From contig JAPPFH010000133.1 of NCBI GenBank assembly GCA_028875185.1, forward strand, positions 1 through 57,920: DNA of 57,920 nucleotides, written 5' to 3'. The DNA is from Chloroflexota bacterium. GTDB lineage: Bacteria > Chloroflexota > Anaerolineae > Aggregatilineales > Phototrophicaceae. Positions 1-57,920 of this stretch are shown here, piece after piece. The notes beneath the pieces were generated by a model that made no database searches, had not been told where the DNA came from, and saw nothing but the letters and a program-made list of their open reading frames with translations. The position numbers were made by a program, and so were the translations under genes. Each line of letters starts with the position of its first letter. Position 1 is the first letter of the stretch.

Positions 1-350
1 CTAGACTTGGGAGCGGCGCTCAATATGTCTCCACTAACAGTCCCATGATGCTCGGTTATGAACCTCACAATAGAGTTCGCATCAGTTTCAGGTATACCGA
101 TATCAGTAGTCGGGTTACTTTCTAAGCGCCGTAGCATTGGCGGTGATCCATAAATCACGTACCCGTCATCGTACTCTACTAACCCGGTCCCCAGCCCCAC
201 CAGATTTGCAAGGACCAAGCGTCGCATATCAGTGTCAAATAGATCAAGCCAAAACACACTATTCAACGAATCATGCACACTCTGCTGCTCGTCTGCATTG
301 AGGTTCAACTTTCGCTTTCTGCTTACTTTTACAATTATGGTTGTTATCAT
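1..350 (-). CDS. Partial hypothetical protein, 3' end outside the window
   Basis: Reading the minus strand from ATG at 350-348, the frame stays open for 116 codons to the window edge. A GAGG ribosome binding site lies about 6 bases upstream of the ATG. The product begins MITTIIVKVSRKRKLN, continues with an acidic stretch (ADEQQSVHDSLN) and then mixed alpha/beta-type sequence including WLDLFDTDMRRLVLANLVG. I recognise no family. Codon use (many TTG, GTA, ATA, ACT and AGT) is clearly more AT-rich than the neighbouring genes, which may indicate recent acquisition. It is followed on the same strand side by recD2 only after its start, that is, recD2 (402-2657) lies upstream of it, so the two could be co-transcribed with a 51-bp gap. 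Reality as a gene is likely but not certain. Confidence 0.55.
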   Translation of the reverse strand, partial: MITTIIVKVSRKRKLNLNADEQQSVHDSLNSVFWLDLFDTDMRRLVLANLVGLGTGLVEYDDGYVIYGSPPMLRRLESNPTTDIGIPETDANSIVRFITEHHGTVSGDILSAAPKS

Positions 351-401
351 GGATTACCTCGCGCATGTTGTTTCAGGTATGAGTGTCTAAAGGCTAAGAC
401 T

Positions 402-2657
402 TTACAATTTAGCGATTCCACGCAGCCTGTGCAGCAAGCCACTGTGCCGCTCGGCGACTTTGTTGTTGCTGACCGCGATGTGCAGCGCCTGGCGCGTGCC
501 GACCAGGATCACGAGCTGCTTCGCCCGCGTGATGGCGGTATAGAGCAGATTTCGCTGCAGCATCATGTAATGCTGCGTCAAAATTGGCATGACCACCGCC
601 GGGTATTCTGAGCCTTGTGAGCGGTGCGTGCTGATGCAGTAGGCGTGCATTAGGTCATCCATCTCGCTGAAGTCGTAGACGATCGTGCTGCCATCGATGA
701 CAACTTCAAGCGAATTATCGCTCTCGTCAATGCTGTAGATGAAGCCGATATCGCCGTTGAAGACTTCCTTGTCATAGTTGTTGCGCGTCTGCATCACCTT
801 GTCGCCAACGCGAAACAGACGGTTCCGCAGCTTGACATCGGCTTGCCGGAAGTCGCCGTTCAGCTCCGCTTGCAGCCGGCTGTTGAGGTTGTTCACCCCA
901 GCGGCGCCGCGATACATCGGCGCGATCACCTGGATTTCGCGCACAGGATCAAGGTCCCAGCGCGCAGGCATGCGCCGCTTGACGATATCAACCATCATAT
1001 CGGCGACCGCCTCCGGATCGCCGACGTTGAAGAAGAAAAAGTCATTGGACTGGTTGCTGGTATCGGGATGCAAGCCCTGGTTGATGCGGTGGGCGTTGCT
1101 GACGATGTGGCTTCTATCGTCTTGGCGGAAGATTTGATCGAGGCGCGCGACCTGGGCGACGCCACTGTCGATGACATCGCGCAGGACATTGCCGGCGCCG
1201 ACTGATGGCAGCTGATCAGCATCGCCGACCAGCAGAAGGTGGGTGGTCGGCTCCAACGCTTTGAGCAAGCTGTTGAACAGTTGCAGATCCAACATGGAGG
1301 CTTCGTCAATGACGACCATGTCGCTCTTCAGCGGGTTGGATTCATCATGTTCGAAGCCGCCTTCATCGGGCGAAAAGCCGAGCAGCCGGTGGATGGTGCT
1401 GGCGTCTTCGCCAGTGGCTTCACCCAAGCGTTTAGCCGCGCGCCCAGTCGGTGAAGCCAGGTTGAAGCGATAATCGCCGTCGTTCAGCGCGTTGATAAGC
1501 ATCTGCAAAGTTGTCGTTTTGCCTGTGCCGGGTCCCCCCGTGAGCACGCTGACCTTGCTCGTCAGCGCCGCGCGCGCCGCATCGAGCTGCTGCTGGGATA
1601 GGGACATGCTGTTGCGCTCGCTTAACTTTGCGAGGGCGCTTTGCCAATCAGTCTTGCGATGATCACTGATTATGGGGCTGCCGCTGCTTGCCATTCCACG
1701 CAGCAATTGGCTTGCGCTGGTCTCGGCGCGAAAAAAGCGCGGCAGGTATACAGCCTTAATGACCGAATCATCGCCATGCAGCAAATCGCGGACGCCCACG
1801 GGTTCGCTCGGGGCGGCCGCGGCTAGCTTGTCCTCGACCAGCTTGCCCGCCACCAACTGGCCATCCAGGGCGATCGTCAATGCCGAAGCATCATCGACAT
1901 CAAGCAGATCAGCCGCCTTCGAAAGCAATTCGTCGCGCGGGGCATAGGTGTGGCCCTCGCCCGCCAATTCGTTCAAGGCGTAATGCAAGCCGCTGCGCAG
2001 ACGGCGCGCGTCGTCCAGATCCAAGCCCATTTTTCTGGCGATCTGATCGGCTTTACGAAAGCCAATAAGGAAGACATCATCCGCGAGTTGGTAGGGATTG
2101 TTTTCAATGACCTGCCGTGTATGACCGCCGTACTCGTTGACGATGCGCTGGGCGAAGCGGGCGCTGACGCCGAGCCCTTGCAAGTAAATGAGCATATTGC
2201 GCTCGCCGCGCTTCTTGGGCCAGACTTTGATAAGCGTTTTGGCGAGCCGCTTTTTGAGGCCAGGCACGTCGTAGACGCGCTCGGGCTGGGCATCCAGGAT
2301 AGCGACGGTATTTTCGCCGAGATGCTTCACGATTTTCTCCGCCGTCATCGGCCCGATGCCTTTGACGATGCCGCTTGACAAATAATTGATGATGCCCTGC
2401 GTTGTATTCGGCGGGACCGGTATCGCCTGCTCCGCGCGGAACTGACGGCCGTACTTGGGATCGTCAACCCATTCCCCGGTGAATTCGGCGGTTTCGCCTT
2501 CGTTGAGTTCGGGCATAAAGCCGACGACCGCGACCGTGCCATCGCGCGCCTGCGCCCGCGGGTAGCGCTTCTCCGGCAGAATCTTGACGACGCTGTAGCC
2601 GCTGTCTTCGCTGTAATAGGTGATCCGCTCGACTGCGCCGCTGAGCTGTTCTTGCAT
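402..2657 (-). CDS. recD2: ATP-dependent RecD2-type DNA helicase
   Basis: A 751-residue superfamily 1B 5'-3' helicase of the RecD2 type, which acts in DNA repair and replication-fork processing without RecBC. The N-terminal OB-like region and tandem helix-hairpin-helix region (about residues 80-220, including GIVKGIGPMTAEKIVKHLG) are typical of RecD2. Walker A GGPGTGKTTT lies near residue 372, Walker B VVIDEAS near 450, and the C-terminal motifs THRSQGSEYPAVV and YTAITRAK near 675 and 705. The frame is open further upstream (to 2747), but those 30 residues are not family-like; ATG 2657 gives MQEQLSGAVERITYYSEDSGY, the usual RecD2 start. Length agrees with the family (about 720-760). No recB or recC is visible nearby. 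Confidence 0.93.
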   Translation of the reverse strand: MQEQLSGAVERITYYSEDSGYSVVKILPEKRYPRAQARDGTVAVVGFMPELNEGETAEFTGEWVDDPKYGRQFRAEQAIPVPPNTTQGIINYLSSGIVKGIGPMTAEKIVKHLGENTVAILDAQPERVYDVPGLKKRLAKTLIKVWPKKRGERNMLIYLQGLGVSARFAQRIVNEYGGHTRQVIENNPYQLADDVFLIGFRKADQIARKMGLDLDDARRLRSGLHYALNELAGEGHTYAPRDELLSKAADLLDVDDASALTIALDGQLVAGKLVEDKLAAAAPSEPVGVRDLLHGDDSVIKAVYLPRFFRAETSASQLLRGMASSGSPIISDHRKTDWQSALAKLSERNSMSLSQQQLDAARAALTSKVSVLTGGPGTGKTTTLQMLINALNDGDYRFNLASPTGRAAKRLGEATGEDASTIHRLLGFSPDEGGFEHDESNPLKSDMVVIDEASMLDLQLFNSLLKALEPTTHLLLVGDADQLPSVGAGNVLRDVIDSGVAQVARLDQIFRQDDRSHIVSNAHRINQGLHPDTSNQSNDFFFFNVGDPEAVADMMVDIVKRRMPARWDLDPVREIQVIAPMYRGAAGVNNLNSRLQAELNGDFRQADVKLRNRLFRVGDKVMQTRNNYDKEVFNGDIGFIYSIDESDNSLEVVIDGSTIVYDFSEMDDLMHAYCISTHRSQGSEYPAVVMPILTQHYMMLQRNLLYTAITRAKQLVILVGTRQALHIAVSNNKVAERHSGLLHRLRGIAKL

Positions 2658-2761
2658 CTGTGTTTTCCGGCCTTGGCTTGCGCCTACCATGATAGTATGG
2701 ATTGGCGAATGCGCTAAGGGGCTAGCCATTTCTACCCCCATCACCACCCCACGAACGCGTT

Positions 2762-2787
2762 GTAGGGGCTACCCATTGGGTCGCCCG
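2762..2787 (+). repeat. C palindrome (26 bp), intergenic
   Basis: Copy of the palindrome family with frame GTAGGGGC...TCGCCCG and inner part ACCCATTGGGT. It lies upstream of recD2 in the 2748-2946 spacer and faces another copy at 2895-2920 in opposite orientation. The rest of this spacer holds a C-rich tract at about 2795-2820 and a degenerate B element; no gene is seen in it. Confidence 0.8.
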
Positions 2788-2828
2788 CGTTTTCTTCTAC
2801 CCCACCCCCGGCCCCCCCCTTAAACTAG

Positions 2829-2920
2829 CTGAGGACAGAACAGTTTTTCAGCGAGAAAAATATCGTCCCGGATTTTGCATTTTCTAGGGTTTTTCGGGCG
2901 ACCCAATGGGTAGCCCCTAC
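2829..2920 (-). mobile_element. Degenerate B element containing a C palindrome
   Basis: On the plus strand it begins CTGAGGACAGAACAG, the reverse complement of the right end of the B copy at 32235-32402, continues through a diverged match to the middle of B, and ends in a reversed C palindrome (2895-2920). It is shorter and more diverged than the copies at 4443 and 32235 and no target duplication is evident. Confidence 0.6.
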
Positions 2921-2946
2921 ACGATCATTCAATAGTGACGTTGGAA

Positions 2947-4335
2947 TCACCCCGCCACCAACCGCGGCGCGACCCCCTGCATATACGGTTTCAGCGTCCG
3001 CAGCGCCCCCTCCAGCGCATCAAGCGCGAATTCAATCTCCGCGCGCCCCATCGGCGTTGATACGCAGAACATGCCGCGATTGCTGCTGTAGACGCCGCGA
3101 TTCAGCAGCTCCAGATGCAGCAGCTCGCGCAATTCGCCGATGTCTTGCCCGGCGCGCGCGGCATCCGTCAGTGTGTTCAGCGGTTCGTCCGTCCACTGAA
3201 TCTGCTGCAGCGAACCATAACCCAGGCATTGCGCGCGAATCCCCAACGATGCGAATAGCGCGTTGACGCCAGCGCCCAGCCCTTCGCCCAAGCCGTTGAC
3301 GCGCGCTATCGCCGCTTGATCCAAACGCTTCATCGCCGCCAGCCCGGCCGTCATCGTCATGTTGTTGCCGTTGAATGTGCCGCTGTGGCTGAGAACGCCA
3401 GCGCCGTCCGGCTCGAACTGCGCCATGATTTCGGCGCGTCCGCCAAATGCGCCGACCGGGAAGCCGCCGCCGATGATCTTGGCCAGCGCGGTCATATCGG
3501 GCTTTACGTCTTCGACTTCTTGCATTCCGCCGCTGCTCAGGCGGAAGGTTACGATTTCGTCGAAGAGCAGCAGCACATCAAAGCGGTCAGCCAGCTCGCG
3601 CAATCCGCGCAGGTAAAGGGGCGCCGGCGGCAGCATCCCGCCCGCGTTCGGCATCGGCTCGATGATGATGCCCGCTATGCGCCGATGATGCTCGCTTAGC
3701 AAGCGCTCCATCGCCGCCAGGTCATTAAAGGGCGCCACCATGATCGCGTCAAGCACAGCCGCGGGCACACCCCGTTCCTCAATGCGCGCCGCGGGCTGAT
3801 CGGTCGCCGCCATATCCGCGCTGACATTGACTTCGACAAAGTCATGCGAGCCATGATAGCCGCCATCGATCTTGACGATGATGTCGCGCTCTTTGAAGGC
3901 CCGCGCCGCCCGCATCATCATCATGGTCGCCTCGCTCCCGGAGTTGGTGAAACGCAGCTTGTCAATGCTCGGCACGCGCTCGATTAACAACTGGGCCAGC
4001 GTCACCTGCGGCGCTGAAGCCGAGCCGAAAACCGTGCCCCGCGTCAACTGATCAGCCGCCTCCTCCACGACGTCCGGCTGCGCGTGACCGTGAATCAGCG
4101 ATGTATAATTGTTGAGAAAATCGAGGTATCGGTTTCCGTCTACATCCCTCAGCCAGGCGCCATCGCCGGAATCCATATAGGTCGGGTAGGGCGCGTACCA
4201 GGTCGAGCTGCGCGTCTCGCCGCCCGGCAAGTATCGGCGCGCCTCCCTATGCCGCGCGCGCGAACCGGCCGTACGCCGCTGATATCGCGCAACGATTCCT
4301 TGCTCAACCTCCGCCGCCCCAATAGTCGCTTCCAT
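2947..4335 (-). CDS. Class III PLP aminotransferase, glutamate-1-semialdehyde aminomutase family
   Basis: A 462-residue class III aminotransferase. Family signatures are NSGSEATMMMMRAAR (cofactor phosphate binding), GGYHGSHDFVE, DEIVTFRLSSGG (Asp contacting the pyridine ring) and AKIIGGGFPVGAFGG with the Schiff-base lysine near residue 285. These features fit glutamate-1-semialdehyde 2,1-aminomutase and its many relatives of other substrate range; the protein is somewhat longer than HemL (about 430) and no haem genes are nearby, so HemL function is not assigned. The frame is open back to 4569, but the extra 78 residues translate element B and two C palindromes. ATG 4335 has a GGGAG site about 10 bases upstream and starts MEATIGAAEVEQ, so it is taken as the start. 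Confidence 0.88.
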   Translation of the reverse strand: MEATIGAAEVEQGIVARYQRRTAGSRARHREARRYLPGGETRSSTWYAPYPTYMDSGDGAWLRDVDGNRYLDFLNNYTSLIHGHAQPDVVEEAADQLTRGTVFGSASAPQVTLAQLLIERVPSIDKLRFTNSGSEATMMMMRAARAFKERDIIVKIDGGYHGSHDFVEVNVSADMAATDQPAARIEERGVPAAVLDAIMVAPFNDLAAMERLLSEHHRRIAGIIIEPMPNAGGMLPPAPLYLRGLRELADRFDVLLLFDEIVTFRLSSGGMQEVEDVKPDMTALAKIIGGGFPVGAFGGRAEIMAQFEPDGAGVLSHSGTFNGNNMTMTAGLAAMKRLDQAAIARVNGLGEGLGAGVNALFASLGIRAQCLGYGSLQQIQWTDEPLNTLTDAARAGQDIGELRELLHLELLNRGVYSSNRGMFCVSTPMGRAEIEFALDALEGALRTLKPYMQGVAPRLVAG

Positions 4336-4442
4336 CTTGTTGTCCGCTCCCTGTGGATCGCCATGACCTGTTGCGCGGATTTTACCCGCATCCGCTGACA
4401 AATGACATTCGCCGGCGCCACGCAGTGGGCGCCCGCATACCC

Positions 4443-4586
4443 TCGAAAACTGTAGGGGCGACCCAGTGGGTCGCCCGACGGAGCGCAAAAGATGCAGGGG
4501 CGCCCCATCGGGGCGCCCGAAATCGCCCAACAAAACACGTGCTTTGCGACGAAATTCTGCTCGCCGCAAAACTGTCCTGTCCTCAG
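4443..4586 (+). mobile_element. B element copy with two C palindromes
   Basis: Shares with the copy at 32235-32402 the stretch from TCGAAAACTGTAGGGGCG to the right end ACTGTCCT...CTCAG, including the AT-richer middle CGACGAAATTCTGCTCGC. It carries two C palindromes: 4452-4477 (inner ACCCAGTGGGT) and 4494-4519 (inner CCCCATCGGGG). It lies between the aminotransferase (start 4335) and the glycosidase-like gene (start 4708). No target duplication can be recognised at its ends. Confidence 0.65.
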
Positions 4587-4707
4587 GATGCTTCGGGGAG
4601 GAGCCCCGGGTTTGGCTGCCCCCCGTCAGCTGGGCGCTATGGCGATAGCCAGCCTTAGCGCTCTATTCTATAATTGACAAAACGATTCAGTCATTTACGG
4701 AGTCCCA

Positions 4708-6129
4708 ATGCATCGCGCGATCCTGATCTTACTCATCGCCCTCACCCTTGTGGGCGTGACAAACGCCCAGGCGGGCGAGCTGGAGCTGACGTGGAGCCCG
4801 GTATGGAACACCATCTCCGGCACGGTCGATGTCGTCGGCAGCGCCAACATCCCCGATCAATTCTATTTCTTCCTTGAAGCCGCGCCCTGGGACGGGATCA
4901 GCGCAGCGCCGACATGGATGCCGGTCACAAGTTTCGCCATGTCTCCCATCGTCGACGATCTGCTCGGCCAATGGAATACCGAGCGATTCCGCGACGGCTT
5001 TTATCAGCTGCGGCTTCATGCTTTGAACAGCGCCAACGAGAGCTTCCATTATACGCTGGCGCCAATCCTGATCAACAACAGCAGAAGCGACCTCGTCAAC
5101 CTGGAGCCGGTAGAGGTCGTGGCGATGCCCGGCATGGCGGCCGCCAGCGACGCCCCGCAAAGCGATTCGCCGAGAAGCGGCGCGCCGCCCTTGGAGAACC
5201 GTCTGCCGCTGCCGGTCGGCGGGCATATCAAGCGCTTCGATGAAAACTCGCAAGCCGCTATGCGCGCAGCCGGCATGACTTGGGTGAAGAAGCAGGTTCA
5301 GTTCGGCATATCGGACGGCAGAGAACTCATCGAAGCCGCGCAGGCCCAAGGCTATAAGGTGCTGCTGGGCGCTTTGGGCGATAAGAACCGGCTGGCGAAC
5401 GACTTTGAAGGTTACGTGGCTGACTTTGCCGAATACGTTGCCTATCTGGCGAGCCTCGGCGCCGACGCCATCGAAGTATGGAACGAGCCCAATATCGACC
5501 GCGAATGGCCCTTCGGTCGCGTTAGCGGCGCCAACTATGTGCGGCTGCTCCAACCGGCTTATGAAGCGATCAAAGCGGCAAATCCCGAAACTTTGGTCAT
5601 CAGCGGCGCGCCCGCGCCAACCGGCTTTTTCGGCGGATGCGCCGCCCAGGGCTGCGATGACCATGTCTTCATGCATCAGATGGCAAACGCTGGCGCCGCC
5701 GACTACGCGGATTGCATTGGCGTACATTACAATGAAGGCATCTTGCCGCCGACCTCCCAAGGCGGGGACCCGCGCGGCGAGTATCAAACCTACTATCTTC
5801 CGCTGATGCTGCGGCGCGTCGCCTGGCCCTTCCGCTTTGCCGATATCCCCATGTGCATGACCGAGGTCGGCTATCTCTCGCCCGAAGGTTACGGTCCGCT
5901 CCCGGGCAATTTCGGCTGGGCGGGCAATACATCCGTGGACGAGCAGGCGGCCTGGCTCTCGCAAGCGCTGAACATCATGGCCAACTTTGAAGAAATGCCG
6001 GTCGAGCTGGCTGTCGTCTGGAATATCGACTTCGACACCTACGGCGCGGACCCGCAAGCCGGTTACGCCATCATCCGACCCGACGGCAGCTGCCCCGCCT
6101 GCGAATCGATCGCCGCCTTGCAGCGTTAG
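4708..6129 (+). CDS. Secreted clan GH-A glycoside hydrolase-like protein
   Basis: A 473-residue exported protein. Residues 1-22 are a Sec signal peptide (hydrophobic LILLIALTLVGV, cleavage near NAQAG). Residues 23-130 look like a beta-sandwich; a Ser/Pro-rich linker follows near 150-165; residues 170-473 resemble the TIM barrel of clan A glycosidases: IEVWNEPN carries the predicted acid/base Glu260 and MCMTEVGYL the predicted nucleophile Glu386. Exact GH family and substrate are not evident (GH5- or GH39-like architecture). Start ATG 4708 has GGAG seven bases upstream; a TATAAT lies at 4669-4674 without a clear -35. Probably acts outside the cytoplasmic membrane on a polysaccharide. Confidence 0.75.
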   Translation: MHRAILILLIALTLVGVTNAQAGELELTWSPVWNTISGTVDVVGSANIPDQFYFFLEAAPWDGISAAPTWMPVTSFAMSPIVDDLLGQWNTERFRDGFYQLRLHALNSANESFHYTLAPILINNSRSDLVNLEPVEVVAMPGMAAASDAPQSDSPRSGAPPLENRLPLPVGGHIKRFDENSQAAMRAAGMTWVKKQVQFGISDGRELIEAAQAQGYKVLLGALGDKNRLANDFEGYVADFAEYVAYLASLGADAIEVWNEPNIDREWPFGRVSGANYVRLLQPAYEAIKAANPETLVISGAPAPTGFFGGCAAQGCDDHVFMHQMANAGAADYADCIGVHYNEGILPPTSQGGDPRGEYQTYYLPLMLRRVAWPFRFADIPMCMTEVGYLSPEGYGPLPGNFGWAGNTSVDEQAAWLSQALNIMANFEEMPVELAVVWNIDFDTYGADPQAGYAIIRPDGSCPACESIAALQR

Positions 6130-6243
6130 CGCGCTCGGTACATATTCCGCAAATAAAAGGGCGGCGCGCAAGTTTACCCTTCTTTTTCCCATTGGCGAAT
6201 CCGTACTATGATTGCTTGTGAAGGCTGAGACCAAAAGCACGTT

Positions 6244-6624
6244 ATGCCGCGCATCGCAAGATCGCTGATACTGGGGCTGCTGTTGGGCGCGCTGGCCGGG
6301 CTCTTTTTCGGCTGGATCCCGTTCCCGCCCGATGCGCGCAACAGCGCCATGCCGGACCTTTCGCAGCGTTTTCGCGACGAATATACCGTCATGATCGCGG
6401 CCGGTTACGCCGTCGATCGTGATCTCAAGGGCGCTCTCGAGCGCCTAAGCCTGCTCCAAGTCGTTCACATTCCCAGCTATCTGGAGAAGGCAACCGAGCG
6501 CATCATCGACACAGCCGCGTATGACCTCGGCGACATCCAACTGCTCGTCCGTTTGGCGCATGACCTCGGGCGAATGACAGCCGTCATGGCGCCCTTTCTC
6601 GTCTTGGATAGCGGCGGCTCATGA
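6244..6624 (+). CDS. Membrane-anchored hypothetical protein
   Basis: A 126-residue protein with one N-terminal membrane helix (about residues 6-25, LILGLLLGALAGLFFGWIPF) and a helical remainder predicted outside. The segment EYTVMIAAGYAVDRDLKGAL followed by helices resembles a TPR-like pair and aligns with the start of the next gene's product (HYQIAIALEYAHRGDLPKAL). Its stop overlaps the next ATG (ATGA at 6621-6624), so the two genes are translationally coupled. No family name recognised. Function unknown; likely a partner of the downstream protein. Confidence 0.75.
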   Translation: MPRIARSLILGLLLGALAGLFFGWIPFPPDARNSAMPDLSQRFRDEYTVMIAAGYAVDRDLKGALERLSLLQVVHIPSYLEKATERIIDTAAYDLGDIQLLVRLAHDLGRMTAVMAPFLVLDSGGS

Positions 6625-7511
6625 GCAGGCGAGAGCGACAAGCCAGCACAGCGCAAAAAGGCGCGCCCGGTTACTTTGCTTATTCGGTCTTCGCCGTCGG
6701 ATTGATCGCGGGAATCGCGCTGGGGCTGGCTGTGACCCGCATTCATGGTCCCTTGCAGCGCAGCAAATCCGAAACCTGGCAGCTGCGCGCCGTTGATGGC
6801 AATCACTACCAGATCGCCATCGCCCTCGAATACGCGCATCGGGGCGACCTGCCAAAGGCGCTGGCAAAATTGATCGCCATGCGGCCCGCGCATGATCCGC
6901 TCGCCGCCCTGGCGGAAGCAGCCTGCGCGCTTGGCAGCAGCGGCTATTTGCGCAGCGAAAGCGGCATCAACGCCTTGAGCAGCGCCGTGAGCCTGTACGC
7001 ATCGCAGGGGCGCGCCGGCTGCGCCGAAGAACTGCTGCCGCAAGAAGCCACCGAAGCCGCGCCCGACGAGGAAATCGAGCGAGCGCCAAACGCCGGCTAC
7101 GCGACGCCGCTGCCGACGAAACCGCCACTGCCGGAAGCCGGCGCGCCAATCAGCCGCCACGCGCCAACGCCCGTTCCCCGGCGCAGCTTTGAAGCGCGCA
7201 GCGCGCGCTCGCATTGCGAAACAGCCGCGCCCGCCCTGATCGAAGTGCGTGTCGTCGATTATCTGGGACGCGGCATCCCTGGGCAGCGGATTCGCGTTCG
7301 CTGGGGCGAGCAGGAGGACATCTTTATCAGCGGGCTCAAGGTCGACCGCGGCGATGACTACGCCGATTTCCAAATGGACGAAGGACTAGAATACGCCATC
7401 GATATGCCCGGCGCCGCGGAGCCGCTAGGCGCGAGCCTGTCCACCAGCGCCTGCTACAGCGAAGGACGCCGCGCGTTGACATCCTGGCGCGTCACCTTCG
7501 TTGAAATTTGA
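6621..7511 (+). CDS. Membrane-anchored protein with helical module and beta domain
   Basis: A 296-residue protein with a membrane helix at about residues 18-40, a helical module (about 50-125) related to the preceding gene's product, an acidic and Pro-rich linker (about 135-195), and a C-terminal beta domain (about 205-296). The beta domain includes IEVRVVDYLGRGIPGQRIRV and DDYADFQMDEGLEYAI, the pattern of Ig-like or carboxypeptidase-regulatory-like extracellular modules (inference). It overlaps the upstream gene by 4 bases. Unknown function; the layout suggests a cell-surface protein. Confidence 0.75.
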   Translation: MSRRERQASTAQKGAPGYFAYSVFAVGLIAGIALGLAVTRIHGPLQRSKSETWQLRAVDGNHYQIAIALEYAHRGDLPKALAKLIAMRPAHDPLAALAEAACALGSSGYLRSESGINALSSAVSLYASQGRAGCAEELLPQEATEAAPDEEIERAPNAGYATPLPTKPPLPEAGAPISRHAPTPVPRRSFEARSARSHCETAAPALIEVRVVDYLGRGIPGQRIRVRWGEQEDIFISGLKVDRGDDYADFQMDEGLEYAIDMPGAAEPLGASLSTSACYSEGRRALTSWRVTFVEI

Positions 7512-7732
7512 TTCTTTTATACGCCCAGGAAGTCATGCCAAGTCAGTTAATGACAATGACTGCCCTATGAAAGCAATGTCCAAGTCAATCGAATAGTCCT
7601 ACGGGCGTGCCGGCGGCTCGCCCGCCAAAGCGCAAGCCGCGTAAATGCAAAACCCAGTGGCTCGCCCGCAACGCCCGCCCCAACGATGCGTAGTAATAGA
7701 AGCGCGCGAGTTTTGATGAGGGACGGTAGCAA
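7512..7732. other. Intergenic spacer with degenerate C-type palindromes
   Basis: The 221 bases between the membrane-anchored gene and the next small membrane gene hold two decayed C-like motifs, near 7597-7622 (TACGGGCG...CTCGCCCG) and near 7650-7670 (ACCCAGTGGCTCGCCCGC). No gene is seen. Confidence 0.4.
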
Positions 7733-8089
7733 ATGCAAAAGGAAGAAAAAGCCTCGCAAGCGGGCACAGGCATCTTTTTCGTCGGACTGGGTCTGTTGTT
7801 TTTCACCGGCTGGTGGTGGCCCGGCATTATGTTTGTGATCGCCGCTTCAATTTTGGCGCGGACCATGGCCGCGGGCGAGCATTGGCGTACAGCCACCGGC
7901 GCGCTCTGGCTGATCGGCATCGGCCTTGTCTTTGGCATCCCCGGATTGATCGGCGATATCGCCGGCGCCTTCTGGCAACTCTTTCCGCTGATTCTAATCG
8001 CAATCGGCCTCTTCATGCTCTTCGGCGGCAAGTATCGCCCGGATGTCAGCGGCAAGCGCAAAAACGATGACGACGTTCGCCACATCTGA
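7733..8089 (+). CDS. Small multi-spanning membrane protein, LiaF/DUF5668-like
   Basis: A 118-residue protein with three to four hydrophobic segments (about residues 12-28, 29-46, 58-78 and 82-98) and a charged C-terminal tail (GKRKNDDDVRHI). The pattern GIFFVGLGLLFFTGWWWPG...LFPLILIAIGLFMLFGGKY is that of the LiaI/LiaF transmembrane region family, often linked to envelope stress sensing. Assignment is by pattern only. A GAGGGACGG-type ribosome binding site lies about 8 bases before the ATG. Stands alone ahead of tRNA-Leu. Confidence 0.65.
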   Translation: MQKEEKASQAGTGIFFVGLGLLFFTGWWWPGIMFVIAASILARTMAAGEHWRTATGALWLIGIGLVFGIPGLIGDIAGAFWQLFPLILIAIGLFMLFGGKYRPDVSGKRKNDDDVRHI

Positions 8090-8110
8090 ACGCCGCCAAG
8101 CTCCAAATTA

Positions 8111-8138
8111 TTGACATTCATCCCGCCGAAGCTATACT
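8111..8138 (+). promoter_or_regulatory. Promoter of tRNA-Leu
   Basis: TTGACA at 8111-8116 and TATACT at 8133-8138 with a 16-base spacer, ending 9 bases before the mature tRNA. One of the best sigma-70-type matches in the window. Confidence 0.8.
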
Positions 8139-8147
8139 GATGCCAGC

Positions 8148-8230
8148 GGCGGGATGGTGGAATGGCAGACACGGGCGCCTTAAAAGCGCCTGCCCGAAAG
8201 GGCGTGAGGGTTCGAGCCCCTCTCCCGCTA
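8148..8230 (+). tRNA. tRNA-Leu (anticodon UAA)
   Basis: An 83-base type II tRNA. The acceptor stem GGCGGGA pairs with TCCCGCT (one G-U pair) and is followed by discriminator A, the usual leucine identity base. The anticodon stem GGCGC/GCGCC holds loop CTTAAAA, giving UAA, which reads UUA and UUG. The long variable arm GCCCGAAAGGGC and the T arm GAGGG-TTCGAGC-CCCTC are complete. CCA is not encoded. Element A lies 14 bases downstream of the 3' end. Confidence 0.95.
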
Positions 8231-8244
8231 CTTGCCAGCGCCTC

Positions 8245-8467
8245 GGAAGTGGTGAATTTTATCGATACCGCAAAAACCCCCATCCCCCGGCCCCTTGCCG
8301 TAGTGCAGTGTCTACGCGCACCCCACAAGGAGGGAAGGGGAGTCTTCCAAGCGCTTTGGCAGTATGCAAGCCCCTCCCTCATTTTGGGGTCGCGTAGACA
8401 CCGACCCGCCGGGGAGGGGTTTGGGGTGGGGGTAATGCAGCGAGTATCCAGCAAATTCACCACTCCC
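8245..8467 (+). mobile_element. Element A, copy 1 (MITE-like, 223 bp) beside tRNA-Leu
   Basis: Inverted ends GGAAGTGGTGAATTT (8245-8259) and AAATTCACCACTCCC (8453-8467) match at 14 of 15 positions. The direct repeat GCGCCTC flanks it at 8238-8244 and 8468-8474, read as a 7-bp target duplication. The interior has no gene and forms a long imperfect hairpin, with GTGTCTACGCG facing CGCGTAGACAC and C-rich tracts facing G-rich tracts. It is related to copies at 32126-32548 and from 57797 onward. It has no transposase and would have to be moved in trans. Confidence 0.85.
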
Positions 8468-8481
8468 GCGCCTCCCTTCAA

Positions 8482-8510
8482 TTGGATTTCCCGATAAGTT
8501 ACGCTATACT
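8482..8510 (+). promoter_or_regulatory. Probable promoter of the beta-helix gene
   Basis: TTGGAT at 8482-8487 and TATACT at 8505-8510 with a 17-base spacer, 28 bases before the ATG at 8538. It lies just outside the right end of element A copy 1, so it predates or is independent of the insertion. Confidence 0.6.
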
Positions 8511-8537
8511 TCGTCCAAGCCTGCGGAGGCGTCCTTT

Positions 8538-11315
8538 ATGGTTGCGCGTATTCAGTTGTATGTCCTGCTATTCCTGATTTCCGCACTGGGTCTGAGCGTG
8601 ACGCCAGCCGCCGCGCAGCAAGCAGTCTGCACCCTAGCCGACCGCATCAGGTCCGCCAATACGAAGACATCGGTGGGCAACTGCCCAGCCGGCACAAGCC
8701 ACGACATCATTAGCTTCACCGAAGACATCACGCTGACCGAAGCGCTGCCGCCGATCACCGACACGATCACAATAGAGGGCGGCGGCCACACCATCAGCGG
8801 TGACCACAAGCACCGCATATTTACCGTGAGCGGCGGTCGGCTGACAATTAACAATTTGACGCTTACGAAGGGCCGCGCGAACAAGCAAAACGATGATTAC
8901 GCAGGCGGCGGCGCGATCATGGTCATCGGCGCCGGCGCATTAAACATCAACAACGCCGTTTTCGTGGACAACTTCGGGGCGGACGGCGGCGCGATCGGGG
9001 CAGGCTATATGCCCTTCGCCAGATCGAATTTCAAAATAACGATCAATAACAGCAGTTTCCTCAACAACAATTCCCGTGGTGGTGGAGCGATCAGCACGAT
9101 TCGCATGGTTGGCGGTCCCATAAACATTGTTAACAGCAGCTTCATACGCAACCGCGCGAGCAATGGCGGCGGCGCCATCAGCAACCTGGGCAATGTCATC
9201 GTCAACGTCTCGAACAGTACATTTCACGATAATTCCGCGCGCTACGGTGGCGCTATCAACGGCGAAGTTGGCGAGACCACGCTGACTCACGTGACCATGG
9301 TGGACAACTCCGCCCATGAATACGGCGCGGCAATATCGGCGCCCACTGAAAGGGAGACATACCTCGAACGCGCAACGGTTAATCTCTACAACAGCATCAT
9401 CACCAGGGATTTCCCTTCGTCCGATGATGACTGCTACGGCCGTCTCAACGAGAGCAAGGGCAATTTGACCGACGCGTCTTGCACGCCAACCGTAAGTGGC
9501 GAACCCTTTCTCGGCGAGCAAACCGGCTCTCCCCTCTACTTTCCATTACAGGATGGCAGCCCGGCGCTGGACGCCGCCGCCCCGCAATACTGCCTTCCCA
9601 GCGACCAGCTCGGAAACCCGCGACCGCATGGGACCGGCTGCGACATTGGCGCTATCGAATCCATCACAGCGATTCCGGCGCCAACGCCCATCCCAACCAT
9701 CTGCCCGTTGGACGACCAGATCATGGCCGCCAATACCGATACGGCGGTAGGCGCCTGCGCCGCTGGCAATGGGCCAGATACCATCTTTATGCTGAGGGAC
9801 TTCACGCTCGCTGACAGGCTCCCGCCAATTACCAGTGACATCACCATAATAGGCAACGGATTTACGATCAGCGGCGACGACAAATTCGGCATCTTTGAAG
9901 TCGACGGCGGGCGCCTGGCAATCGAGGACGCCATGCTGACCAAGGGCAACTCTGGCGAGGGCGGCGCAATCCGAATCAGAAACGGCGGCCAGGTCACGGT
10001 AGTAAATGTCACCTTCGCCGACAATGTAGCAACCGCGGGCGGCGCGATAGCAACGGAACAATATAACGTCCGGCTTGATGTCGTCGACAGCGCGTTTCAC
10101 GGGAATCGAGCCGATGACAGCGGCGGCGCGATTTACACCAATGGCGGCATCGTCACAATTAGCGGCAGCGCCTTCCAAGATAACTCCGCCAATCACTACG
10201 GCGGCGCAATCGCCACCGCCAACGGACGGGTCCGCGTTATCAACAGCACACTCGCGGGCAATAAAGCGGCTGAAGGGGGCGGCATCTATGTTGGCGGCGC
10301 CGAAACCAGCTTGACCCATCTCACCTTGATGAATAACCGGGCCAGCCAAATTCGCGGCGCTGGCATTTACAAAGCGGGGGGCCTGCTCCATCTGCGCAAC
10401 AGCATTGTAGCCGGCAATGGACCCGGCGATGACTGTTACGGTCGCTTGGATCAAAACCGCGGCAACCTGAGCCAGGACGGGTCCTGCTCAATTCCGGCAA
10501 GTGGTGATCCCTTGCTCGGCAAACTAACCGGCGCGCCCGCATACCATCCGCTGCATGACGGCAGCCCGGCAGTTGATAACGCGGATCCCCATTTCTGCCT
10601 CGAAACTGACCAGCTGGGCGCGGCGCGGCCTCAAGGCGGCGGCTGCGATATCGGCGCCATTGAATCTATCATTGCCGCGTCAGCCGATAACGAGCCGCTA
10701 CAGGCGACGGCGGAGTGTACACTGGCCGACCAAATCATCGCCGCCAATACCGACGCGCCGGCGGGGGCTTGCCCGGCTGGCAATGGCGCCGATCTGATCA
10801 CGCTGACGAAGAACATCACCCTTAGCGAACCACTCCCGCAAATCAACAGCGACATCACCATAAACGGCAACGGGCATACGATCGACGGCGGTGGACGCTT
10901 CCGCATCTTTGACATCGGTTACGATCGCCCTTCGGTTGTGATAAAACACTTGACGCTCGTTAACGGGAGCAGCCCCGGGGATTTCGGCGGCGCGATTCGA
11001 TTGCGGTCCGGTGAACTCGTCATTGCCGACAGCGCTTTCGGCGGCAACCGAGCCGGCTGGGGCGGCGCGATTTCCACCGTGGCCAACACTTCGTTGAAAA
11101 TCTACAACAGCCGACTATTCAACAATGCGGCTGAACAGCAAGGCGGCGCCATTCACTTTGGCGGTTGTATCTTCGTCGATTGGACCGTCATTTTCAGTGG
11201 AAACAAATCCATAGTCGGGCAGGATGACTCGCGCGAAGAAATCTCCATCGCGCAGAATTTCGAAACCGGTTTCTACTGTACGACTTCCTGGTCAATACAT
11301 TTCCGCACTGGCTAG
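8538..11315 (+). CDS. Secreted right-handed beta-helix repeat protein, three large repeats
   Basis: A 925-residue exported protein with a signal peptide (residues 1-27, cleavage after PAAAQ). It has three large tandem repeats starting at Cys31, Cys389 and Cys727, each opening with a C-T/P-L-x-D-x-I-x-x-ANT motif followed by a GACPAG-like loop, an ITL....LP.I..DITI strand and a GNGHTI-type strand, then many short beta-helix rungs (AGGGAI, GGAISTV, NSSF..N). Repeats 1 and 2 end in DQLG..RP.G.GCDIGAIES; repeat 3 stops after about 199 residues without that end. The pattern fits polymorphic-outer-membrane-type or CSLREX-type adhesin-like surface proteins. No C-terminal anchor or sorting signal is visible. 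GGAGG precedes the ATG. Confidence 0.85.
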   Translation: MVARIQLYVLLFLISALGLSVTPAAAQQAVCTLADRIRSANTKTSVGNCPAGTSHDIISFTEDITLTEALPPITDTITIEGGGHTISGDHKHRIFTVSGGRLTINNLTLTKGRANKQNDDYAGGGAIMVIGAGALNINNAVFVDNFGADGGAIGAGYMPFARSNFKITINNSSFLNNNSRGGGAISTIRMVGGPINIVNSSFIRNRASNGGGAISNLGNVIVNVSNSTFHDNSARYGGAINGEVGETTLTHVTMVDNSAHEYGAAISAPTERETYLERATVNLYNSIITRDFPSSDDDCYGRLNESKGNLTDASCTPTVSGEPFLGEQTGSPLYFPLQDGSPALDAAAPQYCLPSDQLGNPRPHGTGCDIGAIESITAIPAPTPIPTICPLDDQIMAANTDTAVGACAAGNGPDTIFMLRDFTLADRLPPITSDITIIGNGFTISGDDKFGIFEVDGGRLAIEDAMLTKGNSGEGGAIRIRNGGQVTVVNVTFADNVATAGGAIATEQYNVRLDVVDSAFHGNRADDSGGAIYTNGGIVTISGSAFQDNSANHYGGAIATANGRVRVINSTLAGNKAAEGGGIYVGGAETSLTHLTLMNNRASQIRGAGIYKAGGLLHLRNSIVAGNGPGDDCYGRLDQNRGNLSQDGSCSIPASGDPLLGKLTGAPAYHPLHDGSPAVDNADPHFCLETDQLGAARPQGGGCDIGAIESIIAASADNEPLQATAECTLADQIIAANTDAPAGACPAGNGADLITLTKNITLSEPLPQINSDITINGNGHTIDGGGRFRIFDIGYDRPSVVIKHLTLVNGSSPGDFGGAIRLRSGELVIADSAFGGNRAGWGGAISTVANTSLKIYNSRLFNNAAEQQGGAIHFGGCIFVDWTVIFSGNKSIVGQDDSREEISIAQNFETGFYCTTSWSIHFRTG

Positions 11316-11370
11316 CGCGCGTTGGCAGGCAATTGCGGGCGAGCCGGCGACAGCGTCGGTCCAGCCCGCC

Positions 11371-13107
11371 CTAGCGCGCCAGTTGCAAATTGTGCAAGCC
11401 CGCGTACACGCCGTCCGCCGCCAGCAAATCCTCGTGGCTGCCCTGCTCGCAGATCCCGGCCGGCGTCAGCACCAGGATGCGATCGGCATTGCGGATCGTC
11501 GACAGCCGGTGGGCGATGACCAGGGTGCTGCGATTCTCGATCAGCCGCTCCAACGACTGCTGCACGGCGCGCTCGCTTTCATTGTCCAGCGCGCTCGTCG
11601 CTTCATCGAGAATAATCAACGGCGGGTCCTTCAGGAATAGACGGGCGATGCTCAGCCGCTGCCGCTGGCCAGCCGACAGTTTGATGCCGCGCTGCCCGAT
11701 TTCCGTCTCGTAACCTTGCGGCAGCTCCATAATGAAGTCATGCGCGTAGGCGCGTTTCGCCGCTTCAACGATCTCATCCTCCGTCGCCTCCGGTTTGCCA
11801 TAGCGGATATTGTCCGCCACGGTCGCGCCGAAGAGATACACATCTTGATCCACTGTGCCGATGTTGCGCCGCAGCGCGCGTAAGCTGTATTCGCGGATAT
11901 CGACGCCGTCGAGGCGGATGCGCCCGCCGTCCACTTCATAAAAGCGCGGAATCAGAGCGCTCAAGGTCGTCTTGCCCACGCCCGACTCCCCGACCAGCGC
12001 CACATATTCGCCCACATTGATCTTCAGCGAGAGGTCCTGCAACACCGCGCCGAAGTCGGCTGAGTAGCCGAAGCTCACCCGCTGCAGTTCAAGCGCGCCG
12101 CGCACGCGCTCCGGCGCATTCGCCGGCGTCGGATCCTGAATCGCCGGCGGCGTTTCGATCATGTCCATGAAACGATGGAAACCCGTGACGCCCTCCTGAA
12201 ACCAGCGAGCGAAATTCACCAGCCGCCTTATCGGCTCGATTAAGATGCCGACGTAAAGCAAAAATGTGATCAGATCAGACAAGTCTAGCGCCGCCCGCGT
12301 AATGGCTAGCGCGCCGAAGACGACCACAACCACTGTCATCAGCTCGGTGAAGGCTTCCATGCCGCCGTAGAAGAAGCCCTCGCTCTTGTATTCCAAGCGG
12401 CGGCTCTCGACAAAGCGCGCGTTCGCCTCATCGAACTTCGCCCCTTCCCAGTCTTCATTGGCGAAGGACTGCACGACGCGAATGCCGGCCAGCGTATCCT
12501 CGACCTGCGCGTTGACCTCCGCCACGCGTTCTTTGCTCAAGCGCATGGCGCGGTTCATCTTGCGGTTGAAATGCAGTGAAAACAGGAACATAAAGGGTAG
12601 GAAGGCGATCACGATGAGGCTCATCGCCGGGTTGATGCTCAGCGTGATCAAGAAGACGCCGACGAATTTGACAATGCCCAGGAATAGATCTTCCGGACCG
12701 TGATGCGCCAGCTCGGAAATCGCGAACAAATCATTGGTGATGCGGGACATCAGTTGACCGGTCTTCTGTTCATCGTAGAAACTGAACGACAGCTTCTGAA
12801 AATGCGCGAAGAGCTCGCGCCGCATATCGCTCTCCATCATCGCGCCCATCATATGTCCCTGATAATCGACGAACAGGTTGCAGAGCGTCTGCGCGGCGAC
12901 CAGCGCCAGCATGATCCCGGCCATGAGGGCGATATCGCCGATCGGGTCTGATACGCCGGCGTCCAAGAGATTCTGTGTGATATGGCGCGCGCAGAGCGGC
13001 AGGATCAGCGTAATCGCCGACACGATGAAGGCGCAGATGAGGTCAGCGGTAAGCAAACCCAGATACGGACGATAAAATGACAAGAACTTCAACGCGCGCG
13101 TTCCCAC
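11371..13107 (-). CDS. ABC exporter, fused permease and ATPase
   Basis: A 578-residue half-transporter of the MsbA/multidrug type. Six membrane helices occupy roughly residues 15-320, followed by an ATPase domain with Walker A GESGVGKTT, signature LSAGQRQR, Walker B LIILDEATSALD and switch VIAHRLST. It would act as a homodimer exporting lipids or drugs; substrate cannot be told from sequence. An upstream TTG at 13134 keeps the frame open, but GTG 13107 has AAGGAG six bases upstream and gives the family-like start MGTRALKFLSFYRPY. TATAAT lies at 13151-13146 on the minus strand without a good -35. Convergent with the beta-helix gene (55-bp gap). Confidence 0.92.
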   Translation of the reverse strand: MGTRALKFLSFYRPYLGLLTADLICAFIVSAITLILPLCARHITQNLLDAGVSDPIGDIALMAGIMLALVAAQTLCNLFVDYQGHMMGAMMESDMRRELFAHFQKLSFSFYDEQKTGQLMSRITNDLFAISELAHHGPEDLFLGIVKFVGVFLITLSINPAMSLIVIAFLPFMFLFSLHFNRKMNRAMRLSKERVAEVNAQVEDTLAGIRVVQSFANEDWEGAKFDEANARFVESRRLEYKSEGFFYGGMEAFTELMTVVVVVFGALAITRAALDLSDLITFLLYVGILIEPIRRLVNFARWFQEGVTGFHRFMDMIETPPAIQDPTPANAPERVRGALELQRVSFGYSADFGAVLQDLSLKINVGEYVALVGESGVGKTTLSALIPRFYEVDGGRIRLDGVDIREYSLRALRRNIGTVDQDVYLFGATVADNIRYGKPEATEDEIVEAAKRAYAHDFIMELPQGYETEIGQRGIKLSAGQRQRLSIARLFLKDPPLIILDEATSALDNESERAVQQSLERLIENRSTLVIAHRLSTIRNADRILVLTPAGICEQGSHEDLLAADGVYAGLHNLQLAR

Positions 13108-13410
13108 AGGAATGCTCCTTCTTCGCAAAGGCAATGCACCGCCGCATTATAGCAGGTATGGCGGCGTATGTTCTCTCCTGACGATACCTGCGGACAAACG
13201 ATAATGCCGCCCCCCAACACAAGGGATTCACGGGAGAGACCAGGAGACCGGATGAGGCGTGACGCCCAGCGCGCGAGACATGCGGAGACAAGCGCCGGCA
13301 AGGGCAAGCGCGACGCCGCCAACTCGCATTTGACTACTAAGCGCGTCTATACGACACTTGTGAGACAATGCGCTACAAGCTCAATCCGGTCCTGGCTTCT
13401 GGAGGGCAGA
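13108..13410. other. Divergent spacer without a gene
   Basis: About 300 bases between the ABC exporter and the nuclease gene. It contains the minus-strand TATAAT (13146-13151). The nuclease frame stays open back to 13168, but the translated 81 residues are rich in Arg, Pro and Ser with no structure, and the true start has its own ribosome binding site. No other feature seen. Confidence 0.5.
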
Positions 13411-14028
13411 ATGATCATTCGAACAAGCTTGAGTTTCCTCGCCGTCTTGAGCTTCACTGCCTGCGCGGCTCTGTCTACCCAAATCAGCGACGAAATGGCG
13501 CCCCAGATCAGCACCGAAGTCGCTGTACAGGTGGGCACGGCGGTTGTCGAACACGTAGCCACCGCGCTCGCCGAGCTTCCGCCCAGCGCGGCCGGCGATA
13601 CGGCCTCCGCTCAAGGCGAAGACGAGATTGGCTTGGTCACCCGCGTTATTGATGGCGATACAATTGATGTGCTGTTGGGTGACAAAACTGCGCGCATCCG
13701 CTACTTGCAGATGAACACGCCGGAACGCAGCGACCCCTGCTTCCGCGAAGCGACGCAGGCAAATGCCGACTTGGTCGCCGGCAAATCCGTCCGGCTCGTG
13801 GCGGACCGGGAAAACGCCGATCGCTACGGTCGGCTGCTGCGCCATATCTACGTTGGCGATGTGCTTGTCAATCGCGTCCTGGTCGAGCAGGGCTGGGCGG
13901 AAGTCGCGCTCTATCCGCCGAACGACGCCCACTACGACGAGTTCGTCCAACTCGAGAATGAAGCGGCGGCCGCCGGGCGAGGCTGCCATCCGACCGGCAT
14001 TTTCGACGATGGCTCCACCACGCGCTGA
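13411..14028 (+). CDS. Thermonuclease-family lipoprotein (SNase-like)
   Basis: A 205-residue lipoprotein nuclease. The lipobox LSFTAC places the lipidated Cys at 18. After a spacer, the nuclease domain runs from about 73 to 200: VIDGDTIDV (Asp81, Asp83), IRYLQMNTPE with Arg97 and Glu105 equivalent to catalytic Arg35 and Glu43 of staphylococcal nuclease, and DRYGR with Arg141 equivalent to Arg87. The position of Asp40 is Asn102, as in many bacterial homologues. It should degrade extracellular DNA or RNA in a calcium-dependent way while anchored at the outer face of the membrane. GGAGGG lies 5 bases before the ATG. Confidence 0.9.
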   Translation: MIIRTSLSFLAVLSFTACAALSTQISDEMAPQISTEVAVQVGTAVVEHVATALAELPPSAAGDTASAQGEDEIGLVTRVIDGDTIDVLLGDKTARIRYLQMNTPERSDPCFREATQANADLVAGKSVRLVADRENADRYGRLLRHIYVGDVLVNRVLVEQGWAEVALYPPNDAHYDEFVQLENEAAAAGRGCHPTGIFDDGSTTR

Positions 14029-14066
14029 CGCAGAAGACTTGGGATGGGCGGGTTTGGGATTGGCAG

Positions 14067-14094
14067 GCGGGCGAGACAAGTCTCGCCCCTACAA
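14067..14094 (-). repeat. C-type palindrome
   Basis: Reversed copy reading CGGGCGAGACAAGTCTCG then CCCCTAC; the inner palindrome is GAGACAAGTCTC. It lies in the 131-bp gap between the nuclease and def. Confidence 0.7.
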
Positions 14095-14159
14095 CTTGGG
14101 AATCTGATGCGCTAAAGTGGAGTACCGCTATATTACCAGACGAGAGACTTCTTGAAGCG

Positions 14160-14714
14160 ATGGCGGTCAAGCGACTGATCTATTATCCGCAAGACGAGGC
14201 GCTGCTCCGGCAGAAGAGCGGGCGCGTCTCCAATCTCAAGAACAAGCGACTCAAACGGCTGATACAAGACCTGAAAGACACGCTCGAGTCGCAGCGCGGC
14301 GCCGCCATCGCCGCCCCCCAAATCGGCGTCTTTAGGCGCGTCACCGTTGCCAAATTCGGCCAGAATGACGACGCTGAAGAAGAGCCGTTGCTGACCTTGA
14401 TCAACCCCGAAATCATCGAAACGGGCGAGCCGGAAACGGGCTTCGACGGCTGCCTGAGCATCCCCGATATCTACAGCTGGGATACGCCGCGCCCAAGTTG
14501 GCTCCGCTTCCGCGCCCGCGGCGAAGATGGCGGCCAAATCGTCCGCCGCCTCGAAGGCATGGACGCGCGTGTGCTTCACCACGAAATCGACCACCTTGAT
14601 GGCATTCTTTTTCTCGACCGCCTGCGCGACAAGGACGAACTCTACACGCCAGTAGAAGGCGCGGACGGGAAGACAAAAATGGTCCGGCTGGTGGATTTGC
14701 GAAAGATGCGCTGA
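14160..14714 (+). CDS. def: Peptide deformylase
   Basis: A 184-residue deformylase, which removes the formyl group from new proteins. All three family motifs are present: GAAIAAPQIG (residues 47-56), DGCLS with metal ligand Cys98, and HHEIDH with metal ligands His141 and His145 and catalytic Glu142. Motif 2 has Asp in place of the usual Glu (EGCLS). The N-terminal YYPQDEALLRQKS is a normal start. The stop shares a base with the next ATG (TGATG at 14712-14716), so the next gene is translationally coupled. Usually def is essential; no fmt is seen nearby. Confidence 0.95.
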   Translation: MAVKRLIYYPQDEALLRQKSGRVSNLKNKRLKRLIQDLKDTLESQRGAAIAAPQIGVFRRVTVAKFGQNDDAEEEPLLTLINPEIIETGEPETGFDGCLSIPDIYSWDTPRPSWLRFRARGEDGGQIVRRLEGMDARVLHHEIDHLDGILFLDRLRDKDELYTPVEGADGKTKMVRLVDLRKMR

Positions 14715-15250
14715 TGCCCGGCGAAACCATGGCCAAAGCGGCGCTGCGCAAGCGCTTGACCACCAAGCCGTCGGACGAACGCATCGCGCTGATTTTGGAC
14801 ACTTTGCAAGCGGCGCCAGCGCGCCTGAAATCGCTCCGAGCTGGTTTATCCGATGAGCAAGTGAATCAGCCCCTGGGCGAAGGCGAGCGCAGCTTCAAGC
14901 GCGACTTGACGCATCTGATCTATTGTGCCGAGCGCGGAACCGACCCGATCTATATGGCGCTGCTGCTAAATGAACCGTTGGCGCCAAGCATCCACGCCGA
15001 GCGCGATTGGGGCGCGCTTATGCGCTACGAGGCTTTTGAAATCGCTGAGCTGATGGCGTATTTCGCTTTTCGCCGAGCCGCCCTAATGCGCATCTTGCAT
15101 GGTTTGAAGCGCGCGCAGTGGGATCGAGCGGTTCAGCGCGACGGCGTAAAGCGGGCCGAATCCGTCTATCATTGGGCGCGCGGATTGTGCCTGCACGAAT
15201 TCGGCCATCTGGAAGATTTGACGGTTAGACTGGTTGCAATCACCCGATAG
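14714..15250 (+). CDS. DinB-like four-helix bundle protein
   Basis: A 178-residue all-helical protein. The metal-site pattern of the DinB/YfiT superfamily is visible: DLTHLIYCAERG (first His) and, near the C terminus, CLHEFGHLEDLTVRLV (second and third His). Members are metal-dependent and often thiol-related enzymes or of unknown role. It is coupled to def by a one-base stop/start overlap. An in-frame ATG five codons in (MAKAALRKR) is a second possible start. The 3' end overlaps the convergent GH32 gene by 11 bases. Confidence 0.7.
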   Translation: MPGETMAKAALRKRLTTKPSDERIALILDTLQAAPARLKSLRAGLSDEQVNQPLGEGERSFKRDLTHLIYCAERGTDPIYMALLLNEPLAPSIHAERDWGALMRYEAFEIAELMAYFAFRRAALMRILHGLKRAQWDRAVQRDGVKRAESVYHWARGLCLHEFGHLEDLTVRLVAITR

Positions 15251-16634
15251 ATGCCATCTCCCAAACATCCAAACTGATGGCTGCCGCCCGGTTGATCAAG
15301 CGCAAGCCCGCGCTTTCGGCGCTGGACGGATAAAAGCGGCTCGTGACCCGCGCCCGACCGTTGGCGACTGCCTCGATGAGCGAGCCATCGAGCAGGATGC
15401 GCAGCCGCAAATTCTCGCCCGGGTCCAGCCGATGCGCCAATCCCTGCGCCTCGCTGTCGAGCGCTTCCACATCGCCGCCGTATTGCCGGGTGACGCGCAG
15501 CGTTTCGGTGCCCGCGTCGTAGGTGATGGCTACCTGCTCTCCCCCATCGGGCGAGCGTGCCAGTTCAATACCGCAAGTTTCAGCGAGCGCGGGGTCGAAC
15601 TCGGCTTCGATATCCAGCGCCAGCCCACCGACCGGCAGCACATCTTCCGCCAGGTCGCCCGCTTCAGCATGGAATCCGCCCCGGCGCAGCGCCTTCAGTT
15701 CCGATACGGGCTCGCTGCACAAACGGTTATGCTCATCCAGACTGAGCAGGCGGGGGATCGCCTGCGCGCCGCTCCAGCCCGCCGCCCGCTGTTGATCAAC
15801 GCCGCGTCCCTCGCGCAGCCAAGCCCAAATGAGCCGCCGACCCTGATCATCCACATGCGTCAAGGGCGCGTAGCCGTAGCCGGCGTCGTATACCGTCTCG
15901 CTTTCGGGGATGAATCGATGGTTCTCGTAGCGCCCGACGAGCGCCAGCACGGTGGCGCCGCCGCCATCGAACATGCTCGAGATGATCATCACCCACTTGT
16001 CGCCCAGCGGGAAGAAGTTCACGCATTCAAAGTTGTAGCCGTGGCGCGCGCGGTCGCCGACGAAGAGCGGATTCAAGTATTTCCAGGCGCGCAGATCCTT
16101 TGAGCAGTAGAGCAGCGCCGCCCCGCCGACGCCATCAATGTGACCGCTAACCGTCATGTACCACAAATCATCCGCATGCCAGACGAAGGGATCGCGGAAA
16201 TCGCGCGCCTGGAAGCAATGCGCCGGGATTTCGGACAGCACGGGATTGCCGCCGTGCTTGGTCCAGCGCGTCAGGTCGTCATTGCCAAATGCCAGGCATT
16301 GAACCTGGCGCGAGTAATCATCGTTGACGCCAGTGTATATCGCAGTGGGCAGGCCGCCACCATCCACCATGCAGCCGCTGAAAATGCCGCCCTGATCAGG
16401 CGAGTTCGGCGTCGGCGCAATCGCGATCGGCAGCTCCTCCCAATGCAAAAGGTCATCGCTGACCGCGTGCCCCCAATGCATGTTGGCGTGGTAGGCGCCA
16501 TCGGGGTTGTATTGGAAAAACAGGTGATAGCGCCCTCGCCACTGAATCACGCCGTTGGGGTCGTTCATCCAGTTGGCGGCCGGCAGGAAGTGGTAGGTCG
16601 GGCGGTGGAAGTCTTGGGGGTTGGGTGGGGTCAT
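15240..16634 (-). CDS. Glycoside hydrolase family 32 (beta-fructosidase)
   Basis: A 464-residue GH32 enzyme that would hydrolyse sucrose, inulin or levan. The five-blade propeller motifs are clear: WMNDPNG with nucleophile Asp25, FRDPF (transition-state Asp) and FECVNFF with the acid/base Glu; a C-terminal beta-sandwich follows (about residues 310-464). No signal peptide is present, so it is cytoplasmic. The frame is open 11 residues further to a TTG at 16667, but ATG 16634 gives the usual start. It lies 278 bp downstream of sbcD on the same strand, with no linked sugar importer. The stop end overlaps the convergent DinB-like gene by 11 bp. Confidence 0.92.
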   Translation of the reverse strand: MTPPNPQDFHRPTYHFLPAANWMNDPNGVIQWRGRYHLFFQYNPDGAYHANMHWGHAVSDDLLHWEELPIAIAPTPNSPDQGGIFSGCMVDGGGLPTAIYTGVNDDYSRQVQCLAFGNDDLTRWTKHGGNPVLSEIPAHCFQARDFRDPFVWHADDLWYMTVSGHIDGVGGAALLYCSKDLRAWKYLNPLFVGDRARHGYNFECVNFFPLGDKWVMIISSMFDGGGATVLALVGRYENHRFIPESETVYDAGYGYAPLTHVDDQGRRLIWAWLREGRGVDQQRAAGWSGAQAIPRLLSLDEHNRLCSEPVSELKALRRGGFHAEAGDLAEDVLPVGGLALDIEAEFDPALAETCGIELARSPDGGEQVAITYDAGTETLRVTRQYGGDVEALDSEAQGLAHRLDPGENLRLRILLDGSLIEAVANGRARVTSRFYPSSAESAGLRLINRAAAISLDVWEMASIG

Positions 16635-16912
16635 GGGGGTTTGCCTTTTGTTCCTAAATCTACTCAATAACGCATCCAGATGTTACCACAGCCATGGGCA
16701 TGCCCCGATTCTTCACCAACTAGAAAACGATTCCACGAGCGCAAGAATCAAAATGTGCGCGCTGGTGGCTCGCCCATCGTATATTCTTCCTAATGCAGAC
16801 GGGCGTTTCACGAAACGCCACTACTGATGTGGCGCTGCGCGCGGGTTCATCTATAGATGGACTGGTCGGCGAGTATGATGAGAGCGCATATCATCTCAAA
16901 AAAAGGAAAAAC

Positions 16913-18154
16913 TTACTCCCCCGCCACAATTTCCCGCGCCAGCCTGAGCAACGCCTCCCGCCGAGCCGCTTCCACATCGCGGCACTCAAAATAACGCTCC
17001 AGCAGCTGCATCGGCGTCAGACCCTCGGGGCTCCCGCCCAGCCGCGCGCGCGCCCGCCGGTCGACATCTTTGCTGATGCCGGCGATATGAAAGACGCCCG
17101 CTCGCCTAAGCTCCTTGACGATAAGACCATCATTCAGCAGCGTCTCACTCTCCGGCGTCAGCGTGATCACCAGCCGCACGACCGCGCCATCCAGGTCATG
17201 CCGTCGGATTTCCGCCAGCGCCGCGCCGGTCGGGTTGTCTATCGCGCGGCAATCGACGGTCAGCGTCAACAGCTTGCGCGCCGCCGTTTCGACGAAGGCC
17301 CAGGCCGCCCCGCCCCGCGCCAGCTCCACCCAGCAGAATCCTTTGACATCCTTCTCCTCGCCGAAGTCTATGCGTTCCAGGCTGCCGGCATACACGACCG
17401 GCGGCGCGTCTTCGCGTTCCGCGGTCAAATTCTGATGGCGATGTATATGCCCTAGCGCGACATAATCCCAAGCGGGGTCGGCCAAGTCCTTGAGGTCCGC
17501 GACCACATCACGCCCCAGCATCACGCCGCGCTCGCTGCCCCAGACGGCGCCGGCGACGCTGAAGTGCCCGCATAGCAGCCGCGGCGTAGCCTTATCCGCC
17601 AATTCATCCGCCTGGGCGCATAACGCGCGCAATTGCTCGCCCAGCGCCTCCTCCAGCGCTTCGTCTTGCTCGGCTATTGTTTTGCCACGCAGATCGCCAT
17701 CGGCCAGCAAACGGGCGCGAATCGGATAAGGCGCCGCGCCCACCACTACCGATCCACGCTTGGTCTCGATGCGGCGCGCTTCATACTCCGCCGCCACCCA
17801 AATCCCTGGCACATCAAGCGTACGGAAAATCTCGACCGTACTCGCCATGGCCGCGTTCAACGGCAAATCGTGATTGCCGACCAGCAGCAGAGTCGGCGCC
17901 AGCTGCGATAGCCGGCTGACGCGCAGGGCAAATTCGCGCTGGTAGGTCGGGTTCGGGCTGCGGCTGCGGAAGGCATCGCCCGCGAAGATGACGAGGTCGA
18001 CATCGCCTTCGCGCGCGTAGTCGATTATATCGTCCAAGCGCGCCAGGAAGTCGGAGACGCGGCTGCTGACGCCGGTCTCGCTATCGATCGCCCCGTAATT
18101 CTCCAAGCCGATATGCGCATCGGCGAAGTGTAAAACGCGAATCGCTTCGTTCAT
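16913..18154 (-). CDS. sbcD: SbcD/Mre11-type DNA exonuclease
   Basis: A 413-residue calcineurin-like phosphoesterase of the SbcD/Mre11 type, acting on DNA ends and hairpins. Metal-binding motifs in order: DAH (Asp12, His14), GD (Asp60), GNHD (94-96), CGHFS and GHIHRH. The C-terminal part (after about 250) is the capping and SbcC-contact region. SbcC, its usual ATPase partner encoded next door, is not found within the window. The gene starts 32 bp after the stop of a small gene on the same strand (18187-18576), suggesting an operon. Confidence 0.85.
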   Translation of the reverse strand: MNEAIRVLHFADAHIGLENYGAIDSETGVSSRVSDFLARLDDIIDYAREGDVDLVIFAGDAFRSRSPNPTYQREFALRVSRLSQLAPTLLLVGNHDLPLNAAMASTVEIFRTLDVPGIWVAAEYEARRIETKRGSVVVGAAPYPIRARLLADGDLRGKTIAEQDEALEEALGEQLRALCAQADELADKATPRLLCGHFSVAGAVWGSERGVMLGRDVVADLKDLADPAWDYVALGHIHRHQNLTAEREDAPPVVYAGSLERIDFGEEKDVKGFCWVELARGGAAWAFVETAARKLLTLTVDCRAIDNPTGAALAEIRRHDLDGAVVRLVITLTPESETLLNDGLIVKELRRAGVFHIAGISKDVDRRARARLGGSPEGLTPMQLLERYFECRDVEAARREALLRLAREIVAGE

Positions 18155-18186
18155 CGGCTTTGTCGGCCTGCCTTGAGCAAGGACAC

Positions 18187-18576
18187 TCAGTCGCCGATTT
18201 GGTGGTCTTCATCGCCGGTGCCGACCGGCTCATTGGTGGTGGTGACGCTCGTCCACTGGGGATAATCGCCACGCAAATGCCCGAAGATCGGCTTCTCATT
18301 GCGCAGGATATCGACGAAGGCGTGTATCTCGCCGATCGACATGAAGATTGCGCCTTGGCGTTTGTCGATTTCCACTTGCGGCGCCGGCACAGCGCTATCG
18401 AGCGACAGAAAATATACATCCAGGCGATAACTTTCCTGGTCGTCCATGCCCACCCCACTGCAGCGCACCAGCCCACGAATCCGCGCGTTGACGCCGTCGA
18501 ATTCCCGCTCTTCAAGCTGACGCCAGATGACCATGTAATTCTTGATCTCAAAAACGGCAACACGCCCATCAGCCAT
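18187..18576 (-). CDS. Hypothetical protein upstream of sbcD
   Basis: A 129-residue protein beginning MADGRVAVFEIKNYMVIWRQ, with alternating hydrophobic strands (ESYRLDVYFLSLD, GAIFMSIGEIHAFVDILR) suggesting a small alpha/beta or beta-rich domain, and an acidic tail. No family recognised. ATG 18576 was preferred over 18606 because a GAGAAAGG-like site precedes it. A frame on the opposite strand (18160-18816) is longer, but its product is less protein-like. It sits 32 bp ahead of sbcD and may be co-expressed. Confidence 0.6.
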   Translation of the reverse strand: MADGRVAVFEIKNYMVIWRQLEEREFDGVNARIRGLVRCSGVGMDDQESYRLDVYFLSLDSAVPAPQVEIDKRQGAIFMSIGEIHAFVDILRNEKPIFGHLRGDYPQWTSVTTTNEPVGTGDEDHQIGD

Positions 18577-19056
18577 CGCTCGGCCTTTCTCGCAAAATGC
18601 CATCATCCGGAATGCAACTCATTATATCGGCTTCGGCTGCGCCCGTCCGCGCGAATAAGCGACATATCAAAGCCGGCAGTCGAGGCTCAGGCCGCAGATG
18701 AGGCAGATTGCGCGCAACAGCGAGCGCTGGATGAGGCGTCGCCCGACGCCTGTCAAGACGGCAACAAATATAGAATTAAGGCGCAAACGCTCAATAAGAG
18801 CATGAAGCGGACATAATATAGCTGCATTCGATTCCGCGTCCTCCCTTTTGGCAGATAAGCAAGCGGGCCCCAGCGACCGTTCTGATTCATGGCGAATTCA
18901 GCCTCTATTGATCGCGAGGACCAGTGCACTCGCACACTATACAGCCGGGCGCGCGTTTGTCCTGTACGCCTGACCGGCTCGCAACCGACGCCTTCCCCAC
19001 GCACATCGCCCACATGCATCTTGTCAGAGGCATATTGGCAAACTAGAATCGCAGCG
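18577..19056. other. Divergent spacer without a recognised gene
   Basis: About 480 bases between the sbcD operon and the glycosyltransferase operon. AT-rich stretches near 18770 (AAATATAGAATTAAG) and 18820 (CATAATATAG) could hold promoter elements, but I see no convincing -35/-10 pair and no palindrome. An open frame upstream of the glycosyltransferase start (from 18889) is not family-like. Confidence 0.4.
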
Positions 19057-20532
19057 ATGCTGATGCTACTACAGACCACTTACGCGCTCTGCGCGCTCTT
19101 GCTCGGCCTCTACACCGCGGGGCAGGCTCTGCTGCTCTGGCGCTTTTGGCGGACGCGCCGCGCCCGCGCCAGCGCCGCGCCCCCGCGCGATTTGCCTCCG
19201 GTCACCGTGCAGCTGCCGCTGTTCAACGAGCTGGAAGTCGCCGGTCGCCTTATCGAGGCGGTCGCCGCCTTTGATTACCCGCGCGACAAACTGCTGATTC
19301 AGGCGCTGGACGACTCGAATGATTTGACCGTGCAGTTGGTGGCGCGGAAGCTGGCGGAATTGGAAGCGCGCGGTTATCGCGTCCAGCATATTCGCCGCGC
19401 GAACCGAGACGGCTTCAAAGCCGGCGCGCTCGCTGCAGGGCTTTCGCATTGCGATTGCGAATTCATCGCCATTTTCGATGCCGACTTTATCCCGCCGCCC
19501 GATTTCCTGCGCCGCACCTTGCCCCACCTGCTCGCAGACCCGGGGCTCGGCATCGCGCAAAGCCGCTGGAGCCACCTCAACGCCGAAGAAAACAGCCTGA
19601 CGCGCGCCCAACGACTGTCTATCGATACCCACTTCGCGGTGGAGCAGGCGGCGCGCAACCGCAGCGGCTGGCTAATCCCCTTCAACGGCACAGGCGGCGT
19701 CTGGCGGCGAAGCTGCATTGAAGCGGCCGGCGGCTGGTCGGCAAGCACGCTTACCGAAGACCTCGACCTCAGTTATCGCGCCCAATTGGCTGGCTGGCGC
19801 TCGCAATTCTTGCCCGATGTCGAAGCGCCGGGCGAGATCCCGCCGCAACTGGCGGCATACAAACAGCAGCAAGCGCGCTGGGCGACCGGCAATACACAGT
19901 GCCTGCTCAAGCTGGCGCGCCCGATAATCGCGGCCAAACTCAGCGCGCCGCAGAAAATCATGGCGATTCAGCATTTATGCCAGTATCTGCCGCAGCCCTT
20001 GATGCTGCTGATGCTCTTGCTGACGCCGCCGCTGCTGCTGGCTGAAGGCTTGGCTGGCTTGTCGCTGGCGCCGCTCGGCATTATCGGCTTGGCGCCGCCA
20101 TTGATGTACATCGCGGGGCAGATGCAGCTATACGGCAGTCGTGGTGCGCCCAGCGCCTTGACCGCCTTCCCCGCCCTGCTCTTCATCGGCACTGGCTTGT
20201 CGCTGAGCAATAGCCTGGCGGTCGCCAGCGGTTTGCTTGGCTTCAAGCCACCGTTTCGCCGCACGCCTAAATTCGAGCGCGATTGGAAAAACAGCCGCTA
20301 CGCCCTCTCCGCAGACGTCACGCTTTGGCTGGAGCTGGCGCTGACGCTTTACGCCTTTTGGGCGGCCGCGCTCGCCTGGGAACTGCAGCGTGAGCTCTGC
20401 CTGTACCTGCTGATCTACGCGCTGTCCCTGGGGACGGTGGTCTGCTGGAGCCTGCGCGAAAGCTGGATTGTGCGGCGCGCGCAAGCAAATCCGGCAAGTC
20501 ATAAAGCGGCAAATTTCGGCGAAACCATTTGA
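19057..20532 (+). CDS. Family 2 glycosyltransferase, membrane-integral
   Basis: A 491-residue processive-type GT2 enzyme like cellulose or glucan synthases and related glucosyltransferases. One N-terminal membrane helix (5-28) is followed by a cytoplasmic catalytic domain with DDSND (Asp85/86), FDADF (141-143), TEDLD (233-235) and QQARW (271-275), the D,D,D,QxxRW set, and then several C-terminal helices (about 300-475). It uses a nucleotide sugar to build or modify a polysaccharide or lipid. The frame opens at 18889, but the extra 56 residues are not family-like; ATG 19057 lacks a strong ribosome binding site and ATG 19063 is a possible alternative. It heads a three-gene run. Confidence 0.85.
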   Translation: MLMLLQTTYALCALLLGLYTAGQALLLWRFWRTRRARASAAPPRDLPPVTVQLPLFNELEVAGRLIEAVAAFDYPRDKLLIQALDDSNDLTVQLVARKLAELEARGYRVQHIRRANRDGFKAGALAAGLSHCDCEFIAIFDADFIPPPDFLRRTLPHLLADPGLGIAQSRWSHLNAEENSLTRAQRLSIDTHFAVEQAARNRSGWLIPFNGTGGVWRRSCIEAAGGWSASTLTEDLDLSYRAQLAGWRSQFLPDVEAPGEIPPQLAAYKQQQARWATGNTQCLLKLARPIIAAKLSAPQKIMAIQHLCQYLPQPLMLLMLLLTPPLLLAEGLAGLSLAPLGIIGLAPPLMYIAGQMQLYGSRGAPSALTAFPALLFIGTGLSLSNSLAVASGLLGFKPPFRRTPKFERDWKNSRYALSADVTLWLELALTLYAFWAAALAWELQRELCLYLLIYALSLGTVVCWSLRESWIVRRAQANPASHKAANFGETI

Positions 20533-20579
20533 GCGCGCCGCTGCGCGATAATGGCATTGAGGCAAGGGGCGATACGACC

Positions 20580-20999
20580 ATGAGACAAATCATGGACGAC
20601 AAAAGAATACGCTACTTGCTGATCGCGGCGCTGGTCGTAGTCGTGGCGCTGGGTGTGCTCAATATCATCTCCACCGCATTTAGCTTGCTCGTCCCCCTGG
20701 CGGTCATCGCCGTCGGCGGATTCGCCTTTTACAAAATCGCGTTGGAAGGGCGTGACTCGGGCAAAGTCATGACCGATGAGGTCGCCGAGACTTCCGGCAT
20801 CGTTCTTGACGACGCGAGCGGCGGGAGCTCTGATGTCGACAGCTTGGACGACAGCGATGACGAATCGGCGGCGCGCGAACGGCTCAGCGCGATCGCGCGG
20901 GCGCAAAATGAGTTCTTCGACGCCTCCACGCCCGCCGAAGAAATCCTCGACCAGATTCAAGCGCGCAAACAGCGGCTGACTGGAGCGGATGACGGATGA
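20580..20999 (+). CDS. Small membrane protein with acidic tail
   Basis: A 139-residue protein with two membrane helices (about 12-32 and 33-50), then a long polar region with an acidic block (SSDVDSLDDSDDES) and a final helix (TPAEEILDQIQARKQRL). No family recognised. ATG 20580 has AGGGG about 9 bases upstream; an in-frame TTG at 20529 overlapping the previous stop is less likely. It ends in ATGA shared with the MOSC gene. Probably accessory to its neighbours or a bystander. Confidence 0.65.
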   Translation: MRQIMDDKRIRYLLIAALVVVVALGVLNIISTAFSLLVPLAVIAVGGFAFYKIALEGRDSGKVMTDEVAETSGIVLDDASGGSSDVDSLDDSDDESAARERLSAIARAQNEFFDASTPAEEILDQIQARKQRLTGADDG

Positions 21000-21634
21000 A
21001 ACTCCTGTCGGTTAATGTCGCCCAGCCAAAGACTGTGTCGATCAATGGCAGGACTTATGACACCGGCATCTACAAATCAGCCGTCGCCGGCTCCGTCTCG
21101 CTTAACAAACTGAACCTGGCCGGCGACGGGCAAGGCGATCTAAAAAATCACGGCGGCGAATATCAAGCCGTCTATTGCTATCCGTATGAACATTACGCCT
21201 ACTGGGCGAGCGAACTGGCGGGCGACGACTTTGCCTTCGGGCATTTCGGCGAGAACTTCACCACCCAGGGCTTGCTGGAAAACGAAGTCTGCATCGGCGA
21301 TACTTTTGGCATCGGCAATGCGGTCGTCCAGGTGACGCAGCCGCGCGTCCCCTGTTACAAGCTGGCGGACAAGCTGGGCATCACCGGCTTTGAAGCGACA
21401 TTCTTGCGCGCCAACCGCTCCGGCTTTTACCTCAGCGTTCTCGAAGAAGGCGATGTTAAGGCGGGCGACTCGATTGCGCTGCTAAGCAAAAACGCGATCG
21501 GCATGAGCGTCGCCGAGGTCAACGCGGCGCTCTACCTAGACAAGCAGCCAATACAAGCCGAGCGCGCCCGGCGTATCACGGCGCTCTCGCCCGGCTGGAA
21601 GCGCTCGTTTGAGCAGCTGCTAGCCAAGTCTTAG
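20996..21634 (+). CDS. MOSC domain protein, YiiM-like
   Basis: A 212-residue MOSC protein. The fold carries sulfur on a conserved Cys: Cys120 in QVTQPRVPCYKLADKLG. Family features GDLKNHGGEYQAVYCYPYEHYAYW and FGENFTTQGL are present, the latter near identical to YiiM-type proteins, which handle N-hydroxylated compounds together with molybdenum cofactor. It overlaps the upstream gene by 4 bases, and its stop overlaps the convergent GH51 gene by 4 bases. Confidence 0.88.
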   Translation: MKLLSVNVAQPKTVSINGRTYDTGIYKSAVAGSVSLNKLNLAGDGQGDLKNHGGEYQAVYCYPYEHYAYWASELAGDDFAFGHFGENFTTQGLLENEVCIGDTFGIGNAVVQVTQPRVPCYKLADKLGITGFEATFLRANRSGFYLSVLEEGDVKAGDSIALLSKNAIGMSVAEVNAALYLDKQPIQAERARRITALSPGWKRSFEQLLAKS

Positions 21635-23136
21635 CCTTGAGCCGCCAGGTTCAACACCGTCACCGAATGCGGCGGGCATTCGACGGCGAAGTCATTCGCA
21701 GCGCCAATATCAAGCTTGCTCTCGCTTACTGAAACCGCATCCGGCTGCTCGACATCATTATAAGCGTCGGCCGTTGCGCCATTCAGCGCGCGCAGCGTCG
21801 CCTCACAGAAGCGGCCCGCCCCCAATCCGCGCACGCGACAGCTTATGGTGTCTTTGCCGTGTAGATTAACCAGCGTAATGCCAATATCGCCACTCGCCGG
21901 GGCGCGCGTGACCACCGCGTCAAGATGCGGCACTGACTTTGCGCCATCATCATTGATCGCCAATTCAAACGACGGCGTCCGCAGCGCCGAATGCAGCACT
22001 TCGTCGTAAGTGTGGTTGGCGAAGAGATCGAAGACATGGTAAGTCGGGCGCAGCACAATGCCATCTTCGTGAGTGAAAATCGCGCCGACCGTGTTCACAA
22101 CCGGCGAAAAGTTCGCCATGCCCACCACATCGCAATGACGCAGGCAGCTGTTGAGGAAGCAGGCAGTGAAGACTGCGTCAGCCATATTGTAATTGCTGTT
22201 GATGTCGTTGGCGTCCATCAGCGCATGATCGGCGGGACCGAAACCCATAAAATTCGGGTGGCACCAGCCGCGCAGATTCCATTCATCGAAGGCGATGCGC
22301 AGCTCGCCCAGATAACCCAGCGACCCTAGTATATGCTTGACGTTGACGATGCGTTCTTCCGGCTCGAAGGCGCGCGCGATGAGATTGTCGTAGCCCTTTT
22401 CGAAGACGCCTTCATCGCTGGCGACCGACCAGTAACCATGAATCGAGATCCAATCCAGCAAATGGCCCGCTTCACGCAGCACGGCCGCATTCCAGTCCAG
22501 ATCGGGGATTGAGGCGATGGCAAGCTCAATGCTGTGATCGACGCGCTTCATCATCTTGGCTGATTCCAGCACCAGGCGCGCCCATTCGTCGGCCGTCTTC
22601 GCGCCCATCTCCCAGTGTCCGTAATTCTCGTTGCCAATGCTCCAATAGCGCACATTGTAGGGTTCGTCATGCCCGTTCGCGGCACGTTGCGCCGCCCACT
22701 CGCCGATTTCGAGATTGCAATATTCGACCCAGTCGGACATGTCCTCGGGGCTGCCCGTGCCGGCGTTGGTGCAGATGAAAGGCTCGGCGCCTACTTCGCG
22801 ACACAGGCGCAGGAACTCGTCGGCGCCGAAGCTGTTGGGCTCTTCGACGCGCCAGGCTTTATCGTAATATGGCACACGCTCGCCGACGCCCTTCTTCCAG
22901 GGATAAGCCGAGACGAAGCAGCCGCCGGGCCAGCGAATCACCGGCGTTCTGATCTGGCGCAGCGCTTCGATGACATCGCGCCGAAAGCCGTTTTCATCAG
23001 CGAATTGGCTGCCCGGGTCATAGACGCCGCCGTAGACCTGCCGGTGAAAATGCTCGAGGAAGTGCCCGAAGATCATGAAATCGCGCGCGCCATCGATGTG
23101 GTCGGGCAAAATATCGAGTATGGCTTGTTGATTCAT
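21631..23136 (-). CDS. abfA: Alpha-L-arabinofuranosidase, GH51
   Basis: A 501-residue GH51 enzyme that releases arabinose from arabinan or arabinoxylan fragments. The N-terminal GHFLEHFHRQVYGGVYDPGS and WPGGCFVSAYPWKKGVG are family-diagnostic. The acid/base is Glu170 in IGNENYG and the nucleophile Glu285 in FDEWNLRGW. A C-terminal beta-sandwich follows. No signal peptide, so intracellular. A GGAG site lies 13 bases before the ATG. It follows the class I aldolase gene on the same strand after 112 bp. Confidence 0.95.
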   Translation of the reverse strand: MNQQAILDILPDHIDGARDFMIFGHFLEHFHRQVYGGVYDPGSQFADENGFRRDVIEALRQIRTPVIRWPGGCFVSAYPWKKGVGERVPYYDKAWRVEEPNSFGADEFLRLCREVGAEPFICTNAGTGSPEDMSDWVEYCNLEIGEWAAQRAANGHDEPYNVRYWSIGNENYGHWEMGAKTADEWARLVLESAKMMKRVDHSIELAIASIPDLDWNAAVLREAGHLLDWISIHGYWSVASDEGVFEKGYDNLIARAFEPEERIVNVKHILGSLGYLGELRIAFDEWNLRGWCHPNFMGFGPADHALMDANDINSNYNMADAVFTACFLNSCLRHCDVVGMANFSPVVNTVGAIFTHEDGIVLRPTYHVFDLFANHTYDEVLHSALRTPSFELAINDDGAKSVPHLDAVVTRAPASGDIGITLVNLHGKDTISCRVRGLGAGRFCEATLRALNGATADAYNDVEQPDAVSVSESKLDIGAANDFAVECPPHSVTVLNLAAQG

Positions 23137-23248
23137 CGCTCGCTCTACTCCTGGATATAATTCGCCGCAGGTCCATTTCTTTCGGGCTGATTGCCATGAT
23201 CGCCGGTTATGCTTTGCTGAACAATGTTGAGAAAAATCGGGCGAGCCC

Positions 23249-24268
23249 TTACGAGACGCCCGCCTCGCTTTCCAGCGCTTCCTTCCAAAGCCCGAGCGAC
23301 GCCAGCCCGTTCATCTTGGCACGGTGAAGCAGCGCCGTCCGCGCCGCCGCAACCTTCTCCGGTTTATTGCCCCAAATCGCCATGGGCGCCCGCTGCAGGG
23401 CGCGCGCGTAAGAGAAGCTCAGCTTCCAGGGCAATTCATAATTGGCGTTCATCGCATTCAAATGGGCGGTAGCGTGATAATCGCTTTGCCCGCCGGAGAG
23501 GAACACAATGCCCGGGATCGCCGCCGGAATCCCTCGCAGGAAGACCTTGACCGTCTGCTCGGCGACGGCATCGACATCCGCTTGCTCGGCGCATTTATCG
23601 CCCGACAGCACCATGCTCGCTTTGACCAGCGTCCCCTCCAGATCAACCCGATGCAGATAGAGCGCCTCGAATGTACGGCTGAGCACCCATTCGGTGACGG
23701 CAAAGCAGCGCTCAATCGTGTGATCGCCCCAGAGCATCACCTCGGGCTCAACGATGGGCACGATGCCGGCTTCCTGCGAGAGCGCGGCCACCTGCGCCAT
23801 CACATAGGCGTTGGCTTCGATAGCGTAATCGCTGGGCGTCCCCGGACCAATCTGGAAAGCGGCGCGCCACTTGCTGAATCCCACGCCCATTTCGGCGTAC
23901 TCAGCCAGCCGTTCGCGCAAGCCATCCAACCCGCTGCCGACTGTCTCGCCAGCGCTGCCGGCCAAGACGACCATGCCCTTGAACGGCGAAATGCCCGGTA
24001 TCATGCCGCGCTGGATGACCTGCTCGACCAACGATTCGCCCTTGCTGTCGCGAAGGAGAACCTGCTCATCGGTCATGATGATGCCGCTGACGTGTTTGTT
24101 GAGCCCTGGCGCCAGGAAAAGCAGCTCCGACCAATTGCGGTAGGCGCCTTCATCGGCCGCTATGCCTTCGGCTTCCAGCAAGTCATAAAAAGCCGGCGGC
24201 GGTCGATCAGCCGCCATGATGCCCACCCCGGCCTTCACCAGTTGATTGGCGATGTCATTCAAGCTCAT
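23249..24268 (-). CDS. Fructose-bisphosphate aldolase, class I
   Basis: A 339-residue Schiff-base aldolase of glycolysis. Signatures are IMAADRPPPAFYDLLEAEG-type N terminus, GVGFSKWRAAFQIG, VPIVEPEVML and LEGTLVKASMVL, with the predicted Schiff-base Lys at 216; LSGGQSDYHATAHLNAMN is also family-typical. The usual AxDES motif is altered to AADRP. Length is normal for the family (340-360). GAGGAGAA lies about 12 bases before the ATG. It precedes abfA, so both may take part in sugar breakdown. Confidence 0.93.
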   Translation of the reverse strand: MSLNDIANQLVKAGVGIMAADRPPPAFYDLLEAEGIAADEGAYRNWSELLFLAPGLNKHVSGIIMTDEQVLLRDSKGESLVEQVIQRGMIPGISPFKGMVVLAGSAGETVGSGLDGLRERLAEYAEMGVGFSKWRAAFQIGPGTPSDYAIEANAYVMAQVAALSQEAGIVPIVEPEVMLWGDHTIERCFAVTEWVLSRTFEALYLHRVDLEGTLVKASMVLSGDKCAEQADVDAVAEQTVKVFLRGIPAAIPGIVFLSGGQSDYHATAHLNAMNANYELPWKLSFSYARALQRAPMAIWGNKPEKVAAARTALLHRAKMNGLASLGLWKEALESEAGVS

Positions 24269-24368
24269 GTGGATTTCTAGTTCTCCTCAGATTATGCGCG
24301 TTCGTTTGCGCTAATTTAGATCTGCGCCAACCGCAGCGAATGATGGCTGGCAGTTGGCTGTATCTAGC

Positions 24369-25631
24369 TCAGGCGCCGGCAGCCGCAATCGCGGTTAACT
24401 GCTCGGCGATCATATCGGATGTGCAGCGCAAATTCTCCAGGAAGGCGGCATCTTCGGCTCTGCGTTCTTCAATTGTCAATGGCGCCAAGCCGATTTCACC
24501 CGGTATTTCGATGCCCGCGCCAGCGCCCGTTCCGCCCTGAATGATGTAATCGGCCTCAGCCAGCAGCGCATCGGCGATGACGACGCCCTGCGCCTCTGCC
24601 GAATCGAGATTGACGGCGATGGCAAAGCCGGGCGTCGAAGCGATAGCGGTGGTGGCGATATCCAAATTGCCTTCCAAATAGGCGATGACCATGCGCGCCG
24701 CTTGTACGCCTTCGCGATACCAGCCTTCGAAACCAGCCGCGATCGTCACGCCATGAATCACATCCGAAACCAGCGAAGAAAACACCGGAGTCTCGTACGC
24801 GGCGCGCACGATAGACGCAATGCCGCTGTCGGAACCAGTATGGGGCAGTATACCAATGGCATCGACGCCTTTGTCCAACAGCGATTCGGTGGCGATGGCG
24901 TAATCGGCTGCCGTCACGATTGTCTCGATCTCCACATTGATGCCCAGCCTCTTGCCGACTTGCAGCACGGTATCGGCGAAACTTGGCGTTCCCGGGTCAT
25001 TGGCGTCACCAATGTAGCCGATGCGTTGGAAATCCGGATCCTGCAAACGGGCAATCCTGGTGTATTCCTGTAGATCAAAATGCATCAGGGCACCGGTCAC
25101 GTTTGGCGGCTTCACGCAGGTCGCGGTCGCCAGCCCGGTATCATGCGGGTCAGTCACAATGGCAAAGACAAGCGCCGGCGGGTCCTCCATATCGCTCATG
25201 GCGCCCAAGGCGATCGTGCCCACTTGCGTCGAGACTGTAAGAAAGATATCCGCTCCTTCATCCAGCGCGTCTTCCACCATCAAGTTCGCTGTCGGAAAGT
25301 CGAAGGCGGCATCGCGATAGAGGATGTTCAAATTCCCGCCGCGCAAGTCCTTGCCGCCTTCCAATGTGGCGCGTTCCTCCGCGCTGATAAATCCGTACAC
25401 TTCCAACATATCCAGCACCGCCATATCGGTTAAGGCAAATGAAGTCGATTGCCCAAAGCGCAGAAATGCCAAGGTCGGTACGGCGTCGTCATCCGCCAAG
25501 CTCGCGGCTGGCAAGAGCAGCAAAAAACTGACGAGCATAAGAGCGAGCGCCCGGCGCCCGCTGTCGATGGGCCAGGCCGCAAAGCTCAGATCCGCTGCCG
25601 GTCCTCTTGCATTCAATCGTTGCCGGATCAT
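24369..25631 (-). CDS. ABC transporter substrate-binding protein (ABC_sub_bind type)
   Basis: A 420-residue exported binding protein of the ABC_sub_bind (formerly DUF534) type, with a hydrophobic signal (ALALMLVSFLLLLPAASLA) placed about 30 residues in, after a charged leader. The periplasmic-binding fold is seen in IFLTVSTQVGTIAL, RIGYIGDANDPGTPSFADTV, GVDAIGILPHTGSDSGIASIV and a GFAIAVNLDSAEAQG end. No permease or ATPase gene is adjacent. The frame opens at 25673, but ATG 25631 has GAGGAG nearby. The ligand is unknown; family members often bind amino acids or aromatic compounds. Confidence 0.8.
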   Translation of the reverse strand: MIRQRLNARGPAADLSFAAWPIDSGRRALALMLVSFLLLLPAASLADDDAVPTLAFLRFGQSTSFALTDMAVLDMLEVYGFISAEERATLEGGKDLRGGNLNILYRDAAFDFPTANLMVEDALDEGADIFLTVSTQVGTIALGAMSDMEDPPALVFAIVTDPHDTGLATATCVKPPNVTGALMHFDLQEYTRIARLQDPDFQRIGYIGDANDPGTPSFADTVLQVGKRLGINVEIETIVTAADYAIATESLLDKGVDAIGILPHTGSDSGIASIVRAAYETPVFSSLVSDVIHGVTIAAGFEGWYREGVQAARMVIAYLEGNLDIATTAIASTPGFAIAVNLDSAEAQGVVIADALLAEADYIIQGGTGAGAGIEIPGEIGLAPLTIEERRAEDAAFLENLRCTSDMIAEQLTAIAAAGA

Positions 25632-25688
25632 CTCAATCTTCTCCTCATGACCTGCGGCTTGGGAAGGCATCATGTCAAACCTGATTGC

Positions 25689-25694
25689 ATTATA
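25689..25694 (-). promoter_or_regulatory. Possible -10 box for the orphan binding protein
   Basis: TATAAT on the minus strand 58 bases before the chosen start at 25631. The -35 region 16-17 bases away (TTCCGC/GTTCCG) is poor, so this is a weak call. Confidence 0.35.
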
Positions 25695-25736
25695 AGCGAG
25701 TTTTCGCTGGCGGAACGCCTCCCGAATCGTGGGGAG

Positions 25737-26330
25737 TTATCCGCAAGATGCCGGCTCGATACCGAAGGCTCGCAGATCCGCTTGCAGTTCATCAAGCGGT
25801 AGACCGACAACATTGCTGTAACTGCCCTCGATCCGCTTGACCGGGTGAAAGGCTTTGTTTTGAATCGCATAAGCGCCCGCCTTGTCGAAAGGGTCGCCGC
25901 TAGCGATATAAGCGTCAATCTCGGCATCGCTGTAATCGCGCATCGTCACGGTCGTGCGCGCATGTCGTGTGATCGCCCGCGGCGGGCATGCAGTTTGGCG
26001 AAGTGTGAAAGCGGTGATCACCTTATGCGCCCGCCCCCGCAGATGGCGCAGCATTCGGCGGGCATCGGCGGCATCGGCCGGCTTGCCCAGCAGTTCGCCC
26101 TTGTGATCAATCACAATTGTATCCGCCGCGATGATCAACGCCGAGTTGTCGTCCAGCATTGGCGCGGCAGCCGCCGCTTTCTGCCAGCTGAGCCGCTCGG
26201 CATAAGCGATCAGCGCTTCGCCAGCGAGCCGCGCTTCATCGATATCCGGCTTCACCACTTCAAAGTCCAAACCGAGCTGCTTCAAGAGTGCCCCTCGCCG
26301 CGGCGAAGAGGACGCCAATATTATGCGCAT
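25737..26330 (-). CDS. maf: Maf-type nucleotide pyrophosphatase
   Basis: A 197-residue Maf protein, a house-cleaning enzyme hydrolysing dTTP, UTP or modified nucleoside triphosphates. Motifs: IILASSSPRRGALLKQLGLDFEV at the N terminus, ADTIVI with the metal-binding Asp, LGKPADAADARRML, and GDPFDKAGAYAIQNKA near the C terminus with the final SNVVGLPLDEL. The Asp/Gln pattern fits the YhdE-like (dTTP/UTP) group. Starts at ATG 26330; an extended -10 lies upstream. Confidence 0.93.
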   Translation of the reverse strand: MRIILASSSPRRGALLKQLGLDFEVVKPDIDEARLAGEALIAYAERLSWQKAAAAAPMLDDNSALIIAADTIVIDHKGELLGKPADAADARRMLRHLRGRAHKVITAFTLRQTACPPRAITRHARTTVTMRDYSDAEIDAYIASGDPFDKAGAYAIQNKAFHPVKRIEGSYSNVVGLPLDELQADLRAFGIEPASCG

Positions 26331-26363
26331 AAACCGAGCTTTCCTGAATCATAAGCCAGGGGG

Positions 26364-26372
26364 ATTATATCA
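26364..26372 (-). promoter_or_regulatory. Extended -10 promoter for maf
   Basis: TGATATAAT on the minus strand (TGn before TATAAT), 34 bases before the maf start. Extended -10 promoters need little -35 contact, and none is seen. Confidence 0.5.
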
Positions 26373-26517
26373 AGCGCCAATCGACGCCACATCCGCAAAT
26401 CGGCCGCGAGAGCGATCTCCCTGTTTCCAGGATTCGCTCCGATTCGCAAAGGCGACCAAATGTGGACAATCTACACTACAATAGGGATGAAAACTGCGGT
26501 CTGCAAGGGGCAAGCGC

Positions 26518-26583
26518 ATGTGTGCTCACGGCGACGCTGGCGGGTTCTTTGGCGCTTTTGGCGGCGGCGATGGCGGCGACTGA
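26518..26583 (+). CDS. Possible 21-residue Gly/Asp-rich peptide
   Basis: ATG 26518 with AGGGG about 7 bases upstream opens a short frame ending at TGA 26581-26583. The product is MCAHGDAGGFFGAFGGGDGG plus a final Asp. It lies ahead of the first Bax-inhibitor gene, whose own C terminus ends in the similar string FVDGGGD. It could be a leader peptide, a relic of a duplicated C terminus, or chance. Confidence 0.2.
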   Translation: MCAHGDAGGFFGAFGGGDGGD

Positions 26584-26621
26584 CCGGGGAAAGCATGTAT
26601 TTTTTCGAAGGAGAGGGGAGC

Positions 26622-27425
26622 ATGAAGTTCAAGAACGACAGCGTTGTCTTTGAGGCGCCGGGCAAAGTTAAGCCCCTCGAAGGCTTCCAGTTTAACGCCG
26701 TTATGCGCAATGTCTTCGCCTGGATGACCTTGGGCATGGGCATTTCGGCGACGGTTGCCAGCGCATTGCAAGGCAGCCCAATCTACCCGGATCTCGCGGT
26801 GCTCGTCGCCATCATAATCGCGCATCTCGTAATCGCTTTCACGCTGGCGCGGAAGCTGCGCCGTTTTTCGCCGACGATAGCTGGCGCGTTTTTCATCTTC
26901 TACGCGGCGCTGACCGGCTTTACCCTGTCCACCTTTTTCTCCATGCTGTTTTATCCAACGGTCAGCAGCGCGCTGGTCACCGCCTGTACCAGCACCGGTT
27001 GCCTCTTTGCCTTGATGACATTGATTTGCTGGCGGAGTCGGCTCGATTTAAGCCGTGGGCGCAGCTACGTTTTGATGGCGCTGCTTGGATTGCTCATCAC
27101 CTACCTGGCCAACAGACTGCTGGCTGGCGCTCCCTTCGACGCTATCTTCAGCTTCTTCTCCGTCCTGCTCTTCAGCGCGCTGGCTGCTTTTCATCGAGAG
27201 CCAGTCGCCGCTATTGCCGCCGAGCCCGACTTGCGGATCAAGCCGGCGGACAGCCTGCGCTTCAGCCTCCTGGGAGCTTTGCAACTATACGTCACCGCCG
27301 GCAACATGTTTGTCATCGCGCTGTTCTCCAACCTTCCGGGTTCGCACGGCCTCTATTATGACCGCCGGATGCCCCATCATCAGCAGAGCCACGACAGCCG
27401 CTTCGTCGATGGCGGCGGTGATTGA
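26622..27425 (+). CDS. Divergent Bax inhibitor-1/YccA family protein, copy 1
   Basis: A 267-residue protein with about seven membrane helices, clearly a paralogue of the next gene: both open with a charged N terminus and APGKVKPLEGxQxNAVMRNV. ATG 26622 has AGGAGAGGGGAG just upstream and aligns with copy 2. Unlike copy 2, it lacks both Asp residues that form the pH-sensing, calcium-leak pair of the family: the AYDTQR position reads AFHREP (His191) and LYLDF reads LYVTA (Thr225). It also has a polar C-terminal tail (MPHHQQSHDSRFVDGGGD). Likely altered function or an inactive partner subunit. Confidence 0.75.
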   Translation: MKFKNDSVVFEAPGKVKPLEGFQFNAVMRNVFAWMTLGMGISATVASALQGSPIYPDLAVLVAIIIAHLVIAFTLARKLRRFSPTIAGAFFIFYAALTGFTLSTFFSMLFYPTVSSALVTACTSTGCLFALMTLICWRSRLDLSRGRSYVLMALLGLLITYLANRLLAGAPFDAIFSFFSVLLFSALAAFHREPVAAIAAEPDLRIKPADSLRFSLLGALQLYVTAGNMFVIALFSNLPGSHGLYYDRRMPHHQQSHDSRFVDGGGD

Positions 27426-27525
27426 CGGGGAAAGCGCCTGCATTTAACGCCGGATCGCATCCAGACGACAGTAAGAAGCGTGTAAAATCGCGAAAGCCGC
27501 CACATCCATTGCGCGTTTTATTCGT

Positions 27526-27531
27526 TATAAT
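27526..27531 (+). promoter_or_regulatory. -10 box ahead of Bax inhibitor copy 2
   Basis: TATAAT 58 bases before the ATG of copy 2. The -35 region is weak. It suggests copy 2 can be expressed independently of copy 1. Confidence 0.4.
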
Positions 27532-27588
27532 GACTGTATCAAGTTGAGAGATTGGCGCCCGGATTAAGGCGCTTGCAGGAGGACAAAG

Positions 27589-28305
27589 ATGAACTTCAGA
27601 AACGACGCCGTTGTAATTGGCGCGCCCGGCAAAGTCAAGCCGCTCGAAGGCTTGCAGCTAAACGCCGTGATGCGCAACGTTTACGGCTGGATGACGATGG
27701 GCTTGCTGGTGACGACAGCGGTGGCGCTGGGCATCAGCAACATGGGCGTCATCCCCTCTCAAGGCATCCTATGGATAGCGATTATCTTGCAGTTCGGCAT
27801 CGTCATGGGCTTGAGCTTCGCCATCAATCGCATCTCGGCGACAGCGGCTGGCATGCTCTTCTTTCTCTATGCCGCGGTGACCGGTTTCACTTTCTCTATC
27901 ATTTTCCTGGTCTTCTCGCTCGGTTCGATCGCGGCCGCCTTTTTCAGCACGGCCGGGGTCTTCGGCGCGATGACAATAGTCGGCATGACCACCAAGACCG
28001 ACCTGACCAAGTACAGCAGCTATTTCATGATGGGGCTGATCGGGCTCATCATCGCCAGCGTGGTCAATATCTTCCTCGGCAGCTCCGGCTTGGACTTTCT
28101 CATCAGCATTTTCGGCGTCCTGCTCTTCACCGGCTTGACCGCTTACGACACCCAGCGCATCGCCAACATGGCGGCCAACCCGAAGATGAAGGTGAATTCG
28201 GAGGACACCTTGAAATTCAGCATCATGGCGGCGCTCACGCTCTATCTGGATTTCATCAACCTCTTCCTCTTCCTGCTGCGCCTCTTCGGCAGCGGGCGGG
28301 ATTAG
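27589..28305 (+). CDS. Bax inhibitor-1/YccA family protein, copy 2
   Basis: A 238-residue membrane protein with seven hydrophobic segments. The family's conserved residues are intact: GVLLFTGLTAYDTQRIA with Asp187 and LTLYLDFINLFLFLLRLFG with Asp221, equivalent to the di-aspartate pair of bacterial YetJ that gates a pH-dependent calcium leak (established for that homologue). The family is linked to membrane stress and calcium balance. GGAGG lies 7 bases before the ATG. Copy 1 ends 163 bp upstream on the same strand. Confidence 0.92.
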   Translation: MNFRNDAVVIGAPGKVKPLEGLQLNAVMRNVYGWMTMGLLVTTAVALGISNMGVIPSQGILWIAIILQFGIVMGLSFAINRISATAAGMLFFLYAAVTGFTFSIIFLVFSLGSIAAAFFSTAGVFGAMTIVGMTTKTDLTKYSSYFMMGLIGLIIASVVNIFLGSSGLDFLISIFGVLLFTGLTAYDTQRIANMAANPKMKVNSEDTLKFSIMAALTLYLDFINLFLFLLRLFGSGRD

Positions 28306-28337
28306 CAGCCACGCGAACAACAGACCTGCGTATTCTT

Positions 28338-28412
28338 GTAAGGGCGTTTCGCTGAAACGCCCGCATCCATCGGCGTAATCCTTCAACGGGCGTCTCGGCG
28401 AGACGCCCCTAC
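28338..28412. repeat. Pair of inverted C palindromes
   Basis: 28338-28363 (plus; inner GTTTCGCTGAAAC) and 28387-28412 (minus; inner GTCTCGGCGAGAC) in the space between the convergent Bax inhibitor and MFS genes. The two face each other, so the whole 75 bases can fold into either two small hairpins or one larger structure, possibly stopping transcription from both sides. Confidence 0.75.
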
Positions 28413-28491
28413 ATGCTCTGCATTTGATTGACGCCCCGTACGCTCTGTATTTGATTCCAGAATCTATCCAAGGGACCAAGTCCCGTGCCGC

Positions 28492-29712
28492 TCACTTCAC
28501 TTTGCGCCGCCGATAGCTGAGCAAGACAAGCGTGGCGAATAAGCCCGAACCCGCCCAGAGCAGAAAAGGCAAGTTTAATCCGTTCGTGCTTAGCGCGTTG
28601 CCCAGCGGCGGAACAAAAGATGAACCGATATTCTGCAGCATGCCGACGAAGCCCAGCGCGCTGCCCACCAAAGCCAGCTCCAAGCCCTCGACTTCGGTGG
28701 TGGACGCGCCCTTAAGCGCCATGAAACTGTCGAAGCAGAAGCCGCCGATCGCCATCGCCAGCATCACGCCCCAGAAGCTGTCGCCAACGAAGAACATCAG
28801 CGCGCAGCCGATCGTCATCATCGCCGTGCCAAAAGCCATCACCAATCGCCGATTGCCGAGCCGATCAGATATATGCGAGATCGGCACAACGCCGATCAAA
28901 CTGCAGAAGAAAAATACCGTCATGGCGGTATCGGCGCTATTGGCGTCCCAGCCGATTTCGCGCAAATATGTCGGTACGTAACCGCTGAGCCCGCGCATCA
29001 AACCGAGCACGCCAAAGACAGCCATGGCGATCACCCACAGCTCGCGGAAGCGCGCCACATAACGGTAATTCCCAATAATCCGCCGGAGGTCCGGGCGCGC
29101 CCCGCCCCGCCGCTCGACCGGCGGATGCAGAATCGCCCAAAGGATCGCCAGCGCGATGGCGCATACGCCGAGGAAGATCAGAACCGCCCGCCAGCCGCCC
29201 AGCAGGGGCGAAAGCACGGTGGCGCTCATGCGCGCGCCCAACATCAAGCCGGTGGCGAAACCAGCCGACATCACGCCCGAGGCGAAGCCCAATTGACCGG
29301 AGCGAAACCACTCTCGATTGAGCTTGACGAAGTTCATCGGCAATATCGGCTGCACCATGCCAAAGAAAAACGACGAGGCGAATAGCGACCAGAAATCGAA
29401 AGCCAAGCCGCGCGACGCGCCGAATATGCCGGTCGCCAAACAGAGCGCCACCAGCGTCCGCCGCGTGCCGAATTGATCGATCAAGCTGCCGCCGACCAGC
29501 GCGGTGAAAATGCCCATCACCGAGCCGACGCCCCAAATCACCCCGATTTGCACCAGGTCGAGGTCGAGCGAGTCGGCGATCTCGCTGAACAGCGCCGACA
29601 AGCCAGTCGTCGGGAAGCCCATGACAAGGAAGCCGGACAGCGTCACCATCGCCAGAATCACCCAGCGATATGCCGAAGCGTGCCGGTCATTCGGATCGAC
29701 GACAGGGGGCAT
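28492..29712 (-). CDS. Major facilitator superfamily transporter
   Basis: A 406-residue protein with about 12 membrane helices in two six-helix halves. The loop after helix 2 reads GGSLIDQFGTRRTLV and the equivalent loop in the second half HISDRLGNRRLVM, both MFS motif A variants. The second-half pattern and length fit anion or nitrate/cyanate-type MFS members, but substrate is undetermined. Its start (ATG 29712) is divergent from the amidohydrolase gene at 29921. Confidence 0.85.
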   Translation of the reverse strand: MPPVVDPNDRHASAYRWVILAMVTLSGFLVMGFPTTGLSALFSEIADSLDLDLVQIGVIWGVGSVMGIFTALVGGSLIDQFGTRRTLVALCLATGIFGASRGLAFDFWSLFASSFFFGMVQPILPMNFVKLNREWFRSGQLGFASGVMSAGFATGLMLGARMSATVLSPLLGGWRAVLIFLGVCAIALAILWAILHPPVERRGGARPDLRRIIGNYRYVARFRELWVIAMAVFGVLGLMRGLSGYVPTYLREIGWDANSADTAMTVFFFCSLIGVVPISHISDRLGNRRLVMAFGTAMMTIGCALMFFVGDSFWGVMLAMAIGGFCFDSFMALKGASTTEVEGLELALVGSALGFVGMLQNIGSSFVPPLGNALSTNGLNLPFLLWAGSGLFATLVLLSYRRRKVK

Positions 29713-29855
29713 CTATGGCTTTCTCAATCAGCCGCCAGCGGACAATCGTTGTATCCTAGCTGAATACAGGTCGAATACTAGACGCGGACAAGCGCCCCGG
29801 CCGAGAGCTTGGCTCGCTCTCGCCCCGACAGTCCGCCGTCAGTTCTTGCCATAAG

Positions 29856-29883
29856 TTGTCCTAATGCGATTTGGAATTATAAT
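29856..29883 (+). promoter_or_regulatory. Promoter of the M20-type amidohydrolase gene
   Basis: TTGTCC (29856-29861) and TATAAT (29878-29883), spacer 16, placing the transcript start about 30 bases before the GTG codon at 29921. Confidence 0.65.
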
Positions 29884-29920
29884 CAGTTCCCAATTACACA
29901 CCTGCTGACAGGAAGGCGAC

Positions 29921-31165
29921 GTGGCTTCAAGCTGCGCGGAAGTGCGGATCAATAGCGAACGGCTGCTTAAGGACTTTGAGCAGCTGTCCGAAATCGGCGC
30001 GACATTCGGCGGTGGCGTATCGCGCCTGGCTTTATCGAATGAAGACCTGGCGGCGCGCTCCTGGTTCGCCGACCGCATTGAAGAAGCGGGCTTAAAGGTG
30101 CGCGATGACGAAGTAGGCAATTTGAGCGGATTGCTTTTCGCCGCTGACCGTGATGCCAAGACGCTGATGATCGGCTCCCATCTGGACACGGTGCCCAACG
30201 GCGGCCGTTACGATGGCGCCATCGGCGTGCTGATCGCGCTCGAATGCCTGCGCCGCATCAACGAAGCCGGCATCAAGCCGCGCTGCCACCTGGAAGTTAT
30301 CAATTTCACCGATGAAGAGGGCACCTGGAAATCGCTCTTCGGCAGCAACGGCGTCATCGGCAAGATCTCGCCGAAAGACATTGATGACACGCTGCAGGAA
30401 AATATGCCTTTCCGCGCCGCCCTGTACCGCGCGGGCATCATGATGCAAGAGGCGCCGAATGCCTGCCGCGACCCCGACGCCATTCTCGGTTTCCTTGAGG
30501 TTCATATTGAGCAAGGCAAGACCTTGCACGACAAGGGACTTGATCTCGGCATCGTCGACCGGATCGTCGGGCGCACAACGTACAATGTCGTCTTCTATGG
30601 CGAAGCCGCGCACGCCGGCACGACCACCGCCGATGAACGCCGCGACGCGCTGCAAGGGGCGGCGGCTTTTATCATTGCGGCTCATTCGCTGGTGCGCGCC
30701 GATTATCCCGAAGGCGTGGTCAATTGCGGGCATGTCAGCGTCGTGCCGGATAGCTTCAATGTCGTACCCGCCGAAGCCTCGCTGCGCGTCGAATTCCGTC
30801 ATCCTGATACCGAGACGCTCAAAGAGATGGAATCGCGGTTGGCGCGCCTGGCGCGCGATTGCGCCGTCAATCATCGCCTGCGCGTATCGACTGAGCGCGC
30901 CCTGCATCGCGCCGCCGAACGGATGTCCGGCTATCTGGTAAAGCAGATTGAAAGCGCCTGCCGCGCCGAAGCCGCGCGCTGCATGTCTATCGCCAGCTAC
31001 AGCGGGCACAATGCCCAGATCATGAACCAAATGGCGCCGGCCGGCATGATCTTCTTGCCTTCGGTCGATGGCATCAGCCATAATCCCAAGGAGTTCACCG
31101 AATGGCGGCACGTCGAGTTGGGCGCAAACGTGCTGCTGCGGACGATCTTGCAATTGACGATGTAG
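29921..31165 (+). CDS. Zn-dependent amidohydrolase, hydantoinase/carbamoylase group (M20)
   Basis: A 414-residue enzyme of the group containing N-carbamoyl-L-amino acid hydrolase, beta-ureidopropionase and allantoate amidohydrolase. The metal site is seen in GSHLDTVPNGGRYDGAIGV (His and bridging Asp), FTDEEG (Glu pair), LEVHIEQG (His), and SYSGHNAQ with ...SHNPKEFTEW (C-terminal His). It releases ammonia or carbamate from ureido compounds, which would fit purine or pyrimidine breakdown. The precise substrate is not assignable. GTG 29921 follows AGGAAGG at 5-8 bases. Promoter visible upstream. Confidence 0.88.
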   Translation: MASSCAEVRINSERLLKDFEQLSEIGATFGGGVSRLALSNEDLAARSWFADRIEEAGLKVRDDEVGNLSGLLFAADRDAKTLMIGSHLDTVPNGGRYDGAIGVLIALECLRRINEAGIKPRCHLEVINFTDEEGTWKSLFGSNGVIGKISPKDIDDTLQENMPFRAALYRAGIMMQEAPNACRDPDAILGFLEVHIEQGKTLHDKGLDLGIVDRIVGRTTYNVVFYGEAAHAGTTTADERRDALQGAAAFIIAAHSLVRADYPEGVVNCGHVSVVPDSFNVVPAEASLRVEFRHPDTETLKEMESRLARLARDCAVNHRLRVSTERALHRAAERMSGYLVKQIESACRAEAARCMSIASYSGHNAQIMNQMAPAGMIFLPSVDGISHNPKEFTEWRHVELGANVLLRTILQLTM

Positions 31166-31283
31166 CGGCAGCCAACCCCTCCCCCGGCCCCCTCCCCGAA
31201 GCATCAGGGAGGGGGGAGTTGATCGAAAGAGCGGGAGGATTTCAGGGCGATTTCTCAAGTAGCCCGCTGGTATACTGAATGAT

Positions 31284-31309
31284 GTAGGGGCGACCCGGCG
31301 GGTCGCCCA
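31284..31309 (+). repeat. C palindrome
   Basis: GTAGGGGCG frame with inner ACCCGGCGGGT. It lies 33 bases ahead of the oxidoreductase ATG. A C-rich/G-rich tract reminiscent of element A's interior lies just upstream (about 31170-31220) without recognisable ends. Confidence 0.8.
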
Positions 31310-31341
31310 CGAACAAGAAAGACATAACCAGGAAACATTCG

Positions 31342-31968
31342 ATGTCCCAACTCAGCCGCCGAAAAAAAGAACGTGAAATGCGCGCTGCGGGCCGCCTGCC
31401 CGCCGGTCAATCGCTGACCGAGAGATTCCCTGTCCTCACCTATGGGCCGACGCCCAAATTCAATCCCGAGACCTGGGATCTGCGCGTTTTTGGCGCTGTG
31501 GCGCAAGAGAAGCGCTGGACCTGGGACAAATTCACCCAACTGCCCACCGGCGCGATGACCGTCGATATCCACTGCGTCACGCGCTGGAGCAAATTTGATA
31601 CGACCTGGGAAGGCGTCATGTTCCGCGATTTCTTGCGCGAGCTTGAGCTGACCGCTGAGGCGCGCTTCGTCATCGCCCATTGCGATTACGGTTACACCAC
31701 CAATCTGCCCCTCGAAGTGATGGACGATGACGATGTCATGCTGGCCTACAAATACGATGGTCGCTTCTTGCACGAGCCCGAACTGATGGAACATGGCGGT
31801 CCGCTGCGCACGGTGGTGCCCAAGCGCTACTTTTGGAAGAGCGCCAAGTTCTTGCGCGCGCTCGAGTTCAGCCCGGTGGACAAGCCCGGCTTCTGGGAAC
31901 AAGGCGGCTATCACAACGATGGCGACTTTTGGAAAGAAGAGCGCTTCCAGCGGCGAGGGTTCTTTTAG
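31342..31968 (+). CDS. Sulfite oxidase-like molybdopterin oxidoreductase
   Basis: A 208-residue protein consisting of the molybdopterin-binding domain of the sulfite oxidase/MsrP superfamily. The molybdenum-ligand Cys is Cys78 in [54 protein letters not shown] and a C-terminal [14 protein letters not shown] also match the cytoplasmic short family. There is no Tat signal and no dimerisation domain, so it is predicted cytoplasmic with unknown substrate. The molybdenum cofactor link is shared with the MOSC protein at 20996, though they are not neighbours. Confidence 0.88.
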
Positions 31969-32094
31969 AGCTGGTATTCGACGCTGCCTTTCAACACATA
32001 GCGCGCAGAAACCACAGAGAATTGCAGGGGCGGCCGGCGGTCATTGTCTACGCGACCTATCAGGTCGTCCGCTTGCTTTCGGAATATCATTCGA

Positions 32095-32120
32095 CGGGCG
32101 TTTCAGCGAAACGCCCCTAC
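32095..32120 (-). repeat. C palindrome next to element A copy 2
   Basis: Reversed frame with inner GTTTCAGCGAAAC, which is the same inner palindrome as the copy at 28338 apart from the centre. The left target duplication of element A copy 2 (TACATCTT, 32118-32125) overlaps its last three bases, so A inserted at the edge of this palindrome. Confidence 0.8.
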
Positions 32121-32125
32121 ATCTT

Positions 32126-32548
32126 GGGTGTGGTGAATTTTATCGATACCGCAAAAACCCCCATCCCCGAAGGTCTATGTCTACGTGACCCGGCCCCTTG
32201 CCGTAGTGCAGTGTCCACGCGCACCCCACAAGGACGGACGACAGGACAGGTTTGGTCTAATCGAAAATTTTTGGCCCAAGTTAGACTTTAAAAGCATCTA
32301 TCCTGGCGAAAACTGTAGGGGCGACCCACTGGGTCGCCCGAAAAAGCCCAAGAAAACACGTAATTTGCGACGAAATTCTGCTCGCAGCAAAACTGTCCTC
32401 AGCCCACAAGGAGGAAAGGGGAGTCTTTCAAGCGCTTTGGCAGTAAGTAAGCCCCTCCCTCATTTTGGGGTCGCGTAGACACTGACCCGTCGGGGAGGGG
32501 TTTGGGGTGGGGGCAAAGCAGCGAGTATCCAGCAAATTCACAACACCC
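32126..32548 (+). mobile_element. Element A, copy 2, interrupted by a B element
   Basis: Ends GGGTGTGGTGAATTT and AAATTCACAACACCC (14 of 15 match when inverted) are flanked by an exact 8-bp duplication TACATCTT at 32118-32125 and 32549-32556. The interior matches copy 1 but carries the extra GAAGGTCTATGTCTACGTGA stretch also found in copy 3, and is broken at 32235 by a B element. Without B and its duplication the element would be about 245 bp. Confidence 0.9.
32235..32402 (+). mobile_element. B element nested in element A
   Basis: A 168-bp insertion bounded by an exact 10-bp duplication CCCACAAGGA (32225-32234 and 32403-32412) that occurs only once in the intact A copies. Its left part contains ACAGGACAGGTTTGG and its right end is AAAACTGTCCTCAG, so AGGACAG is near both ends in inverted orientation. 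It contains a C palindrome at 32315-32340 (inner ACCCACTGGGT). Related copies lie at 2829-2920 and 4443-4586. No open reading frame. Confidence 0.85.
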
Positions 32549-32630
32549 TACATCTTTCATTTGTTGCAGCTTCACTCTTAACGCGCTAAAGTCTGGCAAG
32601 CTTCGATTGCAATTGCGGCGGGACATCCTC

Positions 32631-33506
32631 ATGCCCAAAATGCTGACTGACGACCAAATCGCCTTTTACCATGACCGCGGCTGGCTCAAAGTCGAGAACG
32701 TGGTGCCGCCGCGCAGCATCGCGCTGGGGCGCCAGGTCTGCGCCGATTGGGTCGACCGCACGGTGCAGGGCTGGGTCGATGAGGGCTTGCTCGCAGACGG
32801 GCTTGAAGATCTCGACCTTGAGCATCGGCTGACAGTGGCTTGGAACAAAGCGGGCAAGCCGGTGTATCAGCGCAGCCCGCGCCGCCAGATCGTTTGCCCT
32901 GAGCTCTTCGAATTTATGAGCGAAAGCAATGTGATCGACATCGCTGAAGACCTGCTGGGTACGCCCGAGGTCTTCATGCACGGCGTATTCAACCTCAGAC
33001 CCAAGCTGCCTGATCAGCGCTGGACGCGCACGCCTTGGCATCAGGATTCGCAATATTATCCCTCGATCGCTCAGGTGCATACGCTTTCGATTTGGATGCC
33101 GCTGATGCGCGTAACAACCGAGAACAGTTGCCTGCAAGTGGCGGAGGGTTATCATCGCGGCGATATGTACGCCATTACTGAAGACGAAGAGACCGGCTTT
33201 CTCGGCATTTCCAAAGAGGAGCGGGCTTCGATACCGGGCATCCCCATCGAGATGGAAGCGGGCGATGCGCTTTGTTTCACGCAATTGACGCCGCACGCCG
33301 CCCTGCCCAACAAATCCAATGCCGTGCGTTGGTCGATCGACCTGCGCTATCAGTCCATCGCCGACGCCTTTGTGCATGAATACAATGTCGAAATCGGCGG
33401 CCGCGACAAGGGCTTCATCGCCCGCAGCGAAGCCGACCCGGCGTCGGTCGCCACCTGGGAAAGCTGGGCGCGCCAATGGGAGGGCGAGCCCTATAGCGCG
33501 TATTGA
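32631..33506 (+). CDS. Phytanoyl-CoA dioxygenase family protein, copy 1
   Basis: A 291-residue Fe(II)/2-oxoglutarate-dependent oxygenase of the PhyH family. Iron ligands are His137 and Asp139 (TPWHQDSQYYPS) and His222 (LTPHAALPN); Arg233 in AVRWSIDLRYQ should bind 2-oxoglutarate. The product is very close to that at 43393 along its whole length. The frame opens upstream at 32502 through the right end of element A; ATG 32631 aligns with copy 2 and is taken as the start, though its ribosome binding site is weak. It precedes the importer-salvage operon by 121 bp with a separate promoter between. Substrate unknown; likely hydroxylates a small imported compound. Confidence 0.88.
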   Translation: MPKMLTDDQIAFYHDRGWLKVENVVPPRSIALGRQVCADWVDRTVQGWVDEGLLADGLEDLDLEHRLTVAWNKAGKPVYQRSPRRQIVCPELFEFMSESNVIDIAEDLLGTPEVFMHGVFNLRPKLPDQRWTRTPWHQDSQYYPSIAQVHTLSIWMPLMRVTTENSCLQVAEGYHRGDMYAITEDEETGFLGISKEERASIPGIPIEMEAGDALCFTQLTPHAALPNKSNAVRWSIDLRYQSIADAFVHEYNVEIGGRDKGFIARSEADPASVATWESWARQWEGEPYSAY

Positions 33507-33576
33507 TCGACTTAAACACGACCCTCACCCCATACCCCTTCCCCATCGATGAAAATATGAATTCACATCCGGCGCG

Positions 33577-33585
33577 TGTTATAAT
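33577..33585 (+). promoter_or_regulatory. Extended -10 promoter of the importer-salvage operon
   Basis: TGTTATAAT (TGn then TATAAT) 43 bases before the binding-protein ATG at 33628. No good -35 is seen, as is usual for extended -10 promoters. Confidence 0.55.
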
Positions 33586-33627
33586 TCTTGCTGCTTGGTT
33601 TACGCATTTAGAATTGGAGAGAAGCAC

Positions 33628-34698
33628 ATGAGAAGCCAGCTACCTATAATGCTTTTGCTCGCGGCTTTGGTTCTGGGTTTGGTTGCGCCAATGACCGCCG
33701 CCCAGGACACCCAGACCCTGACGGTCTCCATCTGGGGCTTCAACCTGGATGTTCTCGAAGAGAATGTCTTCGCGCCATTTGAGGAGATGCACAACGTCGA
33801 CATTGTGCTGGATACCGGCAATAACTCGGATCGACTGGCGCGACTGCAAGCCGAGGGCGAGAACACCGATATTGACGTGGCGCACTTTGCCACCCAGTTT
33901 ACCCATTTGGCCAGTCAAGCGGATTTGCTCCAGCCCTACGACCCCGACATGCTCGAGAATCTTGACGAAGTGTACGATTGGGCGCAGGACCCGCTGGGCA
34001 ATCAAGCCGGCGTCGGCTACACCGTGAACAGCCTCAGTTTGATTTACCGCTCCGACCTGGTTGAAACGGAAGTTACATCCTGGGCTGATCTGCTGCGCGA
34101 TGATGTGGCCGGCTATGTCAGCATTCCAGAAATGTCCACCACCTTTGGACCAGCAACGCTCGTCATGATTGACCGCGCGCTAGCGATGGCTGAAATGGAC
34201 GGCGAGGCGCCGGATGAAATCAATTACGATGCGGATTTGGCCTGGGAAGCCTTGCCCCAACTGGCCGATAATCTGGTGACAACCTATATTCGCAGTTCAG
34301 CGCTGACGACGCTTGTGCAGGAAGAAGAAGTATGGCTTGCGCCTTATGCCAGTTTTGCCATTGGCAACCTGATCAATACCGGTCATAACCTAAGCGCGGT
34401 TATTCCGGACGAGGGCGCCGTCGGCCAGACAAACATGATAAGCATTACAGCCGCCAGCGATCAGGCAGAGCTGGCGCACGCGTATATCGACTGGTTCATT
34501 TCACATGATGTCCAGCTAGCCGAAGCGCTTGATCTGATCGATTCGCCGGTCAACGCCACGGTAGAATTGCCGGAAGACATTTGCGCGCTGCTCACTTGCG
34601 GCGAGATGCTTGATACCATGATAGTGCTGGATCAAGCGCAAGTGTCGGAACGCCTGGAAGACTGGCTAGAGCGTTGGAATGAAATCATGGTGCGCTGA
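33628..34698 (+). CDS. PotD/iron-type ABC substrate-binding protein
   Basis: A 356-residue exported binding protein with a Sec signal (residues 1-25, cleavage near PMTAAQD). The start of the mature part (LTVSIWGFNLDVLEENVFAPFEE) and the GYTVNSLSLIYRSDLV and SWADLLRD segments match the spermidine/putrescine and iron-type binding protein group. It lacks a lipobox Cys. It is the first gene of an operon with two permeases, an ATPase, a nucleoside phosphorylase and adenine deaminase, so a purine or nucleoside ligand is inferred instead of a polyamine. GGAGAG lies 7 bases before ATG 33628. Confidence 0.85.
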   Translation: MRSQLPIMLLLAALVLGLVAPMTAAQDTQTLTVSIWGFNLDVLEENVFAPFEEMHNVDIVLDTGNNSDRLARLQAEGENTDIDVAHFATQFTHLASQADLLQPYDPDMLENLDEVYDWAQDPLGNQAGVGYTVNSLSLIYRSDLVETEVTSWADLLRDDVAGYVSIPEMSTTFGPATLVMIDRALAMAEMDGEAPDEINYDADLAWEALPQLADNLVTTYIRSSALTTLVQEEEVWLAPYASFAIGNLINTGHNLSAVIPDEGAVGQTNMISITAASDQAELAHAYIDWFISHDVQLAEALDLIDSPVNATVELPEDICALLTCGEMLDTMIVLDQAQVSERLEDWLERWNEIMVR

Positions 34699-34732
34699 CA
34701 TCAGCGATCAGCGTTTCGATGATGTTTTGCTA

Positions 34733-34754
34733 GGGGGGCCTGCGCGCCCCCTTT
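34733..34754 (+). terminator. GC-rich hairpin after the binding protein gene
   Basis: AGGGGGGCCTGCGCGCCCCC is followed by TTTA, an imperfect GC stem with a short T run, located between the binding protein and first permease genes of one operon. It may act as an attenuator so that binding protein is made in excess. The stem contains mismatches, so this is tentative. Confidence 0.4.
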
Positions 34755-34762
34755 ATTGAATC

Positions 34763-35596
34763 GTGATACGGCGTCCCAATCAAAACCGAACGATCATCTT
34801 GCTGGTCGCGCCGGCATGCGTTTTCGTGCTGGTGTTCTTCGTCTTGCCGCTAATTTTTTTGCTCTCCCAGAGCGTCTTGCCGGAGGAGGGCGGCTTTACG
34901 CTGACCGGTTATCGCGATTTTTTCGAGAGTCGTGTTTCTCGGATTGTGTACCTGCGCACGCTCAAGCTGGGTGTCATCGTCACGGTCATTTGCGTGGTGA
35001 TCGGCTACCCTGCCGCGTTTGTGCTGGCGCGGATGCCAGCCCGCCGCCGTTCCTTCTTGATGTCGCTGGTGATTCTGCCCTTGATGACCAACGCGGTAGC
35101 GCGCACCTTCGCCTGGCTGATTATCCTGGGGAAGCGCGGCATGATCAACCAGACGCTCTTGTCGCTGGATCTAATCGAGAACCCGGTTCGCTTCATGTTC
35201 AGCGAAACGGCGATTGTGCTGGGTCTGGCGCAATTGTTTCTGCCGCTGATGGTATTGCCGTTGGTAAGCGCGCTGGAGAATATCCCGGAAGATGTGCTGG
35301 AAGCGGCGCGCAATCTCGGCGCGAATCGGCTCACAACCTTCGTGCGAATCGTTGTGCCCTTGTCATCCGATGGCCTCGTTTTGGGCGCAACGCTTGTATT
35401 TACTGGCTCGGTTACGGCATTTGTCACCCCGGCGATTCTCGGCGGCCCGCGTCTGCTGCTGATGTCTACCCTGTTGCGGCAGAAAGTGGTGACGCTCTTT
35501 GATCTGCATGCGGCGGCTGTGGTCGCTGTTGTGATGATTCTGACGACTCTGGCGGTTAATCTGCTGCTGCGCGTCTTTCGCGTGCAACAGAGCTAG
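34763..35596 (+). CDS. PotB-type ABC permease
   Basis: A 277-residue permease with six membrane helices. The EAA loop contacting the ATPase reads EAARNLGANRLTTFVRIVVPLSSDGLV. Sequence pattern (YRDFFESRV..., PLMTNAVARTFAWLIILG..GMIN) is that of the PotB/spermidine group. Start is GTG 34763 just after the hairpin; no clear ribosome binding site, so translation may depend on coupling. Followed by the second permease after 11 bases. Confidence 0.88.
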   Translation: MIRRPNQNRTIILLVAPACVFVLVFFVLPLIFLLSQSVLPEEGGFTLTGYRDFFESRVSRIVYLRTLKLGVIVTVICVVIGYPAAFVLARMPARRRSFLMSLVILPLMTNAVARTFAWLIILGKRGMINQTLLSLDLIENPVRFMFSETAIVLGLAQLFLPLMVLPLVSALENIPEDVLEAARNLGANRLTTFVRIVVPLSSDGLVLGATLVFTGSVTAFVTPAILGGPRLLLMSTLLRQKVVTLFDLHAAAVVAVVMILTTLAVNLLLRVFRVQQS

Positions 35597-35607
35597 GAGC
35601 GTTGCTG

Positions 35608-36384
35608 ATGGTATCACGCTGGATGTATATCAGTCTGGTCATTCTCTACGGCTTCTTGCTCGGTCCATTTGTCATCATTTTCATGGCGGGCTTCGGCGCC
35701 AATGCTAACCTGGCGTTTCCGCCACAGGGTTTCACGTTGGATTGGTTCGCCAATGTATTCGAAACCGCCCAATTTATTGACAGCTTCTGGATCAGCCTGC
35801 AGCTCGGCTTGTCATCCACCATAGTCTCGCTGATTATGGGGATGCCGGTCGCCTATGCGCTGGTGCGTTATCAGTTTTCCGCGTCGGGCATGGTAGAAAC
35901 CATCTTTTCGGCGCCGATACTGGTTCCGGGTCTGGTCATCGGTTTCGCCATGCTGAACTTCTTCGTTCTCCTGGGTGATATGAGTGTCTTGACAGGTCTG
36001 TTCATTGGGCATACCGCGATCCTGTTCCCATACAGCGTGCGCGTCATATCCGCCAGCTTGCGCAACCTGGACCCATACGTCGAAGATGCCGCTGTCAGTT
36101 TGGGCGCGAACCGGCTGCGCGGATTTCTGCTGGTTGTGCTGCCCAATATGCAAGCCGGGATCGCGGCGGCTTTTGTGTTGGGCTTCATCACCTCATTTAA
36201 CAATGTGCCAGTTTCGCTTTTCCTTAGCGGACCCGGCGTGACCACGCTGCCAGTTTCCATGCTCAGTTACCTCGAATATTATTTTGACCCGACCATTGCC
36301 GCAGTCTCGACGCTGCTCGTCATATTTACCGTCGTACTCGTTCAGGCGGCGGAACGTTTGCTCGGTTTATCACAGTTTGTGTAG
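35608..36384 (+). CDS. PotC-type ABC permease
   Basis: A 258-residue permease with six helices and EAA loop EDAAVSLGANRLRGFLLVVLPNMQAGI. The N terminus (YGFLLGPFVIIFMAGF) and FSAPILVPGLVIGFAML fit PotC. ATG 35608 has AGGAG eight bases upstream; the TTG at 35602 is too close to that site. The ATPase gene begins 3 bases after its stop. Confidence 0.88.
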   Translation: MVSRWMYISLVILYGFLLGPFVIIFMAGFGANANLAFPPQGFTLDWFANVFETAQFIDSFWISLQLGLSSTIVSLIMGMPVAYALVRYQFSASGMVETIFSAPILVPGLVIGFAMLNFFVLLGDMSVLTGLFIGHTAILFPYSVRVISASLRNLDPYVEDAAVSLGANRLRGFLLVVLPNMQAGIAAAFVLGFITSFNNVPVSLFLSGPGVTTLPVSMLSYLEYYFDPTIAAVSTLLVIFTVVLVQAAERLLGLSQFV

Positions 36385-36387
36385 CTC

Positions 36388-37455
36388 ATGCCTTATTTGG
36401 AAATTCAAGATCTGACCGTTTCTTACGAAAAGAACAAGCCAACGCTGAAGCGGTTCAGCTTGAACGTTGAACAGGGGGAACTGGTCTCGTTGCTGGGTCC
36501 GAGCGGTTGTGGCAAGACGACAACCCTGCGCAGCGTAGCGGGTTTCATTCAACCGGATTCCGGTCAGATAGTCATCAACGAACGGGATTATACGCGCCTG
36601 CCCCCCAACCAGCGCGATATTGGCTTGGTTTTCCAGAGTTATGCGCTGTTTCCGCATTTGACAGTCTTCAACAATGTCGCCTTTGGCTTGCGGATGCGGC
36701 GTATTCCGAAGGACGAACTTCATAGCCGCGTGGCTAATGCCCTGAAGATGGTGGGCTTGGAAGCCTTTGCCGATCGCCGTCCGTCACAGCTTTCGGGCGG
36801 CCAACAGCAGCGCGTCGCGCTGGCCCGCGCCACGGTTATCGAACCGCAAGTGCTTCTCTTGGACGAGCCCTTGAGCAATCTGGATGCCGGGCTGCGCGTG
36901 GAAATGCGGCAGGAGATTCGGCGCGCCCAGCAGCAGCTCGGCATCACTACGCTGTATGTCACCCACGATCAGGTAGAGGCGATGAGCATCTCGGACCGCG
37001 TGGTGGTCATGAATCAGGGCGAAATTGAGCAGATTGGCAGGCCCGAGAGCATCTTTGCGGCGCCCGAAACGGCATTCGTCGCCGGGTTTATGGGCTTCGA
37101 CAATCACTTCAGCGCGACTGTCGAATCGGCCCAGGATGACAAGATTACGGTTAAGTGGGGCGGCGCCCCCATCACACTGCGTTGGCAATCCAAGTTCGGA
37201 TCTCCGACAGCCGGCGCCCGGGCTGAAATCTTTTTTCGCGCCGACAATGCCAGCCTGTCCGCGGGTAGCGAAGCGGGCGGTCTTGCCGGCAGCGTCATCC
37301 TGCATACCTTTCATGGCAATGAGGTGCAATACCTGGTAGAAACCGCAGTCGGCGAATTCAGCATCACGCAAGACAGCGATAGCGAGCGCTTTGAAAACGG
37401 CGCGGCGGTGAAGGTGCAGGCGCGCACGCAAAAGTGGATCGCCATCATTGAATAA
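36388..37455 (+). CDS. PotA-type ABC transporter ATPase
   Basis: A 355-residue ATPase: Walker A GPSGCGKTTT (about 37-46), Q-loop VFQSYALFPH, signature LSGGQQQRVALARA, Walker B LLLDEPLSNLD and switch VTHDQ, followed by a C-terminal TOBE-type regulatory domain (about 275-355). It energises the two preceding permeases. It is the only importer ATPase in the window, so it could also serve other systems, although the sugar-type permeases normally use an MsmK/UgpC-like ATPase. Confidence 0.93.
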   Translation: MPYLEIQDLTVSYEKNKPTLKRFSLNVEQGELVSLLGPSGCGKTTTLRSVAGFIQPDSGQIVINERDYTRLPPNQRDIGLVFQSYALFPHLTVFNNVAFGLRMRRIPKDELHSRVANALKMVGLEAFADRRPSQLSGGQQQRVALARATVIEPQVLLLDEPLSNLDAGLRVEMRQEIRRAQQQLGITTLYVTHDQVEAMSISDRVVVMNQGEIEQIGRPESIFAAPETAFVAGFMGFDNHFSATVESAQDDKITVKWGGAPITLRWQSKFGSPTAGARAEIFFRADNASLSAGSEAGGLAGSVILHTFHGNEVQYLVETAVGEFSITQDSDSERFENGAAVKVQARTQKWIAIIE

Positions 37456-37469
37456 GCGGAGCAATAACC

Positions 37470-38216
37470 ATGACTGACTCACAGAAGCCGGAGGTTCAAA
37501 AGCATATTCGCTGCGCGCCTGGCGAGGTCGCCCGCAGTGTGCTTCTGCCGGGGGATCCGGCGCGCGCCCGGCGCATCGCCGAAGAACTGGATGAAGCCAG
37601 CCTGATTGCGGAAAACCGGGAATATGTGGTCTTCAGCGGGAGGACGAAGGGCGTCCCGGTTAGCGTGTGTTCGACCGGGATAGGCGGCGCGTCAGCCGCC
37701 ATCGCCCTGGAAGAATTGCGCAATATCGGCGCGGAGGTGTTCATTCGGGTCGGTTCCGCTGGCGGACGGCGCAAAGATATACCGATTGGCTCGCTGGTGG
37801 TGGTGACGGCTGCCTATCGCGGCGACGGCGTATCGGACGAATATTTGCCCTTGGGTTTCCCGGCGGTGGCTGATCTTGATGTGAACAATGCCTTAATCGG
37901 GGCGGCAAAAGAATTGGGATACAGCGCCTGGACAGGAATCGGGACGACGCGCAGCGCCTTCTACGCGCGCGATCCAGAGCTTAACGAACGTCTGAGGCAG
38001 GTTGGCGTTGTCGCGGCGGAGATGGAAGCGTCAACGCTGTTTATCGTCGGGGCGCGCCGCGGGGCGAAGGTCGGCTGCGTAGTCGCCACCGACTCCAATA
38101 TCTACCTGGACGAGCAGCCCTCGCTTGCGGAGAAGGAGGCGCTTTATATGCAGGGTGAAGAGAAGACCATCCGTACCGCGCTGCGAGCGGTGCAATTATT
38201 GGAGGCGGCAAGCTGA
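37470..38216 (+). CDS. Nucleoside phosphorylase (PNP/uridine phosphorylase family)
   Basis: A 248-residue hexameric-type nucleoside phosphorylase, which splits a nucleoside with phosphate into base and (deoxy)ribose 1-phosphate. Signatures: LLPGDPARARRIAE (phosphate binding), STGIGGASAAIALEEL, IRVGSAGG and VAAEMEASTLFIVGARRG (ribose-binding Glu-Met-Glu). The end region resembles uridine phosphorylase, but its place directly before adenine deaminase suggests a purine nucleoside such as adenosine. GGAG lies 8 bases before the ATG. Stop and next start overlap (TGATG). Confidence 0.9.
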   Translation: MTDSQKPEVQKHIRCAPGEVARSVLLPGDPARARRIAEELDEASLIAENREYVVFSGRTKGVPVSVCSTGIGGASAAIALEELRNIGAEVFIRVGSAGGRRKDIPIGSLVVVTAAYRGDGVSDEYLPLGFPAVADLDVNNALIGAAKELGYSAWTGIGTTRSAFYARDPELNERLRQVGVVAAEMEASTLFIVGARRGAKVGCVVATDSNIYLDEQPSLAEKEALYMQGEEKTIRTALRAVQLLEAAS

Positions 38217-39928
38217 TGAAATTCGACCTGCTGCTGGCCAACGCGCGGATTGCCGATGTCTTCCGTTACCGGCTGTTTGAGGGCTGGATTGGTATCCGCG
38301 ACGGGCGCTTTATCGCGGTTGAAGCGGGGAGCGCGCCGCGCGGCATAAGCGCAACTGACACGCGCGACCTCGCAGGGCGCATCGTCATGCCCGGCTTGAT
38401 CGATTCGCATTTGCACATTGAATCCAGCTTGCTGACGCCGCGCCGCTTCGCCGAAGCCGTGCTGCCCTTCGGCACGACGACCATCCTCAGCGACCCGCAC
38501 GAAGTGGGCAATGTCGCCGGCGAGGAAGGCGTGAAATGGATGATCGCGGCATCTCAGGACTTGCCGCTGCGGATTTATCATTCGATACCGAGTTGTGTTC
38601 CCGCCACCTCGCCGGAGCTCGAATGGACGCATGATGTCTTTGATGCCGCCACGATTCGGCGCTTGGCAAGGCAGCCATCGGTCATCGCCTTGGGCGAGGT
38701 AATGGATTATCGCGGTTTGCTGGGGCCGAATGAACGCTTGCGCTCGATTGTGGCGGCAGCCAGAGAAATCAAGCTGCTAATCGAAGGACATATCCCCACG
38801 CTGGCCGGCATTGAACTCTCGCAATATCTCGCGCATGGGATCAGCTCCGACCATACGCTAACCTTCGGCGCCAAAATTCAGGAGCAAATCTCAAAAGGTC
38901 TGGCGGTCATGCTGCAGACCAAGTCGGTGACGCCCGAGAATATGGCGGCGGTCGCGGCATTGCCAGACCGATCGCAAATCATTCTCATCACCGATGACAT
39001 TGAGCCGTCGCTGCTTGTGGATGGGCATTTGTCGCGGATTGTGGCTCTGGCGATCGAATGCGGCATGCCGCCGCTGGAGGCGATAGCAGCCGCGAGCATT
39101 CGTCCGGCGCGCTATCTTGGCTTGCGCGATCACGGCGCGATCGCGCCCGGATTTCTGGCTGATTTCCTGGTGATGGACGAGATCGCCGCCTTCCCGCCGG
39201 CAGCTGTATTTGTCAACGGTCAGCCGATGGCGCGGGCGGGCGCGATGAGCGCGGCGATCACGCGCGAAAACCCAGCCCAGCCAGACTATCCGCCCATTCC
39301 CGGTTCCTTCGCCCCTGGTGATTTCAAGCTGGAAAGCAATGGCGGGGACGGTTTCGCGCAAGCGCAGGTCGTAGCGCTGCAAAATAAGCATTCCACCCTG
39401 ACCGAATTGGAGCAGCGGGCTCTGCGTTTGCAAGATGGTTATGCGCAATTTCAGGCGGATGATGGATTGGCGCTGGCGGCTGTGATTGCGCGGGATGAGT
39501 CTTCGCGGACGGTGGGTCTCATCGCCAACACCGGCTTGAGAGCCGGCGCCTGGGCCAGCAGCGTCGCGCACGATTGCCATAATCTGCTGGTGATTGGCCG
39601 CAGCCCAGAAGCGATGGCGCAGGCGGCCAATGCGGTACATGCGCTGGGCGGCGGCGTCGCCGTTGCCGCGCATGGGGACGTTCTCGCCTCTTTGCGCTTG
39701 CCTTACTTTGGCTTGCTGAGCGATGAGCCGGCCGCGGCGGTCGCGCGCGGGCTGGCGGATGTGGAAGAGGCGATGCGCCATATCGGCGCGCAGCAAACGC
39801 GACCCTTCCTGACGTTTTCGATCATGAGCTTGAGCGTCAGCCCCTACGCGAAATTTACCGATAAAGGCGTAGTCGATACCGAATCACGGCAATTGATTCG
39901 ACCCTTTGTCCGGCAGACAGTTCGCTAA
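38216..39928 (+). CDS. ade: Adenine deaminase
   Basis: A 570-residue amidohydrolase that converts adenine to hypoxanthine and ammonia. Metal-site motifs are MPGLIDSHLHIESSLLTP (HxH), GTTTILSDPHEVGNV, EGHIPTL, ITDDIEPSLLVDGHL and ASIRPARYLGL; the C-terminal domain has AVIARDESSRTVGLI and GGGVAV. Length and motif order match Ade. It overlaps the nucleoside phosphorylase stop by one base, with GGAGG inside the upstream gene. Together they would turn adenosine into hypoxanthine plus ribose 1-phosphate. Confidence 0.93.
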   Translation: MKFDLLLANARIADVFRYRLFEGWIGIRDGRFIAVEAGSAPRGISATDTRDLAGRIVMPGLIDSHLHIESSLLTPRRFAEAVLPFGTTTILSDPHEVGNVAGEEGVKWMIAASQDLPLRIYHSIPSCVPATSPELEWTHDVFDAATIRRLARQPSVIALGEVMDYRGLLGPNERLRSIVAAAREIKLLIEGHIPTLAGIELSQYLAHGISSDHTLTFGAKIQEQISKGLAVMLQTKSVTPENMAAVAALPDRSQIILITDDIEPSLLVDGHLSRIVALAIECGMPPLEAIAAASIRPARYLGLRDHGAIAPGFLADFLVMDEIAAFPPAAVFVNGQPMARAGAMSAAITRENPAQPDYPPIPGSFAPGDFKLESNGGDGFAQAQVVALQNKHSTLTELEQRALRLQDGYAQFQADDGLALAAVIARDESSRTVGLIANTGLRAGAWASSVAHDCHNLLVIGRSPEAMAQAANAVHALGGGVAVAAHGDVLASLRLPYFGLLSDEPAAAVARGLADVEEAMRHIGAQQTRPFLTFSIMSLSVSPYAKFTDKGVVDTESRQLIRPFVRQTVR

Positions 39929-39983
39929 TGTAAAGTAGGTCCATGTGTCAAAATGGCTCTGGCTGAGTTACAATTTTGGATGG

Positions 39984-40000
39984 TTGTCCATTTTGGACAA
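39984..40000. promoter_or_regulatory. Palindromic operator-like site before the first sugar importer
   Basis: TTGTCCATTTTGGACAA is a perfect 7-bp inverted repeat with a 3-base spacer, 36 bases before the binding protein ATG at 40036. TTTTGGA also occurs just upstream at 39974-39980 as a direct repeat. Such sites suit a dimeric repressor of the LacI or GntR type. No regulator gene is present nearby. Confidence 0.5.
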
Positions 40001-40035
40001 AGATCTTTTGCACTAAGCGTATGAAAGGAAAACTT

Positions 40036-41292
40036 ATGAATAAGGCACGTCAATTGTTCGTACTGCTTCTGATTGTCAGCGTGCTTGTCGGCGCCGGGAC
40101 AGTATCGGCGCAGGACGATGTCACCCTGACGATCTGGACCTTCGGCTCTTTCTTCACCGATTTCTACGAAGGCATTGAAGCCGACTACAAAGAAATCGCG
40201 CCTCACGTCAGCATCGTGGTCGAAGAGATCCCGTATGGGCAGCTCTACGACAACTTGCAAGGCGCCATTGTTGCCGGCGTTGGCGCGCCCGATATCGTTG
40301 ATGTGGAGCAAGGCGTCATCAGCCGCTTCCTCAAAGGCGAGCCCGGTCTGATCGCGCTGAACGACCTGATCGCGCCATACGAAGACGACTACATCATGGC
40401 CAAGACCGGCTTGTACGCCCATCAGGGTACCATTTTCGGCATTGACCACTGCCTCTGCCCGGTCGTCTTGTACTATCGGCACGACATCTTCGCTGACGCC
40501 GGCATTGAAATGCCCATCGCCACCTGGGACGAATTTGTCGAGGCGTCCGCGGCGCTGACCGAACAGGGCATCGCGGCGCTTACCTTGTCCGACCGCAGCT
40601 GGGGCGACTTCTATATTCTGCTGCTGCAATCTGGCAGCCCCGGTTTCTTCGATGCCGAGGGCAATGTGATCGTCGACAGCCCTGAGACGATCGCCCTCTT
40701 GGAATGGTATCTCGGCTTGCTCGAGAGCGGCGTTGCCATTGCCCCGGGCGATTCGCAAAGCATTTATGGGCTGATGGCCGAAGGCAAAATAGCGGCCACG
40801 GCCGGCGCCGATTGGTACGGCGGCTTCATCAAGAACAATGTCGCCGATACCGAGGGGCTCTGGCGCGCGGCGCCCCTGCCCGCTTTTGAAGCAGGCGGCG
40901 CCCGCACCAGCACACACGGCGGCACCGCCTACTCGATAACGCAGCAGAGCGAGCATAAGGACGAGGCTTGGGCATTCATTGAATTCGCGCTGTTCGATGA
41001 GGACAACAAGATCTTCGAATTCGAGGTTAACAACCTGCTGCCGCCCGTGCTCTCGCATCTGGATAACGAAGCGCTGCTGGGTCCCGACCCTTACTTTGAC
41101 AACCAGTCGCTCGGCGAGCTTTTCCTTGAACTGGCGCCGGAAGTGCCGCATCAAGTGCGCGGTCCCTGGTTCGATGAAGCCAGCACGCTGGTAGGCAACG
41201 CTATATTCGAAGCCGCCCAAGGCGAGAAGACGGCCGAGCAGGCGCTGAAAGACGCAGCTGAAGAACTGCGCCGCGCGATCGATTTCGGTTAG
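40036..41292 (+). CDS. Sugar-type ABC substrate-binding protein, cassette 1
   Basis: A 418-residue family 1 extracellular solute-binding protein. Signal peptide residues 1-24 (FVLLLIVSVLVGAGTVSA, cleavage before QDD). The mature start VTLTIWTFGSFFTDFYEGIEADYKE is typical of carbohydrate binders; GGTAYSITQQSEHKDEAWAFIEF is the usual late motif. No lipobox Cys. The protein is a close paralogue of 44348-45604. AGGA lies about 8 bases before ATG 40036. Ligand not determinable. Confidence 0.9.
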   Translation: MNKARQLFVLLLIVSVLVGAGTVSAQDDVTLTIWTFGSFFTDFYEGIEADYKEIAPHVSIVVEEIPYGQLYDNLQGAIVAGVGAPDIVDVEQGVISRFLKGEPGLIALNDLIAPYEDDYIMAKTGLYAHQGTIFGIDHCLCPVVLYYRHDIFADAGIEMPIATWDEFVEASAALTEQGIAALTLSDRSWGDFYILLLQSGSPGFFDAEGNVIVDSPETIALLEWYLGLLESGVAIAPGDSQSIYGLMAEGKIAATAGADWYGGFIKNNVADTEGLWRAAPLPAFEAGGARTSTHGGTAYSITQQSEHKDEAWAFIEFALFDEDNKIFEFEVNNLLPPVLSHLDNEALLGPDPYFDNQSLGELFLELAPEVPHQVRGPWFDEASTLVGNAIFEAAQGEKTAEQALKDAAEELRRAIDFG

Positions 41293-41321
41293 GGCCAAAC
41301 GCATATCACAAATGTGAAGAC

Positions 41322-41394
41322 GTAGGGGCGACATATTATGTCGCCCGCCTGTCATGGTTCTGATGTTTCGGGCGACCTGATAGGTCGCCCCTAC
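41322..41394. repeat. Inverted pair of C palindromes between binding protein and permease genes
   Basis: 41322-41347 (plus; inner GACATATTATGTC) and 41369-41394 (minus; inner GACCTGATAGGTC) separated by 21 bases. The outer frames are mutually complementary, so the block can form one long stem or two hairpins. It sits after the binding protein stop inside an operon, the position of the REP sequences between malE and malF in E. coli that protect upstream mRNA. Confidence 0.8.
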
Positions 41395-41424
41395 ATTGGT
41401 CATATCGGGATGAGGACCTGAGTC

Positions 41425-42342
41425 GTGAGCAGCGCATCAATCGTGAAAGACCGCGGCTTGCGCGCTTGGTGGAGCCGCTCCGAGCGCAAGGTCGTGCCTT
41501 ATGTCTTTATCTCGCCCTTCTATATTCTCTTCATCGTCTTCTCGGTGGGACCGCTGATCTACGCCCTCTACCTCAGCTTGCACCGCTGGCCCGGCACCGG
41601 TCCCATGCGGCACGTCGGCTTGGGCAACTATACCTACCTGGCGGGCGACCCGGTCTTCCTCAAGTCACTATGGAACACCGTGTACTACGCCATTGGCGCT
41701 TTTCTCTTCATCTTGCCGCTGGCGCTCGTTTTGGCGCTGCTGATCAACTCGACGCTGATTCGTATCAAGAGCCTTTTCCGCATCGGCTACTTCCTGCCGA
41801 TTCTGACCAGCACGGTCGCCGCCACCATTATGTTCCTGCTCATCTTCAACAATGAATTCGGCTTGATTAACCAGGGCTTGGCGTCGCTGGGCATCCCGGC
41901 GCTGAAATGGCTCGACGAAGAGCTGGTCAAGATATCGGTGCTGGCGATCGTGACCTGGCGCTATACCGGCATCAACGTCTTGTATTTCCTCACTGGCTTG
42001 CAGAGCATCCCGCCCGAGCTCTACGAAGCGGCGCAGGTGGACGGCGCTGGAACCTGGGCGCAATTCCGCTACGTTACTATCCCGCAGCTGCGCCCCATCG
42101 CGCTATTCGTCGGCGTGGTGACGATGATCGGCTCCTTTCAACTCTTCGCCGAGCCGCTGCTGCTGGCGAACGGCGGACCCAACGACTCCAGCCTGACCAT
42201 CGCCAACTATCTCTACCGCATGGGCTTCACCAACGCCAAGCTCGGTTACGGCTCGGCCATCGGTTGGGTGCTGGCGCTGATCATCTTCGGCTTGTCCTTC
42301 ATCCAGCTCGCTCTCTTCGGCGCCTTCAGGAAGGAAGACTGA
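41425..42342 (+). CDS. Sugar ABC permease (MalF/UgpA type), cassette 1
   Basis: A 305-residue permease with six helices and EAA loop EAAQVDGAGTWAQFRYVTIPQL. N terminus VVPYVFISPFYILFIVFSVGPLIYALYLSL is typical of the UgpA group. GTG 41425 with GAGGA about 10 bases upstream. About 24 substitutions separate it from its paralogue at 45781 by my count. The next permease starts 4 bases after its stop. No ATPase is encoded in the cassette. Confidence 0.92.
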   Translation: MSSASIVKDRGLRAWWSRSERKVVPYVFISPFYILFIVFSVGPLIYALYLSLHRWPGTGPMRHVGLGNYTYLAGDPVFLKSLWNTVYYAIGAFLFILPLALVLALLINSTLIRIKSLFRIGYFLPILTSTVAATIMFLLIFNNEFGLINQGLASLGIPALKWLDEELVKISVLAIVTWRYTGINVLYFLTGLQSIPPELYEAAQVDGAGTWAQFRYVTIPQLRPIALFVGVVTMIGSFQLFAEPLLLANGGPNDSSLTIANYLYRMGFTNAKLGYGSAIGWVLALIIFGLSFIQLALFGAFRKED

Positions 42343-42346
42343 GGCG

Positions 42347-43180
42347 ATGGACAGCACGCTCACTCGCCGCGCCCAGCGAACCCTGGCTTACGGCTTCCTC
42401 TTCTTCATCCTGATCTCGATGGCGACGCCCTTCGTCTGGATGATATCCAACACCTTCAAGGAACAGTCCGAGATCTTTCAACGGCAGCCGACGCTCATCC
42501 CCGAAGAGCCGCACCTGCGCAATTACGTCAGCCTCTTCGTCGACTTCGACTTCCACAAACATTTTCTCAACAGCGCCTTCATCGCCGTGGTTCATACCTT
42601 CTCTCATCTCTTCCTGGCATCGCTGGCCGGTTTCGCTTTCGCCAAATACAATTTCCCGCTTAAGAACTTTCTGTTTCTGGTGCTGCTCGGCTCGATGATG
42701 GTGCCGCTCTATACCATATTCATCCCGCTTTTCGTCCTTGTTATCCGCCTCGGCCTGGTCAACAGCTACGCCGGCGTCATCATCCCGGGCGTGGCCGGCG
42801 CCTTCGGCATCTTTTTCATGAAGCAAAGCATGGAGGCAGTGCCGGGCGAGCTGCTCGATTCCGCGCGGATAGACGGCGCTTCCGAATTCCGCATCTATTG
42901 GCAGATCGCCCTTCCGCTGGTGCGTCCGGCATTGGCTGTTCTGGCGGTGCTGGCATTCATGGGCTCCTGGAATGATTTCGTCTGGCCGCTGGTGGTGCTG
43001 CGCAGCCGCGAATTGCAGACGCTGCCGGTCGTGATGGCGGGAATGGTCAATCTCTACCGTATGGAATACGGCGTCGTGATGGCGGCGTCGCTGCTATCGA
43101 CGCTGCCGATCCTGCTGCTCTTCCTCGCCCTGCAGAAGCAGTTCGTGCAGGGGCTGACTGTTGGCGCGGTTAAGTCTTAA
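42347..43180 (+). CDS. Sugar ABC permease (MalG/UgpE type), cassette 1
   Basis: A 277-residue permease, six helices, EAA loop DSARIDGASEFRIYWQIALPLVRPAL, and the C-terminal FLALQKQFVQGLTVGAVKS typical of MalG-type proteins. Paralogue of 46703-47536 with few substitutions. It ends the first cassette. Confidence 0.92.
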   Translation: MDSTLTRRAQRTLAYGFLFFILISMATPFVWMISNTFKEQSEIFQRQPTLIPEEPHLRNYVSLFVDFDFHKHFLNSAFIAVVHTFSHLFLASLAGFAFAKYNFPLKNFLFLVLLGSMMVPLYTIFIPLFVLVIRLGLVNSYAGVIIPGVAGAFGIFFMKQSMEAVPGELLDSARIDGASEFRIYWQIALPLVRPALAVLAVLAFMGSWNDFVWPLVVLRSRELQTLPVVMAGMVNLYRMEYGVVMAASLLSTLPILLLFLALQKQFVQGLTVGAVKS

Positions 43181-43238
43181 GGCGGAGCAAGCAAGCCCAC
43201 AGCCTCAGCAATGCGCCGCCCGCAAAAATACAAGCCTT

Positions 43239-43264
43239 GTAGGAACAACCTGTCAGGTCGCCCG
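43239..43264 (+). repeat. Degenerate C palindrome
   Basis: GTAGGAACAACCTG...CAGGTCGCCCG: the right half is intact and the left half mutated. It lies in the 212-bp gap between cassette 1 and PhyH copy 2; nothing else is seen in that gap. Confidence 0.5.
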
Positions 43265-43392
43265 GTTAACGGGGACTGCGTGGCAGGCCGATTTGTTGGC
43301 TCGCCCCTAGTAGCATCGCGCAAGTTGCGGAATCGCGCCCACTGCGCTACGCTTTATTGATACCGTACGCTTGATGGAGCCGGGGCCGTCTC

Positions 43393-44271
43393 ATGCCCAA
43401 AATACTTACAGACGAACAGATCAACTTTTACCACGACAAAGGCTGGCTCAAAGTCGAAAATGTTGTGCCGCAGCGCAGCATCGAGTTGGGGCGCCAGGTC
43501 TGCGCCGGCTGGGTCGACCGCGAAGTGCGCACCTGGGTCAATCAAGGCTTGCTCGAAGACGATTTCGCCCATCTTGACCTTGAGCAGCGGCTGAAGGTCG
43601 CCTGGAACGAGGCGGGCAAGCCGATGTACCATCGCAGCCCGCGCCGCCAGACCGTTTGCGAGGAGCTCTTCCAATTCATGAGCGACCCCAACATCATCGA
43701 CATCGCCGAAGACCTATTGGGCAGTCCCGAAGTCTTCATGCACGGCGTCTTCAATCTCAGACCCAAGCTGCCTGATCAGCGCTGGACGCGCACGCCCTGG
43801 CATCAGGATTCGCAGTATTACCCCTCGAACACTTACGTGCATACGATTTCGATCTGGATGCCGCTGATGCGCGTCACGCGGGAGAACAGCTGCCTGCAGG
43901 TGGCCGAGGGTTATCATCGCGGCGATATGTACGCCATCACGGAAGACGAAGAGACGGGTTTCCTGGGCATATCGAAAGAGGAGCGCGCGGCGATACCGGG
44001 CATTCCGGTCGAGATGGAAGCGGGCGACGCGCTCTGCTTCACGCAGTTGACGCCGCACGCCGCGCTGCCCAACAAGTCCGACGCCGTGCGCTGGTCGATC
44101 GACCTGCGTTATCAAACCATCGCTGACGCCATGGTGCCTGAACACAATACCGAACTCAGCGGCGGCCGCGAAAAAGGCTTCATCGCCCGCAGCGAAGCCG
44201 ATCCGGCGTCGGTGGCCACCTGGGAGCAGTGGGAAGGCCAGTGGGAAGGAGATCCTTATAGCAACTATTGA
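43393..44271 (+). CDS. Phytanoyl-CoA dioxygenase family protein, copy 2
   Basis: A 292-residue paralogue of the protein at 32631, with the same iron ligands (TPWHQDSQYYPS, LTPHAALPN) and the AVRWSIDLRYQ Arg. Differences cluster in the first 90 residues and near the C terminus, where one residue is added (ELSGGREKG). It lies between the two sugar importer cassettes and ends 76 bp before the second binding protein gene, so it may be transcribed with cassette 2. A substrate delivered by the neighbouring importers is plausible but unproven. Confidence 0.88.
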   Translation: MPKILTDEQINFYHDKGWLKVENVVPQRSIELGRQVCAGWVDREVRTWVNQGLLEDDFAHLDLEQRLKVAWNEAGKPMYHRSPRRQTVCEELFQFMSDPNIIDIAEDLLGSPEVFMHGVFNLRPKLPDQRWTRTPWHQDSQYYPSNTYVHTISIWMPLMRVTRENSCLQVAEGYHRGDMYAITEDEETGFLGISKEERAAIPGIPVEMEAGDALCFTQLTPHAALPNKSDAVRWSIDLRYQTIADAMVPEHNTELSGGREKGFIARSEADPASVATWEQWEGQWEGDPYSNY

Positions 44272-44286
44272 TAGATCATGTCGTTG

Positions 44287-44305
44287 CAGGTCGCTGATCG
44301 ACCTG
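44287..44305. promoter_or_regulatory. Inverted repeat before the second sugar importer
   Basis: CAGGTCG-CTGAT-CGACCTG, perfect 7-bp arms, 16 bases after the PhyH stop and 43 bases before ATG 44348. It has no T run, so it is more likely an operator or mRNA hairpin than a terminator. Its sequence differs from the site before cassette 1. Confidence 0.45.
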
Positions 44306-44347
44306 AATTAAACTTTGCGAAGCAACAGCTCTATAAGAGGTAAACAC

Positions 44348-45604
44348 ATGAATACCGCTCGTCGCATTTGTATAATGTTGTTGCTCGTCAGCATGCTCAC
44401 TGTCGCTGGATCCGCTGCGGCGCAAGATGAGGTCACGCTGACGATCTGGACCTTCGGCGCCTTCTTCACCGACTTGTACAAAGGCATTGAAGCCGACTAC
44501 AAGGAAATCGCGCCCCATGTCACCATTGAGGTCGAAGAGATCCCTTACGTGCAGCTCTACGACAACTTGCAGGGCGCATTTGTCGCCGGCGTTGGCGCGC
44601 CCGATATCGTCGATGTTGAGCAAGGCGTCATCAGCCGCTTCCTCAAAGGCGAGCCCGGTCTTGTACCGCTGAATGACATGATTGCGCCTTACGAGGATGA
44701 CTACATCATGGCCAAGACCGCCTTGTACGCCCATCAGGGCGCCATCTACGGCATCGATCACTGCCTCTGCCCGGTCGTCCTTTACTATCAGCACGACATC
44801 TTCGCTGATGTCGGCATCGAGATGCCCATCGCCACCTGGGATGAATTTATCGAGGCCTCCGCGGCGCTGACGGAGCAGGGCATCGCGGCGCTCGTCTTGG
44901 ACGACCGCAGCTGGGGCGATTATTACATGCTGCTACTGCAATCGGGCAGCCCGGGCTTCTTTGACGCTGAAGGCAATGTGATAGTCGATTCGCCCGGGAA
45001 CATCGCCGTCCTGGAATGGTATCTCGGCTTGCTCGAAAGCGGTGTGGCGATTTCCACGGGCGATTTCTACGCCACCATGGGCTTAATGGCGGAGGGTAAG
45101 ATCGCCGCCGCTATTGGCGCTGACTGGTATGCCGGCACCTTGAAGAACGAATTGGCTGACGGCGCCGGTCTCTGGCGCGCGGCGCCCCTGCCTGCCTTTG
45201 AGGAAGGCGGCTCCCGCACTAGCACGCACGGCGGCACCGCCTATAGCATCACCACGCAGAGCGAGCATCCGGAAGAAGCCTGGGCTTTCATCGAATTCGC
45301 CATGTTCAACGAGGACAACAAAATCCTCGAATATCACGTGAATAACCTGCTGCCGCCCGTGCTGTCCCATCTGGACAACGAAGCGCTGCTGGCGCCTGAT
45401 CCCTACTTCGGCGATCAGAAGGTGGGCGAGCTCTTCCTTGAGCTGGCGCCGGAAGTGCCCTTCCAGGAGCGCGGTCCCTGGTTCAACGAAGCCACCGTTC
45501 TGGTGGGCAATGCCGTATTCGAAGCCACCCAAGGTGAGAAGACTGCCGAGCAAGCCTTGCAGGACGCCGCCGACGAACTGCGCCGGCAGATCGATTTCGG
45601 TTAG
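44348..45604 (+). CDS. Sugar-type ABC substrate-binding protein, cassette 2
   Basis: A 418-residue paralogue of 40036-41292 with the same length. The signal peptide (residues 1-24) has diverged more than the mature protein, which shares VTLTIWTFGAFFTDLYKGIEADYKE, GIDHCLCPVVLYY and EEGGSRTSTHGGTAYSIT. Substitutions in the binding-protein core could shift ligand choice. AGAGG precedes ATG 44348. No lipobox Cys in the signal region. Confidence 0.9.
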   Translation: MNTARRICIMLLLVSMLTVAGSAAAQDEVTLTIWTFGAFFTDLYKGIEADYKEIAPHVTIEVEEIPYVQLYDNLQGAFVAGVGAPDIVDVEQGVISRFLKGEPGLVPLNDMIAPYEDDYIMAKTALYAHQGAIYGIDHCLCPVVLYYQHDIFADVGIEMPIATWDEFIEASAALTEQGIAALVLDDRSWGDYYMLLLQSGSPGFFDAEGNVIVDSPGNIAVLEWYLGLLESGVAISTGDFYATMGLMAEGKIAAAIGADWYAGTLKNELADGAGLWRAAPLPAFEEGGSRTSTHGGTAYSITTQSEHPEEAWAFIEFAMFNEDNKILEYHVNNLLPPVLSHLDNEALLAPDPYFGDQKVGELFLELAPEVPFQERGPWFNEATVLVGNAVFEATQGEKTAEQALQDAADELRRQIDFG

Positions 45605-45633
45605 GGCCAAACTCATATCACAAATGTGAAGAC

Positions 45634-45750
45634 GTAGGGGCGACATATTATGTCGCCCGCCTGTCATGGTTCTGATGTTTCGGGCGACCTGATAGGGCGC
45701 GTAGGTCGCGTAGACACTGACCGCCGACACCGCCCGCCGGTCGCCCCTAC
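45634..45750. repeat. Inverted C palindromes in cassette 2, second copy interrupted
   Basis: 45634-45659 is identical to the first palindrome of cassette 1. The second (45681-45750) is split after 16 bases by a 44-base insert (45697-45740), whose GGTCGCGTAGACACTGACC resembles the interior of element A near 8390. Apart from this insert and one base change, the spacer matches that of cassette 1 from the stop region to the permease start. Confidence 0.8.
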
Positions 45751-45780
45751 ATTGGTCATATCGGGATGAGGACCTGAGTC

Positions 45781-46698
45781 GTGAGCAGCGCATCAATCGT
45801 TGAAGACCGCGGCTTGCGCGCCTGGTGGAGTCGCTCACAGCGCAAAGTCCTGCCCTATGTCTTCATCTCGCCTTTCTACATCCTCTTCATCGTCTTCTCG
45901 GTGGGTCCGCTAATCTACGCCCTCTACCTGAGCCTGCATCGCTGGCCTGGCAGCGGTCCCATGCGTCATGTGGGCTTGGGCAACTATACCTACCTGGCCG
46001 GCGACCCGGTATTCCTCAAGTCGCTGTGGAACACCGTGTACTACGCTATCGGCGCTTTTCTGTTTATCTTGCCGCTGGCGCTGCTGCTGGCGCTGCTGAT
46101 CAACTCGACGCTGATACGCATTAAGAGCCTTTTCCGCATCGGTTTCTTCCTGCCAATCCTCACCAGCACGGTGGCCGCCACCCTCATTTTCCTGATGATC
46201 TTCAACAACCAATTCGGTCTGATCAACCAAGGCTTGACGCTGCTGGGCATTCCGCCGGTCAAATGGCTGGACGAAGAACTGGTCAAGATCTCGGTGCTGG
46301 CAGTTGCCACCTGGCGCTACACTGGCATCAACGTCTTGTATTTCCTCACTGGCTTGCAAAGCATCCCGCCCGATCTGTATGAAGCGGCGCAGGTGGACGG
46401 CGCCGGCGCCTGGGCGCAATTCCGCTACGTTACTATCCCGCAGCTGCGCCCCATCGCGCTTTTCGTCGGCGTGGTGACGATGATCGGCTCCTTCCAATTC
46501 TTCGCCGAGCCGCTGATTCTCGCGAACGGCGGACCTAACGACGCCAGCCTGACCATCGCCAACTATCTTTACCGCATGGGCTTCACCAATGCCAAGCTGG
46601 GCTACGGCGCTTCCATCGGCTGGGTGCTGGCGCTGATCATCTTCGGCTTGTCCTTCATCCAGCTCTATCTCTTCGGCGCGTTCAGGAAGGAAGACTGA
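45781..46698 (+). CDS. Sugar ABC permease (MalF/UgpA type), cassette 2
   Basis: A 305-residue paralogue of 41425-42342 with GTG start, the same ribosome binding site and EAA loop EAAQVDGAGAWAQFRYVTIPQL. Most differences are conservative changes in membrane helices (V/L, Y/F, I/V). Confidence 0.92.
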   Translation: MSSASIVEDRGLRAWWSRSQRKVLPYVFISPFYILFIVFSVGPLIYALYLSLHRWPGSGPMRHVGLGNYTYLAGDPVFLKSLWNTVYYAIGAFLFILPLALLLALLINSTLIRIKSLFRIGFFLPILTSTVAATLIFLMIFNNQFGLINQGLTLLGIPPVKWLDEELVKISVLAVATWRYTGINVLYFLTGLQSIPPDLYEAAQVDGAGAWAQFRYVTIPQLRPIALFVGVVTMIGSFQFFAEPLILANGGPNDASLTIANYLYRMGFTNAKLGYGASIGWVLALIIFGLSFIQLYLFGAFRKED

Positions 46699-46702
46699 GG
46701 CG

Positions 46703-47536
46703 ATGGACAGCACGCTCACAGTCCGCGCCCAGCGGACCATCGCCTACGGCTTCCTCTTCTTCATCTTGATCTCGATGGCGACGCCCTTCGTCTGGATGAT
46801 CTCCAACACCTTCAAAGAACAATATGAGATCTTCCAGTTGCGGCCGACGCTGATCCCGGAAGAGCCGCACCTGCGCAACTATGTCAGACTCTTCGCGGAA
46901 TTCGACTTCCAAAAGCATTTTCTCAACAGCGCCTTCATCGCCGTCGTACATACCGCCTCTCATCTATTCCTTGCATCGTTAGCCGGTTTCGCCTTCGCCA
47001 AGTACAGTTTCCCGCTGAAGGATTTCCTCTTCCTGGTGCTGCTCGGCTCAATGATGGTGCCGCTCTACACCATTTTCATTCCGCTATTCGTGCTGGTGAT
47101 CCGCCTCGGTTTGGTCGATAGTTACGCCGGCGTCATCCTGCCCGGGGTCGCGGGCGCCTTCGGCATCTTCTTCATGAAGCAGAGCATGGAAGCGGTGCCG
47201 GGCGAGTTGCTCGATTCCGCCCGCATCGACGGCGCCTCGGAATTCCGCATCTATTGGCAGATCGCCCTGCCCCTGGTGCGTCCGGCGCTGGCGGTGTTGG
47301 CGGTGCTGGCTTTCATGACATCCTGGAACGACTTCGTCTGGCCGCTGGTCGTGCTGCGCAGCCGGGAATTACAGACGCTGCCGGTTGTGATGGCGGGCAT
47401 GCAGGGTATGTATCGTATGGAACACGGCGTCGTGATGGCGGCGTCCCTGCTTTCGACCTTGCCGATTCTGTTGCTTTTCCTCGCCTTGCAGAAGCAGTTC
47501 CTCGCCGGGCTGACGGTGGGCGCGGTTAAGTCGTGA
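46703..47536 (+). CDS. Sugar ABC permease (MalG/UgpE type), cassette 2
   Basis: A 277-residue paralogue of 42347-43180, starting 4 bases after the preceding stop, with the same EAA loop (DSARIDGASEFRIYWQIALP) and C terminus (GLTVGAVKS). It ends the second cassette; a relic of a further permease follows. Confidence 0.92.
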   Translation: MDSTLTVRAQRTIAYGFLFFILISMATPFVWMISNTFKEQYEIFQLRPTLIPEEPHLRNYVRLFAEFDFQKHFLNSAFIAVVHTASHLFLASLAGFAFAKYSFPLKDFLFLVLLGSMMVPLYTIFIPLFVLVIRLGLVDSYAGVILPGVAGAFGIFFMKQSMEAVPGELLDSARIDGASEFRIYWQIALPLVRPALAVLAVLAFMTSWNDFVWPLVVLRSRELQTLPVVMAGMQGMYRMEHGVVMAASLLSTLPILLLFLALQKQFLAGLTVGAVKS

Positions 47537-47547
47537 CGCGCGCGTGA

Positions 47548-47817
47548 GCCACAACCCATATCCGCTGGCTGCGGCTAAGCGGCGCAGGTCGTGGTTCGGC
47601 GCGGATTGACGGCGCCTCCTCCTGGCAAACCTTGCGCTGCCTGACCATTCCCAGGCTGCGGCTCGTGATCACTTTTGCCGAGCGCGCCGGCCTAAACGCG
47701 TTCGACGTAATCGGACGGAAATGTTATGGCTGTAGCGCCATTGGAATTGGCAATGAAGTCAATGGTTTCAAGCGACGCGCAGTCAAGACGAGAGCGCAAG
47801 TCTTTGATTCAAAATGA
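47548..47817 (+). pseudogene. Relic of an ABC permease (EAA-loop fragment)
   Basis: In frame from 47548, the translation contains SARIDGASSWQTLRCLTIPR and continues LRLVITFAERAGLNAFDVIG, which matches the EAA loop and following helix of sugar permeases (D-GA-s-W-q-x-L-x-x-l-TIP-x-L-R, then xNAFDVI). Nothing family-like remains before or after, and there is no start or ribosome binding site. It appears to be a decayed fragment, nearer to the MalF type than to a copy of the adjacent genes. The rest of the 47537-47912 spacer shows no gene. Confidence 0.55.
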
Positions 47818-47912
47818 ATTGGTTTCCGACTCCCGAAATGGCTGAATCAGCGCATGTCTGCCGGCCGGTATGCCGACTTGCCGCATATAGACTTGTGAAC
47901 CGAAACTGACAG

Positions 47913-49160
47913 TTACAGCTTGGCAGCCGCAGAACCTTCGGATAGCCGCATCAGGCCCAGCAGGGCGCCGGCGGCGGCCTCGGCAAATGGCGGGTCATTG
48001 ATATTGTGCGCCAGCTCGATGACGGGAATATCTTGCCTGAGATTGCCCTTGATGGCGTCGAAGCAAGCGGCGTCGGCGGCCGGGTCCCAGAATTCGCCAC
48101 CGGCGCTATCCAGCATGGATAGGCCCCTGAGGGGGAGGAGAATGGAGACCGGCGCGGTTGCTGCGTTGGCGGCGGCGGCGATCATTTCTCCGATGCGTTG
48201 ATTCTCTTCGATGTTTGTGCGCAGCAGCGTCGCGGTCGGCGCCCACTGATATAGTTTCCGTCCGCGGTACTTTTCCGGCAGCGATTCGAGCGCGCCGAAG
48301 TTGGCCATGTCGACGCAGCCGGGCGCGATCACTGCGGGAACGCCAGCCCGCGATGCTGCCAGGCAGCGGTCCGGTCCAGCGCTGGCGCCGCCGCCACAGA
48401 CTTCGTCCGCCAGTTCCGTTGTGGTTACATCGAGACAGCCGGCGATATAGCCTTCGCTTATTATGCGCTCCATGGTACCCCCGCCGATGCCGGTCGCATG
48501 GAATACCAAGACTTCGAATTCCTGTTCTTCGATCAGACGCCGCGCATGGTCGACGCAGGGCGTGGTATTGCCAAACATTGAGGCGGCGACCAACGGTCTC
48601 GCCTCGGCAATCGGAGGCGTCTCTCCGCGTACCATGCCCACGATCGCCGCGGCTGCATTGGCGTAGATCTTGGCGCTGATGCGGTTGACTCCCGCAACAT
48701 CGACAATGGAGGGCAGCATAACGATATCCGCGTGCCCCACAATTGCGCGCACGTCTCCGCTAGCGATGGTTGAGACCATCAGCTTGGGCAAGCCCAGCGG
48801 CAGGGCGCGCATACCGGCGCTGGCGACAGTAGTGCCGCCGCTGCCCCCCATGCCCAAGATGCCATCAAGCTCGCCCTCGTCATAGAGGCGGCGGGCTATG
48901 ATCGCCAGACCGCGGCTCATGACATCCAAAGCCTCGCCCCGGCGCCTGACCCGCCGCAGAGAGTCGAGGTCGCCTCCGCCCGCGCTGGCGACGGCTTCAC
49001 GGCTGACATCAGGCGTGAATCCAGGCTCACCGAGAACGCCAACGTCAACGACCAACGTGCGGACTCCCTGCTTTTCGATCAGCGCCTTCACCCAAGCGAA
49101 CTCGGCCGCTTTTGTATCAAGCGCGCCGGCAAGGACGACCGTATGCCTTGTCTTCGTCAC
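47913..49160 (-). CDS. UPF0261 family protein (Tm-1-like ATP-binding)
   Basis: A 415-residue UPF0261 protein. N terminus VVLAGALDTKAAEFAWVK, the Gly-rich GILGMGGSGGTTVASAGMR, SGDVRAIVGHADIVMLPSIVDVAGVNR, VFHATGIGGGTMERII and the late PPFAEAAA end are family-diagnostic. The fold is related to the N-terminal part of plant Tm-1, which binds ATP; the bacterial role is not established. It is the last gene of the minus-strand operon, starting 3 bases after the TIM-barrel gene stop, its usual partner. Confidence 0.9.
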   Translation of the reverse strand: MTKTRHTVVLAGALDTKAAEFAWVKALIEKQGVRTLVVDVGVLGEPGFTPDVSREAVASAGGGDLDSLRRVRRRGEALDVMSRGLAIIARRLYDEGELDGILGMGGSGGTTVASAGMRALPLGLPKLMVSTIASGDVRAIVGHADIVMLPSIVDVAGVNRISAKIYANAAAAIVGMVRGETPPIAEARPLVAASMFGNTTPCVDHARRLIEEQEFEVLVFHATGIGGGTMERIISEGYIAGCLDVTTTELADEVCGGGASAGPDRCLAASRAGVPAVIAPGCVDMANFGALESLPEKYRGRKLYQWAPTATLLRTNIEENQRIGEMIAAAANAATAPVSILLPLRGLSMLDSAGGEFWDPAADAACFDAIKGNLRQDIPVIELAHNINDPPFAEAAAGALLGLMRLSEGSAAAKL

Positions 49161-49163
49161 AAT

Positions 49164-50009
49164 CTAGCGCTTCCTTACTTTGTGATTCTTAAAGCCAAGC
49201 ACCGCGTTCATCACCGCCTTTTCTATCGGGATGCGCTCGATGCTGGACGCGCCGACAAATCCTTGCGCGTCCGTGCGCTCGTACAAGACGCGCGTATCTT
49301 CCGGCTCGGCGAAGGGTCCGCCATGCGCCAGGCAGATCACATCAGGATCGACCTCCCAAGCGCCTTCCATGATTCGCTGCGTGTTTGCCAGCGCTTCTTC
49401 CATGGGGTCGGCTGGGAAGCCGATCAAGCCGCCAGCGGTGCCGCCGACATGGGCGCAGACGACATCGACCCCGGCTTCGACCATGCGCGCGGCTTGCCCG
49501 GCGGTGAAGACATAAGACATAGTGAAAATATCGCGCTCGCGCAATAGACGGATCAACTCCACTTCGCGCGCGAATCCCCAAGGCTGTTTCAGACTGCTGG
49601 CGATGTTCTCGTGCTCGCGCAAGAAAAAGTCGGATACGCGCTCATGATTGCCAACGGTGGGAAAGTTAATGAAACCATCGAACCCGCGCTCAAGGAAGCG
49701 GTCAATCACGATTCCCAGGTCATAGGTGGTCTGATCGTTGGCTTCTATGCCAGCGATGATTGGCGCGCTGTTGACGACATTGCTAATTTCGTCATACATT
49801 TCAAGCGTTCGCGGATTAGAGTGGCCGATCACCTCGGTGCGCAGCCCCATAATGCGCGATAAGCCGGTGCTGTAACAGACGATCAAATCCGCCCCGCCCA
49901 ACTCAGCGCATTTCGCCACGATTCCGGCGCTGCAACCGGCGCCGATAATGACATCGCCATTTGCCAGCGTTCTTTTAAGTCCGCTCAAGATATCCGCTCT
50001 GTTAATCAT
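49164..50009 (-). CDS. PEP-hydrolase-like TIM-barrel protein
   Basis: A 281-residue TIM barrel of the phosphoenolpyruvate hydrolase-like group. Visible: IIGAGCSAGIVAKCAELGGADLIVCYSTG, GLRTEVIGHSNPRTLEMYDEI, IIAGIEANDQTTY, GFDGFINFPTVGNH and VVCAHVGGTAGGLIGF. These match the family usually found fused or adjacent to UPF0261. Reaction unknown. It follows the M19 homologue by 3 bases. Confidence 0.88.
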   Translation of the reverse strand: MINRADILSGLKRTLANGDVIIGAGCSAGIVAKCAELGGADLIVCYSTGLSRIMGLRTEVIGHSNPRTLEMYDEISNVVNSAPIIAGIEANDQTTYDLGIVIDRFLERGFDGFINFPTVGNHERVSDFFLREHENIASSLKQPWGFAREVELIRLLRERDIFTMSYVFTAGQAARMVEAGVDVVCAHVGGTAGGLIGFPADPMEEALANTQRIMEGAWEVDPDVICLAHGGPFAEPEDTRVLYERTDAQGFVGASSIERIPIEKAVMNAVLGFKNHKVRKR

Positions 50010-50012
50010 GAC

Positions 50013-51014
50013 TTAGGTCCAAATCTGTGAGTAAACACGCATGAAATTACCACCCAGCACCTTATGCGTATCGGCTTCATCATAGCCACGCGCAAGCAGC
50101 GCTTTGGTCAAATTGGGGAAAAGACGCGGATCATCCAAGCCACGCGGATAATAATAAGGCGGTGGCGGATAATCCTTCGGATCCCATTGTCCCGTTTTGA
50201 CGAAGTATTCGTAATGCGCCTTTGACGCCTCTCGCATCGAATCGCCGATGTATTCAAAGTCGATGCCGATGCCCACGCAGTCGATGCCGGCGAGATCGGC
50301 AATATAATCGACATGTTTGAGCAAGTCATCGAGAGTGGGGCGCGGCTTTTTCGCCACGAAAGGCGGGAAGCCGTTGATGCCGATGACGCCACCCGTCTCG
50401 GCGACGCGCTTGATTTGCTCGTCGCTCAGGTTGCGCGGGCTCTCGCAGACAGCTTTCGCCAGATTGTGGCTGAAGACGACCGGCTGCTCGGAGACGTCCA
50501 TCGCGTCCAATGTGGTCTGAACGCCGGTGTGGCTGCAGTCGACCGCGATGCCGGCGCGATTCATCGCCTTGATCAACCGGCGGCCGAATGCGCTAAGACC
50601 AGCGTCATTCTTTTCGAGGCAGCCATCGCCGACGAAGTTCCTCACGTTGTAGGTCAATTGAATGACCCGTACCCCAAGCACATGATAAACGTCCACCAGC
50701 TCTATGCTCTGCTCAAGCGGCAGCGAATTCTGAAAGTGGAAGAGGATGCCCAACCTGCCTTCAGCTTTCGCTTGGCGGAAACCGGCGACATCGGTGACGT
50801 GTATGAGCTCGTGGCTGCGCTCGCGGATGATGTTCAGCCAGTCTGCGATGCGCCTGACCGCTTCGCCGCAATTATGATTAGCCGCCAGCGATGGCGCGAC
50901 CACGGTGACGCCACCCTCAACATAATACGATGTATGCTCTGGCGATTGCGTCAGCAGCGGGCAAGTCCCATCAAAGACGATCGCTTCTTCATGCACGCGC
51001 TTGTAGTCGTCCAA
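50013..51014 (-). CDS. M19 membrane-dipeptidase-like protein lacking part of its metal site
   Basis: A 333-residue amidohydrolase-fold protein related to renal dipeptidase. Retained: DCSHTG and VFSHNLA (the two His ligands of the second half) and GIGIDFEYIGD (the late Asp). Missing: the N-terminal HxD, since the normal DGHNDL reads DGTCPL, and the bridging Glu, since the usual xxEGG region reads ILFHFQN. It may therefore bind one metal or none and may not be a peptidase. No signal peptide or lipobox. Position in a glycoside-type operon also argues for another substrate. Confidence 0.8.
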   Translation of the reverse strand: MDDYKRVHEEAIVFDGTCPLLTQSPEHTSYYVEGGVTVVAPSLAANHNCGEAVRRIADWLNIIRERSHELIHVTDVAGFRQAKAEGRLGILFHFQNSLPLEQSIELVDVYHVLGVRVIQLTYNVRNFVGDGCLEKNDAGLSAFGRRLIKAMNRAGIAVDCSHTGVQTTLDAMDVSEQPVVFSHNLAKAVCESPRNLSDEQIKRVAETGGVIGINGFPPFVAKKPRPTLDDLLKHVDYIADLAGIDCVGIGIDFEYIGDSMREASKAHYEYFVKTGQWDPKDYPPPPYYYPRGLDDPRLFPNLTKALLARGYDEADTHKVLGGNFMRVYSQIWT

Positions 51015-51034
51015 GTTTATCCGCTCCTCGTCGT

Positions 51035-52720
51035 CTATGATCTGCCGCGACCATAGAGCGGAAGAAAGCGCGCCGGCGGGCTGATGCCGAGGACGGTGTC
51101 ATTGTGCCAGTCGATTTCGCAGCGCTCCCCGCCGACCACTTCTGTGATCTTTTCCCGACGCGATGGCAGCCAAACTTTCACGACTGAATCCGGCGCCAGC
51201 GTTGACAGGCTGATGTAGCCGTCTATTACAACGTCTTCGGCGGACGACTGCGCCATGTCGTTGATCTGAATGGAGACGGCGGCTGGCGACGCCCAGGATG
51301 GGACGCGCAACTGCAAAGACGCCGCTTGGTGAAGGCGCAGGGTGATCGGATCGGGACCGGGCGGCGGGCAGGTCAAGGCATAGGCGTCTGTTGATTTGGA
51401 ATAGAGCAGATCAATGCGGACCGTATTATTGCGCACATCGGCTATCGCCTCCCAAGCCTCGCAGATAGCTTGCAGCGCGCCGCCTACTAGGTCGGCATTG
51501 ACCTGGTAGGCTTCTTCCGGATACGAGATAAGGTCGCTGATCCCCCCAAAGCAGAAGCCGCCGCGCGCGCGCCTCGCTACGTCGCCGTAGCGCGTCTCGT
51601 CATCATCCTCGCGCCCGTCAGCTTCCCGAACCCATGCTGTGTCGACGACTTGTGATGCCAAGAGATGATTGCGCAGCATGATATCGGCATCTTCGAAATA
51701 ACCCGGGAAGCCAGCCTGCCCGAGAAGCAGCGCCGCTTCGATGAGGTCGCCGGTATTATTGGCTTCACCACGGTTGATGTCGAAGCCGGCGTATCCCGCC
51801 GCCCGCAATGGCTCCGCGAGCCAGGGCGCCCAACGAAACTCTTTCACCCAGCCGTAACTGCTGCGGAAGGGGCGCATGCCAACATCATAAGCGCGGCGCG
51901 CGCCTGCTACAATCGATTCATCGCCAACCAGGATACCGTAATCGATAAGACCTGTGATTGTGCCGGTAATGGAATGCATGTGCGTTCCGGCGGCTTCCGC
52001 GATCGTTCCATCGGCGTCAAAGGCGAATTCGAGATTATCGGCGGCGAAACGGCTCGCCAACTCCAGCGCGATATCATCGGCGGAGAGCCGATAATACTGA
52101 ACCAGGGGGCGAATGAGCCGGCCCGTAGTCGCCGGCGGCGGCGCCAAGGTGCCGTTGAAGGCCTTCGTCCAGCCTTCTCGACCGAGACTCTCGCCGGGGA
52201 AGCGAGCGCCGTCTCCAACTGCCTCGTGGATTGAGCGGCACAAGCGGCGCAGCGCCCGCTCCGCCTGCCCGTCGCCTCGCCAATTCCAGAGCGCGAGCAA
52301 ACCAAGCGCCACTTCGCGACAGTTGTGCATCGCGGCGACATCCGGCTGCCAGGGTGTGGCGCTGTTCCAGGGCAAACCAGACGGGTGACGCTCGAGGCTG
52401 TCGTAAAGCTGCTGTGCAAGCGCGTCATAGATTCCGGTTTCGTCAGGCAATTCAATGATCCGCGAACAGCGGCCGAGCGCATCCATAAAGCGACCGGCAA
52501 CATGGGGAGAGTCGAAAGGTCCGTGCCGCATGCATGCCGGCTCTTGGATGAGTTCGTAATGGAAGAATGGCAAATAGCCCTGGCGCTCATCAAGATTGTT
52601 GATAATGAATTCAAAGCCCAAGGCCAGATGACGCTTTAGATCAACTTCCCGGCTTCGGTCATACACAGCGTTTCGCCGCTCCCGATTGCTGTCTTTCGCT
52701 AGAGCCTTCCCGCCGCCCAT
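51035..52720 (-). CDS. GH127/DUF1680-like six-hairpin protein
   Basis: A 561-residue cytoplasmic protein with an (alpha/alpha)6-type region (about 30-400) and a C-terminal beta-sandwich. Segments such as THMHSITGTITGLIDYGILVGDE, EANNTGDLIEAALLLG and GFCFGGISDLISYPEEAYQVNADL resemble beta-L-arabinofuranosidase family members. The Cys pair of characterised GH127 enzymes is reduced to a single GFCFGG Cys, so catalysis by the known mechanism is uncertain. ATG 52720 overlaps the thuA-like gene by 22 bases; GTG 52666, preceded by GGGAGC, is an alternative start. Confidence 0.6.
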   Translation of the reverse strand: MGGGKALAKDSNRERRNAVYDRSREVDLKRHLALGFEFIINNLDERQGYLPFFHYELIQEPACMRHGPFDSPHVAGRFMDALGRCSRIIELPDETGIYDALAQQLYDSLERHPSGLPWNSATPWQPDVAAMHNCREVALGLLALWNWRGDGQAERALRRLCRSIHEAVGDGARFPGESLGREGWTKAFNGTLAPPPATTGRLIRPLVQYYRLSADDIALELASRFAADNLEFAFDADGTIAEAAGTHMHSITGTITGLIDYGILVGDESIVAGARRAYDVGMRPFRSSYGWVKEFRWAPWLAEPLRAAGYAGFDINRGEANNTGDLIEAALLLGQAGFPGYFEDADIMLRNHLLASQVVDTAWVREADGREDDDETRYGDVARRARGGFCFGGISDLISYPEEAYQVNADLVGGALQAICEAWEAIADVRNNTVRIDLLYSKSTDAYALTCPPPGPDPITLRLHQAASLQLRVPSWASPAAVSIQINDMAQSSAEDVVIDGYISLSTLAPDSVVKVWLPSRREKITEVVGGERCEIDWHNDTVLGISPPARFLPLYGRGRS

Positions 52721-53367
52721 TGGATGCCGCGGCTGATGACGCGGCGGAAATTCGGATTCTCATACGCATTGTGGTCGTGCCCGGACTGGAAGCAGAAGAC
52801 GCGCGCATGCTTGTAGCGCCGCGTCCAAGCGATGCTGCGCATGCTTTTGGGATCCTCAGTGATCAGGAGGATTTCGCTGTCGCCGTCCGGCTCTCCCACG
52901 ATGTAAGTTTCGTCCTGCATCGTCCAGTCGTTCAGCCCTTCAGTGATTGGATGATTCCGATTAGCGACCTGGATGCTGAGGTTGATGTCCATGTGTACGC
53001 GCCAACTGGGCGCCTGTAAGCCGACCAAGCGCGCCCAAGGCGGCCAATCCGGATAAGCCAATAGCGCATGGTGCAAAATGAAAATGCCTTGCTCGCTGTC
53101 GCCCAGGGTATCCAGCGCCGCCTTTGACGCTTCGTCGGCCGGGCTGCCCGAGCTGCCGGGCGTCTCCTGATGAAAATTGAAGAACAGCAGCACATCATAT
53201 TCGGCGCGCCGCTCGCCAATATCGGCGGCGAAATCTTCCATGTGCTGCGGATAAAAGTCGATTTCAGTCAAGCTGCGGAAGGCGGCATGAAACGCGGGCA
53301 CATCAAAAGGATGCTTGCCGGTGATCACGGCGGTCTTAATCTTTCCCTCTGTGGAACCCATGCTCAT
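52699..53367 (-). CDS. ThuA-like domain protein
   Basis: A 222-residue ThuA (trehalose utilisation) family protein with a glutamine-amidotransferase-like fold: AVITGKHPFDVPAFHAAFRS, YDVLLFFNFHQE, GIFILHHALLAYPDWP, NHPITEGLNDWTMQDETY and VFCFQSGHDHNAYENPNFRRVI. Family members are found with Gfo/Idh/MocA dehydrogenases in disaccharide metabolism. ATG 53367 overlaps the upstream stop (TGATG) and is preceded by GAGGGAGG. Confidence 0.88.
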   Translation of the reverse strand: MSMGSTEGKIKTAVITGKHPFDVPAFHAAFRSLTEIDFYPQHMEDFAADIGERRAEYDVLLFFNFHQETPGSSGSPADEASKAALDTLGDSEQGIFILHHALLAYPDWPPWARLVGLQAPSWRVHMDINLSIQVANRNHPITEGLNDWTMQDETYIVGEPDGDSEILLITEDPKSMRSIAWTRRYKHARVFCFQSGHDHNAYENPNFRRVISRGIQWAAGRL

Positions 53368-54437
53368 CAACCCTCCCTCGCTTGATTCAATAATTCCTGG
53401 ACCTTGACTGGCTGTCCCGTGCGGCTGCTTTCGATGACGGCGAAGATCAGGGCGGCCGACTGCAAATTGTCCTCAATGTTCGTCTCCATCGTTTCGCCGC
53501 CATCCAGCCACTGCGCGAATTGTTCAACAAGCCGGCTGTTTTTCCACTTGCGCCCTGGCAACAGCGGCAGCGGCTCGCCTTCGCCTTCCAACTTAGTCAC
53601 TCGCTGCCTCGACGGATCATAAGGAAAGCGCTCCAGGCGGCGCGCATTTAGCACCAGCGTGCCTAATTCACATTCGGCCCGAATCGTCTCTTGCTCCCAG
53701 TATTTCAATCCGACAGCGTTTGTGCAAGCGCCCTCGAAGAATGCGCGGCGCCCGTTCTCAAATCGCATCATAACCAGAGCCTGCGAATCACCGGCGTATT
53801 CGCCCCAGGGCGGGTTCCATGATTGGGCGTAAATCGTATCACAGTGGGCGCCTGCCAGGTCGGCGAGCATATCGAGCTGATGCACCGCCCCCTCGATCAT
53901 CAAGGGATGAGGGATCTCGTGCCGAAAATCGCCCCAGCTGCCCCGCTGCCGCAGATCACAGGTGAGATGACAGACGAGATAATCGAGCGCGCCGTAACGC
54001 CCTGAGCGCAATTCCTCGCGGAAGCTCGTCTTGTCCTGGTCGAAGCGGTGGCTCATCGTCACGCCCATCTTCGCGCCCGCCCGCTTGACTTTGTCCGCGA
54101 TACGCACTGACGCGGCCAAGGTATCGGCGATTGGCTTTTCCGAAAGGATGTGCAGGCCATGCGCCAAAGCGAGGTCAACGACCTCTTCATGGCGCGCCGG
54201 CGGTACAACGATCGTGCAGAAATCAGCCTCGTTCTCCGCCATCGCCTTGCCCGCGTCTGTATAGCATTGCTCGGGCGTCAAACCCAGCGTATTCCGCGCC
54301 ACGGACAGCGCCGCGGGGTTGATATCGACAGCGGCGACCACTTCGATCAGCCCGTCAGCGATATTCGGCGGCAGCGCGACTTCGCACCAATGGCGACCCA
54401 TCCCGCCCAAGCCTATATGAATCATTCGGTATGTCAT
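53367..54437 (-). CDS. Gfo/Idh/MocA family dehydrogenase
   Basis: A 356-residue NAD(P)-dependent sugar dehydrogenase. The Rossmann motif IHIGLGGMGRHW is near residues 6-17, SEKPIADT carries the family EKP Lys (about 100), and the C-terminal sheet region includes IEGAVHQLDMLADLAG with the HQ catalytic-type His. It would oxidise or epimerise a sugar brought in by the upstream importer. Overlaps the ThuA-like start by one base. Confidence 0.93.
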   Translation of the reverse strand: MTYRMIHIGLGGMGRHWCEVALPPNIADGLIEVVAAVDINPAALSVARNTLGLTPEQCYTDAGKAMAENEADFCTIVVPPARHEEVVDLALAHGLHILSEKPIADTLAASVRIADKVKRAGAKMGVTMSHRFDQDKTSFREELRSGRYGALDYLVCHLTCDLRQRGSWGDFRHEIPHPLMIEGAVHQLDMLADLAGAHCDTIYAQSWNPPWGEYAGDSQALVMMRFENGRRAFFEGACTNAVGLKYWEQETIRAECELGTLVLNARRLERFPYDPSRQRVTKLEGEGEPLPLLPGRKWKNSRLVEQFAQWLDGGETMETNIEDNLQSAALIFAVIESSRTGQPVKVQELLNQAREG

Positions 54438-54473
54438 TGGTGATTGCGCCTCCGCATTCGTGGTTCGCCAGGT

Positions 54474-55304
54474 TTACCCCCGCAAGCCGCCAACCGTCAG
54501 GCCCGCAATGAAGCGCCGCATGAGTAGTAGATAGACAATAATCATCGGCCCGGTCGATATAATCGACGCGGCGAACATTGTAACGTGATCCTGGCGGAAA
54601 CCGGCCGGCTTGAGCGTGGTGATGGCGTAGGCGATCGTGTACTTGTCTGGCGCCTGGAGGAACACAGCCGGCAGCAAGAGATCGTTCCAACTCCAAAGGA
54701 AGGCGAAGATGAGCACGGTGAGCACACCGGAGCGCGCCAATGGTACCATGATATGACGGAAGACCCCAAATTCACTGGCGCCTTCGACTCTTCCGGCGTC
54801 GCCGAGTTCTTCCGGCAGCGTTAGAAAAAACGAGCGCATCAGCAGCGTTGGAACTGGCAGGAAGGTCGCTGTTGTCGTCAGAATCACCGCCGTGCGCGAA
54901 TTGGCCAAGCCCAGGTGGCGCACGACGCGCGTCAGGGGCTCGAGGTAAGAGAAGACCGGCGTCACAATCGCCATCATAATCAGCAATAGAAGCAAGCGCC
55001 GGCCGGGAAAATCCAGCCGCGCAACCGCATAACCCAGCATCGTCGCCAACAAGCCTATCAACACGGTGACCGACCCCGATACAGCGAGGCTGTTATAGAC
55101 AAAGGCGCTGAAATTGGCGCCCGTCCAGGCGTGGGTGTAATTCTCGACATGGAGCCGGTCCGGCAGCGCCAGCGAATCCATCGTGATTTGCGTGTTGGTC
55201 GAGAAGCTCGCCATCAAGACCCAAGCCGAGGGAAATACAAAGGGCAGCGCCAGTAATGTGACCAGGGCGTAAAGGGCGTAGCGCGTCAGGTTTGTGGGCA
55301 GCAT
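54474..55304 (-). CDS. Sugar ABC permease (MalG type), minus-strand operon
   Basis: A 276-residue permease, six helices, EAA loop GDAGRVEGASEFGVFRHIMVPL (first EA changed to GD), C terminus RFIAGLTVGGLRG. It is only distantly similar to the MalG-type genes of the 40-47 kb cassettes. Starts 12 bases after the preceding permease stop. Confidence 0.9.
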   Translation of the reverse strand: MLPTNLTRYALYALVTLLALPFVFPSAWVLMASFSTNTQITMDSLALPDRLHVENYTHAWTGANFSAFVYNSLAVSGSVTVLIGLLATMLGYAVARLDFPGRRLLLLLIMMAIVTPVFSYLEPLTRVVRHLGLANSRTAVILTTTATFLPVPTLLMRSFFLTLPEELGDAGRVEGASEFGVFRHIMVPLARSGVLTVLIFAFLWSWNDLLLPAVFLQAPDKYTIAYAITTLKPAGFRQDHVTMFAASIISTGPMIIVYLLLMRRFIAGLTVGGLRG

Positions 55305-55316
55305 GCGCTTGCTCGC

Positions 55317-56273
55317 TCAGTCCTTTGGCGCCGTGCGCTCTCTGAACCACAGAAAAGCGGACACGATCCCAATAACCAGCAGCAATAGTATGACGCCGAG
55401 CGCGGCTGCCTCGCTGGCGTTATAGCCCATTCGCGCCTTCTTGAAGATGAGCGTGGGCAAGATTTCCGTCGAGTAATAGGGACCGCCCAAGCCCGGCGTC
55501 GTCAATGGGAAGACGACGGCGAAAGGCGTCAAGCCAACGATCAGCATGATCGTCATGACGAAGGTGGCGACATCGCGAACACTGGGAATGGTGATATAGC
55601 GGAAGACTTGAATTTCCGATGCGCCGTCGACTTTGGCGGCGTCATAAAGAGAACGATCGATCTGTTGAATGGCGGCGGTGAAGACGATGTAGCAGAAGGC
55701 GGTCTCATGCCATACGAACACGCCCATCGCCGCGTAAATCGCGATCTTGCCATCGCCCAGCCACTGCGGTTTGACATCGGTGAAACCCAAGGCGTGGATC
55801 ACCTGGTTAATCATGCCATAGCTGGGATCGTAAACGCGGGTGAAGAGCGCGGCCGCCACCGCCATCGAAAAGAAATAGGGAACGAAGAAGGCGAAACGAA
55901 ACAGAGGCTTCGGCCGCAGGTTGGTATCTTCCACCAGCGCGGCGGCGACCAAGCCGATAATCGTTGGCACCAATAGCCCGACCACGCCCCATAAGAGGCT
56001 GTTCTTGATCGCCTGCGAGAACGGATAATTATCGGTCGCCCGCGCGAAGGTCTTGAAGCCGACGAAGCCGCCCATATCCGGGCTGATGCCGTCCCATTTA
56101 TAAAAGCTCAGCCCGATCGTCTGCAAGGCAGGATAGAAGACGAAGATGCTGAGCATGATAATGGCGGGTGTTGCCAGCAGAGCCGCCAACAGCCACTGCT
56201 CCCGCGTTCTTGATGAGGCGGATCGCCAGGCGTCGAGCGGATGCGGGAACAGCTTTGAAGCAAGGGCGAACAT
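55317..56273 (-). CDS. Sugar ABC permease (MalF type), minus-strand operon
   Basis: A 318-residue permease, six helices, EAA loop YDAAKVDGASEIQVFRYITIPSV. The frame stays open to a TTG at 56348, but ATG 56273 (MFALASKLFPHPLD) has GAAGG upstream and gives a normal short N terminus. The C terminus ends FLWFRERTAPKD. Confidence 0.88.
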   Translation of the reverse strand: MFALASKLFPHPLDAWRSASSRTREQWLLAALLATPAIIMLSIFVFYPALQTIGLSFYKWDGISPDMGGFVGFKTFARATDNYPFSQAIKNSLLWGVVGLLVPTIIGLVAAALVEDTNLRPKPLFRFAFFVPYFFSMAVAAALFTRVYDPSYGMINQVIHALGFTDVKPQWLGDGKIAIYAAMGVFVWHETAFCYIVFTAAIQQIDRSLYDAAKVDGASEIQVFRYITIPSVRDVATFVMTIMLIVGLTPFAVVFPLTTPGLGGPYYSTEILPTLIFKKARMGYNASEAAALGVILLLLVIGIVSAFLWFRERTAPKD

Positions 56274-56357
56274 CTGCGCCTTCAAAATCTTGTATGCCGG
56301 GCAAAAGGACTGATCCCAACCCAGCCAACGCGGGCTGAGCTCAGTCAATCGCTGGCG

Positions 56358-57668
56358 CTAGAGCAGATCGCTGCGATCCTCTGGCACCTGCCCGTCTTCA
56401 ATGTCGCGTTCCCAGGCGTCCTGGACTTGCTGCGCCCATTGCGCGGGTGTGATGCTGCCAGCCAGGATGCCGCCCAAGCCCTGCTGGTAGGCATCTTGCG
56501 AGTTCTGTGGCAGCCAGCCAAAGATCAATAGCGACGACTCTTCGCCGGTGATAATCGGCAGGCGTTGAATCTGAGGGATCGCCAACTCGCCGAATGCTTT
56601 CGTCGCCAGGAGGTTCCCCCGTTCGAGCAGGATCTTGGCGCCCGTGCCCTTGACGCAGAAATCGAGGAAGAGCGCGGCCGCGTCCGGGTCTTGCGCCGCC
56701 GCCGGGATGACCATCGCTTCGGTCTCGCCTGTACACCAAATCGGTCCGCCGCCGGGACCGGGCATCGTCAGCATATCCCAGTCGTCATCAAACTGTCGCT
56801 GCATCTCGGAATAGAACCAGGTGCCGGTCACGTTTAGAGCGGCCGCCCCCGAGATGAAGCGCTCGTTGCCATCATCCTGCGTGATCGACAGCACATCGGG
56901 GTCGAGCAAGCCGGCATTGTAGATGTCCAGGATCGCTTGCGCCGCTTCGACGCTCGGCGCGTCGGTGAATTTGCCATCGCCGAAGATAACATCGGTTATG
57001 CTACCGGGACCGCTAAGCCCGCCGATGCTGGCCCAAAACTGATAATGAATCATCTGAATCTGGCTGAAGCCTCGGTGGCCGTTGGTCAGCGGAATCAAAC
57101 CGGCCGCCTTGAATTTCTCCAGCATGGCGATGAATTCTTCCCAGGACTGCGGCTCGCCGACATCAAAACTCTCCAGCACAGATTTGCGGTAGGACGCGCC
57201 ACAGATCTCATAGTAGAGCGGCAATGTCCAGAGCTGGCCGCCGCGCGACGATCGCCGCAGCGCCGCCGCCAGCACCCATTCGTCCCATTCGTACAAATCG
57301 CGATAGCCGTCAAGGGGCTGGATCAAGCCGGCTTTGAGCACTGGATCAAGCTTGAGGAACTTCGGATTCTCATTCGAGATGAGGTCAACAGCGCCCGCTT
57401 CCATCGCGATGCGCTGCCAGTCGACGCCGACTACCGCCGCTTCGACCTGGCTGAACTCAACTGTGATTTCCGGATGTTCCGCGATGAAAGCGTCTACAAC
57501 CGCCACAAAATCCGTACCGGGTCCACTCTCGATTTGAAAGCGGAAAGTGCCGGATTCGGGAACCGATTGGGCGAAGGCTGCATTGGATCCGAGGGCGGAG
57601 CCGACGGCGCCAAGGCCGATGGTCTTCAGCATTTCACGGCGTGAGATGCCCTTGCTAGAGGTATTCAT
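56358..57668 (-). CDS. Tat-exported sugar ABC substrate-binding protein
   Basis: A 436-residue solute-binding protein, first gene of the minus-strand operon. The N terminus has a twin-arginine motif SRREMLK (residues 9-15) and a hydrophobic stretch ending NAAFAQS, indicating folded export. The mature part has carbohydrate-binder features (DAFIAEHPEITVEFSQVE, LWTLPLYYEICGASYRKSVLE, CVKGTGAKILLE). ATG 57668 has AAGGGAGA seven bases upstream; the TTG at 57674 is less likely. No lipobox. Confidence 0.9.
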   Translation of the reverse strand: MNTSSKGISRREMLKTIGLGAVGSALGSNAAFAQSVPESGTFRFQIESGPGTDFVAVVDAFIAEHPEITVEFSQVEAAVVGVDWQRIAMEAGAVDLISNENPKFLKLDPVLKAGLIQPLDGYRDLYEWDEWVLAAALRRSSRGGQLWTLPLYYEICGASYRKSVLESFDVGEPQSWEEFIAMLEKFKAAGLIPLTNGHRGFSQIQMIHYQFWASIGGLSGPGSITDVIFGDGKFTDAPSVEAAQAILDIYNAGLLDPDVLSITQDDGNERFISGAAALNVTGTWFYSEMQRQFDDDWDMLTMPGPGGGPIWCTGETEAMVIPAAAQDPDAAALFLDFCVKGTGAKILLERGNLLATKAFGELAIPQIQRLPIITGEESSLLIFGWLPQNSQDAYQQGLGGILAGSITPAQWAQQVQDAWERDIEDGQVPEDRSDLL

Positions 57669-57752
57669 TCGCAATCTCCCTTAAGAATTATGTTTCAGCC
57701 CCTATTTCAGAGGCATAAGAACGGCAATTGTCTATGGAATAATTGAGAGGCG

Positions 57753-57781
57753 ACTCTAACATATACCGAGCGCGCTGTCAA
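57753..57781 (-). promoter_or_regulatory. Probable promoter of the minus-strand operon
   Basis: Perfect TTGACA (57781-57776) and TAGAGT (57758-57753) with 17-base spacing, about 85 bases before ATG 57668. The -10 is imperfect. Confidence 0.5.
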
Positions 57782-57796
57782 AACAGCCGCTGTCTC

Positions 57797-57920
57797 CGGA
57801 GTGGTGAATTATTGATAGCGCAAAAACCCCCATCCCCGAAGGTCTATGTCTACGTGACCCGGCCCCTTGCCGTAGTGCAGTGTCTACGCGCACCCCACAA
57901 GGAGGGAAGGGGAGTCTTTC
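57797..57920 (+). mobile_element. Element A, copy 3, cut by the window edge
   Basis: Begins CGGAGTGGTGAATT and continues through the copy 2-type interior (GAAGGTCTATGTCTACGTGA, then GTAGTGCAGTGTCTACGCGC) to the window end. The left end lies 16 bases upstream of the operon's TTGACA. Its right end and target duplication are outside the window. Confidence 0.8.

What the first reader, a model, noticed from the sequence alone, without database searches (positions are those of the whole stretch)
32118..32556. One small mobile element inserted into another, both with target duplications
Element A copy 2 has 15-bp inverted ends and an exact 8-bp duplication TACATCTT on both sides. Inside it, a 168-bp B element is bracketed by a 10-bp duplication CCCACAAGGA that is single in the uninterrupted A copies. 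This shows two distinct non-autonomous families, each mobile, and gives their order of arrival. No transposase is in the window, so both must be moved in trans. GG-starting ends with an 8-bp duplication resemble IS6-, ISL3- or IS256-type elements (inference).
Basis: partly seen in the sequence, partly recalled or inferred. Interest (0 to 1): 0.75.

Follow-up and report, generated by a model that had tools for sequence, protein, structure and literature searches.

The report
Nested mini-transposons carrying 22-letter insertions
One small mobile DNA element really does sit inside another here, and the outer one also carries even smaller, 22-letter pieces that appear to insert into the tips of DNA hairpins and would be among the smallest mobile-looking elements known.

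Summary
Observation confirmed. Element A (32126-32548) has 14/15-matching ends and an exact 8-bp duplication; element B (32235-32402, 168 bp) lies in it between exact 10-bp duplications. Both are high-copy miniature elements in this 158-contig draft genome. The genome has no DDE_Tnp_1 or Transposase_mut match. A likely parent of B sits in a same-genus genome: a 1,222-bp IS4-like insertion sequence with the same ends and an exact 10-bp duplication. A's parent was not found; IS256 was tested and not supported, IS6 and ISL3 were not tested.

This A copy also holds three 22-24-nt insertions ("mu": conserved 11-nt loop, covarying 4-bp stem, 3-nt tail). Mu makes no target duplication, and in 54 of 158 distinct sites it lies at the 3' edge of a hairpin loop. 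The window holds both an empty site (41370) and a doubly filled paralogue (45682). The exact 12-letter core occurs 184 times here and in 29 of 33 same-genus genomes, rarely outside. It resembles cyanobacterial "small dispersed repeats" (main paper recalled, not held). What moves mu is unknown.

The parts
32118..32125 (.). left 8-bp target duplication of A, TACATCTT
32126..32548 (+). element A copy 2 (miniature element, interrupted by B)
   Evidence: ends and duplication read; family size
32549..32556 (.). right 8-bp target duplication of A, TACATCTT
32169..32190 (-). mu insertion at A site 1 (22 nt, GGTC stem)
   Evidence: A copies without it
32203..32224 (-). mu insertion at A site 2 (22 nt, GTGC stem, one loop change)
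   Evidence: exact 22-nt difference to empty A copies
32468..32491 (+). mu insertion at A site 3 (24 nt, 5-bp GGGTC stem)
   Evidence: exact 24-nt difference for the same form in L066
32225..32234 (.). left 10-bp target duplication of B, CCCACAAGGA
32235..32402 (+). element B (168 bp; usual form 173 bp; ends CTGA(G/C)GACAGGACAG)
32403..32412 (.). right 10-bp target duplication of B, CCCACAAGGA
32315..32339 (+). GTAG-tagged hairpin inside B (REP-like)
   Evidence: GTAG tag as the REP hallmark in passages of PMC3733652
8245..8467 (+). A copy 1, uninterrupted by B, with 7-bp repeats GCGCCTC at 8238-8244 and 8468-8474 and mu at 8300-8321 (-) and 8387-8410 (+)
57798..57920 (+). A copy 3, cut by the contig end, with mu at 57838-57859 (-) and 57872-57893 (-)
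32036..32057 (-). mu in a hairpin just upstream of A copy 2
41370..41391 (.). empty hairpin site GGGCGACCTGATA|GGTCGCCCC
45695..45738 (+). 44-nt filling of the paralogous site: mu (45704-45725) inside another mu (45695-45703 + 45726-45738)

Best explanation
The locus is a three-layer nest. (1) A is a miniature inverted-repeat element that entered this site and duplicated 8 bp; its own transposase is unknown. (2) A carries three much smaller 22-24-nt insertions (mu) that are shared with other A copies, so at least some were in the A lineage before this copy was made; they left no duplication. (3) B is a miniature derivative of an IS4-like insertion sequence; a transposase of that type, acting in trans, cut it out and pasted it into the loop region of an A hairpin, duplicating 10 bp. 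Shown: anatomy, duplications, empty sites, copy numbers, a sister-genome insertion sequence with the ends and duplication length of B. Inferred: trans-mobilisation, and that the parent was once in this lineage or lies in sequence missing from the draft. For mu the most likely mechanism is insertion of a single-stranded hairpin (DNA or RNA) into the loop of another hairpin by an enzyme acting in trans; I put about 0.55 on that class and do not claim to know the enzyme.
For: Ends and duplications. B parent: L361, 1,222 bp, CTGAGGACAGGACAGGTTT at both ends, exact duplication CCCATAAAGA, 390-aa open frame with Y(2)R(3)E(6)K, Pfam DDE_Tnp_1 E 6e-10, NCBIfam IS4 model E 7e-35; a decayed 1,217-bp relative in L347. 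B hits the same A site in both orientations: same as the window in L032 and L045, opposite in L034, each with an exact 10-bp duplication. The B copies closest to the window's are L034 (95.7%, opposite orientation) and L033 (95.2%, outside A); the same-orientation composites are L032 93.3%, L045 85.3%, L053 79.6%, which favours separate hits. Mu: 336 against 11 control places with up to 1 mismatch; 12 of 23 distinct filled contexts differ from an empty relative by exactly 22 nt; stem covariation; hairpin-edge rule.
Against: A's parent was not found. The IS4 model score of the B parent (120.7) is under the curated cut-off (152). No DDE_Tnp_1 match in the own genome, though the draft is 93.8% complete and many contigs end inside A, so repeats may be missing. 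Mu alone is a weak hairpin: -2.1 kcal/mol as DNA, no better than shuffles (80 of 200 fold at least as well). 11 of 23 filled/empty differences are not 22 nt: 13 (five), 9 (one), 21 (two), 24, 15, 31. 104 of 158 distinct mu sites have no perfect hairpin of 6 bp or more at the element edge.
Confidence: 0.85

Rival explanations
1. A+B moved into this locus as one composite unit, so the nest says nothing about order of arrival here.
For: A ends flank the whole and carry an exact duplication; other A+B composites with B in the same site and orientation exist (L032, L045).
Against: The window's B is closer to copies in the opposite orientation (95.7%) or outside A (95.2%) than to the same-orientation composites (93.3, 85.3, 79.6%).
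Confidence: 0.25
2. Mu is not mobile: copies spread only with A, B and other repeats, and by template switching or tandem-unit slippage at hairpins; quasi-palindrome correction during replication makes the stems covary without selection.
For: Mu alone folds weakly; expansions by 9- and 13-nt half-units occur; many copies lie in repeats. Quasi-palindrome correction is recalled general knowledge, not tested.
Against: Exact 22-nt blocks in many unrelated hairpins, in a CACCGAG repeat and in itself, and a 24-nt block in a coding sequence; an 11-nt loop conserved while stems differ (15 fully paired stems); spread over a genus.
Confidence: 0.3
3. RAYT (REP-associated tyrosine transposase), a single-strand hairpin enzyme, moves mu.
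For: RAYT-like genes in 27 of 34 genus genomes, 3 in the own genome; best NCBIfam model REP_Tyr_transpos; host hairpins are often GTAG-tagged and mu is oriented 37 to 7 relative to the tag; no target duplication.
Against: Counts do not track: Spearman 0.31, p 0.077 over 34 genomes (0.42, p 0.014 only after dropping G033); G031 has 4 RAYT and 0 mu, G033 11 and 0; G009 has 0 RAYT and 80 mu, G024 0 and 61. The REP_Tyr model score 68.8 is under its cut-off of 80. Mu has GTAG in its loop, not next to its stem.
Confidence: 0.2
4. A belongs to IS256, IS6 or ISL3.
For: GG-starting ends and an 8-bp duplication (the resemblance is recalled).
Against: No Transposase_mut in the own genome, and no A ends paired around any of the 8 loci found in 6 of 34 genus genomes. 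IS6 and ISL3 were not tested.
Confidence: 0.25

Closest known systems
IS4-family insertion sequences and their miniature derivatives (for B)
   Same: About 10-bp duplications, Y(2)R(3)E(6)K motif and single-frame transposase, as given in passages of PMC2266710; the parent L361 and B share ends.
   Different: No subgroup of its Table 1 (passages seen) fits fully: CT ends go there with 9-bp duplications (IS10). The NCBIfam IS4 score is under the cut-off.
Miniature inverted-repeat elements in general (for A)
   Same: Short, no gene, terminal inverted repeats, target duplication, high copy number.
   Different: Parent unknown; modular inside because of mu insertions.
Small dispersed repeats (SDR) of Nostoc, Elhai et al. 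2008 (paper not held; content recalled)
   Same: Recalled: 21-27 nt, compensatory stem changes, found inside mini-transposons and inside themselves. Seen in a citing paper: SDR5 inserts precisely between the 3rd and 4th nucleotides of HIP1 (passage of PMC4390886); 'some 20 bp long ... might be mobile' (passage of PMC2884548).
   Different: Recalled as confined to cyanobacteria; here Chloroflexota. The SDR sequences could not be compared. The hairpin-edge target rule is, as far as I recall, not described for them.
GTAG-tagged REPs and RAYTs
   Same: Short hairpins in high copy; RAYT genes in the genus; GTAG repeats reported in Chloroflexi (passage of PMC3733652).
   Different: The host hairpins fit; mu does not, because its GTAG is in the loop and not beside the stem.

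Membership tests
Miniature derivative of an IS4-family element (B) | Ends shared with a full-length element | tested here: met
   L361 ends CTGAGGACAGGACAGGTTT on both sides; B ends CTGA(G/C)GACAGGACAG
Miniature derivative of an IS4-family element (B) | About 10-bp target duplication | tested here: met
   exact 10 bp in the window and in L361; 22 of 184 end pairs at 8 of 10 or more
Miniature derivative of an IS4-family element (B) | Y(2)R(3)E(6)K in the parent transposase | tested here: met
   YAMRNWQEQSFRDLK in L361; definition from passages of PMC2266710
Miniature derivative of an IS4-family element (B) | Score over the curated IS4 model cut-off | tested here: inconclusive
   E 7.4e-35, 120.7 bits against a cut-off of 152
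Miniature inverted-repeat element (A) | Terminal inverted repeats and target duplication in many copies | tested here: met
   16 of 33 at 7 of 8 or more against 63 of 3,300 shuffled; 236 against 0 end-pattern hits
IS256-type (A) | A Transposase_mut element with A ends | tested here: not met
   0 in the own genome; 8 loci in 6 of 34 genus genomes, none with paired A ends
IS6 or ISL3 type (A) | Matching transposase with A ends | not tested
Small dispersed repeats (SDR), as recalled | 21-27 nt unit | tested here: met
   22 nt (24 with a 5-bp stem)
Small dispersed repeats (SDR), as recalled | Compensatory stem changes | tested here: met
   76 distinct own-genome copies: three inner pairs 93, 88 and 89% Watson-Crick against shuffle maxima 62, 61 and 75%; next pair out 21% against mean 23%
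Small dispersed repeats (SDR), as recalled | Found within mini-transposons and within itself | tested here: met
   (62 of 220 distinct contexts in or beside another mu)
Small dispersed repeats (SDR), as recalled | Sequence kinship with SDR1-8 | not testable with these tools
   paper not held
REP (GTAG-tagged hairpin), for mu | GTAG at one end beside the stem | tested here: not met
   GTAG lies in the loop of mu

The most novel reading that the evidence does not exclude
Mu is a genuine mobile unit of 22 nt: a hairpin with a fixed 11-nt loop, free stem and 3-nt tail, which inserts without duplication at the 3' edge of 5-nt loops of other hairpins and into its own loop, in one genus (and near kin) of Chloroflexota; a cyanobacterial-SDR-like way of life that arose or persists far from cyanobacteria, moved through a single-stranded DNA or RNA intermediate.
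Probability: 0.5. Interest if true: 0.8.

Novelty: new variant of a known kind. Interest (0 to 1): 0.6.

Why it matters
The A/B nest itself is a clean but ordinary MITE-in-MITE case, now with a likely parent for B. Mu would matter more: precise gains of 22 nt at a predictable hairpin position, in many species of one genus, make the old open question of how such very small repeats move directly testable, and show that hairpin loops act as insertion targets for elements of very different size (B of 168-173 bp also picks hairpin loops).

Tried and rejected
PF01609 in the own genome: nothing. TIR pairs 650-3,500 bp apart with a duplication in the loci then held: none for A or B. PF01797 in the genus: mostly weak matches inside 640-780-aa frames (frames of 450 aa or more printed for three of them, look unrelated: beside a DNA polymerase I-like frame; my reading, no family scan), but it led to the true RAYT-like genes. 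PF00872 for A: no paired ends. A-end pattern in the genus: more miniature copies, no 1-3-kb pair seen in the listed places; the list was cut. Rfam on the window: 0 families. Viral contigs with the 19-letter mu pattern: 0. In one search the counts at offsets 0 and 1 (33 and 38) overlap, so I use the 54 of 158 instead. The mu sample is biased: loci were fetched with the GGTC stem in the pattern, and loci with the loop plus its closing G; the covariation figures therefore come from the own-genome loci, where the stem beyond the first pair was not part of the pattern; 34 distinct relatives' copies (L111-L140) give the same direction (82% for each of three pairs against shuffle maxima 65, 82 and 74%; the middle pair only equals its shuffle maximum). 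Literature: Elhai 2008 not held; searches showed no paper in this library that, by title or listing, describes mu or SDR-like elements in Chloroflexota; subscription papers are missing from it. Sponge origin of the named records is recalled from their isolate names and comes from no call.

Full report
1. A copy 2 (32126-32548) has near-perfect inverted ends and an exact 8-bp duplication; B (32235-32402) interrupts it between exact 10-bp copies of CCCACAAGGA, which is single in the other two A copies of the window. The window is contig C13 of a 4,372,157-base, 158-contig draft and copy 3 runs off its end.

2. Copy number. A: BLAST listed 40 places, with 40 of 194 first-look candidates scored; the A-end pattern has 236 hits against 0 control and a longer form 146 against 5. 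B: 44 places, 40 of 316 candidates scored; end pattern 106 against 0. Duplications exceed shuffles: A 16 of 33 against 63 of 3,300, B 22 of 184 against 7 of 3,680. Many contigs start or end inside A, so the assembly breaks at it.

3. B's parent. The own genome has no DDE_Tnp_1 match; 16 of 34 genus genomes do. Of the 30 loci fetched from that search, two have B ends around the frame: L361 (1,222 bp, exact 10-bp duplication CCCATAAAGA, 390-aa frame) and L347 (1,217 bp, broken frames, no duplication). The L361 protein is IS4-like: NCBIfam IS4 E 7e-35, although under that model's cut-off, and Y(2)R(3)E(6)K present (definition in passages of PMC2266710). The target CCCATAAAGAGGG resembles CCCACAAGGAGGG of A. 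Other B duplications (TCATTTTGGG, CTCTTTATGG, CGAGGCATCA) also lie between C-runs and G-runs, that is in hairpin loops (my reading).

4. Order of events. B occupies the same A site in both orientations in other copies, so the site was hit more than once. The window's B is nearest to copies in other settings, favouring a separate hit, but a composite move into this locus is not excluded.

5. The third layer. Aligning A copies shows blocks present in some and absent in others. One search revealed a shared core CGTAGACA in them, and elsewhere. The unit is 22 nt: 4-nt stem, 11-nt loop GCGTAGACACT, 4-nt stem, 3-nt tail; a 24-nt form has a 5-bp stem. Genome-wide, GCGTAGACACTG with up to 1 mismatch occurs 336 times against 11 for the reversed control, exactly 184 times against 1.

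6. Covariation. In 76 distinct own-genome copies the pairs -3/11, -4/12 and -5/13 are Watson-Crick in 93, 88 and 89%, against shuffle maxima of 62, 61 and 75% (2,000 shuffles). The outermost four pairs tested beyond -6/14 and -6/14 itself show nothing. The first pair, C-G, hardly varies. The stem is exactly 4 bp. Folding energy alone does not stand out, and quasi-palindrome correction could give covariation without function.

7. Empty and filled sites. In the window, two paralogous transporter operons (solute-binding protein then permease) carry the same hairpin: empty at 41370, filled at 45682 with 44 nt, which is one mu inside another; 81 letters to the left and 62 to the right are identical. 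L285, from a named Chloroflexi record, has the single mu there. Over 23 distinct filled contexts, the length difference to an empty relative is 22 in 12, 13 in 5, 21 in 2, and 9, 15, 24 and 31 in one each. The 9- and 13-nt steps are the two halves into which self-insertion cuts mu. No target duplication is seen. In L206 a 24-nt mu lies inside an open reading frame, adding eight codons relative to L128 (the enzyme looks like a cysteine-synthase-type protein, recalled).

8. Target rule. Of 220 distinct contexts, 62 are in or beside another mu; of the other 158, 54 have a perfect host hairpin of 6 bp or more whose 3' arm starts 0-1 nt after mu, 31 of them with exactly 5 loop letters left before mu. 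With 7 bp required, no copy has the 5' arm ending 0-3 nt before mu (mirror test). In a looser test (one mismatch allowed), arms of 8 or more flank 138 of 275 copies against 25 of 275 random positions. Self-insertion also falls 5 nt after the stem (GGTC GCGTA|GACACT). Relative to the CGCCCCTAC tag the orientation is 37 to 7.

9. Distribution. The exact 12-letter core is in 29 of 33 same-genus genomes (up to 176 copies; none in G007, G022, G031, G033), in 4 of 15 other genomes of the family (8 in G038, 3 in G046, single in two) and single in 6 of 32 of the order. The one G038 copy read has a GGGC/GCCC stem. That the window's host is Chloroflexota is an inference from this.

10. What moves mu. 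RAYT-like genes are in 27 of 34 genus genomes and 3 in the own genome, and host hairpins are often GTAG-tagged as REPs are (PMC3733652 passages). But RAYT and mu counts correlate only weakly and several genomes contradict it. An RNA route, recalled as the suggestion for SDRs, could not be tested. I commit to single-strand hairpin insertion in trans as the likeliest class (about 0.55), enzyme unknown.

11. Verdict. The given finding is correct and of a known kind (nested miniature elements, B now tied to an IS4-like parent). The mu layer is a new variant of a known kind, closest to cyanobacterial SDRs, and carries most of the interest.

Noticed in passing
window 40020-41682 and 44332-46038: Two paralogous ABC-transporter blocks (solute-binding protein and permease) side by side, 78-91% alike, with PhyH-domain genes at 32.5 kb and 43.4 kb also duplicated.
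   Followed up: partly
window 4444-4578, 2829-2920, 31276-31320: Further GTAG-tagged hairpins and B-end fragments; two hairpins in tandem at 4444-4530.
   Followed up: partly
L296 1456-2307 (minus): RAYT-like gene preceded by a tandem repeat of hairpin units that is read into its open frame.
   Followed up: no
L333, L334, L348: Other DDE_Tnp_1 insertion sequences in the genus with ends CAGRGCAATCGCA and 9-10-bp duplications.
   Followed up: no
window 8148-8231: tRNA-Leu (taa) directly upstream of A copy 1.
   Followed up: no
L019, L020, L026: Near-identical pieces of A with two mu but another surrounding (…GCAGCAATGC), suggesting a further repeat family sharing A's middle.
   Followed up: no
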